Source: Hawksworthiomyces lignivorus (Eukaryota > Ascomycota > Sordariomycetes > Ophiostomatales > Ophiostomataceae). Taken from it: a stretch of 64,000 nucleotides of DNA. The DNA is taken from assembly GCA_002917075.1 (NCBI GenBank), contig NTMA01000043.1, forward strand, positions 186,001 to 250,000, read 5' to 3'. The notes under the pieces are model-generated. The model ran no database searches and was not told where the DNA came from. It saw only the letters and a list, made by a program, of their open reading frames with translations. Below are positions 1 through 64,000 of the stretch, piece by piece. A program made the position numbers and the translations under genes. Positions within the stretch are counted from its first letter, which is position 1. Each line of letters opens with the position of its first letter.

Positions 1-407
1 TCGTCTCTTTTCCATCACCTCAAACTTATTCAGAAAGCGGCTTCCCTCGGACTGGAACGAGCCGGGCACTAAGCCTGCTACATACGACTGCGCATCTCAT
101 CTCTGCTGACTTCTCCGGATCACCTCCTGTCTTCTCGAACGGACTTTAGATTCAGCCACTTGAAAAGTGACAAAGTCTTTGGAATCAGCCCTTGATCCAT
201 CAGCCTCTCTATATATCGACAAGAATCTGGAAACGCCTCTTACGTCCGTCGGACCGCGGGCCCTGGATTGCCCCGATCACGTCCAGCTCCTCGGGATATT
301 ACTTCTTCAGCCCTCCAGCTCCCTCTTTATGAAAACTGTGTTTTTGGATTCTGTCCGTCTTCCTTGCTTTCATCTCTCGACACCCCGTTCTTCCTAGGTT
401 TTCGGCG
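1..407. other. 5' leader/promoter of the GATA factor gene
   Basis: No coding region of its own is supported. The stretch is pyrimidine-rich and lies directly upstream of the chosen ATG of the GATA factor at 408. It contains one short upstream ORF (329-397), listed separately. The gene to the left is outside the window. Confidence 0.5.
329..397 (+). promoter_or_regulatory. Short upstream ORF in the leader of the GATA factor
   Basis: An ATG at 329 opens a 22-codon frame ending with TAG at 395-397, ten bases before the main ATG at 408. If transcription starts upstream of 329, scanning ribosomes would meet it first and it could damp translation of the iron regulator. The transcription start is unknown, and the sequence ttcctag at about 391-397 could also be a 3' splice site of a leader intron, so the uORF may not be present in the mature mRNA. 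Confidence 0.3.
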
Positions 408-2821
408 ATGGCCCTGGGCGAAGTCTGCAAGACATCCTCAGCGGCGCCTTTTCATCAAAATCAAGAATTTCACGACCACCAGCGCCCGAGTCAGTACTCT
501 CACCAGGATTTCCCCGTAGGGTTAGAAGAGTTTCGCCAGGGGCTCAAGGGATACCAGACGTCTGACCATCGACGACCGGGCTCTTTCTTTGCTCTGCCGT
601 CTTCACCTCCGTCTTCTTCTTCATCTGCTTCTTCCTCGTCTTCTTCTTCTTCCACAGCCAACGCAGCCATGCGCTCAGCTCTGCCGACTCGGCCGATGGC
701 CTCCAAAAGCGACAAGCCTGCCGGCCAATATCATCCGCGGATACGCTCGCCGCCGCCAGAGGAAGGAGACCGCAGCAACCGCTCATCTGCAGTTATGTCG
801 CCGCGCTCGTCTCACGACAGAAAACCAAGCGGCAGCAACGGCAGCAGCCGCCGCCCGCGTGGTTCGGCATCGCCTACAGTCGCCTCTCAGCAACCTCTCA
901 GTCCGGCTTCCGTCGCGGCCGAGACTGCTTCCGGCAAAGCTGCAGCGGCGCAGCTGAAAGGCGCCGCGTCAGCGGATGCCCAGTCCGAAGGTGACACGAG
1001 CGTTGTGCAGGGCCTTAGCGGCCAGGTCTGCAGGTAAGTTATTCCCCGCGTCTGCTGTCGGCTCTGGAGTTTCTCTATATGGTCGTTGCTAGTTACAGAG
1101 AAGGCCGCGGTAAAATGTGGTATCTTGCCGAAGAGTCATAGAAGGTCTATAAAGACTCGGAAAGTCTAACTTTTGGTTCTCGTGCTGTAGCAACTGTGGC
1201 GTCACTCGAACACCGCTGTGGAGACGGTCGCCGCAAGGCGCCATCATCTGCAACGCGTGTGGACTGTACCAAAAGGCTCGGAATACAGCGCGACCAACGT
1301 ACTTGAAGCGCCCTCCAAATTCGAATGTAGCGGGCGGCGGAGGTGGTCCGCGTTCGCGGAAGACCCCCGACGCAACATCTGCTTCGCCGCAGACCGCCTC
1401 GCAACTTCTGTCCGCTGCGCCAGGAGCTACGTATGTAGCGGCCGACCAGGCGACAACCGGGACGTGCCCCGGCGGCGGACACTGCAACGGAACCGGTGGC
1501 GCTGAGGGCTGCAGCGGCTGTCCAGCATACAACAACCGCATGGCCAAAATCGCCAGCATCAGTGTTCTCCAGTCAGATCGCGGCAACTCGGCTCCTGCCG
1601 AACGAGAAGGGTGCGGCTCGGCTGGGCCGTCGGCTGCAGGCGGCCCGTCTGGGCAGTCTGCGTCATATGACCCGGCAGCGCCCATCGATATGACGAATTT
1701 GCAGAGCCAGGTGTCCACCGTCGTCATCGCTTGCCAAAACTGCGGAACCACGATCACGCCGCTGTGGAGACGCGATGAGAACGGGCGGACGATCTGCAAC
1801 GCATGTGGTATGTTCTGGACTATAGCATTACCTGTCTTTTTCTCGTTTACTGTGCCTTTTTTTGTCCTAGGATCCTAGCCCTTCTGTGCTTTGGATCGGC
1901 TGGCTGACTCTTCAACTAGGCTTGTACTATAAACTCCACGGCGTGCACCGACCCACATTCATGAAGAAGTCGGTCATCAAGCGGCGGAAGCGAGTCATTC
2001 CCACAGCTCAGGATGCGCAAGGCGACGATTACTCGTCTTCGGGCGAACAGGGCGTGTCGCCCCCTCCAGGCGCGCCAGCCACGCCTGCGTCTCACGAAGA
2101 CACAGACATGGAGCGCGGCACGGTGAATTCGGACGGTTCCGTCAACCTAGGTCTGCGGAGGCGCGCTCAGCAGTCTCTCTCGCTCGTGCCTGAACCGGAG
2201 CTGCGCCACAGCCACCAGCAGCAGCGGGCATCGCCAGGATTGTCGGGAGGCGATCTGAATCAGTACCACTCGTCCTCGTCAACTCACCAACGCATGGAGA
2301 TGAGCGACGTGACTATGCACGACAACCGGCTGGCGCCGCTGACTGGCATTCCCAGCATGCCCACGATCGAGCGGCAGACATCACTGTCGCCGGCATCCTT
2401 TCTCTCGCCGTCCCGCAAGCGCTCATTCTCATCTAGCGAGACCGATTATGCAGGCGGTCCCCGCCCGCCATCTCAGCAGGGCCTGGACGGCCGCAGCATC
2501 CGAAGCGCTGTTGGTGGCGGATCGGGAAGTGTTAGCGGCACCAACGGCGGCGCGGCACACGAGTCGAGCACCAAGCGCATGTCGTCGATCAAGTCCATCC
2601 TCAACGCTCCGGCCGACGACGACCGAGGCAACGCCCTGGGCAGCATCGCTGGGCCCTATCCTGGCATCGGCGATGGCGGCTTATCAAGCACGACAGGCGG
2701 CGGCGAGGCGAGAGCGGCTGCTGCTGCGCGGGAAGAGAAGCGAGCCGCCCTCCAGCGTGAGGCCGAGCGCATGCGGGAGCTGCTGGCAGCGAAGGAGCGG
2801 GAGCTGGCGGAGCTTGACTGA
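408..2821 (+). CDS. sre: GATA-type transcription factor, siderophore/iron regulator (SRE/SREA/Urbs1 family)
   Basis: Nuclear repressor that in fungi shuts off siderophore biosynthesis and iron uptake genes when iron is replete. Three exons: 408-1033, 1191-1807, 1920-2821 (714 aa). Joining them gives two GATA fingers of the CX2CX17CX2C class, at about residues 208-232 (CSNC...CNAC) and 390-414 (CQNC...CNAC), each followed by the basic tail (RPTYLKR and RPTFMKK). Between them, at about residues 301-321, lies a cysteine-rich stretch (CPGGGHC...GCSGC), the feature that separates SRE proteins from single-finger GATA factors and is linked to iron sensing. A C-terminal coiled coil (last 40 residues, EEKRAALQREAERM...) matches the family. 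Both introns interrupt finger-coding DNA, one just after the first Cys of finger 1. The start at 408 is the first in-frame ATG but the N-terminus is Ser-rich and poorly conserved, so a downstream start is possible. Confidence 0.9.
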
Positions 2822-4041
2822 ATGATATGCTCCTCCCTCCCAAACGGGTTTTTGAGCGCCAATCTGGCCTTCGATGTTCATTTTGATTTGATAATGATAT
2901 TTTTGTATCAGCGTATATATCTTGCGACTCCGGATTTCACGGCGCTTTGGGACACGAATCTTATAGAGATTTCCTAGCAGCATGGACACTCGAGTAACTC
3001 AAGAGGGGATGTTTTACGAGCCAAACAGGGGCAAAACTCTTTTACGACAGCACAATACTGGCGTCTTTTTGTATTTCGGAACGGTTTCCATATGAAGGGG
3101 AAAGCCAAAAGGGAATAGGTGTTTTATATAAAGGGCATTCGGATGATGGCCGACTGGTGTTTCTGCGTTACTTTACTCAAAAAGCAATGAAAGCTTTCTC
3201 CTATCACTTCTGTTTATAAACCAGCGCTATGCTGCTATACTTGTCTGAGAGCCTTGGACCTTGTGAATTGCTTATCAATGATTTGTAGATGCCCCACAGA
3301 TCCAGTATCCCGATTCTGATGCTCCCTGTTGCTCTGTCGGTCCTGAAGGAAATAACTCCGGCTTCCGTGTACGCTGAAATAATGCAGAGAACAACAGGCG
3401 CTTACAGCACTCTTGTCTTTGCTACATGGAAGAACTCCTAGACACTTGGTTGTCAAGATGTAGAGATCGTATAGAGTTTGCAAAGTCGTATTATGCGAGA
3501 GATATATCATACAACAGAAAACGCGATGACAAGAGAAAACAGACGCCGCCAGCCCGAAACTGCCCACCAGATATACAAACTGGTACACTGTGATGCCATT
3601 TTTGGCCGTTACTAAAAAAACGATCGTCTCTTCTCTCTCCGTCCCATATTCTCCGTCTCAGGCTATGGCCGGAAAACCCAGCAAAATAAGGAAAATAAAA
3701 CAAGTCTATAGTAGCACAGAAAATCACCCAGCCACCTGTCCACGGCCCCTTCCCTTCTTCACAGGGCAAAGAAAAGCTATTTCTCTCCCATGCGATTCAC
3801 AAACATGTAAGTGTTCTACCGCACCCGGGACCAGGAAATGTGAATTTCCTGCCCGGCCAACGTACAAAATACAACCTAAGAGCAATCCACAGCCATTCTT
3901 CTGGAAGAGAGCATCTCGATCTCTCCTCCCTTCCGCGTCATCTACCAAGATCTCCCTGAAGGAGGCAGCTCTGTCCTGCGGTGAAGGATAGGTTGGGCCC
4001 TATTCCCTCAGCCCCAGTGCAGGCCAGAAACAGCTCTCCAT
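2822..4041. other. Intergenic region between convergent genes
   Basis: This 1.2 kb separates the 3' ends of the GATA factor and TVP15. Only short unrelated open frames occur and none has coding character. I see no RNA gene or mobile element in it. Confidence 0.5.
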
Positions 4042-4809
4042 TTACACCTGCTCGGCGCCCCAGCCGGCATCGGCCTCGCGCATGTTTGCGGGCGGCTCGA
4101 TGGAGGGGATAAACTCGAGAGCGGCGTAGATGACACCGACGATGCCGACGATGGAGCCGGCGATGATGCGGAGAGTGTGGTCGTGCAGCAGGATGGAGCC
4201 GATGAAGATGTAGACTAGGAGAGCAGTGTTAGAAGGCGGCCAGTGAATGTGCGCCGCGAAGCGTAATAAGCCAAAAAAAAAGGGGGGGAAGGGGGGAGGA
4301 AAGAGAAAATAGAGCTACATACAGATACCACGGCCGATGAAGGAGAAGAGGAACGAGGCATAGCGGGAGACCTGCGGCGGGATCTGGAACTCAAGCAGGA
4401 CGGTGGCTGAAATTTTGGTTGGTTAGCAGAGCTGTCGATAGCGACGAGAAGCAGGGAGCCGAGAGGAAAACGTACCAAGGCCAAAGAGGATCACATAGCA
4501 GCCGATGACAACAGATTGGCTGAAGCAGGAGGATTAGCAAAAGGGGCGCAGAGAGGATGAGAGATGGCGCTCATCAAGCTGCCAGCGACAGCCGTCTGAA
4601 GAAGATGGGAAGGAGGGAGACGTACAAGCCGATAGGGAAGAACTGGGAGATGCCGCCAAGGACCATGACGACACCAACAACCAGGTTGGCGATGCGGCTG
4701 AGTGCATGTTAGCATATTTTTTTCTTTCTTTCTCTTGCTCTTCCACATCTATCCATGCCCTAGGATGGCAAAGCGCAGCGCAAGCTCACAAGATGTTGGA
4801 GAAGTCCAT
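4042..4809 (-). CDS. TVP15: Golgi membrane protein TVP15 (COPI-associated family)
   Basis: Small integral membrane protein of late Golgi/COPI vesicles; its exact biochemical role is not established. Five exons on the minus strand: 4809-4790, 4697-4626, 4519-4476, 4406-4323, 4214-4042, giving 130 aa. The spliced product starts MDFSNIFRIANLVVGVVMVL and contains FPIGL, CYVILFGLATVLLEFQIPP, SFIGRGIFYIFIGSILLHDH and ends GWGAEQV. Four hydrophobic segments are visible, as expected for the family, and the length matches fungal TVP15. All exons are shorter than 180 nt, so no single open frame reveals the gene. It diverges from BCP1 across 1.26 kb. Confidence 0.88.
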
Positions 4810-6072
4810 TGTTGCGGATGAGGTGGAAGCTGTCGCTTTCTCGTTTCGGATTCGGAGGGATAGAATCAATTCGATGTTCGGATGAAGCAGGAGAAAGCGG
4901 GTCGCAATGAGATGCGCAAGAAGGAGAAAAGGCTTGTAGTTGACTGCGAGGGGATGGAGAGAGGCGACGTTGACTAGAAGCAAGGCAACAGAATAAAATC
5001 GAGAAGGAGATAAAAGGGAAAGCTATGGTAAAAACACGATTTCTTATTACCTCGCAAATGCTTAATACAGGGCAGCTTTCGGGGGGGGGGGGGAGGAGAG
5101 ACAGCGCTAGCAGCAGTAGCCAAAGAGAGAGGGCTGGCAAAAAAAGAGTCTGTGGCTGGGCAACGGAATGTATCTTCTCCACTCTGTGCCAAGGAAAAGT
5201 GACATCACCTTGGCCGTGGAGCGAGCTAAGCAAACCAAGTGCGCAGACTGCGCCACGGCCTGTTTTCTGTTTCGGTTCTGCTTCCGCCAAGTCCGAAGGA
5301 AATGCGAGAGGAAACAAAAAAGTCGCAGAAGGTAAAACAGCCGTCAAGCAGGGAGAAACAGTGCTGATGTCAGTGCGCTGCCTGTCAGGAAAAGCCCTAG
5401 TTGTACGGAGCACGGAGCAGAGCTTAACAGAGAAGATTACAGAGCGCTGATGCTGCATGCGAATACTCTCGCTCCTCAGTGGACCAAAGAGCACAGTATG
5501 CCAACTATGTTGGACGAAATGATCTACGCCGTATTATTCTGCCACTCTGTATGCTGTATAGCTGATTAAACTACCTGACCTAAAGCGTAGATAGTCTGCC
5601 TGTCGGTGGTTGTACGTCACTGGACAGCTTGTAATAAATGCTGTGTCATCGGCCAGCGAGCTAGGTCGAGGAATGCTGCAAGTAAATTCTAGCAGACGAC
5701 AAGAACCAGTTTAGGAGCTGCGGAGATGGTTAGAGACAGAGAAGACGCTATATGCTATGTTTATCGTCTCACTCATATCATAGAGATTGCTCGTGCCTGT
5801 GCCAGTGCTTATGTAGAAGTTTGGACGAGACTTACATGATGAGTGACTTTTTGTTGTATGGCGGATTCTATGCGATAGGAAGTACTATTTCTCAGAACGG
5901 GCGAATTGTCTGCGGGCCAATCAGATTGTAAGAGCCCTAAATTTTCAACGGTATGAGCTATGAGAATGAAAAGCATCTGTAGGCGAAAGCGGGCTCGCGA
6001 TTTTCACATTCTCTTTTTGCATCTTTCTTAGAATAAGACGTAAATTTCTTTCCTTCTTCGCACACAGACGCA
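4810..6072. other. Divergent intergenic region TVP15/BCP1
   Basis: This 1.26 kb holds the promoters of both flanking genes. It contains a G homopolymer at about 5083-5094 and purine/pyrimidine-rich stretches. The longest open frames here lack coding character and I found no domain in them. Confidence 0.45.
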
Positions 6073-7135
6073 ATGGGCAAGAAGCGCGCAAGAGAGGCCG
6101 ACGGCAAGGCGGCCGCGCACGACGACGACCGCATGGCGGACTCGGAGGACGAGGAGGTGAGCTTTGCCCTTTGGGGGGGAGGGGCCTGTGCGGCCGTGAT
6201 GCAGCAAAGAGCTGTGCAGGAGAGAGAGAGGGCCCGACGACGTGTGTGCTGACGCCAGCGCCGACCCGCAGGACTTTGACATTGTGGACGTGGAGTTTGA
6301 GTGGTTCAACTTTGACCCGGAGATCGACTTCCACGGGACCAAGACGCTGCTGCGGCAGCTGCTGGACGTGGACGCGCCGCTGCACGACGTGTCCGGGCTG
6401 GCCGACCTGGTGCTGGCTCAGCCGACCATCGGGTCCACCGTCAAAGTCGACGGCAAGGCCAACGACGCCTACGCGCTGCTGACCGCCCTGAGCCTGCGCG
6501 AGCTGCGCGCCCGCCCAGCCGTGCGCCAGCTGACCGCCTACCTGGCCGACAAGGCCGCCGCCGCCGACGACGCCGCGCTGGCCGCGGCGCTGGTGCCCCT
6601 GCTCGAGAATCAGCAGCAGCAGGAGCAGCAGCAAAAAGAGGCGTCTGCGTCTGCGCCGCACGTCGGCCTCGTCCTCGCCGAGCGCCTCATCAACATGCCG
6701 GCCGAGGTGGGCCCGCCCATGTTCTCCATGCTCCTCGACGAGGTCGAGGCCGCCGTCGAGGACGGCGAGCCCTACGCCTTCACGCACTACCTGGTGCTGT
6801 CCAAGATGTACCAGGAGGTGGCGTCGGAGCTGTCCGGCATGATGGTCGTGGACGACGAGGGCGGATCTGCGGCGACGGGCAAGCGGAAAAAGGCGCGCAA
6901 GAGCGCCGCCGCCGACGCTGGGGGCCCCTTTTACTTCCACGTCGAGGATGAGATCCTCCGCAAGCACGCCCTGGCCTCGGGCACCTACGCCTTCACCAAG
7001 ACCAGCGAGGCCGTCGCCGACAGCAAGCGCGCCTTCCAGGAGCTGGGCATCGAGTCGCGCGGGCTGCTCATCCTGATCGAGGCCGACAAGCTCCCCGCCG
7101 CCGTGCAGGCCATCAGCGAGTTCCTGAAGCCGTAG
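6073..7135 (+). CDS. BCP1: Protein BCP1 (p21-C-terminal-region-binding protein family)
   Basis: Nuclear protein that in yeast is needed for export of Mss4 and acts as chaperone for ribosomal protein Rpl23. Two exons: 6073-6156 and 6272-7135 (315 aa). Exon 1 encodes a basic start and an acidic run ([11 protein letters not shown]...DSEDEE). Exon 2 opens [22 protein letters not shown], the family signature, then LLRQLLDV and [17 protein letters not shown]. The Ala/Glu/Gln-rich segment around residues 130-155 is a variable linker. The C-terminal half (YHFHVEDE-type motif [14 protein letters not shown], then [21 protein letters not shown]) is also typical. Length is close to that of other fungal BCP1 proteins. 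Confidence 0.92.
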
Positions 7136-7441
7136 GCGCGCGCGAGAGGGGGGTGGGGGGGGTGTGAAGGGGGAGAGCGACAGGATATAAATTTTGTACG
7201 GGGGGAGTGGGGGAAAATCCATTTTACGCGGTTAGAGAAAAGAATTGATGCATTTCATGACGTTTTTCAATATACAATGAATTTTCTTTTTTTATGCACG
7301 TCCATCTTCCGATTATCCTTCTGCCACCTTTTAGGTCCTGGATTTCTTTTTTTTTTTCCCCTTTAGATCGTATCTTTTTTAGATTCTCACTTCCGTAAAC
7401 TCCTAATCACACATCTCTTCCCCGCACAGACACACTGTGCT
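7136..7441. other. Shared 3' region of BCP1 and chorismate mutase
   Basis: About 300 bp between convergent stop codons, with T-rich tracts (for example 7345-7362) compatible with polyadenylation regions of both genes. No other feature is seen. Confidence 0.4.
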
Positions 7442-8526
7442 CTACTTCCGGGGCAGCCACCGCAGCGCCGTGGCGGCCACTAGCAGGGCGCCGCCGCCGA
7501 CGCCGAGCCCCCACAGCAGGGCCTCGGAGGCAGACGGCCCGCGGCGGCCCTGGCGCAGGGCGGCGTACCAGGGCAGGTCCTTGGGGGGGTCGAGGCGCTG
7601 CATGAGGTACTCGACCTCGACGTCCTTTGTGACGGGGATGACGAACTTCTCGTAGAGCTCGACGACAGCGTCGACGTTGATCTTGGTGCTGGTGGGGTCC
7701 GGGTCGGCGACGCCCTCGGCGGTGACGTCCTGGCCGTAGGTGGCGACCTTGCGGCGCATGCGCTGCAGCACGAGCTGCTCGACGCGCTTGTTGACGATGG
7801 CCTCGCCGAGGCCCTCGCGGTCGCCGGCGCGGATCAGCGCGGTGAACTTTTCCGTCTCGGCGCGGAACTTGGACTCGGCCACAAACTTGCCAAAGTGGAT
7901 GCGGCGCGACAGCGCCTGCAGGCAGGCGATGTCGCAGGTGGCCGAGGAGCCGTAGTTCTCCTGCGTCTCGCCGCGGTCGCCGCGGCCAAAGTCGGCGCAC
8001 ACCGCCGGCAGCAGCGTCTCCACGTAGTACTGCTTGATGCGGTCGTTGACCACCACGTCGTTGGGGTGCAGGATCGCCGGGTAGTCCAGCGGCTGCAGGA
8101 TCGGCCGCTGCACCGCGTCCGGAAAAAACGGGTACTCGTCCGGCGACTCGAACCGCCGGATCCGCGACTGCAGCGCCTCCTGCTGCCGCAGGTACCAGTC
8201 CGCAAACGACAGCGGCGCCTTGCGCCCCGCCAACCCCAGCACCGACAGCGGCCACGCCAGCAGCGCCAGCGGCGACGCCGCCGCCTCGTCCTGCAGCGAG
8301 ATGGCCCCCGGCTCGTAGATGGTCTTGTTCAGCGGGAACTGGGCGCGCTCGATGAGGTGGTACGTGATGGTGTCCTCGAGGCGGCTGGAAGGGTGGTTAG
8401 CAAAGGCCGGCAGGAGCAACAGGAATCCAGGGACGGGACCGCAGCAGCAGCGTACATCAGCTGGTACCGGATCCGGTTGAGGTCCAGCGCGCGGGACGGA
8501 TCCGAGAGGTCAATGGAGGCGTCCAT
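7442..8526 (-). CDS. ARO7: Chorismate mutase (AroQ, fungal ARO7 type) with extra C-terminal hydrophobic tail
   Basis: Converts chorismate to prephenate, the committed step to phenylalanine and tyrosine. Two exons on the minus strand: 8526-8456 and 8384-7442 (337 aa). The N-terminus MDASIDLSDPSRALDLNRIR and then RLEDTITYHLIERAQFPLNK are characteristic of fungal enzymes, as are RRFESPDEYPFFPDA, HPNDVVVNDRIKQYYV and EKFVIPVTKDVEVEYLMQRL. Fungal homologues usually end just after that last motif at roughly 265 aa. This protein has two extras: an Ala/Leu-rich insertion at about residues 53-80 (PLALLAWPLSVLGLAG) and a 45-residue tail ending in a hydrophobic stretch at about 311-331 followed by RWLPRK, resembling a tail anchor. 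The GT-AG intron has a GCTAAC branch site. The enzyme assignment is firm; membrane attachment is inference. Confidence 0.92.
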
Positions 8527-9401
8527 GGCTTGCGGCGAAGAGGAGCAAGGGTCTCCGAGCACGAATTGGTTCTTGGTCTCTCTTTTTTTTTTTCTGGGTT
8601 GCCAAGAAAGAGGTTGGATGTGCAATTGCGCCCCAGCTATGTGCGCCCCTTACATATATGCGCTCTGCAATGGCTTTTTGCACAAACAAAGCTGCAAAAG
8701 ACTGAGATTCTGGGGGAAACGGTGAGTCAAAATAGGAGTTTCCAGCACGGGCGGCCGCAGGCGAAGCTGTGCACATCAATGAAAGATTTAGGGGGCCGGC
8801 GCCGGAGCTTAGTCTCACCCCTGCTGCTGATTCGCAGCTCCCTATTTGCTGGCGCTGCGCTGCGTCGCATATCGGCCTGGAGAATTAGAACGTTCCCTGT
8901 GGGACAGAACCAGAAAACAGAGAAACCCGGGCGCACAAAGTCTGCGGCAGTTGAGCATTTGCCGTTTCGGCCAACAATATATTATTTCTTCGGATAAGAT
9001 ATTCTCTTCTACAGCCCTCGACAGGATTTTCATTGTGTGGAAGTGATCTCAAAATGCTTCTTCAGTGAAAGTTTTACAGCGCGGCGGGGCATATTCTTCC
9101 TGTAGCTCAGCTGCTTCTGCTGTTGTTACATCGAGTTTGTAAATGTGTTTTGCAAAAGAGCACTATCGCTCGCTTTTTAAGCCACCTTTGTTCTTTACAT
9201 ACTCTCTGTGTATTGGCGTTGTAAGTCTTGATATGCGGACTTTGCCCAGCAAACGAAAACTTCCTCTTCAGCTCTTCCCAAGTCTGTCTAAAGCTGCCAT
9301 TCTCCGTCTGAGCCAGCGCAACGGCGGTACATCCACAGTTGTGCCATCGAGGTCAAGCGAATTCCTCTCTCCGGCTCCTCGGGCTTTTCCTTGCGATCTC
9401 T
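8527..9401. other. Intergenic region upstream of chorismate mutase
   Basis: About 870 bp between the start of chorismate mutase and the 3' end of the next minus-strand gene. Short open frames on both strands overlap one another and show no recognisable protein features. Confidence 0.4.
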
Positions 9402-10760
9402 CTAGTGTGCAATCCGATCTTCGAATTCGCTGTCGATCTGTCCACAGATGCTGCATATTCCTGAGCTCGGAAGCGCCTGGTTGACGCTGTCAAGCTCCAA
9501 GCCTTCTAGCTTATTGCTTTCCAAGGAGAAATATATGAATATAATCAGCAAAAGTTCCAGCAAGAGTCTCCAATAGCCGACCAATCCCAGTTTGTGCATA
9601 GGCCACGTATGAACAAAGCCAAGGATTGGCATCATTGACATCACGATCGCCTCTTTGAAAAATCTCTGCAGCTCGCCGAATGTCTCCAGAGCACGTCGAT
9701 GTGTTCCGCCAAATCGCTTAACGCAAAATCGGAACCATGTCCTACGATTCGTGCGCATTAACCGCCATACGGCCGGTACTAGCTCAAATCGTACTATCAT
9801 GTAGATACTGAAACATAATGACATGTAGATGGCAGAGCTTTCCTTGTACTCTGGCAAGATAAAAGGAGCCAATGTGTATAATTCGTTTCGCCTCCCATCT
9901 GCGCAGAGGGCAATATGTAGACTATGGAGATTGAGAAGAAACCTAGCCTGGGTTGATAAGACCTCATGTAGCCAAATATTACGCCTAGCTGCACTTAATG
10001 TGTCCAGGTATCCTCTCAGGTTATCGGTCCAGTCGAGGTGGACAGGGTCGGTCTCATGGGCATACTTCGTTCCCGGTAGGAGAAATAGGTAAGGCAGCGC
10101 TGGTAAGATCATGAAGTTAATCCAAAATGAGCTGTGTATCTGGCACTTGCGTTCGCTGAGTATACTCGTCTGTTCTGGGAGCTCTAAAGGAATTTCGGCA
10201 GTCCAAGGGCACGTCGATTGACTGTCGGTCACTAGGGTAAGTGGCGAAGGCCAAGTGCTGCAATTGTTCTCCTCGGCGCCATGGTATGGAATAGACTTGT
10301 TGGCTTGAAGCGGATCGAAACTGAGCTCATCTCGGCGGTCCACGAAAGCCTGAAAACCGGGCGGGGCTGGCAGACTGAAGTTTGCATACTTTCCGCAGTC
10401 CTGGCTGAGCTGGCTTGTCGACTACAAGGAATATTATGAGCACTTCTCTAGTAAGTCAGATCAAGATGGAACTGCATCTCAACGTACCGTGCATAGAAGC
10501 AAAAAGTCCTTCTGAGCTGTCCACTTTGCATAGCGAACTGCGTCAAGCGACGTCCAGAATGCGAAGGCGGCAAAGAAGAGTGAGACGACCGTAGCAAGCG
10601 ACACCCAAAAATGCCAGTGCTTCAAAGCTTGCGCATGGCGTTTGGCCCTCCGGACGAAGGACAAAGCACGCTTTCCAATCGCTAGCATGGACTTAAAGAT
10701 GTGCGCAAAAGGACCCGCAGCCTTCTGCGCTGCAGCCACAGTCGCGGTCCAGGTCGACAT
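9402..10760 (-). CDS. Multi-pass membrane protein of unknown function
   Basis: Not recognised as a named family. Two exons on the minus strand: 10760-10488 and 10421-9402, joined in phase 0 across a GTACGT...TAG intron, give 430 aa starting MSTWTATVAAAQKAAG. An upstream extension of the open frame has no ATG, so 10760 is the start chosen. Hydrophobic segments lie near residue 65-85 (FWVSLATVVSLFFAAFAFW), in the middle (FWINFMILPALPYLFLLPG; IYMSLCFSIYMIVRFELVPAV) and near the C-terminus (MSMMPILGFVHTW; LLLELLLIIFIYFSL). An N-terminal TM followed by a Cys-containing loop and several later TM helices recalls uncharacterised fungal membrane proteins found in variable regions. Its codon use is less GC-biased than that of the neighbouring housekeeping genes. 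Confidence 0.7.
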
Positions 10761-12071
10761 GATGGGGTACCGTAATTGCGGTGTCACTTCGCTGCTCGAA
10801 CTGGTGCACTTAGACTTTTGCGATCCTAATATTTTCTTGTCTGAAGTGAATACCACGAACGCCTATGTGTAGATGAAAAATGAAAATTTTTATTTTCTAC
10901 TATGGCAGCCTCCTCAGCCTCGTCGTTTCCCTCACCGCATATCTTGACAGGGGTTCAGCCGCTCTCCATCCTTCGTAAGAAGTAATAGTACGGAGTACTA
11001 CATGCGAGGCGGATAGACAACTCAACTTAACAAAACCAACAAAACCACAACAATCCCCGCAACTAAAGGGATCATGGCAGTGGCCTCTCCAGACGTTCAC
11101 AACCCTCATGCATGGGCGCTGGCGACTGTTAATCACGTACAACGGATTGGGTGAAGACTAAGTTGTAACAGAAGTATATTGATAACAGTGTAGACCGTTG
11201 TCTGGGATCAAGACTGTATCTTGTGCGAGTCGAGTATGACTCGCATGCGAGATACTTATATAGCAAGACTAAGGTGAAGAAAGTTCTCAACCCTTCGGCC
11301 GATTACACGGTGCACTTGGCCTTCAGGTGCTCCTCTGGCTGCCCTAGTAATTCACTGCTAAGACTGCTACTTCGTTCCGGTAGAGATTTCGAGAGCAGGA
11401 AATCGTTCCAGAGACAGCATATCCGGAGCAAGCTTGAAACAACGCGATTATTCTTACAAGTATTAGTTATTTTGGTGTGAATGGCGCGAACCTGCAACGT
11501 AGAGTTGCTAACACGGTACGTAGCACTGCAAGTTGAAGAGCGCCGGTATTAATAGGCTCTGTCCGCACGTTTCTCTAATATGCAATTTTTTGTTCTTTTT
11601 TCTAAAATAAAAAGAAAAAAAAAATCTCTCGGCTGAGGATTGAGCGCCGCGACCTGCCATAGCGCCGGCCTCCTGAGGTAGACAGGCTTTGTGTGTAAGT
11701 GAATTGCTGCAGATTTGTATCCAAGGCTCGGCTGAGAGCTCATCGCTTGCTTTGAAGCATGCCAAGAATAAATGGTCGTTGTCGAATTCTTTAGCGCAGC
11801 TTGTCCTAGATCTCCCTGTGTCTTTGGTCCGTCCGACATATGATGCAGGATACATGCCAGTTTGTATGCTCTCTGCATAGCATTGTATCCAGTGATCAGC
11901 CTTTATTACCCATGCGACAAACAGATGCTAATAAAAATGCATATATTTTCGTTATTAAATGGTAATGTTGCCCAGCTGAAAAGGCCAGGCCTAGAAAGAA
12001 AATAAAATAAAAATAATTGTACCTCTTTAGAATCTCTCTTCTACCTCTCCAACTGCGTCGTTCCCACCTCT
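10761..12071. other. Intergenic, AT-rich
   Basis: About 1.3 kb without a supported gene. Includes A-rich tracts (around 11605-11625 and 11995-12020). The several small open frames overlap each other on both strands and carry no motif. Confidence 0.4.
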
Positions 12072-13074
12072 CTAATCAGTAATGGTGAGATATGATGTCA
12101 CCGTCACCTCTGTGCAGGTCGTGACAGTGGATGTGCTGATAGTATACGTGTCGATGACTGTGGCTCTGGTTCTTGTCGTTGTAGAAGACACACTGTATTC
12201 GTTAGAGCGCGGCGACAAGGCAACAGCAGAGACAAAAAAAAAAGGGAGATGCAAGGCGGGATACGTACGTTTCTAGCTCGGTTGACTGGCCCTCAGTGAG
12301 CGTGACGGCGGGGAGATGGAGGGTCTGCGTCACAGGACTCGGCACGTCGCCGTATGCAGTCACAAACGCCGAACACACAGATGTGAGGGACCCGGGCGCT
12401 GGGTTGACGTCGGTGAGGCAGTCGACAGAAGGTACTGGGTTCCCACTGAAAATGCTGGGCTGGCGCTTGCCGAGGTCCCGTTTCTTGACCGTGAGGAACT
12501 CTCTCTTGAACACCGTAGGCGCCGCCGTGACGCAGAAGTCAGGTACAATGGTTCTGATCCGGGCCAGCAGTGCTTTCACGGTGACGGTCTCGATGATGTC
12601 GGCTCGGACCTCAACCACGCCGCGCTTCTGCTTCGGGGGCGGCGGCATGTACTCCACAATGTTCGTTGATGTGCTGGTGAACGTTGTCGTGGTCGTGTAG
12701 CTAGTCGAGGTGATGGAGTAGCCCTCCGTGATGAGCGTGTCCACGGTTGAAATGTCCGAAACCACGAGCGTCTTGATCGACGAAACGTACACCGTCGGCG
12801 CTACAGTGACAATGGTCGTCGACGGCGTCAGAGACACGCTGGCGGCGGTGCTGCAGTACACCAGGGCTGGGCCGGTGGAGCTCACAAAACACTGAAACAG
12901 GTCGGTGTTGCGGGTCCGGGGCCGGCAAGCCTTCGGAGGCGCGCTGGTGGAAGCGGAAAGGCTCGAAGATGAAGAAGAAGAGGAGGAGGAGGAGACAGGG
13001 GGGCCGACCACGGAGGGCAAGATGGCATCGGCCACCGCTGCCAAGAAAATGGCACCATAGATTGCAAACTTCAT
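12072..13074 (-). CDS. Secreted Ser/Thr-rich protein of unknown function
   Basis: Two exons on the minus strand: 13074-12269 and 12192-12072 (308 aa). The start MKFAIYGAIFLAAVADA is a good signal peptide with cleavage expected near residue 17-20. A poly-Ser run follows at about residues 29-40, then several Ser/Thr-rich stretches (STTIVTVAPTVYVSS; TSTSYTTTTTFTSTS) likely to be O-glycosylated. Dibasic sites (KQKRG, FKRE, KKRDLGKR) could be Kex2 processing sites. Six or so cysteines are scattered. The C-terminus (TEVTVTSYLTITD) has no hydrophobic tail, so a GPI anchor is unlikely. The intron has CTAAC only ten bases from its AG. It resembles fungal cell-surface or secreted proteins in composition only; no domain is recognised. 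Confidence 0.7.
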
Positions 13075-14796
13075 GATGCTAAGACACGCCTGAGGCCGAA
13101 TGCAAAAAATATCAAGAGACAAAGAAACAAACCACGAATTTCAACCCGTACTGATGATGAACGAATCAGTTCGTTTTCTTCAAAAAAAAAAAAAAAAAAT
13201 CTAAACGAGTGACAAGAAATGGAAAAAGAAAGTCCCTAAACTACAAAATAGAAAAGAGAGAAAGAGTAAAGAAATAAAGAAGGAATCAAGTAGATATAGG
13301 AAAGAAGCTAACATCTCCAAAGACAGCAGCCATCAAAAAAGTCTCCCCTGATGCCATTTATACCCCTAAAGCGGATCGCGGTTCTTTCAGCTGCGACTAC
13401 ACATTCGTCTCTAGAATTTTGTTAATATTATGCCTACATACGTATAAAGACAGCGCAGAGAGCTGTGCGTTTAGCATTTCCACTACTCCGTACATGGCCA
13501 TATCTTTTGGACCGTAGCATCTTATTTCCCTTTTCAGCAACTTGCCCTTTGGCGGCGGAGTCGAGGACTAATGTCAATAATTATCGTGCCCCAACAGGAG
13601 ATATTAGCGGTATTTAACAAATTTCACGTACATTTTCACCAGACAACTTACACTTCCAGCTTCTGTGCGTGCGGAATTGTAAGGCTCATAGGGCTTCTGA
13701 AGGTCCCGATGGCCTGGCCCTGCATATGCTTAATGGTTAGAATGGCGCTCCGCAGGGCTGCCAGAGCATTCAACCGTGTTATTTTATTTTGGAGCTGGTA
13801 CCACTGCCCTTGTGACTGACGTCTTTTGGCCCAATAGGCGGCCATTTCGGTTGGCAGTGTGGTAGCCAATCACAGGAGCCGATCGGCTGAGATTTCGCCC
13901 TGAGAAACGCGTCCGTTCTTGCCGTAATTGCAGCAATACGGTGCATGGGAGTACTTTTTGTCCTGACTGCCCTTGCTTTTGGTACTGCTCGTTCCTTATT
14001 CGCGTACTGTCCTGGTGGCGCTCTATGCTGCTTTGTGCAGCGTTGTGCACGCATAGTTGCGCGTGGCTTAACTGTTTTGGGAAACAACAACTCGTTAACT
14101 CGCTAGCCCCTTCCACTCTTTTCATCCCAGCGCATTATATGGTTTACGTGTAGTAAGGAAAGAAGCCTCAACCTTGTTCCCCGATTTTGCCCAGGAAGGA
14201 GCAAATCAACGATCTGAGAAAGAGCAAGGGCGAGACGTCACGATCCACAGTTTCTTCCCTGGTAATTTTCTTTTTCTCTGCTTCTCTTGTCTGGTCCTCT
14301 TCTTCTCGTCTCCTCCCTGCTTCACTACGTCTCTTTCTCGAAAGACACGTCAATTTGCTCCTTTTCCCATCTGGCGTTTCCAGGAGTCTTTTTCTTGTCG
14401 CTCTTTACCCTCGGCTCTTTCGTGCCAGCCCTTTTTTCCTCCTTCTTCTAGCTTCGATCGAATCGAATTTCTTCTTGCCGGGTTGACGGAATCGATACCC
14501 GCTTTTCTCCCGCGCTCTCATCTCTTCCCCCACGACCAGCTCGACCAACCCAGACTAGTCTGCGCCGGCAGTCCATTGGCCATTGACCTTGCAGACGAAG
14601 AAGCCGAGCAGATTTGCCTCTCCCTCTCTCCCGGTACATCGCAGAGCCGAGCCGGACGTCGACACGCAAAAAAAAAGAGACACGCGACGCCGCACAGCGA
14701 AGAAGCGGAGAGCAGACAAGCAGCCTCACGATCCCACGACCGCACGACTGCACGACCGCACGACTATCCAGACACACCTGACGAGCATATGATCGC
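13075..14796. other. Divergent intergenic region and long MDV1 leader
   Basis: 1.7 kb between the secreted-protein gene and MDV1. Holds an A homopolymer at about 13182-13199 and an A-rich block to 13310. The right part (about 14220-14790) is pyrimidine-rich and purely leader-like. An open frame ending at 14872 is out of frame with MDV1 and lacks conserved content. Confidence 0.4.
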
Positions 14797-17079
14797 ATGG
14801 CCAACGACGACAGCCAACATGACTACCACGACGACCTCGGCGGCGACGAGGATGCGTCCATCATCTCGGTGAGCAGAGACGCAACTCGGCCCGGCCGTGC
14901 ATGCACTGAATAATTACGCAACACAAGACGCGATACTAACAAACTGCCAACTACCGCAGACCGCAGGTATCGAGGCATTCAGCCGCAAAGTAACCACCAC
15001 CGCTACGCACCTCATGGGACCCCTCAGCGACCCGTCCGCCAGCGCCCACTACCAGAACGCCATGAGCGAGGTCCACCGCCAGCTACGCCGACCCAACATG
15101 CAGCGCAGCGTTCTGGCCATGGCGCGGACCACCCCGACCGAGCTCGTGCGCTCCCGCCTGTCCACCACCGAGATCCGCTACCGTGCCCTGTCCTATCTGC
15201 CGGAAGAGATGCTGAAGAACATCCCCGAGGGCGAGAACGCCTACTCGCTATTTCAGGGCTTCCAGGCCACTTTCCCCGAGTTCACTGAGGAGGGCAAGAA
15301 GCACCTCCACCACCACCAGAGCAACGGCCATGCTCATCGCCGGCGCACATCGCGGGGGCGGAAGCTGCTGGACGACAAGCCGTCGACACCAGACGGCCCG
15401 CAGGCGCTGCACAAGATGCGGAAGGAGAAGGCTGCTATGCTGCACCAGTTTGAGATGCTCGGCATCCGCAAAAACATGGCCAGCAGCGAGATCCGCGAGA
15501 TCGACATCAAGATTGCCAACCTGGCCGGCATGCGCAAGATCCTGCTGGATCGGCTAGCGACGCTGGAGCAGGACGAGGCATTGCTGGAGCACGACAGTAC
15601 AGCCTCCCTCTCCGCTTGCACAGAATTTTAGTTTTACATAAAATGGAAATGCTGACACACATCCTAGTTGTCGGCCTAGAAGGCCGATTAGACATCGCGC
15701 AGGAACTGGCCAACGAGGTGGAGCTGATGGCTGCGGAGTCGCCCACAAAATCAGACGTGGACCTCGCACTGGACAACGACGATGACGAAGTGGCAGCGCC
15801 TACCAACGGCGATGCAGCTGGAGGGTTCATGTCACAGTCCATATACGAAAAGATCCCGTCTACGACCAGCTCGCCACGGTCTACGCAGAGTCGCAAGGGG
15901 CCCAAAAGCATCCGGCGAAAGGCGATGCCAGTTCTACACGAGCACTTCCATCCGGGCACATCAATCCGCGAACTGCGGGCACACCAGGACGCCATCACAG
16001 CACTGGACTTTGACGCGCCATTTGGCACGCTGGTCTCGGCGGGCATGGATGACACGGTGCGCGTGTGGGACCTGAACGCCGGGCGGTGCATCGGCCTGCT
16101 AGAAGGCCACACGGCGTCGGTGCGCGCGCTGCAGGTAGAAGACAACATCCTGGCGACAGGGTCGGCCGACGCGACCATCCGGCTCTGGGACCTGAGCCGG
16201 TCGCGCTACGATCCGCATGGCAGCCTGTTCAGCAAGAACGGCGGGGCCGGCGGAGCCGGCGGCGCGGTAGAAGACGACGACGATGGCGGCATCGCGTTCG
16301 AGAACCCAGACGACGAGCCCGTGGAGCCGCCGGCGGACAGCATGTCAGACTGCCCGCTGTACACGCTGCAGTCGCACATGGGCGAGATCACGGCGCTGCA
16401 CTTCCGCGGCGACGTGCTGGTGTCGGGCTCGTCCGACAAGACGATGCGGCAGTGGGACCTGGAAAAGGGCCGGTGCGTGCAGACGCTGGACGTGATGTGG
16501 GCGGCGGCGCAGGCGGCATCTAGCGTAAACCTGAGCGTGGCGACCAGCGGAACGCCAGGGGTCGACAGCACGTGGCGGCAGACGACGCGGGCGCACACGG
16601 AGGCGGCAGACTTTGTGGGCGCTCTGCAGGTGTTTGAGGCGGCGCTGGCCTGCGGCACCGCGGACGGCATGGTGCGGTTGTGGGACCTGCGCAGCGGCCA
16701 GGTGCATCGCAGCCTGGTGGGACACACAGGCCCCGTGACGTGCCTGCAGTTTGACGACGTGCATCTGGTGACGGGCAGCGCCGACCGCAGCATCCGCATC
16801 TGGGACCTGCGGACGGGCGCCATCTACGACGCCTACGCCTACGACAACCCAGTCACCAGCATGATGTTCGACACCCGCCGCATCGTCAGCGCGGCCGGCG
16901 AAGACGTTGTGAAAGTGTACGACAAGGTCGAGGGCCGCCAGTGGGACTGCGGCGCCGGCATCACAGCAGCCGAGGACGGCGCGCACTCGGCGCCCGCCAT
17001 CGTCGAGCACGTGCGGATCCGCGACGGCTACATGGTCGAGGGCCGGCGAGACGGGCGGATTGGCGTGTGGACATGTTGA
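14797..17079 (+). CDS. MDV1: Mitochondrial division protein 1 (MDV1/CAF4 WD40 adaptor)
   Basis: Adaptor on the mitochondrial outer membrane that links Fis1 to the dynamin Dnm1 during fission. Three exons: 14797-14868, 14960-15596, 15668-17079 (706 aa). The N-terminal extension contains [20 protein letters not shown] and the Fis1-binding region. A coiled coil spans about residues 185-265 ([21 protein letters not shown] through [17 protein letters not shown] and on to [19 protein letters not shown]). The C-terminal half is a seven-bladed WD40 propeller starting [21 protein letters not shown], with repeats ending VRVWDL, IRLWDL, MRQWDL, VRLWDL, IRIWDL, VKVYDK and IGVWTC. Gly-rich and acidic insertions occur between blades 2 and 3. 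The start follows a frame-consistent short first exon; order and length match filamentous-fungal MDV1. Confidence 0.92.
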
Positions 17080-19290
17080 ACATGAAGCAGGGAAGGCTAA
17101 TGGATTTCAACTGTACATTTTTTGTTCCTTTTTATTATGCCAGGCTCCGTGGTTTGTTCATCCTACATATTGTTTTTGGGAGGGGGGAAGGTCGTGTTCT
17201 TTCATGTAAGTAAGGTACCTTATTATTTGCATAGACTTGGTCATTTCCGATATCTCGATATCTTCATTTTATGTTTACTTTCCTCTCAAGCGAAAAGAAC
17301 AGTTGGCTCCTTTTTTTTTCGTCTCGGCGTTGGAGTTCCGAACTTCAACAATGTCTCCATCGATATAGTGTGAAAGAAGGGTCCTGGTCTACTCGTGTGG
17401 ATTCCCCTGGCTCTTGCATCTCTCATTAACTCCGTAACCGTAACAACAGCGACTGCCTGTCGATGGGGTCTCTCGTCAACAACAGAACAGGAAATGTGAA
17501 GCCAGATGCTGGACTTTTTGCTTCGATCGGATCGGTCCTCGAACTATCCGGCTCTCGATCATGCTTTGAAATCAAAACCAATCAAAAAAAAAATCTGCAC
17601 CCATGGCTTCTTCAATAGTCCAATTCTCTTGTGTTTATACCATCACTGCATCTCTTGTGAAGTAAACCCCGGAACCTCGGAGCCAAAATCGGGTACGTGA
17701 TGGTGGTATTCTATCTAATGCTGGTGTCTGCTCGATACGAGCACGACCTGCCCAGACAAACCTTCTTTAGGCCTAAGCGATCTCTTGGCTCAAGCGGACA
17801 GAGGATGGGGATGCTATATCATGGACAAGATCCTTCAAAAAAAGTCATACACCAAGCACGGAATTAGGAGATATTCGGCGGGAGTTTAGGAAGGATGGCA
17901 AGCCTCACATAATGGACGCAACCCCCTCGATGGTGGGGCAGGCAACGTTAGCTCATCGGCGAGCGGACTTAAACCTTAAAGCTGGGGGGGGTATTTGCAG
18001 GGACTTAGCTGGCAAGGGAGATGGGTATTAGAGAGAGTGGAGAGCTACAGTAAGATACCGCACGCGGCTCCCCTCCACAAAGAAAAACGAAACAGGCGAA
18101 GAAGAAGAAAGCAAATTGAGACTCGTATATGGACAGAACGGGAATGAATGATTGGATTTCGCATTCCTTGTCCCTTTCGACATGGCGTCAGCATTGTCTC
18201 GTAGCTCCCCGTAGCTGCGCTGTTGCTGAGGCAGAAAAGGCTTGAGCTGTCCCATTTCTCTGGGGGATAGCCGTGCATTGCCTACGCAATTGATCAACCT
18301 TGCCATGTTTCTTCGTATTTTTTTCATATTCGGCTGATAAAGCAACCAACCGCCTGGAGTACAAGCAAGTCCCTGTGGTAGATTTCTTATGCAACATCAT
18401 CATTTTTTGGGAAGCTCTCAATCTGCACCGTGGCGCCATCTTTTGACGAGTCCTGTACGAAGGAAAGCTTCATGGTTCAGAGAAGGAGTAGGCTGGTGAT
18501 AGCACATTCGAAGGAAGGCAGAGCACGAGAATTGATGAGCGTTTTGCTGCCATGCTGCAGACTGCGAGAGAGGGCAGAAGCAAGAGTGGCATGAAGCCGA
18601 TTGGGGTTGAGACAATGAGTTTGGGAGGGTGGGAAGGGGTAAAAAGGATGGAAGGGTGTGGACGTAACTTGCTGGGCTCGGAAGAGTTAGAGCAAAAAAT
18701 GGCTTTGGTTTACCGAAGACAATCCTCAGTAACTCGTTCCCGCGCTATGTTTGAGTTATTCTGCCGACGGGGTGGAGCTATCCTGGTTATTACTGTCCTT
18801 GTTGCGGCTGTTGCTTAGGTCGATGAGGCGTTAGTATTAGTGCACGTTCGACACGGTCGCCCTGTCCTCCTCTATCTCTCTCGACTATTCCGGACGGGAG
18901 GGGGTGGAGGGGGTGGTGCAAAAGAGAAACAGGATCGTGGATGCCATCATAGAGGGAAAAAAAAAAGAAGTCGCCGCACAGAAAAGGAAAAACAGAAAAC
19001 AAACAGGACCTCCCAATTATTAAGCCGTTGCCTGACTATCTCCTGTCTTCATGCTTCTTTTGATCCACTTGCGGTCCTCCTCCATTGAGTATATATAGAG
19101 TTCTCTCGTCCGTCTTTTTGCTGTCTTTCGTTTATTCCTCTCTCTTGTTTTTCTTATCCTCTTCTCGAGCAAAGCAAACTCAAAAGTCAGCTAGCTAGCC
19201 ACTCAAGCAAGCTTGCCACCAACGAATATCAAACCCCCAAACCAATTGCAAATATCCGTAAAGCTACTACATCACCTCTTCTCTTCCAAG
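17080..19290. other. 2.2-kb intergenic region
   Basis: No gene is supported. It contains scattered short frames on the minus strand (18.0-18.6 kb) without homology signals. The last 250 bp are the pyrimidine-rich leader of the aldo-keto reductase gene with a TATA element listed separately. Confidence 0.4.
19090..19098 (+). promoter_or_regulatory. TATA-like element
   Basis: TATATATAG lies about 195 bp upstream of the aldo-keto reductase start and is followed by a CT-rich tract, a common layout for a fungal core promoter. Based on sequence and position only. Confidence 0.4.
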
Positions 19291-20973
19291 ATGTCTGTCT
19301 TTGCTGCCGCTCCGATTCCAAAGACCGCTCTCGGTCGCTACCGTCTGCTGTCGCCCTCAGCTTCTGTCCGTGTCAGCCCTCTGTGCCTGGGTGCCATGAA
19401 CTTTGGCAATGCTTGGTACGTTTGTGCCTGACATCTCGCCGCTACCGCCGCAGGGACGTCAGAATCTCTGAGTCGAGATGCGAAGATGCTAATATAGACT
19501 GCCAAATCTTTCTAGGAAGAACTTCATGGGTACTTGCGACCAGGAGAACACTGAGAAAATGCTCGATTTCTTCTACGAGAACGTGAGTTCTTCCACTTTT
19601 CCCCTTCTGTTATGCGTGCTGAGCCGAGAAAGACGTGCTAACGAATTTTAGGGCGGTATGTATTATACGGAACAATGGTAGCGAACGAGAGAAGAAAATA
19701 CCGATTGGACCGTAATTCGCTGACCAAAAGCAGGCAACTTCATCGACACCGCGAACAACTACCAGAATGGTACGGCAATGAGCTCGCTCCTAATTACACC
19801 TCGCACACAATGAGAATATAAAGCTAACAAAGCAAATAGAGGAATCTGAGAAGTGGATCGGCGAGTGGATGAAGAAGCGCGGCAACCGTGATCAGATGGG
19901 TACGTGAGATTCCGACTTACATGGATTCTTTTTCGTCTTACTATTGGCTCGTTGCGCTTCGTTGCACCCAATTGATCTAAAGTGCTGACCTTCCCGCGCA
20001 GTGATCGCCACCAAGTACACCACCGACTACCGCTATGGCAGCGGGGACAAGATCCAGGCCAATGCCACTGGCAACAGCACCAAGAGCCTGCACGTCTCTG
20101 TCAACGCCAGCTTGAAGAAGCTGCAGACCGACTACATTGACCTGGTACGCCTCTTTCCCTTTGTTTTGTCTTTTGTCCTTAAAAAAAGAAAATAAGGGCA
20201 TTTTGGGTCGTCTCGTATTTAGTCGTCTGACAGTCCGCTAGCTCTACGTCCACTGGTGGGACTACTCTACCAACGTCGCCGAGCTCATGCAGTCGCTCAA
20301 CCAGCTTGTCCTCGCCGGTAAGGTCCTCTACCTCGGCATCTCTGACTCTCCAGCCTGGGTCGTCAGCAAGGCCAACGAGTACGCCCGCAACCACGGCCTG
20401 CGCCAGTTCAGCGTCTACCAGGGCCGCTGGTCCGCCGCCTCGCGCGACTTTGAGCGCGACATCATCCCCATGGCCCGCGACGAGGGCATGGCCCTGGCCC
20501 CCTGGGGCGCCCTGGGCGGCGGCGCCTTCAAGACCGAGGCCCAGCGCAAGGCCCTGGCCGAGGGCTCCGCCGAGGGCCGCCAGGCCCCTGCCAGCGCCGA
20601 CCAGATCGCCGTCAGCAAGGTGCTCGAGAAGATCGCCAGCGCCAAGGGCACTGTTATCACCAGCATCGCCCTCGCCTATGTCATGCACAAGGCCACCTAC
20701 GTCTTCCCCATCGTCGGCGGCCGCACCACCGACCACCTCAAGAGCAACATCGAGGCCCTCTCGATCGAGCTGACCGACGAGGAGCTGGCCGAGATCGACG
20801 GCGCCGTGCCCTTCGATGTCGGCTTCCCCCACAACTTTTTGCAGGGCTTCCTCGCTCCCGAGGACAAGCACTACCAGAACGTCGGCCTCACCGGCATGGC
20901 TGCCCACTTCGACTACGTCCCAACGCAGCGCCCCATCACCGGACCCAAGAAGACGCAGCAGACGGAGCAGTAG
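19291..20973 (+). CDS. Aldo-keto reductase, aryl-alcohol dehydrogenase (AAD)/norsolorinate reductase-like
   Basis: NADP-dependent reductase of aldehydes/ketones; substrate unknown. Seven exons: 19291-19415, 19516-19582, 19652-19655, 19734-19769, 19840-19899, 20002-20144, 20242-20973 (388 aa). The third exon is only 4 nt (GGCG); it is needed to restore frame and to produce GGNFIDTANNYQN. The AKR tetrad is present at D70, Y75, K102 (VIATKY) and H149 (LYVHWWD). Later motifs GKVLYLGISDSPAWVV, FSVYQGRWSAASRDFERD and YVFPIVGGRTTDHLKSNIEAL are typical of the AAD/AKR9 subgroup. The downstream region contains an AGC repeat. It stands alone with no secondary-metabolism genes beside it, so a general detoxification or aryl-alcohol role is as likely as a pathway role. 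Confidence 0.92.
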
Positions 20974-21032
20974 GACGCTTCTCCCTCGCCGTCCCCCGCC
21001 AGCTGGCGGCGCAGGCATGCCGCAGATCACTA

Positions 21033-21072
<40 letters not shown>

Positions 21073-21493
21073 GAGCCGCAGCCGCAGCGCACGCACCCGT
21101 ATGCATATTACCCGTATCCACACCTGCGTGGCCGTGACGCAGCGGGTGCGCCGCGGGTTTGTTGTCGGACCACATCGAGACGGGAGTTATAGCTGCTCTG
21201 TGGGGAGTCTATGTGGACTAGTTGACAACAAGATATAGGGTCGTCAGGACTATGGATAAATTAAAAGCTCTCCTTTCCCATCCCCAAAACCAAATAGAAT
21301 TGTACCACAAAATAAATGAGAGATATACCATACAAGGTGTTGTTCCTCGTGCTCGTCTACGCTATACATAGGGCAGGGTATCAATAACAGCAGATATTCC
21401 AGAGCAATACACCAAAGCGAAACAGAAAGAAGTTGTCATAGATGTAGCCATACACACATAAATCGTCTGCCTGACCTGCCCGCTCTCTGGAAT
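20974..21493. other. Convergent 3' region
   Basis: 520 bp between the stop codons of the aldo-keto reductase and the acidic protein on the minus strand. Apart from the AGC repeat at 21035-21069 nothing is recognised. Confidence 0.4.
21035..21069 (+). repeat. AGC trinucleotide microsatellite
   Basis: About twelve AGC units lie roughly 60 bp after the aldo-keto reductase stop codon, probably in its 3' untranslated region. Likely length-polymorphic. Confidence 0.85.
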
Positions 21494-23248
21494 CTAGGCA
21501 TCCTCATCCACCTCTTCGACGGCCGTGGGCGGCAGCACCAGGCCCTCGGCGCACCGTAGTTGGGCCGCCCGCGCCACGTGTACAGGAATTGCCACATTGA
21601 GACTGGCGTCCAGCCAGCGGTCACCCAGGGACAGGTTAAAATCGGCGAAACAGCGAGGTTGCCTCGCGCTGCTGCTGCTGTTGCTGCCGTTTTTGGCATC
21701 GCTACCTCGACCGGCTGCGGCGTCAACGACCAGCAGCATCACAGCGTGCTGCACAATCACGAACCCATAGAGGAGGCGTGGAGGCTGCAAGCGGCGGGTC
21801 TTCGTCGGGTCTGCTGCCACGGGATATTCGGGGAGGTTGGCGTAGTACGCCCGGTAGCGCGCCGCCCACTCACGGAAGTAGTCCTGCACCTGGCGGGCCA
21901 ATCCGTGCTTGCCGCGCCTCCTCTTCTTTGTGTTTCCGTTTCCCTTCGGTTCCCGCCCCTCTGGGCCGACGAAAAACTGCTTCGCTGCGATGTTGGGCAT
22001 CGCTGCCAACGGTCCGCACCGGTGGTCGAGCCCCGCGTCGACAGCCGCCCAGGCAATATAGCGCCGCAGCTCGCGCTCTACAACGGCACCGATGCGGTTG
22101 GCACCGCCGCCGGTCTGGCGCAGGGCGCTGACACGAGACTGTAGGTCGAAGAGCGCTCGCAGCGCTTTGGTAGCACGGAACTGGCTGCCGTAGTTGGTGA
22201 TGGCGGTAGCAACGGGCTGCCCAGAGCGCGCGCGGTCGTCGTCGTCGGCTGGCGCGAACAGCGATGGATACATGGGCACACCTAGGAAATCGCGCGTCCA
22301 GGTGGCTGGTAGTAGTGGGTGAAAGCCACGCAGCGATAGCAGGCGATGTAGGTGGCGCTCGTCGGCAGTCCAGGCATTGGCGTAGCCTTCGATGGCGGCT
22401 ACGCCCTCCTCATAGGCGGAGAGCTCGTCCGGGTCGACGTCCCAGTCAGCAGGTGCGTCGTTAGCATCCTTCTGGTCCGCAGACAACGGAGGTGGCTCTT
22501 TTTCGAAGAGCCAGCTCCAGTCTTCATCCACGCCGTCTTCCTCATCGTCGTCATCGTCGTCTTCCTCGTCATAGTCGTCATCTGACACATCTAGAGCGTG
22601 TGGGTTGGCGCTGCTCTTCACAGCGCCGTCATATTCGTCTGGCATATAGTTGCCACTCGTGTCGTTGTCTTCGTCATAGTCATCATCATCGTTGTCATAG
22701 TCGTTCTCGTCTTCTTCATTTGATGGATGGACAGAGCTGTGTCCATTCATATACTGCCCTACGACTTCATGACCGGCCTTGGCGCCTTCGTCCTCTACGA
22801 CAGCAGGGTGTCCATTTTCTGGAATGCGTTGCAGCTGGTCTGTCGCCGCACCGTCGTCGTATTCCATCTTTACATTTGGCGATTCAACCTTGGCTAGGCG
22901 CATGTTATCTAGCCGCTCCATCCATGGCGGCGACGCGCTCGCCTCGCGAGGCGCCTCTGCTGGCTCAACAGCACAGTTTTGTCTAAGTGCCTTCCACCGC
23001 ATTGCGACAATCGCTGCGGTGCGTTCGCTCTGCGGTGGTGTTGTGCGACGCTTCTTGCTTGGCCGGTTGAGCGGAGAGGCAGGCAGTGGATATGAAGAGA
23101 GAGACATTGTTGCTCTGAGCTGGCTGTCTCTGAGCTGGCTGTCTCTGAGCTGGCTGTCATCTTTCTCATCTTCCGCTGTCTTCTCTACCTCAACCGAGGG
23201 AAGCGGCCTCGCGGGGCTCCGAAAGAAGCTGAGGAGACGAGCCGCCAT
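21494..23248 (-). CDS. Acidic protein of unknown function, probably nuclear
   Basis: Not recognised. A single open frame of 584 aa is read from ATG 23248 (MAARLLSFFRSPARPLP). The open frame continues upstream to about 23419 without another ATG, so this start is preferred; MSLSSYPLP about 45 residues downstream is an alternative. Near the N-terminus three SQLRD units are encoded by a perfect 15-bp tandem repeat. A basic patch (RPSKKRRTTPP) precedes a long Asp/Glu-rich low-complexity region (about residues 185-265). The C-terminal 300 residues look globular: DDELSAYEEG-like start, WTADERHLHRLLSLRGFHPLLP, a KKRRRGKHG basic patch, then LLYGFVIVQHAVMLLVVDAA and CFADFNLSLGDRWLDASLNVAIPVHVARAAQL. 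Nuclear location is inferred from the basic patches. Confidence 0.75.
   Translation of the reverse strand: MAARLLSFFRSPARPLPSVEVEKTAEDEKDDSQLRDSQLRDSQLRATMSLSSYPLPASPLNRPSKKRRTTPPQSERTAAIVAMRWKALRQNCAVEPAEAPREASASPPWMERLDNMRLAKVESPNVKMEYDDGAATDQLQRIPENGHPAVVEDEGAKAGHEVVGQYMNGHSSVHPSNEEDENDYDNDDDDYDEDNDTSGNYMPDEYDGAVKSSANPHALDVSDDDYDEEDDDDDDEEDGVDEDWSWLFEKEPPPLSADQKDANDAPADWDVDPDELSAYEEGVAAIEGYANAWTADERHLHRLLSLRGFHPLLPATWTRDFLGVPMYPSLFAPADDDDRARSGQPVATAITNYGSQFRATKALRALFDLQSRVSALRQTGGGANRIGAVVERELRRYIAWAAVDAGLDHRCGPLAAMPNIAAKQFFVGPEGREPKGNGNTKKRRRGKHGLARQVQDYFREWAARYRAYYANLPEYPVAADPTKTRRLQPPRLLYGFVIVQHAVMLLVVDAAAGRGSDAKNGSNSSSSARQPRCFADFNLSLGDRWLDASLNVAIPVHVARAAQLRCAEGLVLPPTAVEEVDEDA
23114..23158 (-). 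repeat. Perfect 15-bp tandem repeat, three copies
   Basis: The unit tctgagctggctgtc is repeated three times without mismatch inside the coding region of the acidic protein, encoding repeated Asp-Ser-Gln-Leu-Arg. Being a multiple of three, copy-number change would keep frame. Confidence 0.9.
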
Positions 23249-24921
23249 GAGAAAATCAATAAGTAAATGGTGAATGAGAATGAGAATGAGATTGCTTGTG
23301 AGATAATCCGTAGCTGTCTTGACGTCGATCGCTTCGGCTGTCTGGAGTAGATCGTCAATCGAATTGGGCAGCAGCACAGCCAAGATAAAGCAGATAATAG
23401 TAGCTTGTCGGCGTCGCAATTAAAATCGAAACGGAGGAGAGAGAGTCTGTCTAAATGCAAAAGTGTCCTTCGTCTGTCGTGAAGTGGTGCAGTGTCGCTC
23501 TGAATGAATGAGGGCCAGCTCTCGTCAATTAACACGGCACAGCCCACGCGTATTGTTCTTTTATTGTGGCTTTGCGTCCTTGGTTTGCCTCGTCCTTTCT
23601 TGTCAGAGCATCATCCCTTCTCACAACAGGAAAACAAAAGGTGATGCCAGCGTGGACGCTTTCGGCGGTGTGGCCATTGTTTGGTTTGTTTGTTTTTTTG
23701 TTGTCTTTTGGGCGGTGTCTCTTTTTATGTGGATGTCTTTTCCTCTTTGGCTTATTTTCTCTTTCTATGATATTTATTTATATGCAGATGCCCCATTTTA
23801 CTTTTGCTAGGCTTATGGTTGGGCAGGAACTGCAGCTATTCGTTGTCTCCTCTCGCTCTTTCCCTCTTTCATTCGCCTGCTTTGTGTTATTGACAGGGGA
23901 GGAGCGACACCATGAGCAAGGCAACAACAACCCACCCCACCATCGTCATACACCGACCCGGTCCTTCCTCATTTGTGTTATTACAGTGGCCCCAGAAGCA
24001 AATAAAGACGGAACAATGCGGAGACAGCAGATTAAGCAGTATAGCCTTCTAAAGGAAATGACATATGCTTGAGAAGAATCGGATTCTATCGTGCTGCGAT
24101 TTCACGATTTCACGATGCCAACTTCATGAGGCGGCTCGTTGCAGCTATCCACATTCGTCTTCACTTACACGGGAACGTCGTCTTTAGGTAACGTGACACA
24201 TGCTAGCCAGTAGGAAACTCATATACGCTCCGTTTCATGAGGGAATCTTCACTTTGAACACGTGTTTGGGGGGAACCTTGCAGGCGATCTGGAGGCGACA
24301 ATTCCATTTGCTGTGGTTTGGCTGGAACGAAAAGCATCTTACGACTGGCTGCACTTTGTCGTCTTTTTCTTTTTCATGTCAACTGCACTGACAGGATCAT
24401 CATCGCATCCGTCCTCTCATGCGTCACTGCCAGACCCCTACGGCAGATGGATTGGGCGCTAAGCCAGAAGCGGTGCCCATCTCAGCTTTTTGTCTTGTAT
24501 TCTCAGTTATTACTCGCCTCACGCTGGGAAAAGCGGGTATGCAAGGACGGGAGTCTCTCGTGCTGCCGTCATCTAAACAGGGCGACCGAAAGCTTGGTTC
24601 GCTCTTTAGCCGTTTTGCGACGCGACTCTCTGCGACTTGCTTTTTTTCTTCTCTTGCAACAAACAACAAACGACGAAACAAAACAGCTAGCTGGCTGATA
24701 GGACACAATAGTAGGCGAATCGAAGTATAGCATCTTTCTGTTTGCTCTTCGATGAGCTAACAGCAGCCTGTTTCAGATCAGATCTGTATATGTATTCTGG
24801 ATTTTTCTGTCATTTATTCCACTGTCGCCAAGTTCCATAAAGGAGCTGCAGGCTTGCTGCCGCTTGACATCTCTTCTGCCACTGCCGCAACTACGATTTA
24901 CGGCGAGCCCCACCCCCCGCC
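23249..24921. other. Divergent intergenic region
   Basis: 1.67 kb between the acidic protein and the SAP protein genes, promoter region for both. Only overlapping short frames; no motif recognised. Confidence 0.4.
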
Positions 24922-27051
24922 ATGGCCTCGACCGCGGCGGACTGGGGCAAGCTCAAGGTCGTCGACCTCAAAGCCGAGCTGAAGAAGCGCGGACTATCAG
25001 TCGCAGGCCGAAAGGACGACTTGGTTCAGCGACTGGCTGAGGACGACGCCAAGAGCGCTGCGGCAGATAGCAGCGAAGATGCGCCGCCCAAGGATGTAGC
25101 CGCAGAAGCACCGGCAGACACAGATGGAGCAGAGCCAGCAGAACCAGCAGAACCAGTAGAGCCAGCAGAAACGGCAGAACTTGCAGAAGCAACAGAGCCA
25201 CCAGAGGCAGCAGAAGTGCTGCCCGCAGCATCCGACGCAGAACAGTCCACTGAAATCATCACACAGGTCCAGGCGGCTTCTGAGAGTGCGCATGCTCTAG
25301 GACCAGTGTCGGAAGCACTACCCCCGCTTGTGCCTGTACCTGCGGCTGCGCAGAGCGATGACGGCGCCAACAAGCCGCCGGCCGCCTCCGAACCTATATC
25401 TGCACCTACCCTTGCCGCTGCACCTGCAACTACGGCCATGTCGGCGCCACCTCAACCGTTCTCCGCGGTTCCTTTGTCGGAGGTCGTCCAAGACGCACAG
25501 AAGCGCAAGCGCCGGTCTGTGACCCCGCCGCCATCCTTGCACCGCGGCGCCGAGGACAGAGACGATGCAGGCAGCAACGGCTCTGGCGGCCGCATCAAGC
25601 GGCGGCGCATCTCTGAAGATAACAGGGATGAGCGCGCAGCGTCTGTGTCTGTCGCAGAGACGAAGACGGAGGAGGGCACGCCCATGTCTCTGAGCGGGAG
25701 CGAGCCAACAGTCGAGCCGGTCGCCGAGCCAGTCCCAGAGGCAGCTGTAGAGCCACCAGCAGCTGAGCCAATGGCGATGGAACCGGAATCGAAGCTGGAA
25801 CCAGAGCCGTCACCGGCGCCGGAGCCGGCCGATGCCGATATAGACCAAGACATCGATGTTTATGTTACCGATCCGAGCGTGCCCCCCGCAGTCCACCCAG
25901 CCACCACTTCCCTTTACATCAGCAACTTGATGCGCCCCTTGCGGCCCGCTATGCTCGAAGAGTACCTGACCGAGCTTGCAGAGCCGCCTTCTTCTTCTGC
26001 CGCAGTGGCCGCTAGCCGCGGACCGCTCCTGGTCAGCGCCTACCTCGATCCCATCAAGACGCACGCCTTTGTCGTCTTCCGCAGCGTCGCCGCCGCTGCT
26101 CGCGTGCGCGCCGCCCTGCACGGCCGCGTGTGGCCCGATGAGAGCAACCGACGTACCCTGCACGTAGACTTTGTGCCCCCGGCGGCAGTGGAAGGCTGGA
26201 TTGCGCAAGAGCAAGAGGCCGGGGGCGGTGGCAGCCGCGGCTCGTCGCTACGCAAGTGGGAAATCGCGTACAATGAAACTGCCGATGGCACGGTGACGGC
26301 GTCGCTGCGGGAGGTGGGCTCTGGCACGACGGCGCCAGCAGCAGCAGCGGCGGCAGCAGAAGCTGCACTACCCCCTTCGCGGTCCCCGCCACCAGCAGGA
26401 GCACCGAGAGGCCCTAAGGGCTCTGCCACGGGCCTGGCTGACCGGCGAGAAGAGCGGGGTGACAGGGACGACAGGGACGACAGGCGCACTCGCCACGCGG
26501 CGGCCGCCGCCGCTTCTCTCGACCCCGTCGTCAAGACCACCCGCGCCAGCCCGCCCCTCGACTACCAAACTGTTCACCCCAACCTAGCTCGCCGCCGCCA
26601 GGATGCCATCGCCGCTCTCGAGGCGCCTTCCTATCGGGACGAGCGGGACGGCGGCGGGCGTTCTTCCGGCCGCGACCGCGGTGCTGGCGACTACGCCAAG
26701 CAGAACAACCGCTACACATTTGAGGATGGCGACCGGCTGGTCGACCGCGGGCCCGAGAAATTCGATGGCATCCGGCCACCGCACCGCGAACGCGAGCGGC
26801 GCCAACAGGAGGAGGGGAAAAGACCGAGGCGGAACCGTCGCGGTGGTCGAGGAAGAGGAGGAGGCGGCGGTGGCGGCTTTGCTCGACGTTACGACGACTA
26901 CCGGCCAGAGTATCAAGACTGGGATAGAGACAGGAACGTGGATAGGGATAGGGATAGGGATAGGGACAGGAACAGAGATTGGAACAAAGACCAATATCGA
27001 GACGAGCGAGAGGGACGGCTGGCTAGTTACGATAACCGGGGCCGATGGTGA
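24922..27051 (+). CDS. SAP and RRM-like domain protein, Acinus-type (ASAP complex)
   Basis: Probable nuclear RNA-binding scaffold related to Acinus, which with SAP18 and RNPS1 forms the splicing-associated ASAP complex. Intronless, 709 aa. A SAP motif is at residues 8-42 (WGKLKVVDLKAELKKRGLSVAGRKDDLVQRL). A long Pro/Ala/Glu low-complexity region with EPAEP repeats and basic NLS-like patches (KRKRRSV; IKRRRIS) follows. At about residues 330-425 an RRM-like fold is seen (TSLYISNLMRPLRP; THAFVVFRSVAAAARVRAALHG; RTLHVDFVP). Near residues 590-620 the stretch YTFEDGDRLVDRGPEKFDGI resembles the RNPS1/SAP18-binding motif seen in Acinus proteins. The tail is RGG-like and then an Arg-Asp repeat coded by a 6-bp repeat (about 26941-26966). 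The ATG context (ccgccATGG) is strong. Confidence 0.8.
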   Translation: MASTAADWGKLKVVDLKAELKKRGLSVAGRKDDLVQRLAEDDAKSAAADSSEDAPPKDVAAEAPADTDGAEPAEPAEPVEPAETAELAEATEPPEAAEVLPAASDAEQSTEIITQVQAASESAHALGPVSEALPPLVPVPAAAQSDDGANKPPAASEPISAPTLAAAPATTAMSAPPQPFSAVPLSEVVQDAQKRKRRSVTPPPSLHRGAEDRDDAGSNGSGGRIKRRRISEDNRDERAASVSVAETKTEEGTPMSLSGSEPTVEPVAEPVPEAAVEPPAAEPMAMEPESKLEPEPSPAPEPADADIDQDIDVYVTDPSVPPAVHPATTSLYISNLMRPLRPAMLEEYLTELAEPPSSSAAVAASRGPLLVSAYLDPIKTHAFVVFRSVAAAARVRAALHGRVWPDESNRRTLHVDFVPPAAVEGWIAQEQEAGGGGSRGSSLRKWEIAYNETADGTVTASLREVGSGTTAPAAAAAAAEAALPPSRSPPPAGAPRGPKGSATGLADRREERGDRDDRDDRRTRHAAAAAASLDPVVKTTRASPPLDYQTVHPNLARRRQDAIAALEAPSYRDERDGGGRSSGRDRGAGDYAKQNNRYTFEDGDRLVDRGPEKFDGIRPPHRERERRQQEEGKRPRRNRRGGRGRGGGGGGGFARRYDDYRPEYQDWDRDRNVDRDRDRDRDRNRDWNKDQYRDEREGRLASYDNRGRW
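26940..26968 (+). repeat. GATAGG hexanucleotide repeat coding for Arg-Asp dipeptides
   Basis: Four to five near-perfect GATAGG units lie in the C-terminal coding part of the SAP protein. They encode an RD-rich tail of the kind found in splicing factors. Confidence 0.75.
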
Positions 27052-27611
27052 CGAAATGACATGAATGAGTTGGGTGTCCAATGGCGTTTTCGAGGCTGCC
27101 TCTAGGTTTTGATATGCTAGGTGTACGGAAAAAAATATTTGTGAATTTTACAAGGCACGAGACAGGAGGGTGCTCACGACATGTACAATACGCTGGCGAA
27201 AAAGAGACTGTATGAGACTATATGACGAGAGTGCAGAAATTTGAGTAAAAAGATCGTTAAGAATTCATTCTACTGTGATAGCACATGTGCTATCTCTCAA
27301 CACCGAGCAAAAAAAGAAAGAAACAAATTGTTTGTTCAGAACCCAAGTTTCAATTTGCATCGAGTGTCAATCTGTACACAACCCAGTAACTAAAAGCCGC
27401 AAAAAAAATGTAAAATCAAGACTATTCACAGAGCAATCTGGCACCTCCTAGGCTGTTTTCCAAGCCATCCATGGAGAAGCGTCCTTTTTGCGAAATCTCA
27501 GGTCTCAAGCCAGACGGACGAAACAAAAGCACGCGCATCATCATCATCATCATCAGGCTGTTCTCGTCTTGCCCTCTCCCTCTCCCTCTCCCTCTCCCGC
27601 TCGAGCTTTCT
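27052..27611. other. Convergent 3' region
   Basis: 560 bp between the SAP protein and CPA1 stop codons. Contains a short CAT run (about 27536-27555) and a CTCTCC-type repeat (about 27573-27600) close to the CPA1 stop; no gene seen. Confidence 0.4.
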
Positions 27612-29202
27612 CTACATGGCCTGCACCAGCGGGGTGGGCTCGACGCCGACGCGCTCCTTGCTAAGGATGTCGAGCAGCAGCTGGGAGGGGCGGTTGTCCT
27701 TGTAGACCTTGGCGGAGTCCTTGTAGAGCTTGACGTTCTGCAGGTAGCGGTCGAACAAGAAGGAGCTGTCCATGGGGCCGCCCTTGGCCTCCGGGTGGAA
27801 CTGGGTGGAGAAGATGGGGCGGGTCTTGTGGATCATGCCCTCGTTGCTGCCGTCGTTGAGGTTGACAAAGTACTCCTTGAACTCGGCGGGCAGCGTGTCG
27901 GCGTCGACGGCGTAGCCGTGGTTCTGGCTGGTGATGTGGCACTGGCCGGTGGTCAACTGGGAAGGGAGAGTCAGCACACATGAACACAACAAAAGTCAAC
28001 AGCTCCAGCCAAGAGAGAGAGAGAGAGAGAGAGAGAATACTCACGTCAAGCGAGGGAATGTTGTGGGCGCGGTTGCCGTACTTGAGCTTGATGGTGCGGG
28101 CGCCGGCGGCGAGGGCGAGCAGCTGGTGGCCGAGGCAGATGCCCATGACGGGGACGGAGGACTCGTCCATGAGGCGGCGCAGGTTGTAGATGGTGTCCTG
28201 GCAATGGGTGGGGTCGCCGGGCCCGTTGGAGATGAAGACGCCGTCGAAGTGGTCGGCGACCTTGTGGACGGGGTAGTTGTAGGGGAAGACGGTGACGGCG
28301 GCGCCGCGGCTGACGAGGCTGCGCAGAATGTTCTCCTTGACGCCGCAGTCGATGAGGGCGACGTGGAAGGCGGCGCCGGGGGACTCGACGACGAAGGGGG
28401 CCTTTGTGCTGACGCGCTTGACGAGGTTGATCTGGGCCGGGTCGATGAAGCTCTCGTCCTCGTCGGCGTCGTACTCGTCGCCGATGGAGATGCGGGCCAG
28501 CGAGGACCCTTGCTCGCGCAGGTAGGTGACGATGGCGCGGGTGTCGACGCCCGAGATGACGGGGACGCCTTCGCGGGCGCACCAGGAGCTCAGGCTCTCG
28601 ACGGCGGTCCAGTGGCTGTACTGCTCGGCGACGTCGGCGACGACGACGCCGGCGCACTGGATGTGGGGCGACTCAAAGTACTTGAGCAGGTTGTACTCGT
28701 CGCGCTCGTTGGAGGGCACGCCGTAGTTGCCGATGAGCGGCTGGGTAAAGACGATGATCTGGCCGCGGTAGGACGGGTCGGTCATGGACTCGGGGTAGCC
28801 GACCAGCGAGGTGGTGAAGACGGCCTCGCCAGAGATGTTGTTGTTGGCACCGTAGGCGGTGCCGTGGAAGATGGGGCCGTCCTGGAAAAGAGTGTGTTAG
28901 CAGCCAAGCACAAGAGAATCCGGCAAAGACGAAAGCGGCGGTGAGGCCACAAGACCGCATACCCGAATGGTGAAGGTGGCGTCCACCCTGTTGGCCGGGG
29001 TGAAGGAGCGGCGCGGCATAGGGGGCATCTTTCGGCCCTTGCTGCCGTCAACGGGAGCGTCGGCGCTGCTATTCAGGCGAGCCTGAGCCTGGGCCTGCAC
29101 GCGCATCGCCAGACCGAGGGTGGTGGTCCGGGGCGCGGCGGCAGCGGCAAAGCCGGCGCTGGCAGCCGGCTTGACAAATCGCATGGGTAGTCGGTACAAC
29201 AT
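27612..29202 (-). CDS. CPA1: Carbamoyl-phosphate synthase, arginine-specific, small (glutaminase) subunit
   Basis: Hydrolyses glutamine and passes ammonia to the large subunit to make carbamoyl phosphate for arginine synthesis in mitochondria. Three exons on the minus strand: 29202-28963, 28881-28045, 27956-27612 (473 aa). The first 40 or so residues are Arg/Ala-rich without acids ([17 protein letters not shown]), a mitochondrial presequence. The small-chain domain begins [20 protein letters not shown]. The class I glutaminase triad is C329 (GICLGHQ), H413 and E415 (TQFHPEA). Intron 2 contains a (GA)n tract near its donor. The leader carries a spliced uORF for the arginine attenuator peptide (29325-29695), so translation is expected to fall when arginine is high. 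A TGACTC core (29943-29948, minus) lies upstream and could be a cross-pathway control site. Confidence 0.96.
28013..28035. repeat. GA dinucleotide repeat in CPA1 intron 2
   Basis: About eleven GA units (CT on the coding strand) lie just downstream of the intron 2 donor at 28044. Simple repeat; no function is apparent. Confidence 0.8.
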
Positions 29203-29324
29203 GATGTCGATTGGTATTGGTGAAATGCTTTATTTTGTCGTATACTGTAAATGCTGTTTATATACTGTTGTTTGGCTGAGAAGGTTGTGAGGTAGAGCGT
29301 GTATCGAGGCGGAGGTAGTATTTT

Positions 29325-29695
29325 CTAATCTAACAGAGCCCTCCACAGATGATCTAGAAGAGACAGTTAGGAATTGGAACATATAGCCTTCAGCATAGGG
29401 TGAAATAAGGATAGAGGCGCAACAAGCCAAAGCAACACCAGTGGAAAAAGAAGCATCTTCTCTGGTGTAGCCATGCTTGGGGAGAGACTATGTAGAGGTA
29501 TTTGTGAGCAAGATGTCACGAACCTGAGAGATAGTCCTACATAGAGAAGAGAGGAGTCAGCAGAAGTTCCAGAGACAAGGTCAATTGAACACCTGGGCAG
29601 GTGGACAACAGGCAATTGGAGACCATGAAGCATCACAACAGGTCCAGAAGGAGTGGTCTTACCTGGCAGGTGAAGATTGACGGGCGCCCGTTCAT
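29325..29695 (-). CDS. Upstream ORF encoding the arginine attenuator peptide (AAP)
   Basis: Regulatory leader peptide that stalls ribosomes in response to arginine and so lowers CPA1 translation. On the minus strand three exons, 29695-29663 (33 nt), 29536-29524 (13 nt) and 29353-29325 (29 nt), join to 24 codons plus TAG. The pieces read MNGRPSIFTCQ, DYLS and DHLWRALLD. This agrees almost residue for residue with the Neurospora/yeast AAP pattern, including the critical Asp at position 12 and Trp at 19. Introns have GTAAGA...TAG and GTTCGT...TAG ends, the second with a CTAAC branch. The uORF stop is 122 nt before the CPA1 ATG. The middle exon is just 13 nt. Too short for ordinary gene prediction, but the match is highly specific. 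Confidence 0.93.
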
Positions 29696-30906
29696 AAGGG
29701 CAGATTTCCGTGACAGAGCAGTGTCAAGGAGGCAAAAAAAAAATTTAGACAGAGGACATAGGGTCACGATGAGCCGGCGTATGCTATTATCTGATTGCAG
29801 AGATTTCTTATTGTTTGGTTTGTAGTGGTTGGTCAGGTTGGTGGTAGTGGAGAGGTAAAGCAAACGAAAAGGAAGAGAGGAAAAGAAGAAAAACTGAAGC
29901 CAAAGTATAGAATAAAAAGAATTAAAAAAAAAAAATATTGAGGAGTCATCCGCATACTGAAGAATTTTTTTTTTTTTCTTTTGGCCCGCCATTAACTATT
30001 TTTATTGCTCATTGGCCTTACACACGCTATTTGCTCCTCTCTTTAGTGGGGGTGATAACAGCCAGTCGCCATCAAAGAGACCTAAAACGATCCAATGGGT
30101 CCAATGGAGGGGTCGATTTTTTTTTTTTTCTTTTTTTTTTTTCTCTTTTTCTTATTTTTCTTTGGGTCGTTTTTTATTGTTTTAATTGTTTTACTATTTA
30201 ATTATGGAATTCTTTTTATTCTATTTAATTTTTGTATTTAATTTCTTTTCTGCCCTCAGTTAGGTTTGACCGCCCCTCCATCGCCCGTCGACGCCGGCGG
30301 GTCCAGGCCTAGCTTAAGACGGCTCAGGGGCGCTTTCCTGCTGAAAAAGAGGGGAAATGCACCTGTGCGTGCCAGAAACACAGGCCAAGATCCGTCCTCA
30401 ATTGACAAATGAACAGCTACATGACACTTGCTAGATCCAGTGCTAGTACAAGGACGCATATTATGTACGAAGTGCATCTACAGTGCACAGAGAAGGTTGC
30501 ATGGAAGCTTGTTTTTTCATATAGGCAATAGATGACGAGCAAATGAGGAATATGACCCAATTACAGGGACACAATCGCTGTGTGGTCCATAGAGACAATG
30601 AGAGTGGGAGTCATTTTTCGCTGCCGCTTTCACTGTCGCTTTCGGTGACAGAATTCAACTGGTCCATTAAACGTCATGTAATCAGTGCTTTTGATCGGGG
30701 ATCTTGCTTTATTTCTTTTGTGTACCTCTTTTTGTTATGTTTCTTTTTATGCCCGTTTATCCTATGTAAGTGAAACCGCCTGTGCCTTTTTGTTTGTCCC
30801 CATGAATCTGTAGTGGTCTGGTCTAGTCGTGATGCCCGAGAAACCAACAGATGATCTCGTTATCGTATTGTGTCTCGTTCCCCGTTCTTGTTCCGTGTCT
30901 CGTTCC
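29696..30906. other. CPA1 upstream region and ETF-beta 3' region
   Basis: 1.2 kb, AT-rich, with T homopolymers at about 29965-29977 and 30118-30142. It holds the CPA1 promoter on the left side. No additional gene recognised. Confidence 0.4.
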
Positions 30907-31924
30907 TTATAACGCACCGAGCTCCTTCAGCTTGGCGATCAGCCCGTCCACGTCCTCCACCTTGCCGCCGCCCTGGCGTGGTGGGGGTTCTGAGAGAGTT
31001 AGCAGAGAGAGAAAAGAGAGTAGAAAGGAGGAAGAAAAAAAAAAAGATAGAACAGAAAAAAAAGAAAGCAAAATGTAGAAGCGTTGAATGCGACTCACCG
31101 GTGACCTTGACGGTCTTGACGCGCTTCTCGGCGGCGGCGGCCTCGAGGCCGTAGTCGGCGAGGGTCTTCTTGGCCAGCGGCTTCTTCTTGGCCTTCATGA
31201 TGTTGGGCAGGGTGGCGTAGCGCGGCTCGTTGAGGCGCAGGTCGGTGGTGACGACGAGGGGCAGCTTTGCGCGGACCGTCTCGACGCCGCCGTCGACCTC
31301 GCGCACGACCTCGACGGCGTCGCCGGCGCCAAAGTCGACCTTGGAGGCCTGGGTCGCCTGCGGCCAGCCCAGCAGGCCGGCCAGCATCTGGCCCGTCTGG
31401 TGCGCGTCGTCGTCGATGCTCTGCTTGCCCAGGATCACCAGGTTGCTCTTCTCCTCCGCCACGATCTTGTGCAGCAGCTTGGCCACCACCAGCGGCTCCA
31501 GCTCCGCCGCGTTCTCGTCCGCGTTCTTGCCCGCCGTGTCCACGTGGATCGCCCGGTCCGCCCCCATCGCCATCGCCGTCCGCAGCACGTCCTGCGCCTT
31601 GGCGGGACCCGCCGACACCACGCAGATGTCCTCCACCCCGCCCGGCGCCCGCTTCTTCTCCCGGATCCGCACCGACTCCTCCACCGAGAGCTCGTCAAAC
31701 GGGTTCATGCTGTGCTTCACCCCCGCCCGCTCCACGCCCGTCTGCGCCTTGTTGACGCGCGGCTTGACCTGTAGGTTTGTGCGTCGTCTCAGTCAGCAAA
31801 AGAAAAACTTAAAAACTGGTGCGCTTGTCTCTCCGCCTCAGGCCCCGCCAGCTCTTGATCCTGCCAGACCTACCGCATAGTCAATGACCCGCTTCACGGG
31901 CACGAGAATCCGAAGAGCAGACAT
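30907..31924 (-). CDS. ETFB: Electron transfer flavoprotein subunit beta
   Basis: Mitochondrial-matrix subunit that, with ETF alpha, carries electrons from acyl-CoA and other dehydrogenases to ETF:ubiquinone oxidoreductase. Three exons on the minus strand: 31924-31874, 31768-31099, 30989-30907 (267 aa). It starts MSALRILVPVKRVIDYAVKPRVN, then KHSMNPFDELSVEESVRIREK, VSAGPAKAQDVLRTAMAMGADRAIHV, the ETF beta signature region VVAKLLHKIVAEEKSNLVILGKQ, DDDAHQTGQMLAGLLGWPQAT and TTDLRLNEPRYATLPNIMKAKKKP. Length fits the family (about 255-265). Two CCTCGG elements upstream would suit fatty-acid induction. The C-terminal exon codes EPPPRQGGGKVEDVDGLIAKLKELGAL, typical of fungal ETF beta. Confidence 0.96.
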
Positions 31925-32160
31925 GTCGGTTTTTGGTGTTCCGGTCGGCTGTGTGCTTGGTCGCCAATTGGGGTTCCTGGATGTGTCGCAGACTCGTCGC
32001 TGTCGTGCAGTTTGATGCAGCCCGTTCGTTGGAGAGTGGCAGAGAACTTGACCTCGCTGGGGAGCTTTGTGCGTTCCAAGAGTCGCTGCGATTGCGATTT
32101 TGATGCGGGCGGGATTCCTAGAATTATTGGAGCTGCCCCGGCTAGGACCGGTTACTTTAA

Positions 32161-32166
32161 CCTCGG
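32161..32166 (+). promoter_or_regulatory. CCTCGG element upstream of ETF beta
   Basis: CCTCGG is the core recognised by the fungal fatty-acid activators FarA/FarB (CTF1 type). This copy is about 240 bp upstream of the ETF beta start; a second inverted copy (CCGAGG) is at 32347-32352. A six-base match can be chance; the location before a beta-oxidation-linked gene makes it plausible. Confidence 0.35.
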
Positions 32167-32346
32167 CCGACAACGGAGACTCACGTGATCAACACCACTC
32201 AAAATATGCTTCGTTTTCTTGGCCCACGAGGCGGTCGATGACATAGCAGAAGCTTGTTGTTTTCGTGCTGTCTCTCTCTCTCTCTCTGTGCTAAATTACG
32301 GAGTATCTAGATGTGTCGGCTACTTTTGGAATAGCAGATAGCATGT

Positions 32347-32352
32347 CCGAGG
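32347..32352 (-). promoter_or_regulatory. Second CCTCGG element (inverted) upstream of ETF beta
   Basis: CCGAGG on the plus strand, so CCTCGG in the orientation of the ETF beta gene, about 425 bp upstream of its ATG. See the neighbouring copy at 32161. Confidence 0.3.
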
Positions 32353-32477
32353 CTATCTATAGTGCTGGGTCCGCTGGTGTTGCTTCACTGAACTTCCTCA
32401 CGAGCCTTGCAATTATTAGTCTTTTAGCACAAATATGCTCAGGAGAGTGAAGAAGCCTCTAAATAACGTAGAATCTT

Positions 32478-32500
<23 letters not shown>
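32478..32500. repeat. TA dinucleotide microsatellite
   Basis: About eleven TA units followed by GTATGTATAT, between the 3' end of the ArfGAP gene and the ETF beta promoter. Confidence 0.85.
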
Positions 32501-32508
<8 letters not shown>

Positions 32509-32718
32509 ATCTTTGGTATTGCTATTCTCCTGGAATCTCATTTCTCGCTAGCATAAAAAATGAAACAGGAAAACAAAAAAAAAAAAAGGAAATCTTTGCA
32601 GACATGCAGTCAATAAAAAAAAAAAAAAGGCCAAGAAAATGTGAATGACAAAAAGCCCTCCCTTTTATCTGCGAGACCAAGAGCCGAAAGAACTCTTCTC
32701 TTTTCTCGTTCACCGGCT

Positions 32719-34150
32719 TCACCAGTCGTCCCACTCGTCCTTGCCCTTTGCTACGCCAGATGAGTCTGAGGGGCCCGCGCCGCCTTTACCCATGGCTGCT
32801 GTGCCAATGGTGGTCTTCCGCGCCGCCTGGGCTGCCGGCTTCCGGTCGGCGATGGCAGAGAAGTCGTCCCAGAAGCTGCGCTTGTCTTCGTCCATGAGGC
32901 CGGTGCCGTTGCCGCCGCCCACACCTACAGGCCGGTAGTTGTGGCCGCCGGAGCCGGCGCCAGGCCCCTCGACGAGGCGGTTGAAGCTCTCCTGCGCCGA
33001 CCGCGCGCCGATCTGCGCTGACCGTGCCACGTTGCCGCCGACGACGCGGGCTTGTGCGGCGATGTCGGAGTCGGCAATCTACCGTAAAAAAAAGCACATA
33101 TTAGAATTGGGAAATCACAAAAGCAAAGTAGAGAAGCATTAAAACAATCCAACGAAAAAAAAAAAAGAAAGAGAAAGAGCCTCTCACCTGCTTGGCCGTC
33201 GGCTGGATGTAGTCGTTGTTGACCGTCTGGGCCGTCTTGCTGACGGTGGTAGCGAACCAGCCGAAGCCCTTGGACAGGGCGGCCATGGGGTCGCGCTGCA
33301 GGTCGTCGAACCCGGGCAGGTTGCCCCCGGCGCCGCCGCCACTGCCGCCCTGCGACGGCAGCGGCGAGCTGCCGAAGCCCGTGTACTTGCCGCCCAGGCT
33401 GGGCGGGATGCCCTCGGGCCGGGCGGCGTTCTCGGCGCCCAGCCGCGCAAAGTACTTCTCGTCCACCTTGATGCGGCCGCCCGAAGAAGACGCGGCTGCG
33501 GCTGCGGCTGCATTGCCGCCGAGAGCAGGGCTCGCCGTCCGGCTGCCGCCCAGCGGTGTGTTCCGCGCCTGCGGTTGTGGGGTGGGCGTGCTCGACGCCG
33601 GCGGCTTGGGCTTCCGCTCGCCGGGCACGTACTCGCGGCCCTCGACCTTGGCGCCCAGGCGCTCCTTCCACTCCTCGCCCGCCTCGCCCGAGTAGCGCTC
33701 CGCAATCGTGGCGTCGTCCCACGTCAGCCCGCGCATCTTGGTGTCCGCGTGGCCCTCGAAGAAGGCGCGCCACGCCGCGTTGCCGCCCAGCCGCATCCGC
33801 TCAATCTCGCTCGCCTTGAAGGCGTCCATCGAGATGGACCGCACAAACGAGATGTGCACACCCAGGCCCCGGTGGACCCCCGCGCACACCAGGCAGATGA
33901 ACACGCCAAACTTGGGCGACGCCCACTGCGGCGAGGGGGCGCCGCAGTCGCAGCACACGCTGTTGTTCGATTCCTTCTGGATGGCTTGGAGCTGCAGACC
34001 CGCAGAAACAAAGGGCACGAGTTAGCCTCGTCTTGGCGTGCGTGCAGCTCAAAAAAAAAGGAAACGGAACAGAAAACAGAACGGATGACAACAAAGACGT
34101 ACCTTTGACCGCGTCTCCGGGTCCACCTCCCACATCGCTTTAGAAGACAT
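32719..34150 (-). CDS. GCS1: ADP-ribosylation factor GTPase-activating protein (GCS1/ArfGAP1 type)
   Basis: Stimulates GTP hydrolysis on Arf during COPI traffic at the Golgi. Three exons on the minus strand: 34150-34103, 33991-33188, 33078-32719 (403 aa). The ArfGAP zinc finger is C29, C32, C49, C52 ([20 protein letters not shown] then CLVC), followed at once by the catalytic arginine finger R57 (GVHRGLGVH) and [12 protein letters not shown]. The central region is Pro/Ala/Gly-rich. The C-terminal part has the lipid-packing-like and conserved segments [23 protein letters not shown] and [12 protein letters not shown], and ends in DEWDDW, the typical acidic-aromatic terminus of the family. Order, length and tail identify GCS1 rather than GLO3 or AGE2. 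Confidence 0.93.
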
Positions 34151-35443
34151 CGCGGCGGGAGAAAGGGCGAGAGAGAGACAGACAGAGAGAGAGAGCTGAA
34201 GAAAAAAGAAGGCCGGCGCCCCGGGGACTGGTCGCAGTCTGCTTGTATCGTTTTCGCAAGAGTGTCTCGGTGTCTTGTGACCGCCTGCTCCGAAAAGTCG
34301 TTTTTTCAGGACGAGATTCGCCTTGCTTCGTCTGCCAATACTGAACTGCCGCCAATGCGCCCAGCAGCTGTCAAATTTGCCACTTTCGTAGTTTGTAATG
34401 CTCGAGTTGGCGGCGTATAGAGTGCGCTCTCTTCTCTGCAGAGCTGTCTATTTTTTCGCCTTGGTCTCCTGGGAAACAAGTTTGGCGCGCGCGGCAGAAT
34501 GCAAAGAATCTGAGGCTCCCCCAATTTCCCCATTTAGCAAGGGGTCATTTGGGGGGCCTAGATCACTGTGACCTTTACATGCCAATTGGCTTTTTGCCTG
34601 TCTCTGCCACCATGCAGTTCTCGCTGACCCACATAACTATCTTACTCACTAGCCTGCCGCCAGAACTGCATAGGCAGCGTACTTTTCTCACTGCTAACGT
34701 GGCCAAGGCCCGAGATGCGATGGGTTCACGATTTTAATGAATGGGGGCAGATGTCCGGACGAAATTCCCAGTACAGCCAAATTCTCCCATATTCCCTATA
34801 CGGTTATTTGACACGTGCATAGCAGTTTTCATGGAATTCACTTTACTAACAAAAATCTAAACATTGCTTTTCTAAGGGGGTAAACTTTTTTTTGTCTTTT
34901 GGTCTCGTAGAGCAGTTTCAAACATGCCATACTCTAAAAAAAGATATTCTGAATATAGCAAAAAACTGCCACGAGAGGAGTGTCTGAAAGCCGTAAAAGA
35001 TGAACCAGCGGCAAGATTGCAGAGCAAAATTAAAATAGGTTTGCTGAAGAAAGCAGACAGAAAAACAGTGGCAAAAAAGGATCCCAAAAGTCTACCGAGT
35101 CCCAAAAAGGGAACTCATCCCAGAAGACGCCAGGAAACAATCCGTCACCGGAAATCTGCCCACTGCAGCCTTGAAAATACTCCAGCTTTTCATTTTTTTT
35201 TTTCCCTTCACGAAAGAACACAAACTTGTCAAGAGGAAAGCAGGGAAAAAAAAGTTAAAGAACAGATACCGTGTCGAGGCTTTGATCTGTGGCACGAACG
35301 AAAGACGCCTTCGGATGGCGACGGCCCGAGAAACAACGTAAAGCAGTGCAGGGGAACATAACAAATTTGGGGCGCCGATCACCATAAAATATTGTAGAAG
35401 CGTCTTCAGTCGCCATACTTGAGTGGGTTGACAAACACAACGC
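34151..35443. other. Intergenic region
   Basis: 1.3 kb holding the ArfGAP promoter (left) and the 3' region of the RRM gene (right). The plus-strand frame around 34924-35361 is Lys-rich and overlaps a minus-strand frame; neither looks like a conserved protein. Confidence 0.4.
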
Positions 35444-36937
35444 TTAGGCAGTGGCAGCAGGGGCCTCAGCCTCAACGTGGTCGCCGTTGGTCTCACTCTC
35501 GGGGGCGTTGGCCTCCTCGTCGGTCTTGTCGGGGCTGTCGATGGCGACCTTGACAGCAATCTCGCGACCATCAATCTCCTTTCCGTTCATCTCTGTGACC
35601 GCCTTCTGCTGGAGCTCCTCGGAGGCAAGAGTAACGAAGCCGAAGCCACGGCCCTTGCGAGCCTCGCCACGAGCCTGCAGCTTCTTGATCATGAAGCGGG
35701 GGATCGGGCGGAGAGCAATCTTCGCGGTGGACGGTTCATAGGCAGCGAAGAGTTCCTTCAGCTGTTTTCGCGGAAGACAACGTATTAGTCACCTGCTGGC
35801 AAGAAACATACTACAGAGAAGTGCGAAACGCGAAAGGGCAGAGAACAAACCTTCTCCTCGGTCAGGTCGTAGGGCAGGTTAGCCACCATGACCTTGGTCT
35901 TGGAGGGGATACCGTCGGCCGGGGGGCCACGCTCGCGGCGCTCGCGCGGCTCGCGCGGCTCACGGGGCTCGCGCGGCGTGCGCGCCTTCTTGGAGGCATC
36001 CTCGGTGCTTGCGGGCTTGTTGGTCACATCCTTAACGCTCTCAGCAGCCTCGGGAGCAGCAGGGGCAGCAGCGCCCTCAGCAGCACCCTCCTCCTGTAAA
36101 GCAAATTGTCAGAACCGGTTCAAATAGTGTGCGACATGCGACAGCGAAAATATTCAATGCGGCTACTTACACCGGCGTGACCACCACGGCCACCACGGCC
36201 ACCACGACCACGGCTGGCACGGCCACGACCGCGGGTCGACTGGCGGCGACGAGTGCCCTCAGCACCTTCGCCGTTAGTGGCTTCCTTCTCACCGGCAGCC
36301 TCGGGCTTCCGGGCAAGTTGAACCGAGACCTTACGCTCAAGGATCTCCTTGCCGGACAGCTCCGTGACGGCGCGGTCAGCTTCGGTGGGGGTCGACAGGT
36401 CGACAAAGGCGTAACCAACCGGGCGGTCGGTACGAGGATTCTTGGGAATCGAGACGGATTCGCTGCGCGCAGAAAAGATGGTCAGCGTCTCCCAGCATAA
36501 AGTTTTATCAGATAAGAATCAGTTTCGGATGAGGCCAAGCTGGCCACCATCGAAAGGTGAAGAGGCAACATGAGGGAATACCGAGGCAAACATGGCGAAA
36601 ACAGCAGAAGCTGACTAGAACCAGGTGCCCAAAAATACGATGGTGTGGCAGAGCTCTCCACATGCGACTTGCAGAAGGCGGTGAAAGCCCAACTGCCCGG
36701 CGGCAGGTGGGAAAGAGGAGGAACTTACACAAGGTAACCCTTGAAGAACTCTTTCAGCTCCCCTTCGGTGGTGGCGTAGGCGAGGTTGCCGATGTAGAGT
36801 CGGCGGCCCTCGGCAGCGCTTGCAAGGAAGGCATCGTTGGACTTTTCGTCGGGTTTGCCAGAGATGGTGGTGTTGGCCAGAGAGGCGGTCACGTCGTTGA
36901 CGGCAGCGTCAGTAACTTTATCAGCAGAGGTAGACAT
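35444..36937 (-). CDS. RNA-binding protein with two RRM domains
   Basis: Probable mRNA- or rRNA-associated protein; no precise orthologue is claimed. Four exons on the minus strand: 36937-36729, 36462-36171, 36093-35851, 35761-35444 (353 aa). RRM1 spans about residues 45-122 with RNP2 LYIGNL and RNP1 VGYAFVDL. It is followed by an Arg/Gly-rich linker ([18 protein letters not shown]) and an acidic/Ala segment, then a basic REPREPRE run. RRM2 spans about 225-315 with RNP2 VMVANL and RNP1 GRGFGFVTL. The tail is acidic (DKTDEEANAPESETNGD). The splice donor of exon 1 lies inside codon 70, and exon 2 completes it with the sequence VESVSIPKNPRTDRP. The layout matches a conserved fungal two-RRM family whose members are annotated simply as RNP domain proteins. 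Confidence 0.85.
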
Positions 36938-38922
36938 TTTCGGTCGAGAGATGTGGCTGATGGCGATTTAATGGATTTTGACAAGAAATCTGAGAGCTGA
37001 AGTAGACTTGAGGAGGACTGTTGTTGTCTTGGAAAGTTGAAACGGGAACAACAAGTTGACGTTTCTGGGAGGTAGTTGTCTGTGGGTTGATTGATCTGGA
37101 TTGGACTCTGGAGACGAAGGGGAGCGAGCAGGGTAGCTTGGTGCCCTAGAATACAGAGGAAGAGGGGGGAAGCGGAAAAGGGGAGACGAGTTGTCTATGA
37201 AGCTTGATGTGCTTGTGGTGATGGTCTTTGGATATGGAGATGGGGAGATGGAAGAGAGGGAAAAGGAGAGCGAGGCCAAAAATATTATATATTTCTGACA
37301 AGGGGAGGCGAAAAAAAGAGCTAGTCGCGTCGCCGCTGCTGCTACTGCGTGTGTGCCTTCCCTCCTGGCTGGGTTTATTTTTTTTTTTTTGTTTTATTAA
37401 ATTTTATTTTAATATTTTTTTTTTTTCTTGCGTCGCAATTACTAGAAATGCACGGAGTTTGGGCGAAAATGGGAAGGCGTGGCGCAGGCAGATGACAAGG
37501 GTTGTCCCTCGGTAATGTACCTCGTCGCTCGGATTTTGGTGAAAAGGTACAATCGGCATCGCAAATGACGCCCTGCCAGGGGTTCCCCCGAAACTTCGAA
37601 AACGAACGACTGCTCAAAGAACGTCTGGTGCAGGCCCAAGTAAGACCCAGGTCGCATCGAGTCGCTAAAATTCAGCATGCAATTGCGCAGGAACAAAGAA
37701 CAGCTGGCGCCTTCCCCTCCCAACCCCAGCGCCCTTCTTTTGTTCTATATTGTTCTACAGAGTACCTTTTGACAGCCCATCAGCTCCTGCCTGCACTGAC
37801 CAGGTCGTACTTTCCCCTGAACCTCCTTTTCCCGTCTCCTGCCGGTTTTGTTGACGTTTTCATTACCTCCTTCCCTTTCTTTTGGAAAAATTCTCGTTTA
37901 TTCATATTTCCCCCTTTTGATAAGCACGACATTTTTAATATGTCAAATCTCGGTGTATATGGCTGCATTATGCTTAAAAACCTCTAGATCCTGATGGATT
38001 TCCCCCCTATAAACAAATGCATTTGTGTCTGATATAAGGCGTCTGATATAGCACTATATGTAAGTATTCTTGTGTTGTGAAGGGCGAGAGATGCCTACTG
38101 CTTTGTAAGTCACATTCCCACCGGAGGGAAGGAACCAACCAACGACAGTGCAGAAAAAAATGATCGCGATCGGAGCTGTTCTTTCTAAATATGGCCGTCT
38201 GCGTCACAACGCCGACTGACGTGTACTACGAGTCTCGTTGTGAATACGGCAGCGACTATTGTGTCCAACTTCGGTTTTGACATGCAGCGAGCCGCGAGCG
38301 GAGAGGCAACAGCGAGGGAGGCTAGGCCTTTCCTCCTTTGTCAACGCTACATACTTTGGGAAGCACGTCTCGGCACCGCTGCCCTCGCATCGCATCCGAT
38401 ACAACGCATGTGACACAGCGCATTTTGATGTGGTTCCGTAAGGAGAGCCAAGACAAGGCTATCGTTCAGAGAAACGAGTTTAGAAAAGACAAAGCCTTTA
38501 TTCTGGCAGCCAAAAAAAAAAAAAAAAAAAAAAAATCTCATATATTTATTATTCAGGATGAGCATGCTCCATACGGAGTACATATATTTGACCCTGTCAG
38601 TTGGAAACGAAACGTTACAGGCCAGTTAGCTGCACTTTTGTAAGTCGCCGATGAGCGCCCCACTAAAGGCGAGAATCTGCAGCAGCAATAAGCGGCCACT
38701 TTTCACGCGTTCAGCCCCTTCGGGAACGCATTTTCCTACGGCTGACAACCGCGTCTAAGTGTCCATGAACTGAGAATGCCAATGCACATTTGCATCCTCC
38801 CTCTCTCCCTCCTATGGCGATAAAATGTGGGTCTTGTGAGAATGACATACAGAGAGGTGACACAAAGATTTCTACATTCAGTGCGTTGAGCACTCCTTGG
38901 AGGGCGCGGCCTTCGGCTAACT
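36938..38922. other. 2-kb intergenic region
   Basis: Divergent promoters of the RRM gene and the acidic protein gene at 38923. Includes T-rich blocks at about 37378-37432 and an A homopolymer at about 38511-38535. No gene recognised. Confidence 0.4.
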
Positions 38923-40921
38923 ATGCCTCCACCGCCGCCGCCGTCCTCGCAGGCAGCGCCATCCGTAAGTTATGAATTTCTTACTCTCCTTTTCGTAATT
39001 AGAAACATTTTCTGATCCGTGCCGACAGACGCCTAACCCGTCTCGCTTCCGCTTGCCGAGACGGCCAGAATGGATAGCGGGGAGTAGAGCGACACCAATT
39101 CAGGGTGATACCATCGATGACCTAGGGGAGGTGGTGCCGCCGCCGCCAGTCACGGCCACCCGAAGCAGCAGCAGCCAGACACGACCAACACCGCGGTTTG
39201 CAGTGTCCTGGTCGAGGCAGCAGCAGCAACAGCAGCCCTTGTCTCAGTTTCCATCGCTGTCACAGGCGACGCCAGTTTCCGTGTCTGCAGCTGCTAGGCT
39301 GTTTTCGAGTAGCAGTAGCCGATGGTCGCGGCCCCGCAGCCATCAGAGGCGGAATTCTCTAGATGATGGTCTTGCTGGAGGAGATGTGATTGAGGAAGGG
39401 AGCTCACCACTTCGGCCGGCGGCAGCAGAGGTAGACCTCGTGAAGGAGTCGCCACCGCAGCTGCAGCCGCCACAAGCACCTCTCTCGTCGCAGATGGCCC
39501 CGCCTTCTTCGGTTGCAAGGACGCTCTGGCAGCCGCTGAGACAGAAAAAGATTCGTCCTCGAGAAGACATCGAGGATGCGGGGAGCAGCAACGGAGAGGA
39601 GATGAAGGAGGAAGATGACGATCTTGCAGATGAAAACAAAGATCAAGGTGTGCCCAGCCCACCTGGGTTGCCTTCTCACCTGACGCATCTGCAATTTCAT
39701 GACCCGGATGTGAGGCCTCAGTCGGCTCAGCCATTCAAGCGTAGACGTCTATTTATGTCACCAGGCTTAATCGCGAGCTCACCGTCGACAGATTTTAATG
39801 ATAACGAGGAGGGCGAGCAAGAATATGAAGAGGGTTTCAAAACCAGACGAAGGAAACGGGCAGGATTAAACCATGAAAATATCGACGATGGCATCATGGA
39901 CGAGTTCGATTTTGGCATGCATGATAATGATGACGATTACAACGACAGAGTTGATAGCGAAGGCGATACAGGAAATGGTCGAGCGATGGACTTTGATGAA
40001 ATTCGAGACATCATCAGCTATGAGGAGCTGGTAGAGTCAGGGAAGCTATCGGGTGCCGGACCAGAGGATGATACCCGTCGGATACAAGATAGCTACAATG
40101 AAGACTATGACGATGGCGACGACTTGCAACTGGGCCTGTCCCCAACACACCAGCGGAGAAGAGCAATACATGCGAGGAGTAATGCATCAGCTTTAGGGCA
40201 TGCACCCCCTCAGCAATCTACATTCCAGCGGGCTAGGCTGTTTGTCACTGCCCGAAGTCGAATGACTGAAGGAGAGAGTGAAGAAGACCGCGATGACGAG
40301 GTTCAAAGAGATGATTTTGAAGATAGGAAAACAATCGAGACACCGCGAGCGCAGCGGTATTACAAGCAGCTACCAGCAGACTTCTTTTCGCCGCAGAAAC
40401 GCCAAAAGCAGCGTCGATATCAAAATCAAGAAAGCAGAAGCATAGGGATAATCACCAAGCCGGGAGAGCAATATGTACTCGGTGGTTTGGCGGCAGAGCT
40501 GCGGGACTGGCTGGTGCAGATCAAAAGTGGAGGAGAATGGACAGTCAAAGCCGATGGAGGGACTACCGTGTCTTCGACTGTTCCCGGCCGCTTTGTTGTT
40601 CATGAGGTGAAATTGGCGCCTGGAATATGCCTCGTGCATGGCTATCCGTATGACAGTAAAGAAGATGCAGCGGGTCAATTACCCATAGCCCAGCATGGCA
40701 GAAACGATTCGTTTCCAGCCACGTTCCCAATTCATCTGCTTCTTACTGGTGGAGGATGGCATCGAATCAACCGGATGCCGACAGCAGCTGCGTCACCTCG
40801 GAATAAATCTGGAGAGCTCCTTCTAGTGAAGGGCAATATCATCTCTGTTGCGTCACCGATTTGGGACGTTGTCTTAGACGGGCAAACATGGACAGTGGCA
40901 AGCAACTGGTCCGCGGAGTAG
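38923..40921 (+). CDS. Acidic, low-complexity protein of unknown function
   Basis: Not recognised. Two exons: 38923-38964 and 39029-40921 (644 aa). The large frame has no ATG near its 5' end; a short first exon ATG CCT CCA CCG... with GTAAGT donor joins in frame at an acagACG acceptor, giving MPPPPPPSSQAAPSTPNPSRFRLP. The N-terminal half is Ser/Gln/Pro-rich with a poly-Gln run and basic patches (RRRKRAG), the middle is Asp/Glu-rich. The last 170 residues look globular and beta-rich: YVLGGLAAELRDWLVQIKSG, GRFVVHEVKLAPGICLVHGYP, FPIHLLLTGGGWHRI and ELLLVKGNIISVASPIWDVVLDGQTW. An OB-like fold is possible but is a guess. Nuclear location is suggested by composition only. Confidence 0.75.
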
Positions 40922-41276
40922 CTTTTGAGTACGGTTTTTCTGAAATTGAGAGTACAGAGTACTCCGTATAACTATCCGATATAAAAGAAAGTGCAACCGA
41001 GATTCTTTTTGGAAATAAATGAAACATCAACATGAAAATTGAAATAAAATCAATGAAAATTAAATTGTTCTCTAATTTCTTTGTTGTTCGCTGTTAGCTA
41101 TCAACTTACAAGGCCGGAAGCTTAAGTCGGAAAAAGGAGCTTGGGCCACCTTCTCTAAAGCCTTGGAAAAAAGGAGACAGCTCTAATAGCTATGTACGCA
41201 ATTTTAGACATCATGTCACCTTTAACGAGATCTATAACTTTGCAAGGCGCGCCCGCAAAAGCATGAAACTGAATTC
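40922..41276. other. Short intergenic region
   Basis: 355 bp, AT-rich, containing the terminator side of the acidic protein gene and the FMT1 promoter. Nothing else seen. Confidence 0.4.
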
Positions 41277-43092
41277 ATGATGCATTACTCTCTGCTGCGG
41301 CGCCCAGCCTCGTGCGGGCCGAGAGCGCTGCTGTCATGGTTTCTTGAATCTCCAGCCGAGCGGCCGTCGGCGCCGGGTTTTCGCAGACTCGCCGGTCGGC
41401 GGCAGCGCTGGCAGCGCCAGCCCCAGCAGCGAGCGCTGTCTGCCTCTTCTCCTGCGCCAGCGCCTCTGGAGAACGAGCAGGAGCACGAGCCCCTCCGCAT
41501 CCTCTTCTGCGGCTCCGATGCATTCAGCTGCGCGTCCCTGCAGGCGCTGCACGATGAGATGGCGCGGCAGGCGGGCGAGACGCCGTCCAAGGCGCAGGCG
41601 CAGGCGCCGCCCGGCCGCATCGCGTCGCTCGACGTCGTTGTGCGCCCCGCCAAGCGCACCGGCCGCGGGCTCAAGACTGTGGTTGAAAGTGAGACACGTC
41701 GCCTTCCCCGTCTTTGATCTACTGGGCCTTGTGTCCTGGAAACTGCGACAAATGAGCTAAACGAATTCTGTCTTCTCTGCCAGGCCCTGTCAAGCAGCTG
41801 GCGACTGCTCTCGGGCTTCGCGTCCACGAGCGGGACACTTTCACCGGATGGACGGTATAGCTCCCCACTTGGAACTCGCAAGTCCCTATGCGACTGCACT
41901 TGGATCTTGTACTAAACTACCATTTTGTTAGCCACCCCCAAACAATATGATTATCGCCGTCTCGTTCGGCCTCTTTGTGCTGCCACGCCTCCTCCGCGCC
42001 GCACGCTACGGAGGCTTAAATGTACATCCATCATTACTGCCAGAGTATGTCTGTCGCGTAAAATAGACTTATCTACGCATCTCTTTTTTGCTTTGCTTTT
42101 CTCTCTTTTATTCAGCTACTGATGAAATATAAAGCCTCCACGGGGCTACCCCCATCGAGCACGCTGTGCTTCTCGGCCGCGACCGCACTGGCGTCACCGT
42201 GCAGACGCTCGATGAGCGGACCTTTGACGGGGGCCGGATCTTGCTGCAGGGCCCGCCGGTTCCGCAGGACGCACAGGAAGAAGAATCCTCCTCGGCAGTT
42301 TCTTCTTCTGCTTCCCCCCCAGCACTTTCCGGCTTTCTCATTCCTCCTCGCTGCACGGCGGCCGACCTCCACCGGCTACTAGCCCCACTCGGCGCTGAGC
42401 TGCTCGTGCAGGTGCTCCGCCGAGGGTTGTATCTCCGGGGGGCCGTCGTCCCTGCCCCTCTCTCGTCGTCTCCCACCCCGATTACTCCAGAGCCGGCTCC
42501 CAAAGTGACCAAGGCCGATCAGCAAGTGCCGTGGCGACCCCCGCCAACCGCTTCGCTCTCCTCTGCTACGGCGGCAGGCATCGACCGCCGCGCTCGAGCG
42601 CTGGGCTCTCTGTGGACACACATCGTAAAACCCAACACCGAAACCGGCGTGGCTGATGCGAAGGGACACTCGCGAAAGCGAATCATCTTGGGCGATGTCG
42701 ACGTGGTAGCATGCCCCGCACCTATCTTGGATATTCTACAGCAACGTCAGACATTGTATGGTAGTAGCAACAATACCAGCAAGCTATCCGCTCAGACGCT
42801 CACATTCTTGCAAGAATTTCGAGATGCTCAGGGGATAGAAGAGAGGGCTCAAAAGCAGAGCCACGTGACGCTTCCTTACATTGTTGACGGTGAGACGGTC
42901 GTTGTGCCAGTCGGCATGAATGCGTCCTTGGGTAGTGCAACTGACCCACCATCTGTCTACGAGTGCCTCCGTATTGGCACAATCAAGGTAGAAGGCTCTC
43001 AGACCAAGCCTGCGGCGCGTGCACTACAGGCATGGGCGGGCAAGCACACACCCCTGGACCAGATTTCGTGGGATGTTGTGCTGCGACAGTGA
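41277..43092 (+). CDS. FMT1: Methionyl-tRNA formyltransferase, mitochondrial
   Basis: Formylates initiator Met-tRNA for mitochondrial translation. Four exons: 41277-41688, 41784-41854, 41932-42044, 42135-43092 (517 aa). The Arg-rich start (MMHYSLLRRPASCGPRALLS) is a mitochondrial presequence. The Rossmann-type catalytic domain begins LRILFCGSDAFSCASLQALH. Across the exon 3/4 junction the signature reads NVHPSLLPDLHGATPIEHA with N191 and H193, and D230 sits in TGVTVQTLDERTFDGGRIL, the expected catalytic Asn-His-Asp set. The splice in exon 3 ends CCAGA|GTATGT, which changes the codon to Asp and is required to reach the conserved frame. The C-terminal half (WTHIVKPNTETGVADAKGHS onwards) is poorly conserved but longer than in bacteria, as in other fungi. 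Confidence 0.92.
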
Positions 43093-43571
43093 AAAATCCA
43101 ATACGCCTCTCTACAAAACGTGTAGTTTTATATTTACGCAACGACACAAGATCATGAGTTTATAAAAGGCCATCTCCGCAGATAATCTTATATATTTAGA
43201 AGATTATTGAGAAAAAGTTAGGAACGTCTGTCGCTAACAAAAGCTATGATACAACAAGTTTGTCTATGATGAGAGAAAGCAATTTTCCTTCTCAGGTCCT
43301 CGCCTTTTTCAACACCACAACAAAGATATTTCGTTATATATTGCGAACCGCGCAATTGAACATTCGCGTCGCCGTGAGTATCGCTGGGGAATGAACCCCA
43401 GCTTTATTTCGTGAAACCATTGCCCATACCCCTTACCGTGGATCCTATCCACTTAATTCATATACATGCAAATTTCCCATACACTTATCCCAATACAATC
43501 CGGAGAAAGAGAAGAGTAAAACGAACAGACGGAGAGAGCAAAGTGTCAAAATATAATGGCATTGACACCAC
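43093..43571. other. Convergent 3' region
   Basis: 480 bp between FMT1 and the STF2-like gene. No feature recognised. Confidence 0.4.
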
Positions 43572-44018
43572 TTAAGCGCTCTTGGAATCAATGGAGCCCG
43601 AGGACGAGGCAGTGTCCGTGTCTTCGAGCGGTCCGTGAATGTCCTCTTCAAACACAGGCTCGGGCTCGTTGACATCAAACTTGGTCTTGAAGTTGCGGAT
43701 GTCGGTGGTCATGCTGCTGCTGTTGGAGCGGCGACGAGCATTGGTAAAGTTAAACTGCTCGTCGACGATCTCCTCGCCGGGGCCGCCCCAGTTGCCCTTG
43801 CCTTGACCGTTCTTCTTGGTCTTCTTGGGATCAGTATCGGCAAAGCCGTTTTTGGCGAAGAACTTGGGAAGATGGTCTTCGTTGCCAAATGCCTCTGCCT
43901 GAGCACCGTGCAGGCGGTCGTTGAACTTGTGGGAGCGAGTCACTTGAGGCAGGTTAACATACAGTGTTGACGTTGATGACAAGAACTGACCAGAGTGATG
44001 GAATTGAGAATACTCACT
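43572..44018 (-). CDS. STF2/TMA10-like small hydrophilic protein with intron-split start codon
   Basis: Homologous to the yeast Stf2/Tma10 family (ATP synthase-stabilising factor / hydrophilin-like desiccation protection). The large exon, 43942-43572, has no usable ATG. A GTGAGT donor at 44017 and a CTCAAG acceptor at 43944-43943 with a TTAAC branch site would join an A at 44018 to TG at 43942-43941 and create ATG, giving MTRSHKFNDRLHG..., 123 aa. The start MTR(S/T)(H/N)K agrees with yeast Stf2. The family core is GQGKGNWGGPGEEIVDE, with RRRSNSS and FKTKFDVNEPEPVFEEDIHGP after it. The tail is Ser/Asp-rich. The exon upstream of 44018 would be untranslated leader and runs into a long regulatory region. 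Confidence 0.82.
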   Translation of the reverse strand, partial: SEYSQFHHSGQFLSSTSTLYVNLPQVTRSHKFNDRLHGAQAEAFGNEDHLPKFFAKNGFADTDPKKTKKNGQGKGNWGGPGEEIVDEQFNFTNARRRSNSSSMTTDIRNFKTKFDVNEPEPVFEEDIHGPLEDTDTASSSGSIDSKSA

Positions 44019-47000
44019 CTTGAGATGGTTGAAGATGGTAAATTAGATGAATCGAAGAAGAAACCTCGTCAGATGACAGCCTGAGATGAGTTAGGAAGCA
44101 GCTCTCTTTAAGTGATGAGCAGATGCGGGGTTGGTCTGATGGAAAGGGGATGAGAAGCCAGGGGTTGTCTGTGAGCACACAAAAAAGACTCTTAAGGGTG
44201 TCTTTGTTTTGAAAGAGGTCACGATGGGAACAGTGAGGCGTTATACAGATAGGTCACAGGAAATAGGCTTACCGGTTGATTGCCTGATACGTCACAGTTG
44301 ATCAAAGTGGCGATCAGAGATGATTTGATGGATAACGAAGATGGCGTTTGGATGAAAGAAAGAAAAAAGGGAGGAGATTTGTTGATGACGAGAGCAGGAT
44401 GGATCTATATGAGAAGGAGACGAGAGATATAGATTTGTTTTAAGGGAGAAATGAGAAGGAATGGATTAAGACTAGCAGGGAGCAGTAGAAAGGAGGTCTT
44501 TAAGGACAAAGAGTGATAGGGATTATAGCAGCGAGGTGTGGCAGAAGGTTGCTGCGATTGGCCGTCTGGGTTGCTTTTTAGCTGCGGGTTTGGCTTCGGA
44601 TAAGGTTGTAGTGGATGGATGGGTGGACTGGACAGGAGAAGAGAGGTGAGAATGGATAGAGGGTTAACTGGCAGAAGCCTTGTGAATGGGTTGAATCACT
44701 TGTTTTTGAAGAGTAATTTTCTTCCGTGATGGTGTGAAGGCAAAGCGAGATGCGTAAGTATCAGTGAGATGTGAAGATGTGTGAGAGGAGATGATCGAAA
44801 GGAAAGGGGGGGAAGGTGGAAGGATGAAGTCTTTTAAAGTGTTTGGAGAGGGGGACAATTGGACGCTACGAGCAAGTACAAGCAAGAAAGTATGCAATAT
44901 GTAATGTGGAACAGTTACGCCATGCTCTGAATGCGCATGTAGGTAGGTATGCGAAGTACGTATAATTATTGCTTAGCACGAAGAAGGACGACGGAGGGCG
45001 AGCCTTCCAAGGTTGGAACGGACGGGGTGGCCTGTCGTTGTGACTGTATTGTCCGTCCTTTCCTTACCTGTACGAGAATGTTCTGTTCCCCACTGCGCTC
45101 TGGCAGCCAGCCGCATTTCCCTTGCTTTTCCCTGTCTTTTGTTTTCCCCCATCTCCTCCCCCCCACACAAGAAAAGGTCAGGCGAGCTGCGCGGCTGCTG
45201 TGACGACTGCTCTTCCCAAGGGAAATAACCCCGAGCGGCAGTCGCGTGACCTGAGTCAAACCAAAGGGGCACTAATTCGATACTTAGACACACAGTCAGT
45301 AATGGAAAGAGGCAAAGGCAAGGACAAATCGGACCCGATGGCGCCTCCCCCTAAGCACTACGCATAATTACCCCAACAAAAAAAGAAAGCGCGCGAAGAG
45401 GAAAAAAGGACAGATTGGACGTGGAAACCTGTCGCTCTTTCCTCTTCTTTTCTTTCTTCGCCTCCCCCTCCGCCCCCTCCTGAGAGATCGGCGGCGCTTT
45501 CCTTGCGCTTCCGTTTGGAATGTCCGTCCTTTCATAGTTGTTTGTCTTCTTATCAGTACGGGCAAGACGGGGCACTATGCAAGTCTAAAGTTCATAAGAT
45601 TGAGTGATGAGTGAGCGCTCGCATAACAGATTCGCTTGTTTCCGGCTGCACTGTGCGTTCTCATCTGCCCGTTTTCTGCTCATAGCACACTTGCGCCAGC
45701 TGACGCCACTGAAACGGCTGCTGTCCCCCTTTCCTCTCCTTCTGCGCTTGTCGGCTGGCGTCTGTCCTTGTGCAGCTTGCATTGTTCAATTGGCTTTTTT
45801 CGATGGATTTCTTCTTATTTCCTTTCCGCTCTGCTACCAATTTGCATCATTTTCGGTCACGTCTTGGCTGTTTCTCTCTCTCGTGCACGCTCGTCTGCGC
45901 CAGCACCTGTGACATCAGCGTTGACCCACTCTAGCTTTATCGCCCTCTCCTCCCCATAATAAACGGCACAGATTACGCTGTGCAGTCACACACACACCTT
46001 CTCGCAACGGGGATTACGGGATTCCCTTCTGCAGACCCTTGCAATACCCCGCAAAATTAGCCAACGCTAACGAAAAGACCACCAGAAGCAAATCCCAGGT
46101 GGGTAGATGAGAGTGGGGCCTTTGTTTTTGGGTCACACCGTTGCACGGTATGGCGTGCCGGGGAGAAGACACTGTGTTTCGTAGTCTAGTTTCTGGCCAG
46201 TTCGTACGTCGTACGTATGACTTTGCAGTTCTCTCAATTTCCTCAAAGTTCTGTGCAGTTCTTCGCAAACCCTTACAACAGGTGGGAACACAGCCGGTTG
46301 AGAACAAAGCAAAACGCTGCCAGGCCCCTGCAAGGACGCTGCCGGCCGTCCCCTGGAACCAGTCTCATTTCCCATTAGACTCCCATGGAATCTTACGACT
46401 AGTGAGGAACAGGTCTTTGGCCGTCTACAACCTCTGGTTCCTTCCCATTCCTCCCCCCCTTCACGGCTTTTCCATTTTGGACAAGCTTATTCCCCACAAA
46501 GGTTGAAGCTCTCTTCTACTTTTCAATTCAGGAACAGGAAACTTGGTCGTCCCTTCTCGCACGCGGGAGAAACTTGGCCAGTGATGGAGGAAGGGTGCGT
46601 GGGATTGAGACACGAGGGGGTCATGCGTGCGATTCCACAAGCTGCATCTAGGGCGCTGGATAAACTTTCCGTAGCTCGTTCCTTCCCATGGTGGGGCAGG
46701 GAGACTGCCTCGACTGCTTGATAAGGAGGGAGCTGCTGATTAACGAGCTAAGACAAGTAGACAAGCAGACAAGAGAGCAGCAAGGAGAGGCCCCATCTCT
46801 TGGAAATGTGAGTCAAATTGGAAGAAGTAAAAATTGATATCAATCATAGATTCGAGGATACGCTTGGTTTGTTACGTCAGTCTACGTGCGGGCATGCCAA
46901 TACAGCGTGTGTGATGTTTTCTTTCTTGTCTTTTCTTTTCTCTTTTCTGGAAATACAAACATACGTAGGGAGAGAGACAGCATAAGACAAGTGAGGGGAG

Positions 47001-48446
47001 ATGAGACAATAGGGCAGCAGAATCAAACCGAAAGAATGGACGCACCCAGCAAGCTTCCAGGAACGTTTTGAGATGTGTTTCTCTTGTCTGAGACCCTTGC
47101 CAATTGGAAGTGGAGGAGGAGCAACAAATAGAAAGAAAGTGACGAAATTCGAATGCTTTCTTGAAATTCCTGCACTGTACGGTCTGTTGCCCTGCTCTCA
47201 CTCTCTCACCCGTCCCGTCAATTATCAGCCCAGCCTAAACACAATGGCGCGAGAAACAGGTACGGTGAAGATAACGTAAGAGTCCCTGCCGGTGGGACTG
47301 ACATGACCATTTCTATGCTGATGGCGTGACCCCAATAGTGGGCTCGCTTGCGCGTGCCCGCCTCTGCGCGATACGATAATCCGCCGTAATTGAGCCCCAC
47401 TGTAAACAGGAATAGACGTCCCGCAATTAAACTTCCTCGCCGTCGTAAGGGTCCAGAGCTCTTGCAGCTTGTTCTCGACCTTGTCTGTCCCTCGGCACTA
47501 CCTACGTCGTACAAGTACTTAGACACCTACACGCCGAGAGCTAAATTGGGATCCTTTCTCTCACAAGATCACCTGTGGAGAATACAAGTAAGAGTCATAA
47601 GCTTAGACGCTTCTAACAACAGGATCTTCTCGGCATCGGCAGCGCGAGGCTGAAGGGCGTGAAGGGCCAGGGAGCTCTAGAGAGTACGACGTAGAAGGAG
47701 CCTCATGCATATGTTCTGTCTCCGAGGCCCCGTGCCAAGCAGGCACGCATGCTGTGTTTGGTGAATCTACACGTAGAACTGTGTGTTTGGAAAGTCTGCG
47801 ACGCTAAAGAAGGCAGTGGAAGAGGCCGCTGCGGTGTGGCAAACTCGCGAAATGGACACGGTTTCAAGAATCGATTTTCGTTCCGTACGAGCACGAGCCC
47901 ATTGACTTGCCTCGCTCTTTGGGGATTTTGCCTCTTTTCCAACCTCGCCGAACGACGGGGCGATGACGACAGAGCTAGCCAAAGCCTTGTCCCGCGTGCG
48001 TATTTTTGGTTACCTTTAAGCCTACAGAAACTCTCGGAGACATAGAGCCTCCCGCTAGCGGATTTTCGCTGTGGGTCCTTGGTTTAAGCCTATACTCGTA
48101 CTTACGTCTTGTTATTCCGTAGATAGAACTTTGGTCTTTACGTGATAGCTTCGCTACCTCGCCGATGTCGCTGTGCTAGCTAGATGGAAAGCAATGATGC
48201 AGTATTGTTTACGACCGGTGTCCTTTGCATGTTGCGATGCCAAATACGCCGCAAGGGGTCTAATCTTGTATCTGACCTTCCTGTTTCATGGTAGAGGTCA
48301 ATAAGGGTCCGGTTGTGCTGTCATCTGAGACAAAATAGCGTTAGTCCCATTGTTAGCTATCTTCAAGTTCGTCTCTAGGATAACGCAAAACTAAAGCACG
48401 CGAGTGTTTACATGTCAATATATATATTTTGTACTCAGGTGTAAGC
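44019..48446. other. 4.4-kb interval without a supported gene
   Basis: The longest interval without a protein gene in the window. The left kilobase (44.02-44.9 kb) is purine-rich and is probably the leader and promoter of the STF2-like gene, with several AGGGG stress-element-like cores. Open frames up to about 120 codons occur between 44.9 and 48.1 kb, but they overlap on both strands, lack motifs and do not chain across splice signals. I see no tRNA, rRNA or transposon ends. Confidence 0.45.
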
Positions 48447-51400
48447 TTAGCGGCTGTTGCGGCCACGTTCAGGGCAGTTCCTCATATTGTGGCCCGCCCC
48501 TATTTTACCACAAGTTGGACATAGCAATTCTGCTTCGCTATGGGCAAACGGACAATTCTTCCGAAAGCAGTCTCTGTCCGGACAGAATTTGTACTTTGTC
48601 GGCTTCCGGTGGCCGTATACCTTGAAAAAGTCCTCTTCTTTCTTCGTATGACCGTACCTACAGTCACGCTCCTCTCTGCAGTATATTCCCCATGCACATC
48701 TTGTTTGTGACTTTTGCTCGTTCTTTGCCAAGCGACTCCTTTCCTTCTCTAAACGACCTTTCACCTCGACGAAGCCGTCTTCGTCATCGCTGGCTCTGGC
48801 GTTGATATCACTGCCGCTATCTTCGTCGCCGCTTTGAGACGCAATGGATCGTTCTTTGAACCGGTTTGAGATCTTGAGCTCTCCTGAGCCGTTTCTAAAA
48901 TGGCCCTGGGAGTATTCTTGGAAACTGATCACGTCAATTCCAACTTTCTTGAGCTGTGCTTTAGATTCCATAAATAAAGCTTCTCTCTCTTTGTACGCCA
49001 TATCAAACACAGGGATAAGGACAAGATCTTGGCTCGATGCATTCGGGCGCTGCTGTGGGAAGATGTAGCGGTAAAACGGAACATCCAAACTAGAGATAAA
49101 TTCATCAATCTCATCAGCTTTAGGCGATGGGTCGAGGATGACGATGCTATAGGGATCGATGGTATTTCGGTCGACGCGGAACGTATTGTGGCGGAAACCG
49201 ATTTCATCAAGGTAGTCGTCAAGGCAATGTATTGTGACGATTCCGTCTCTTTGCTGGCGCGTGTATACGCTAGAAGGGCTGTCCTTCCATGACCATAGAT
49301 GCACTGGAATCTCGTATTCTCCAATTTTTCTTATCGCAGAGCGCAAGTCAGCTTTTCCGGAAACAAATATAAATCTGCTTGGGATATTTTTATGGCTAGC
49401 GTCAGACGCTTGAGCCACAGACTCGGCAACGATTTCCGTGCCTATTTGTGTTGCGCGCACAGTCAACGAGCTCCGAGAGAATGTCTTCACTTTGATGTCA
49501 TCATGCTCATGCTCTCTCCAAACTGTGTCCACAGGAGGAGGGCTAGAACCATACAAATTGATTTTGACATTGAACTCTTTTACACCCTCTCGCAGCCCAG
49601 AATTTTTCATAATGACACCCTCTAATCGGCCGATATCAAGTCGCCACGTTGGTTCCGTCTTGGCCGCGAAACCCCTTCTTTTGGCAAATGACTTCTGGCC
49701 CTGGATCCATAGATTTGAATTGTCAATGTAGATATGGACATTCTCTCGCTGTTTAACTTGAATCTCTTGTAGTACCTCATCATCTTTAATGGAGGGCTGT
49801 TTGGGGAGGGGAGCAAAGCTCCAGTCAGCATCGTCTTCGGTGTCTGGCACGGCATTCTTCTGGTCGCCATTCATTCTATCATCGTTATCTCCATATGGTG
49901 AGTTGTTGTCTAGATCAGAGCCGTAGGCTTGCCCTAGATCTTGATTTTGAGAAGAGCTCGGATTAACACTTGGATTATCAACATCACTCTTCACGTCGTC
50001 TGCTGAAGCCTCGTTCGCCTCATCCAGAGATACAAAGCGGATGGTCAAAGACATGAGCACCTGCAGATGCGTCGCAATATGCCTTGACATTGTTTCGGAA
50101 AATTTCTGACTGAGCAGAGCTCCACTGTCATCGTCATCGGAAGAATCATAATATGTGCTGTGGGAACTGGGATGCGCCGCTTTACTCGTTCTGGCGCTCT
50201 TAATGGACCCCTCGTATGGTTGTTCTTTCTTTCGCTTGAGCTGGACTTTCTCCACACTACAGCAGCAGAGAGGGCACTCATTCTGGGGTCTTCGCTCTCT
50301 CTTGCCCTGATATGAGATGCGCTGAAGCTGATCAGTCGTATAGAGTTCTGCGTGAGCTTTTTGCATGTGGTCGAACAGAATTTCTCGCTCAGCAAAGCCT
50401 TTCTGCCCACTGTCGCAGATACGGCACACCCAAACGGTAGAGTTGAACGTTTCTTGGTACCAATAGTGGCTGTGTTCTCCCATATGCTTGAACCAGCCGT
50501 CGAACGTTTCGAAGCTGAGAGATTCTCTATTGCAATCCTCCCAGATGCAAATATACGGCTTGAAATCGCGGTCCACATGTCGTCTACGCATAAAGAGTTA
50601 GAATCATATTATACCGCCAGAGATTGCGTCTTGATACGAATGCCTACCTCCAACTACTGCTTTCTATAGTCTCCTTCGACAGAGGTTCTGAACACCATGT
50701 GCATTTGGCAGCATTGACAGATGCTTTATCCGGCGGCTGGGGGTAACTGGCCAGATGAACCTGAACTGAGGAAGCCCTGTGTCTCTGTGTACCTACTTCT
50801 GTTGAACCACGTAGCGCTTTCATGACCGCCGCGTAATTTACAGAAGACAGTTCTGATTGAGAGGTAGATTGAGACGGTTTTTTGATTGGAGTCGCTGACA
50901 TAGGAGTAGTGGTTTTTGGTAAGTCTTTAGGGGGAGGGAGTCGGCTTGTTTGCAATTCGCTTGACTCTTCAATAGTAGACAAATTCTGATGTACATCCGT
51001 GCGACGGGTTTGTAATGTGGACTGGCGAGACCGTTGGCGTAATACCGTATCGTATCGATTAGCCATAGACCTGCTGAGGCGATTTCTCAACTCTTGGTGT
51101 GCATCAGGGTAAAGAGCTTGAATCGCAAAGCCAGATATCATTCCAAATGGCCCTGTGTCATCAGCTGCCTTCGAATTTTTTGACCTGCTTGCACGGGACG
51201 ACCTTCGAATTGCGATTCCTAGCTGATTTAGCTGATCAAGTGCATCTTCAATTTCCTTGAACGGTTCCACATCTAAGTGAGCGGGCGTCTTTTTCGCTGG
51301 CCTTCGTTTAGGGGGATCATGGCTGACGTCGTATCTTCCTCCGGGTCCTAAAACTGTGGCCGCTTTAGAATATGTAACATTGTTACACATATAATAAAAA

Positions 51401-51686
51401 ACGACTTACGCTTATGTAGAATCTTCCACAATACACCCAAAAGGCGAACAACTGTGTCTCTTAGATCAGGTTCGTTTCGGAGTCTCCGGTCGAGGGACTG
51501 GCTCTTGCGAGCGAACACTCCCAGGTAGTTAGCCCATGCCGCAAAACGCTGCTGATAATCTGTGATCAGGCTGGCAACCGCAATCTGCTCTTCTGGTAGG
51601 TGCGGAAGCTCTTTTTCAAAAAGACTCTCGCAGTCGCAGGCGATCTTATAGATGAGGTCTTCATCCTCCTTGGATAATGATTCCAT
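48447..51686 (-). CDS. NYN (PIN-like nuclease) and zinc-finger protein of a fungus-specific family
   Basis: Three exons on the minus strand: 51686-51410, 51347-50648, 50583-48447 (1037 aa). The N-terminal about 92 residues (LITDYQQRFAAWANYLGVFA; LDRRLRNEPDLRDTVVRLLGVLW) match a recurrent fungal N-terminal domain found on NLR-like and related proteins. A C2H2-type finger region of the AcuF-like kind spans C308/C311-H328 and onwards (CTWC...WRRHVDRDFKPYICIWEDC...FKHMGEH...WVCRIC). A NYN domain covers about 608-775, starting VHIYIDNSNLWIQGQK with D613; later acidic positions read TEIVAES and VSGKADL, so the site looks partly altered. The C-terminus has two CCCH fingers (about 955-971, 993-1007) and a CCHC-like knuckle (about 1014-1028), suggesting RNA binding. 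It diverges from the subtilase gene across 440 bp. Nuclease activity is inference. Confidence 0.82.
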
Positions 51687-52125
51687 GGTCAATGGCTTCA
51701 AGATTGTTGCAAAGAGAAGAAACAGTTCAATTGATGCCTAAGCGGTAGACCGAGCCAAATGCGTGGTATAGAAATGCGAGATATAATATTAATTACGCTC
51801 CAGCCAACAATAAATTACCTGCCATGTGATGCATTCGGATCGGGCCTCATCTTAAGCAGCAGTAACCACACAACGTTACGCTCTCGTTATTATGAATTTC
51901 AGTGGAATTATTGCCCTGCATAATTCTCTTCGCCAGAATTAACCGCACTCTGATCTCATTGCAGTACATAAACCAATAGCAGAGCTGAAGTCAAAAGGCG
52001 TCAAGCCTTGCGCGTGGGGTTTGCGTGGGCGGGGGGCATCTAATGAAGACTCAGCTCAGAGTATCTCTTTATTTTTGCATCTTTTTATAAATTTTTCTTG
52101 GATAAAAATAATATGCGAGGATCGC
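51687..52125. other. Bidirectional promoter region of the NYN and subtilase genes
   Basis: 440 bp, AT-rich, between divergent start codons. No repeat or clear operator seen; the arrangement would allow co-expression of the two genes. Confidence 0.45.
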
Positions 52126-55100
52126 ATGGTTACAGAGAGCCTTAATATCGACTACACTGCCGGTTTGTCTCTCGATTTGCCAAACTTAATAGATAGTCAA
52201 CTGTCGCTCCTTCAGGCCAATATCGACCCGGTAAGATGCTGGTTCTGGTCTCGTGCGCCAGCGAATCGAAATTTACACTAACTTTATCGACAAATAGATG
52301 GTTAATCTTTGTGAGTGCGACGACTGGCGCCTGCTTCAAGATCTAAGAGCTTGTCTAGAAGGGAAAAAAGCTCCATACGACCCCAAACAGCTCTCCGCCC
52401 CAGACGACTGGGATCGTGATAATGGGACCTCTCTCGAGTTGTTTGAATCCAAGCTACGTCAAGTATTCAGCACTGCAGAGCTCTCTCTGGATCTGCCAGA
52501 ATCCTCATTCGAATAGTGTCAAGATAGGCTCGAAAAGTTATGCACAGTGTTAGACAGGCTTGTACGATCCAGGTTCATAAGCAGCAGCTCGCCAAAGACA
52601 TTTGCCGCAGATGCGAAGTACCCTCGCTTGCTGGAACTGATCTATTTCCTTCAATCGAATGAGAACCCGGGAGAGTTGTTTGATTTGGTGTACGGGTCGC
52701 ACGAAAGACTGTTTGAGCTCCCTGAAAATACAAAGCAGCTGATAGCGGACGAGGAGACGGTAAAGGAGTGGAATAAGTTCTTAATACAACACAATCCACC
52801 ACATCGAGATCCGCCGCACTGGCCTGAGACAAAAATAGAAAACCGGTCATGGTCCGACGCAAGCCTCCGATATTGTGCCACGAAAGCCTTTGAGACAATC
52901 TTCCAGCGTGTCACTTGTGGCGGATCACATGAGATTCTGCTAAGGCTTCCGGACGAGTCGACTGCAGACGAGCCTTCGTCGAAATTGCACATCTTAATAC
53001 CAAATTGTCCAGCCGTGGATAGCTGGCAAGAGACTTTGTGCGAGCTAGATGGGTAAGATGTCTCGGCCGTTTGGAAATATCATTTTGAATGTGAGCGCTG
53101 ACGGGGAAATAGAGAAGAGAGGTCTAAGAGAGAGATCAGCAGCATTTGCAAAGATCTACAACCCAGACCAGGTCGCAGCAAAAGACTGCGCCTTTTGGTT
53201 AATGGTTGCCAATTGTTCAGCGCATGGGACGATCGGACAATGGCGAACCAATATTTTAAAACATCCAACAAACAGTCTCTCCACGAACTGATCGAAAGCG
53301 GTGTATTCAAATGTCAGAACTCCAGGAGCTTGTCAACCGGGCGACCTGGTAGTCGCTACAACCTCAAAGAAAAGCGGGCTCTGGCCGTTCAGCTCGGGTA
53401 CTGCCTGATGGATTTTTTCGATTACCAGGTAGACTCAAAGGAAATACACTTTTTCGTTCCGGCTGGAGGCAACAGTCGGAATACTGCCCCTTATCGATCT
53501 TTTTCGTCCAATATTTCCGAATCGTCAGAGCTCCGCGTCTTCGACTATGGCCATCCCGTTCTCCTGTCAGTTGCTAAGCTTCTCATAGACATTGACGGAG
53601 AAAGCCTCGAACGGCCTTTCGAGGTTAGCTCTCAACATCGAGAGAATACAGACAACTGGATTGATTTGGTACAATATGTTGAGAAAAAAGTAGTTGAGCA
53701 GCCCGGCCCCTATTATGAAGCCGTGCTAAACTGTCTCAATATCCGACAAGAAATAGCACAATTGCTGCATTTCTCTGATGACTCTGATGGAATCACGGAC
53801 CGGAAGATCAGCAAGAAAATTTATAAAAACGTCGTCTGGAAGCTCAAGCTCGCGCTGAAACAGTCTACTCCAAAAAGAGCACGATCCGAGTCTCCTCCTG
53901 CATCGCCAACCACAACGGAGTATACTACTAGCGCCATTGATGCAGGCGCAAGTCCAAGCCGGAGGACGCAAAACTTGATGATAGCACCAAAGAAACGACG
54001 CACCTTGAATCCCGAAGCACCCGCATTTAGACAGCCTCGATACTCGCCATATGTAGCGCCCCTCGCAGACTATTCATCAAGGTATGGTTTTATAAATGAA
54101 GCTCCAGCCTTTGGCTACGGCAGTTGCTTTGATGACGAAGGCGCTCGTTCAGAAAATTCCCCTGAAACGTAAGTCCGCCATTTGTATCCCCATCCTTTGT
54201 CATTTTTCTTTCCTTTCATTTGGCTCCTGGGGGGAGGATAAGTAGTGACCGCTTCTAACATAATAGGTATGGTTTCGCAGACGCTTTCATGCAGAACCAT
54301 AAATCGATTTATAATAATAAGATTACCTACGTGGAAGACGAACCGGAGCTCACATCCGCTACATCTGGCACCTACCATGCTGGCTATCCTCATAGGAGTT
54401 CCCGGGTCAGAGCCGCCATCCTTGATACTGGCATTGATATGTCTCACGCCGATTCTATCGCAGCATCTGATCGAATAAAGGACATAAGAACTTGGGTAGG
54501 AGGCTCCGGGGGGAAACAAGACCGGAACGCTGGAGACATCTCCGGACACGGAACCCACGTCACACATCTCCTGCTTGACGTGGCACCAGATTGCGATGTC
54601 TATGTTGCTCGCATTGCGGAGCGTAGGCCGGTCAACCCGAGCGAGATTGCAAAGGTATCCAGCCAGACCAGCCCCTTTCTACAGTTATAAAGCGCAGAAA
54701 AATTTGTGAGCATGATCTAACAAGAAATGACTAGGCCATTAGGTATGCCGTAGACAAATGGCAGGTCGACATCATCTCTATGTCCTTTGGCTTCGATAGC
54801 GAGAGGGAGCCAGGCTTTGACGCTCTGAAAGAAGCCTTGAGATATGCGAATTCAAAGAAGGTCCTCATGTTTGCTGCTGCGTCCAACAGCGGCTCGCACA
54901 AGACGCCAGCGTTTCCGGCCCGCCGCGACGATGTTTTTTGCATATCCGCAAACGACGGCAGGGGCAACGACGGGCCTTCGAATCCAACTTCGCGTCGGTA
55001 CTCGACCAACTTCAGTACTCTTGGGGTGGCAGTAGAGTCGGCGTGGCCGAAAGCCTTGTTCACAGTCGATGATCCCCCGGCGAGAGTAGGCGTATATAGG

Positions 55101-55358
55101 AAGCGGCGGTCAGGCAGTTCGTTTGCGGCACCGGTGGCAGCAGGCATAGCGGCGACGGTTTTGCTGTTTGCGAGACAGAATCTCACAGACGAGGAAGCAC
55201 TGCAGTTCAAGGACCGTAGCAAGATGAAAGACATACTGCTCTGTATGTCTGACTTTAGGAAGGAGCATAATGTAATCTCACTAGAATTTTTGAAAAAAGA
55301 CAAGGGCATTGTAGTCCAGACAATGCGGGATATTCTCGACGGGACATGGAAGAAATAA
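52126..55358 (+). pseudogene. Subtilisin-like serine protease with fungal N-terminal helical domain (HET-Q2-like), in-frame stop
   Basis: Five exons, 52126-52230, 52298-53052, 53113-54168, 54267-54654, 54735-55358, keep one frame for 976 codons except for a TAG at 52514-52516 (codon 108). The N-terminal about 480 residues resemble the DUF7580-type domain common on fungal S8 proteases (LRLLVNGCQLFSAWD; SLHELIESGVF; YNLKEKRALAVQLGYCLMDFF). A basic linker leads to a peptidase S8 domain with intact catalytic residues: D692 (AAILDTGID), H733 (SGHGTHV), oxyanion N819 (AASNSG) and S897 (SGSSFAAP). The 3' end faces a gasdermin-like gene, 86 bp away. The stop may be a true null allele; an unlikely alternative is a 54-nt intron ending at that TAG (donor GTATTC, no good branch site). 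Described fungal homologues activate gasdermins by cleavage. Codon use is AT-richer than that of the flanking housekeeping genes. Confidence 0.8.
52514..52516 (+). other. In-frame TAG interrupting the subtilase gene
   Basis: The frame before (LSLDLPESSFE) and after (CQDRLEKLCTVLDRLV) reads as one continuous helical segment in the same frame, so a single sense codon has apparently become TAG. No frameshift is involved. Confidence 0.75.
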
Positions 55359-55444
55359 GCATATAGAAGACGGCAGGCTAGCACTCTAGATAGCAGTTCC
55401 GCAAGACAGAGATCCATAGAATACAAAAACCCACCCTCGTGCCT

Positions 55445-56368
55445 CTACGCATTTTGCGCCCACTCAGAGCAAACACAGATGCACTCTGCGTCGTCATCTA
55501 CGGCCGTCTCCGCGAGTGCCTCCCACCCAAACTCCTGTACCGACGCGTCCTCCGCCGCCACGCCCACGACCTCAAACGGTAGCGCCCCTGCTCTGGCTCG
55601 GTCTGGCCCGCCGTCGTCGCCGTACATGGCGCCAGACGTATACTCGGCGTGCGACACTGCCCCCGTACGGCGGTGGACGATGATCTTGCGCAGCCGAAAC
55701 GCAAACACAAAGTCGGACGAGCCGCCGAACGAGGCGCGCTCACCGGCCCCCCACCCCGCGTGTGCCGCGGGGGCGAGTGGCCCTGGTGCCGCCGCGGTAA
55801 TCGTCGCGGCACCACCGGTGATTATGGCGGCGGCGCCGCCGCCGCCGCCCAGCGCGGCCGCATGGGACCGGCGGGCAGACGTCTTGACGCGGGCGCCGCG
55901 CACAATCTTCAGCGCCGTGACAATGTACACGTGCCTGCGCAGGCGGCTCTTCTCGAGGAAGCGGACGACCTCGGGGGCGGCCGCCAGGCTCTGCTCCAGG
56001 TAGGCGCGCGTGGGCATGAACTCGACCGTCTCGACCGACTCAAACTGGTACTCCTCAGCAGCTTTTGCGTCGTGGCGGATGCTGGCGTCGACGAGGCCGG
56101 CGTCGACGCCCCCGCCGGCGACCGTAGACAGGAACTTGGTCCAGAGGCCGTAGGAGCCCGACCGCTGCTTCTCCCTGCTCCACGTCACGCTCGTCTTGGT
56201 CGTCGCGGGAAAGAGGTCCTCCGCCTGCGGAGGAAGTCGGCTGCTGCCTGCATTCAAAGCTTCGGCAGGTTTGGCCGGAGAGAAGATAATGCTGCCGAGC
56301 TGGATCGGCCCGTCGGGATGGTAGTCCCATGTGGGGCACAGGAAGTAAGTCTTCTTTTGGTTAGACAT
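55445..56368 (-). CDS. Gasdermin-like pore-forming protein (HET-Q1/RCD-1 type)
   Basis: Intronless, 307 aa, minus strand. Fungal gasdermins are cell-death effectors that insert in the plasma membrane, some after protease removal of a short C-terminal piece. The start TYFLCPTWDYHPDGPIQLGS is of the kind seen at the N-terminus of fungal gasdermin-like proteins. The core shows the pattern of the gasdermin pore domain: RRHVYIVTALKIVRGARVKTS (about 145-164), parallel to the YVVTE-L-V strand of animal gasdermins, and SSDFVFAFRLRKIIV (about 217-231), parallel to GSTLAFRVxQL. Between them is an Ala/Gly-rich hydrophobic segment (about 169-206) in the place of the membrane-inserting hairpins. The neighbour, tail-to-tail with 86 bp between stops, is a subtilisin-like protease gene, the classical partner. 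Unlike that neighbour it is GC-rich. No domain search could be run. Confidence 0.75.
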   Translation of the reverse strand: MSNQKKTYFLCPTWDYHPDGPIQLGSIIFSPAKPAEALNAGSSRLPPQAEDLFPATTKTSVTWSREKQRSGSYGLWTKFLSTVAGGGVDAGLVDASIRHDAKAAEEYQFESVETVEFMPTRAYLEQSLAAAPEVVRFLEKSRLRRHVYIVTALKIVRGARVKTSARRSHAAALGGGGGAAAIITGGAATITAAAPGPLAPAAHAGWGAGERASFGGSSDFVFAFRLRKIIVHRRTGAVSHAEYTSGAMYGDDGGPDRARAGALPFEVVGVAAEDASVQEFGWEALAETAVDDDAECICVCSEWAQNA

Positions 56369-57154
56369 GACTGTTCACGATCTAAGGATCTGGCCCTGCA
56401 AACTGTTATTGCCGATGCGGTAAATCACTTCTCATATCGTCCAAGTACAGCTCATGCCATCGAGACTAATTCTCGTTGTCCGAGCCATAGCAGATTCTTG
56501 GCACTCACCCGCCGCGCGAGCACGAGTGCCAGAGCCTTGCTGAACGCCTTGTCCAGCCTCACACCCCACTTTGTGATGAAAGATGCACTTTTCCCCCGCC
56601 CTGGAAATGTCTCTGGCATTTCGTACTCTGAGCTTTACAGCTATGCAGTGGATTCCCGACGGATGTCTTGCCAAGAGAGCATCAGCTACACGTGGATAAT
56701 GCCCTTGTTTACCGCTTTGTTGTTAGAGCATAAGCCATCAAAGTCACTGTTTCCCCTCACAGAGTGCTACACAGCGACTCGAAAGTTAAGGGAGCATTGC
56801 ACATTTAGAATACATCTCATCTTTTTGGCATTGTTTGGCACATTTTCTTTTATTACCCTCGTACTTGTATATACACTTTCAGCAAAAAAAGCAAAGCTCA
56901 ACGTGCCATAGCACGGACCCGAGCACACCCAAGACAAAAAAAAAAAAAAGAAACCGGCACAATGAGAGCTGGCACGGACAGACGTCGTAAAATGGTAGGC
57001 AGCGTGTGTGTGGCCTACAGCAGACGGATCGAGGCATCGTCTGCATGGTAAAATGTTGGTAGTATGCATGACATAAAGGACTTTTTGGCCTTGTTAGTTT
57101 TGTACACCGCGAGCGCTTCTCACTTCTGCTTCTCGCTTTCTCTCACTCTCGCTT
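56369..57154. other. Intergenic region upstream of the gasdermin-like gene
   Basis: 790 bp holding the promoter of the gasdermin-like gene and the 3' region of KEX1; an A homopolymer lies at about 56937-56950. No gene recognised. Confidence 0.4.
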
Positions 57155-59352
57155 CTACCGCCCGTCGGCACCGTCGGCACCATTAGCGCCGTTGGCGTCC
57201 TTCTTCTTGCTGTCCGCGTCCTCCTCGTCCTCCCCGCTGTCCCCGCCCACGCTGTAGCGGTGGTCCTCCTCCGTCGGCGTGACCACGTGCAGGTCGTCCA
57301 GCTCGCTCTCGTCAAAGTCGCCGGCCTCGAGGTCGCGGTTCGACCGGCGGATGCGGAAGTTCTCCAGCCGCGAGCCGCTGCTGCCATTGCTTCCGCCGCT
57401 GCCGCCTTGGGCCATGGGCAGCCGCGTGTCGGACGAGGAGCCAGGGCCCGTGGCCACGCCGCGGTAGCCGGCGAGGCGGCCGCGGCGGCGGTCGCGCCAG
57501 ACGTACCAGCCCCAGGCGACGGCGGCGACGGCGACGATGACGAGGACGATCTCGCCGCTCTTGCGGTAGGCCTGCCACTTGGCGGCGTCGAGCTTGGCCT
57601 TCTCGGCGTCCTGAGCAGGCCCGCTGCTGCCAGCACCGGAGCTGCCGGTGCCAGAGCCAGAGCCAGAACCGGAGCCGGAGCCGATGGCGCCGCCGACGGT
57701 GGTCTCGGGCCCCTTCTCGCCGTCGAGGCGCGAGTCGGCAGGGGTGCCGCCGATGCTGCGGATGTCGACGCCCATGACGCGGTCGAGCATGTCGCGGGTG
57801 CGCCGCGGGTAGTCAAAGGGCACCATGTGGGACGAGTTGTAGAAGAGCACGTAGGTCAGGTTGCGGGCCTCCTGCCAGAAGCCGGCCTTCTCGCCCTCAA
57901 AGGTCCACTCGCGGCGCGGGGCCCAGTTGCCGGGCGACAGCTCGAAGCCCTTGCCGCCGTTCCACTGCATGTTGTTGATCAGGGCCTCGGTGCCCAGGTG
58001 GTTGCAGATCATGTCCTCGGCGCCGGAGAAGAGCACGGCGGGCACCTCGGCTAGCAGGTTAGGCAGGAAGGTGATGGCCGGGGCGGACTGGCGGTCGCGG
58101 AACTGCGAGCCGACGTTGCCGTTGCACTCGGACCAGCCTGTGTTCTTGTTGGGGTTGATGTGCAGGGCGGAGACGACGTCGGGCCGGCGCAGGTAGGGTG
58201 TCAGCTTCGTGAGGTCCGGGGGCCAGTTCATGCCGCAGCTCGGGTAGGAGTCGCGCAGGCGCACGTCGTACATGTTGAGGCAGTCCTGGTCGTCGCCCTT
58301 GTTGCGGTTGGTCAGCTGCAGCAGCTGGGTCAGAATGGCCTCGCAAGACGGGGTGTCGACACTCTGGGGGGAGGCGGTGCTCAGGTCCTTCTCGCAGATG
58401 CGGCGCTGGGTCTCGAGGCGGTTGGCGGCAACGGAGCCCTTGGAGATGATGTTCTTCTCGTAGGCAAAGTCGAGGTACGCCTCATACTGCTCGGCCGGCG
58501 AGATCCAGCCGTTGCCGATGAGCATGCCCTTGAGAGCCCAGACGTGCTTTGTGTCGGGCTTCTTGTTCCGGTCGAGGATGTACTTGGCGATGTAGGGGAT
58601 GTGCTGGCCGGCAAACGACTCGCCGGCAAGGTAGAGCTGCAGCTGTTAGCTTCTATTGTCCTGCATGCTTCTTCTTTCACCTCTATCCCACTCTTGTTCG
58701 TTGTCTTCCTCCTCTATATATAAGACACGTACATCATCGTGCTCGTACTCGGGAAAAAGGGCGAACCACTTCTCCAGGAAGGTGATGAACTGCTTGGCCA
58801 TCTCATCTAGCTCGTGGACGTAGCTGTCTGTGTTGACGTAGCTGAAGCCGGTGCCGACGGGATTGTCGACGAACATGATGTTGGCGAACTCGTTCCAGGA
58901 GCCGTCGTTGTACTCGAGGGTGTTTTCGTCCTTCATGCGGTAGGGCCCGACCTCCATCAGGGCGCCGTCCTCGGAGCTGCAGCCGGGGCCGCCGTTGAGC
59001 CAGATGACCGTCCGCTGCCGGTTGGCAATGTGCTTGTTCTGGAAATGCCAGAAGAACATGTTGCCGTTGTGCTCCGGGGTAACCTCGATGTGGCTGAGCG
59101 TGTTAGTTTTCCTTGTCTCTCTCAGGGCGTCCATGACTTCCCCCCCTTTCATTCCCGCCTCTTCTGCTCTTCCACTCACCCAGCATGCATCTTCACCAGG
59201 GGCCCTTCTGGTGCGCCTGGCAGAGAGTGCACGAAATAATCAGCGGCCGAGGCCGCAGATGCGCCGCCAATCCATACGGAGGAGACTGCCACAGCCGCCG
59301 CAGCGAGGGCAGGCCACCGCCGCCACGATGACGGGCGCACAGCTGCCACCAT
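57155..59352 (-). CDS. KEX1: Pheromone-processing carboxypeptidase KEX1
   Basis: Serine carboxypeptidase of the trans-Golgi that trims basic residues from propeptides after Kex2 cleavage. Three exons on the minus strand: 59352-59180, 59093-58733, 58636-57155 (671 aa). A signal peptide is at residues 12-35 ([21 protein letters not shown]). Motifs in order: [32 protein letters not shown], the catalytic Ser S185 in [18 protein letters not shown]386 in [15 protein letters not shown] and H448 in [21 protein letters not shown] Gly/Ser-repeat linker (about 496-518), a TM helix (about 540-558, [18 protein letters not shown]) and an acidic cytosolic tail complete the KEX1 layout. The last intron has two nearby acceptors (AACAG and CTGCAG, six bases apart); the downstream one gives the usual family sequence. 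Confidence 0.94.
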
Positions 59353-60733
59353 TGTGTGGACGGAAAAGCGTCGGAAACCGGAAGTGGGGGATCGCGGAAG
59401 GTACGGGACTTCGGCTTCCGAAGGGGGGTTAGATTGGCCGCGCAAGACGGCGGCGTGTCGCTTGGAGAGCGACCGCTTAGATCGAGACAAGACACGTGAG
59501 GGAGGCCGTTGTTTGGTCTGTCGTCGAGAGAAGAAAGGGGAAAGAAGGGAGTACAATACAAAAAGAAAAGAAGAGGTCAATAGGACAAAGGAGCAAAGGA
59601 AAAAAAGGACAGGGGTGACTAAAGAGAAGAAGGCACGCAGAGATCTGTCACCAACCTCAGGAATGCCTTCAAAAGTAAGGGAGAAAAGGAACGGCCCTCA
59701 GATAAAGGAGGGAAAATAGATGGATTGAAAAAGAGGTCAAAATGAAGTGAAGAGTGTGGAGCAGAGACGAAGAAAAGCCAAGAAAAGGATCTACAAAGGG
59801 AAGAATAGAAATGAAAAGAGGATGGGAATAGGTGTCCCTTGCAGAGAGAGTGTGAGAGAGAGAGGCGCACTGAGAGAGTGTGAGTGTGCGGCTTGAGTCT
59901 TCCCTTAGCAGGTGGAAGTGCGGGAGAGCTGACGAAGCGACGATGTGTTCTGTCTTGGGGATTTGCTTGGGCCTTTTTAGCGAGTGCTACGGGGCACTTG
60001 CGCTATGGAGACCGCAAGCAGTGCAGTAATAAATGGCAGCCTATACAAAAACGGAAAAAGTGGGTCCGTGTTCCGGATTGGGGGAGCTGCGAGGGAAGGA
60101 GCCGTCTTCTGCTAGCAGGGTACACAATACACTTGTGAGGCAGGAACGAACAGCTCTCCTCAACTCGACCTCCAATAAAGAACTAATAAGCCACCCGCAC
60201 TAGACAAATCTCTCTCTCTCTGGTGTGTTATTAAGAGATTGGAATGCTTTGACGAAATATTGCTTATGCATGGCCAGACGGAGACGAACGGCAATATACA
60301 ACGTAGACAAGATGCATTTTCTATGAGCTTGTTTTTTTCTGTCGATTTTTCCTCTTTGCCTCTTTGCTCTTTACCGGATCTCCATATTTTGCGTGCTCGC
60401 CTGCCTTTTTCTTTCGCGTTTTACATTTTAGATGTTTTACAATTGGCAACTTGAGACGACCCAGGGGAAAGGACCATCGAGGAGCGTGCTTTCTGGAAAG
60501 GGAAAGTGGAGGAGACACAGAAAAAAGGTGGATGACGACCCACTGAGATCGGATTATGTAATTCTGTGCGTATTGTAGTCGGGTAGTGGCTGCAGCTGCA
60601 TTGAAAATTTTAACTTATATGAAAAAAGCTTGACGGCTCTGGTACGGTGCACAAAGTAGAAATAAGCACATCTCAAAAGTACGTGGGCAAGACGACGAGA
60701 AATTTCTAATTAGACTGACGGCCGCTTGTCGAC
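59353..60733. other. Divergent intergenic region KEX1/SFM1
   Basis: 1.38 kb. Purine-rich on the plus strand from 59.5 to 59.9 kb, reflecting the KEX1 leader. No gene supported. Confidence 0.4.
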
Positions 60734-61635
60734 ATGGGAAAAACATACATTGTCGAGCACCTCGACGAGGAATTGGGCGCCTGGTCGCAGCTGGAGTACA
60801 TCACCATCGCCCGCGAGACGGGCAGCTTTTACCTCTCGTCTGTGCCACCGGTCCTGGAGCAGTCCCTACCTACGGAGCTGAAGAACACGCCGGGATTCCG
60901 AGCCGAGACGCGCAGCGTAGAGGAGCTCTACGGCGAGGACCCGGCCAAGAAGGCCCGCGTATGCCTGCTCGACCCCGCCGCAAAGCAGGAGCTGGCGCCC
61001 GAGGACGGCGACCTCTTTGACGTGTTTCTGTTTGGCGGCATTCTTGGAGACGACCCGCCAAGAGGTGAGTGCATTGGGCTGTGTCCAAAATCATATATCG
61101 ATTTGCAGAGGCCAGAAAACTGACTGGCAGACCGCACGTCGGAGCTGCGCAAGAAGGGCTTCGCCGGTCGCCGGCTGGGGCCGGTACAGATGACCACAGA
61201 CACGGCCGTCCGCGTGACACAGATTGTGGCCGAAAGGAGAGGTAAGGAAGGCTCGCTGGATTGCTTTGGCATTTCTGTATTTTTGTATCCGGGTTTTTAT
61301 TTTTTATTTTTTATTTTTTATTTTTTATTTTTTATTTTTTATTTTTTATTTTTATTTTTATTTTTTTTGGTGCTCTCGAACGTCTAACATGCGCAGTACC
61401 ACTCGACAAAATCCCATACGTCGACTTTCCCGAGCTCACGTTCAATGAGCACGAGAGCACAGAGATGCCCTTTCGCTACGTGAAAGACGACGACGGCAAA
61501 CCTATTATGCCAGAGGTGAGAAACAATTCTTTCTTTGACCAGTTGCCTGTTCTAAGCAAGAAATTCTGACACGTCAAGGGAATGGTGGACTTGATCCGCA
61601 AAGATGCCGACAAGGCGATTGATGATTTATTTTAA
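60734..61635 (+). CDS. SFM1: Protein arginine N-methyltransferase SFM1 (SPOUT family)
   Basis: Methylates an arginine of ribosomal protein uS3 (Rps3) in yeast; cytosolic SPOUT-fold enzyme, unrelated to the PRMT family. Four exons: 60734-61064, 61131-61241, 61397-61515, 61579-61635 (205 aa). It begins MGKTYIVEHLDEELGAWSQLEYITI, the family opening. The cofactor-binding trefoil knot is represented by DVFLFGGILGDDPPRDRTSELR, then GRRLGPVQMTTDTAVRVTQIV and VPLDKIPYVDFPELTFNEHESTEMPFRYV. The last exon is preceded by a CAAG acceptor and codes GMVDLIRKDADKAIDDLF. Intron 2 contains a long ATTTTTT repeat. Length agrees with fungal SFM1. Confidence 0.93.
61293..61368. repeat. ATTTTTT-type repeat within SFM1 intron 2
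   Basis: About ten imperfect copies of a 6-8 base A(T)n unit fill the middle of the intron between 61242 and 61396. Low-complexity slippage product; no function apparent. Confidence 0.85.
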
Positions 61636-61947
61636 GGGATTTTCCTAAATGAGAAAACCAGACTACTGTACCTACGGACGCAATTCCGGCGATTTCTCGT
61701 TATCTGTTCTCGTAGACTTATCGAAGCCAGAGGATACGCCCTCTGTGAACCCGTCCTAGAACGGACTGTGGACAAGCTGCATTATCTTATCTCCAACCCA
61801 TCGGCCAACCCCGCTGGGGTCTATTGGCAATTCCCCTTTAGGCCGTCTAAGAGCTGTTAATATCGGCTCATAATTCTTTAATCTACGGGAGCACATATTT
61901 CATATCATACGGTTGCATTGTCACTTTACTGAAACTAGGGCCTCACC
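61636..61947. other. Short intergenic region SFM1/DHODH
   Basis: 312 bp between two genes on the same strand. Contains the SFM1 terminator side and DHODH promoter; no other feature seen. Confidence 0.4.
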
Positions 61948-62991
61948 ATGTCACTCCCGCCGCTGCTTGAGATCGACCCGCCTCTGCTGAACACGGCCAA
62001 TCCGTGGGCGACGGACCTGGCCGACCTCACTAAGCTCTACGACTGCCCGCACACGGGAGCCGTCACGACACGGACGTCGCTGCTGGACGGCTTTGCGCAC
62101 AATCCCGAGGTGCACCAGTTTGTCTTCTTTGATGCGGCCACGCACGATCCGGCGACCACCACCAGCAACAGCGCCAGCCTCAACACGCTCGGGTACAGCC
62201 CGCTGACGCTGGACCAGTACCTGGGGTTCATCAAGGAGATCGCAGCGCGCCCGACGACCGATGCCGCTGCGAAAAAGAAGGGCTTCCTCGTATCGGTGAC
62301 CGGCGGGCCGGCGGACGTGGCCGCGTGCTACAAGCGGATCGCCGCCGTCCAGAATGAGCTCCCAGCGCCCGGCCAGGTCCCGCTCGCCATGGAGGTCAAC
62401 CTGAGCTGCCCCAATATCCCCAACAAGCCGCCGCCTGCCTACGACGGGACGGCGCTGCTCGCGTATCTGGAGGCCATCCAGCAGGCCGTTGCAGAAACTG
62501 CTGATGATCTGCCGCGCATTCCCGTGGGCTTCAAGACGCCTCCGTACACGCACGCGGGCCAGTTTAACGTCATCGTGGGCGCCTTGAAGGCGTCCGCCGA
62601 CGCCCCCGGCGCCGGCGGTGTCTGCCCGCTCAGCTTCCTGACGGCGACCAACACGCTGGGGTCGTGTCTGGTCATGACCGCCGGGTCGCCGTCGGAGCCA
62701 GAAGCAGCAGCAGCAGCATCGCCGTCGCCGGCCCTCCCCGCTGGCGGCGTCGGCGGAATGGCGGGCGCGCCGCTGCACCCGCTCGCGCTGGGCAACGTGT
62801 CAGCGCTGCGGCGCGGGCTGGACGCGTCCCCCGCGGCGCTGGGCCACATCCGCATCGTCGGCGCCGGCGGTGTGTCTGACGCGGACGGGTTTGCGCGGAT
62901 GAAGAGCGTGGGCGCATACGCGATAGGCGTAGGCACCGGACTGGGCATCTACGGCGTGAACGTGTTTGGCAAGATTGCAAAGGCTGCCTAG
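61948..62991 (+). CDS. URA1: Dihydroorotate dehydrogenase, class 1A (cytosolic, URA1-like)
   Basis: Oxidises dihydroorotate to orotate with fumarate as acceptor in characterised class 1A enzymes, using FMN in the cytosol. Intronless, 347 aa, no targeting signal or TM, unlike the mitochondrial class 2 enzyme. Visible motifs: ATDLADLTKLYDCPHTGAVTTRT, SLNTLGYSPLTLDQYL, the active-site cysteine C154 in MEVNLSCPNIPNKPP, VGFKTPPYT (substrate/FMN lysine), TATNTLGSCLVM and the FMN-phosphate loop IRIVGAGGVSDADGFARMKSVGA. An Ala/Ser/Pro-rich insertion is at about residues 248-270 (EPEAAAAASPSPALPAGG). Most filamentous ascomycetes depend on class 2 for pyrimidines; the class 1A copy is an additional enzyme whose role is less clear. 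Confidence 0.93.
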   Translation: MSLPPLLEIDPPLLNTANPWATDLADLTKLYDCPHTGAVTTRTSLLDGFAHNPEVHQFVFFDAATHDPATTTSNSASLNTLGYSPLTLDQYLGFIKEIAARPTTDAAAKKKGFLVSVTGGPADVAACYKRIAAVQNELPAPGQVPLAMEVNLSCPNIPNKPPPAYDGTALLAYLEAIQQAVAETADDLPRIPVGFKTPPYTHAGQFNVIVGALKASADAPGAGGVCPLSFLTATNTLGSCLVMTAGSPSEPEAAAAASPSPALPAGGVGGMAGAPLHPLALGNVSALRRGLDASPAALGHIRIVGAGGVSDADGFARMKSVGAYAIGVGTGLGIYGVNVFGKIAKAA

Positions 62992-63728
62992 CTAGACCAG
63001 ATAAGTCCGTAGACTTAATAGCGGTCTCCGCGTTGTGGCTTCCTCCCACTGTAGAATATTATCAGATAGAGCAGCAAGCAATTCCAGACATTCTTAATTT
63101 TTTTTTCTTTCTTCATTTCTTTCTCAATTCCCAGCGAATTCCCGCGCTGTCGCGTGTCTTTGCTGCGCGAATGGGTGTAGATACATGCCGAATTGGGTAA
63201 ACCCTTCGTACACGTATGCCGACCGGCACCGGATTTATATCCCTGGCGCTCAGGCATCTTTTGCCAGTTGGCCATTCCCGTGGGATTGGTGCGCTGTCGC
63301 AGCACGATTACCAATCATTTCCGGTCTCACATCGCCTTGGGATGGATGGATGGATGGATGGATGGAGCTGTGCCCAGGTTGCGATAAGAGAACGTGGGTT
63401 CTCGTATCTCTTCTTCTTTTTTTTTTTTTTTGTCTGACTCTTAATTCATGATTTTCAATTTTTGCATTGTTTTTTGACTGCATCGCATCAAACAACATCC
63501 TTCTCTCGGAGATGTGAGTCTTTGCGCATCTTTTGGCACTCATCTTTAGCCAATTTCGGCGCTCCCAATTCAGGGGTGTATTGGAGTGTATTGGAGGCGC
63601 ATCCTACAGGGCTGGTGTCAGTTGCGTCATCACTATCCAATGCTTGGCAATTGAATCCGGCCGCGTGGGACAAGCCTGCATCTTAAATTATTCCTGCAGT
63701 TGTTCTTTTTGAAGTTTTGCTTTTTTGG

Positions 63729-63765
<37 letters not shown>

Positions 63766-63795
63766 AAGTTGCGTTTTCTGAAGGGAGCAGCAAAT
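62992..63795. other. Intergenic region with simple repeats
   Basis: About 800 bp upstream of the last gene. Contains a GATG repeat (63341-63366), a T tract at about 63418-63431 and another at about 63731-63757. Otherwise nothing recognised. Confidence 0.45.
63341..63366. repeat. GATG tetranucleotide repeat
   Basis: Six and a half perfect GATG units in the promoter region of the gene at the right edge. Confidence 0.85.
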
Positions 63796-64000
63796 ATGGT
63801 GGTCCCTGAAGACAGAGACAGGCTGGCCGACGCAGAGGCAGGCGCCGGCCGCAGTCCGCGCGAGAGCGACCCTCTGCTGCCGCCGTCAAATGGCCGTGCG
63901 CACGGCGGTGGTGATGGCGGCGGCGATGGCGGCGCAGCAGGCCCCGCGCCGCTGACGACGCGGCGCGCTTGGGCGGTGGCCCTGGCGCTGTGGGCGCTCA
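63796..64000 (+). CDS. N-terminal part of a probable membrane transporter (MFS-like), cut by the window edge
   Basis: Open from ATG 63796 to the end of the window (68 codons). The start MVVPEDRDRLADAEAG is acidic and is followed by ESDPLLPP, a Leu-rich acidic motif common at the cytosolic N-terminus of fungal major-facilitator transporters. A Gly-rich stretch, then TTRRAWAVALALWAL, begin a first TM helix. Without the rest of the gene the family cannot be fixed. Confidence 0.5.
   Translation, partial: MVVPEDRDRLADAEAGAGRSPRESDPLLPPSNGRAHGGGDGGGDGGAAGPAPLTTRRAWAVALALWAL

What the first reader, a model, noticed from the sequence alone, without database searches (positions are those of the whole stretch)
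52126..56368. Gasdermin-like gene paired tail-to-tail with a subtilisin-like protease gene: a candidate het-Q-type cell-death module
Seen: a 307-aa minus-strand product has an N-terminal signature typical of fungal gasdermin-like proteins and two core strands that parallel the animal gasdermin pore domain; 86 bp away ends a plus-strand gene with an S8 peptidase domain and intact Asp/His/Ser. Known: in Podospora anserina the HET-Q1 gasdermin is cleaved by the subtilisin-like HET-Q2 encoded next to it, and most fungal gasdermin genes are clustered with protease genes; Neurospora RCD-1 is in the same family. Inference: this locus is, or was, an allorecognition or immune cell-death module.
Basis: partly seen in the sequence, partly recalled or inferred. 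Interest (0 to 1): 0.9.

Follow-up and report, generated by a model that had tools for sequence, protein, structure and literature searches.

The report
Fungal gasdermin module with third gene
Next to a real fungal cell-death pore gene and its interrupted protease gene sits a third gene, a zinc-finger protein that accompanies this kind of protease and in some related loci carries an NLR-type sensor domain, so some fungi may run a three-part death pathway laid out like the mammalian inflammasome.

Summary

The new part lies outside the given coordinates. A divergent C2H2 zinc-finger gene (48447-51686, -) lies 611 bp from the protease start. All 5 DUF7580 loci found in the genome have such a partner, and one zinc-finger query finds exactly those 5. 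Behind the zinc fingers the partners differ: NB-ARC (NLR type) in two, ankyrin in one, weak NYN-like here. Two of the 5 loci have a gasdermin. In Cephalotrichum gorgonifer, gasdermin DNG_05168 and zinc-finger-NB-ARC protein DNG_05166 are two tags apart. I read this as sensor or regulator, protease, pore. Cleavage, the partner's role and allorecognition are inferred. RNA editing of the TAG is not supported.

The parts
55445..56368 (-). Fungal gasdermin (fGSDM), 307 aa, one exon
   Evidence: ORF; RCD-1 relatives; 33 homologues at E<=0.01; AlphaFold2 pLDDT 78.1; Foldseek and VIA
55448..55573 (-). Candidate inhibitory C-terminal tail, residues 266-307 (42 aa, 4.4 kDa), after conserved Phe265
   Evidence: Phe in 19 of the 30 aligned sequences with a residue there; HET-Q1 P1 F238 and 40-residue tail from PMC10989679 passages. 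Cleavage here is inferred
55769..55843 (-). Gly/Ala-rich expanded tip of the second membrane hairpin (residues 176-200), GC-triplet-rich DNA
   Evidence: alignment; pLDDT below 50; hairpin assignment by analogy with known gasdermins (recalled)
52298..55358 (+). DUF7580 + Peptidase_S8 protease gene, about 942 codons by summing exons approx. 52298-53054, 53112-54171, 54268-54655, 54735-55358
   Evidence: colinear with the C110 paralogue exon by exon; no transcript data
52514..52516 (+). In-frame TAG in the first coding exon, inside a stretch of equal length in the C110 paralogue (no net gap)
54268..55358 (+). S8 peptidase domain exons; Asp 54424-54426, His 54547-54549, Asn 54885-54887, Ser 55119-55121
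51687..52297 (.). 611-bp intergenic region between the divergent start codons of the zinc-finger gene and the protease
48447..51686 (-). C2H2 zinc-finger partner gene, 1037 aa, open; exons 51686-51410, 51347-50648, 50583-48447; weak NYN-like segment and Cys/His-rich C-terminus
   Evidence: model; PF17017 E 0.0014 and PF01936 NYN E 0.035, NYN E 0.0088 on the piece, each below its curated cut-off; relatives

Best explanation
This is a fungal gasdermin cell-death module of three genes. A C2H2 zinc-finger protein with an exchangeable C-terminal part (NB-ARC/TPR, ankyrin or NYN-like) is the sensor or regulator. It lies head-to-head with a DUF7580-S8 protease gene, across one intergenic region. On a trigger, the protease cuts the neighbouring gasdermin near a conserved phenylalanine about 42 residues from its end; the freed N-domain forms plasma-membrane pores and kills the cell or fusion compartment. 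Shown here: the predicted gasdermin fold, the S8 domain with its catalytic residues, the gene order, and the repeated linkage of zinc-finger and DUF7580 genes. Inferred: cleavage, pore formation, the partner's role and the trigger. The window copy of the protease has an in-frame stop, so this copy is probably silent; at C132 the S8, gasdermin and zinc-finger-NB-ARC frames are open, though I did not work out the full C132 protease model.
For: Gasdermin. Protease domains and catalytic residues. Second module at C132 (zinc finger-NB-ARC-TPR, DUF7580-S8, gasdermin). Partnering: 5 of 5 DUF7580 loci found have a divergent zinc-finger gene; the C153 zinc-finger piece returns exactly those 5 genes at E<=0.001. 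Other species: C. gorgonifer gasdermin DNG_05168 and zinc finger-NB-ARC DNG_05166 on a contig of the same length; 5 of the 8 sources that appear in two of the three homologue lists have the two proteins on contigs of identical length (matched by eye). Tail length and Phe position resemble HET-Q1.
Against: The in-frame TAG. C110 has zinc finger and protease but no gasdermin hit at E<=0.1 in 16 kb; C153 and C152 have no S8 hit, though C153 ends at a contig end. The window's own partner gives no NB-ARC match, and NB-ARC is annotated in only 1 of the 34 zinc-finger homologues, ankyrin in 3 and FHA in 8. The N-terminal piece of the C153 partner finds only itself. In 3 of 8 sources the two relatives are on contigs of different length. 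The five loci probably arose by duplication and are not independent. No expression, cleavage or death data.
Confidence: 0.6

Rival explanations
1. Ordinary two-gene gasdermin/Q2L-protease cluster; the zinc-finger gene is a hitch-hiking neighbour that was duplicated together with the protease and has no part in cell death.
For: Gasdermin-protease pairs are the common fungal arrangement (PMC10197012, section 15); C110 shows that zinc finger and protease were duplicated as a block.
Confidence: 0.2
2. The zinc-finger protein is a transcription factor that switches the shared intergenic region, like ZAO in the OLD-ZAO antiviral pairs, rather than a sensor that acts on the protease.
For: C2H2 zinc fingers and divergent starts in 5 of 5 loci; ZAO binds its own locus (PMC12754623, first of three parts read).
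Against: NB-ARC/TPR or ankyrin parts in the partners at C132, C152, C110 and in P0089 are receptor-like; no OLD deaminase on this contig among 8 found; module zinc-finger pieces found no zinc finger in about 10 kb around each of the 8 OLD loci, only ankyrin repeats at one.
Confidence: 0.3
3. The window module is a dead allele: the TAG is an ordinary null mutation, as expected for death genes under birth-and-death evolution.
For: TAG inside a stretch of equal length in the paralogue; the UAG adenosine is in a predicted hairpin loop in 0 of 5 fold windows; 0 of 53 in-frame intron combinations over it have a GTRNG donor.
Against: No second disablement was seen: the other exons are open and the catalytic residues intact; RIP criteria are met in 0 of 127 windows. 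A sequencing error is not excluded.
Confidence: 0.6
4. The UAG is a regulated stop: A-to-I editing, read-through, a weak 54-nt intron, or re-initiation at a downstream ATG makes the protease only in certain states.
For: UAG premature stops are edited in ascomycete genes, also in an antiviral zinc-finger gene (PMC11156358 and PMC11169179, passages; PMC12754623, first of three parts); 3 of the 14 homologues viewed (P0037, P0038, P0041) are annotated as starting only inside DUF7580, not counting P0049, which is labelled partial.
Against: The UAG adenosine is in a predicted hairpin loop in 0 of 5 windows, while at three of those sizes 19, 12 and 3 of the 34 TAGs of the same exon string are; the possible 54-nt intron has a weak donor and would remove residues that align in the paralogue.
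Confidence: 0.08

Closest known systems
HET-Q1/HET-Q2 of Podospora anserina
   Same: Fungal gasdermin beside an S8 protease; similar gasdermin length (278 vs 307 aa) and a Phe about 40 residues from the C-terminus.
   Different: HET-Q2 has 388 aa; here the protease has about 942 codons with DUF7580, an in-frame TAG in this copy, and a zinc-finger neighbour gene.
RCD-1-1/RCD-1-2 of Neurospora crassa
   Same: Closest solved relatives by sequence and fold.
   Different: RCD-1 works by two allelic variants without cleavage (PMC12881547, passages); here a protease gene is adjacent.
Q2L protease/fGSDM clusters
   Same: About 80% of fGSDM genes lie beside protease genes, about 63% S8 (PMC10197012, section 15). 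[quoted passage not shown]
   Different: Section 15 of PMC10197012 describes two-gene clusters, some with the protease inside the receptor; the passages I saw name no zinc-finger partner. At C132, and by tags in C. gorgonifer, an NB-ARC protein is encoded apart from the protease.
OLD-ZAO antiviral gene pairs
   Same: Zinc-finger gene beside its partner gene; a UAG premature stop in one gene of the unit.
   Different: No OLD deaminase on this contig; the stop is in the protease, not the zinc-finger gene; hairpin preference not met.
TPR-CHAT protease/gasdermin pair
   Same: The genome also holds a TPR-CHAT protease divergent from a gasdermin-like ORF (C1).
   Different: Different protease fold; no zinc-finger hit on C1.

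Membership tests
Fungal gasdermin (fGSDM) | Sequence homology to RCD-1/HET-Q1 | tested here: met
   RCD-1-1 E 3.3e-6, RCD-1-2 E 8.5e-6; HET-Q1 itself was not compared
Fungal gasdermin (fGSDM) | Gasdermin N-domain fold | tested here: met
Fungal gasdermin (fGSDM) | Short C-terminal segment removed by proteolysis | not testable with these tools
   Segment and Phe265 present; cleavage needs a bench test
het-Q system | Adjacent S8 subtilase gene | tested here: met
   86 bp away, tail to tail; catalytic residues intact
het-Q system | Compact HET-Q2-like protease (388 aa) with open frame | tested here: not met
   About 942 codons with DUF7580 and an in-frame TAG
het-Q system | Incompatibility between natural strains | not testable with these tools
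   No population sequence or crosses at hand
NLR-protease-gasdermin (inflammasome-like) pathway | Separate NB-ARC/NACHT sensor gene with protease and gasdermin | tested here: not met
   Not met in the window: the partner gives no NB-ARC match. Present at C132 (NB-ARC E 3.6e-5, 23.6 bits against cut-off 23.5, plus TPR)
OLD-ZAO | OTT_1508-type deaminase next to the zinc-finger gene | tested here: not met
   PF14441: 8 loci, none on C130
OLD-ZAO | UAG in an RNA hairpin loop | tested here: not met
   0 of 5 fold windows; a prediction only
OLD-ZAO | Zinc-finger protein homologous to ZAO | not tested
   No ZAO sequence was at hand
DUF7580 (PF24476) | Match above Pfam cut-off | tested here: met
   161.1 and 56 bits against cut-off 27; its fold is unresolved (pLDDT 50.1)

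The most novel reading that the evidence does not exclude
Fungi carry an uncontracted, inflammasome-like pathway encoded as one gene cluster: a zinc-finger NLR (or ankyrin/NYN variant) as sensor, a separate DUF7580-S8 protease as its relay, and a gasdermin, with sensor and protease expressed from one intergenic region and the sensor's C-terminal part swapped between loci.
Probability: 0.35. Interest if true: 0.85.

Novelty: new variant of a known kind. Interest (0 to 1): 0.62.

Why it matters
What triggers the protease-bearing receptors that activate fungal gasdermins is stated as an open question in the review PMC12881547 (passages). A linked candidate upstream gene, in some loci of NLR type, makes that testable. 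It would also mean that the layout of sensor, separate protease and gasdermin exists in fungi as one gene cluster, whereas some of the described fungal clusters have the protease inside the receptor (PMC10197012, section 15).

Tried and rejected
RNA editing of the UAG: unsupported, because the adenosine is in a predicted hairpin loop in 0 of 5 windows. RIP as cause of the stop: criteria met in 0 of 127 1-kb windows, composite index above 0 in 2. A clean intron over the stop: 0 of 53 in-frame GT/GC-AG combinations of 40-150 nt have a GTRNG donor; one weak 54-nt candidate (52463-52516) remains. OLD deaminase neighbour: none on this contig; module zinc-finger pieces found only ankyrin repeats, at one of the eight OLD loci. 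DUF7580 fold: model too poor (pLDDT 50.1), so no fold search was made; a profile search of A2 showed only subtilisin-type hits to the S8 part in the best 60 of 160 rows, so kinase likeness stays untested. NYN segment: weak Pfam match, no meaningful PDB relative. Zinc-finger controls: (N-terminal piece of the C153 partner) found only itself; (C152 query, E<=1) found 5 places, of which C26 and C109 are not among the DUF7580 loci and look by eye like other zinc-finger proteins, and it did not reach C110 or C130. The C-terminal part of the window partner also matches C57 and C45.

Literature for the three-gene arrangement: searches (DUF7580, 0 papers; 0; none of 8 listed papers holds 'oxidoreductase acuF'; 5 papers, listing only; 2 papers, listing only) showed none that describes it; in PMC9815663 'zinc finger' and 'C2H2' occur 0 times in the main text. 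PMC12881547 does mention two- or three-gene clusters in general (passage). Clave et al. 2022, the key paper, is not held, so this does not show that the arrangement is unpublished. The label 'acuF-like' used in my notes is recalled and comes from no call.

Rows dropped: alignment A1 used 30 of 33 gasdermin homologues (P0016, P0017, P0020 left out); A2 used 11 of 35 protease homologues; 14 of 35 protease homologues and 5 of 34 zinc-finger homologues were read. The genome search counts are lower bounds by the tool's own note.
Full report
What was checked. The assembly has 43.7 Mb in 191 contigs; the window is C130:186001-250000. The species was not identified; named sources of gasdermin homologues are fungi such as Cephalotrichum, Parathielavia, Ophiocordyceps, Cytospora and Gaeumannomyces.

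The tail. Phe265 is followed by 42 residues (4.4 kDa); the column is Phe in 19 of the 30 sequences with a residue there. HET-Q1 is reported to be cut at P1 residue F238 with loss of 40 residues (PMC10989679, passages). That Phe265 is the cut site is inference.

The protease. The gene runs about 52298-55358 in four exons and carries DUF7580 (PF24476) and Peptidase_S8, with intact catalytic Asp, His, Asn and Ser. The C110 paralogue aligns exon by exon, 38-59% identical; its own model needs one GC-AG intron. The in-frame TAG at 52514-52516 falls inside a stretch that has equal length in the paralogue. Relatives without that stop exist (C110 and database homologues). I saw no other disablement. 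RIP, a clean intron and an editing hairpin were tested and not supported.

Other loci. Searching the genome with the gasdermin gives one other hit at E<=0.001, C132:9475-10233 (E 1e-26), which lies 3' of a DUF7580-S8 gene on the same strand. C110 holds the closest protease paralogue but no gasdermin hit at E<=0.1 in 16 kb. A weak gasdermin-like ORF sits at C1 (E 0.0044; hhalign probability 84%; no PDB match at E<=10) divergent from a TPR-CHAT protease (CHAT E 1.8e-37).

The third gene. The gene divergent from the protease is an open 1037-aa zinc-finger protein (48447-51686). C110 and C132 have relatives in the same place. Its N-terminal piece finds, at E<=0.01, only C130, C110 and C132. The DUF7580 search finds five loci, and the other two, C153 and C152, also have a divergent zinc-finger gene. 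The C153 zinc-finger piece returns five genes at E<=0.001, exactly the five partners; its N-terminal piece returns only itself. The C152 query at E<=1 returns three partners and two others, C26 and C109, not at DUF7580 loci. So 5 of 5 DUF7580 loci found have the partner, and 5 of the 7 places hit together are partners. Start-to-start distances, are 612 (C130), 409 (C110), 630 (C132), 590 (C153) and 1491 (C152) bases. The loci probably arose by duplication, so these are not five independent events; they show linkage kept through divergence.

Domain swapping. Behind the zinc fingers, C132 has NB-ARC (just above cut-off) and TPR, C110 ankyrin repeats, C152 NB-ARC (E 7.1e-16), the window a weak NYN-like segment and a Cys/His-rich end, and C153 nothing further recognised. 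Among the 34 database homologues, NB-ARC is annotated in 1, ankyrin in 3 and FHA in 8. DUF7580 homologues carry S8 or, in Stachybotrys elegans and Dactylonectria estremocensis, a nucleoside phosphorylase domain; a close S8 relative in Trichoderma gamsii lies in a protein annotated with PF24883 and PF25053, the former recalled as NACHT-type.

Other species. The protein search gives no context, but contig lengths and tags do. That is 5 of 8. Equal length is strong but indirect evidence of one contig, and nearness is shown only by the C. gorgonifer tags; the gene between them was not seen.

Mechanism. The most likely reading is sensor or regulator (zinc-finger protein), relay (DUF7580-S8), executioner (gasdermin). 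Reviews describe two-gene clusters, some with the protease inside the receptor (PMC10197012, section 15), and mention two- or three-gene clusters in general (PMC12881547, passage). At C132 and, by tags, in C. gorgonifer, an NB-ARC protein is encoded apart from the protease, which is the mammalian layout. The window copy has a partner without a detected NB-ARC and a protease with a stop, so it is the less likely of the two gasdermin-bearing modules to work.

Verdict. Observation confirmed; interpretation partly supported; new variant of a known kind; interest 0.62. The claim that the zinc-finger gene is a working part rests on linkage alone.

Noticed in passing
G000:C1 about 1056700-1062030 (L037, L039): TPR-CHAT protease (CHAT E 1.8e-37) divergent from a gasdermin-like ORF: a probable second class of gasdermin module in the same genome.
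   Followed up: partly
C110:61500-71000 (L012): DUF7580-S8 protease with a zinc-finger/ankyrin partner but no gasdermin hit; its first intron appears to use a GC donor.
   Followed up: partly
55769-55843: GCC/GGC-rich stretch coding a Gly/Ala-rich insert, longer than in most aligned homologues; could be length-polymorphic.
   Followed up: no
48447-58525: GC contrast: gasdermin GC3 0.81 and carboxypeptidase-like exon 0.93 against 0.48-0.61 for the zinc-finger and protease exons measured.
   Followed up: no
57155-58525: Serine carboxypeptidase (S10, E 1.1e-40) with a C-terminal hydrophobic segment (by eye), next gene beyond the gasdermin; resembles Kex1 by recall.
   Followed up: no
P0044, P0045: DUF7580 fused to a nucleoside phosphorylase domain in Stachybotrys elegans and Dactylonectria estremocensis, on contigs of the same length as zinc-finger relatives P0088, P0086.
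   Followed up: partly
P0037, P0038, P0041: Three of 14 viewed protease homologues are annotated as starting inside DUF7580; their upstream DNA may also hold stops.
   Followed up: no
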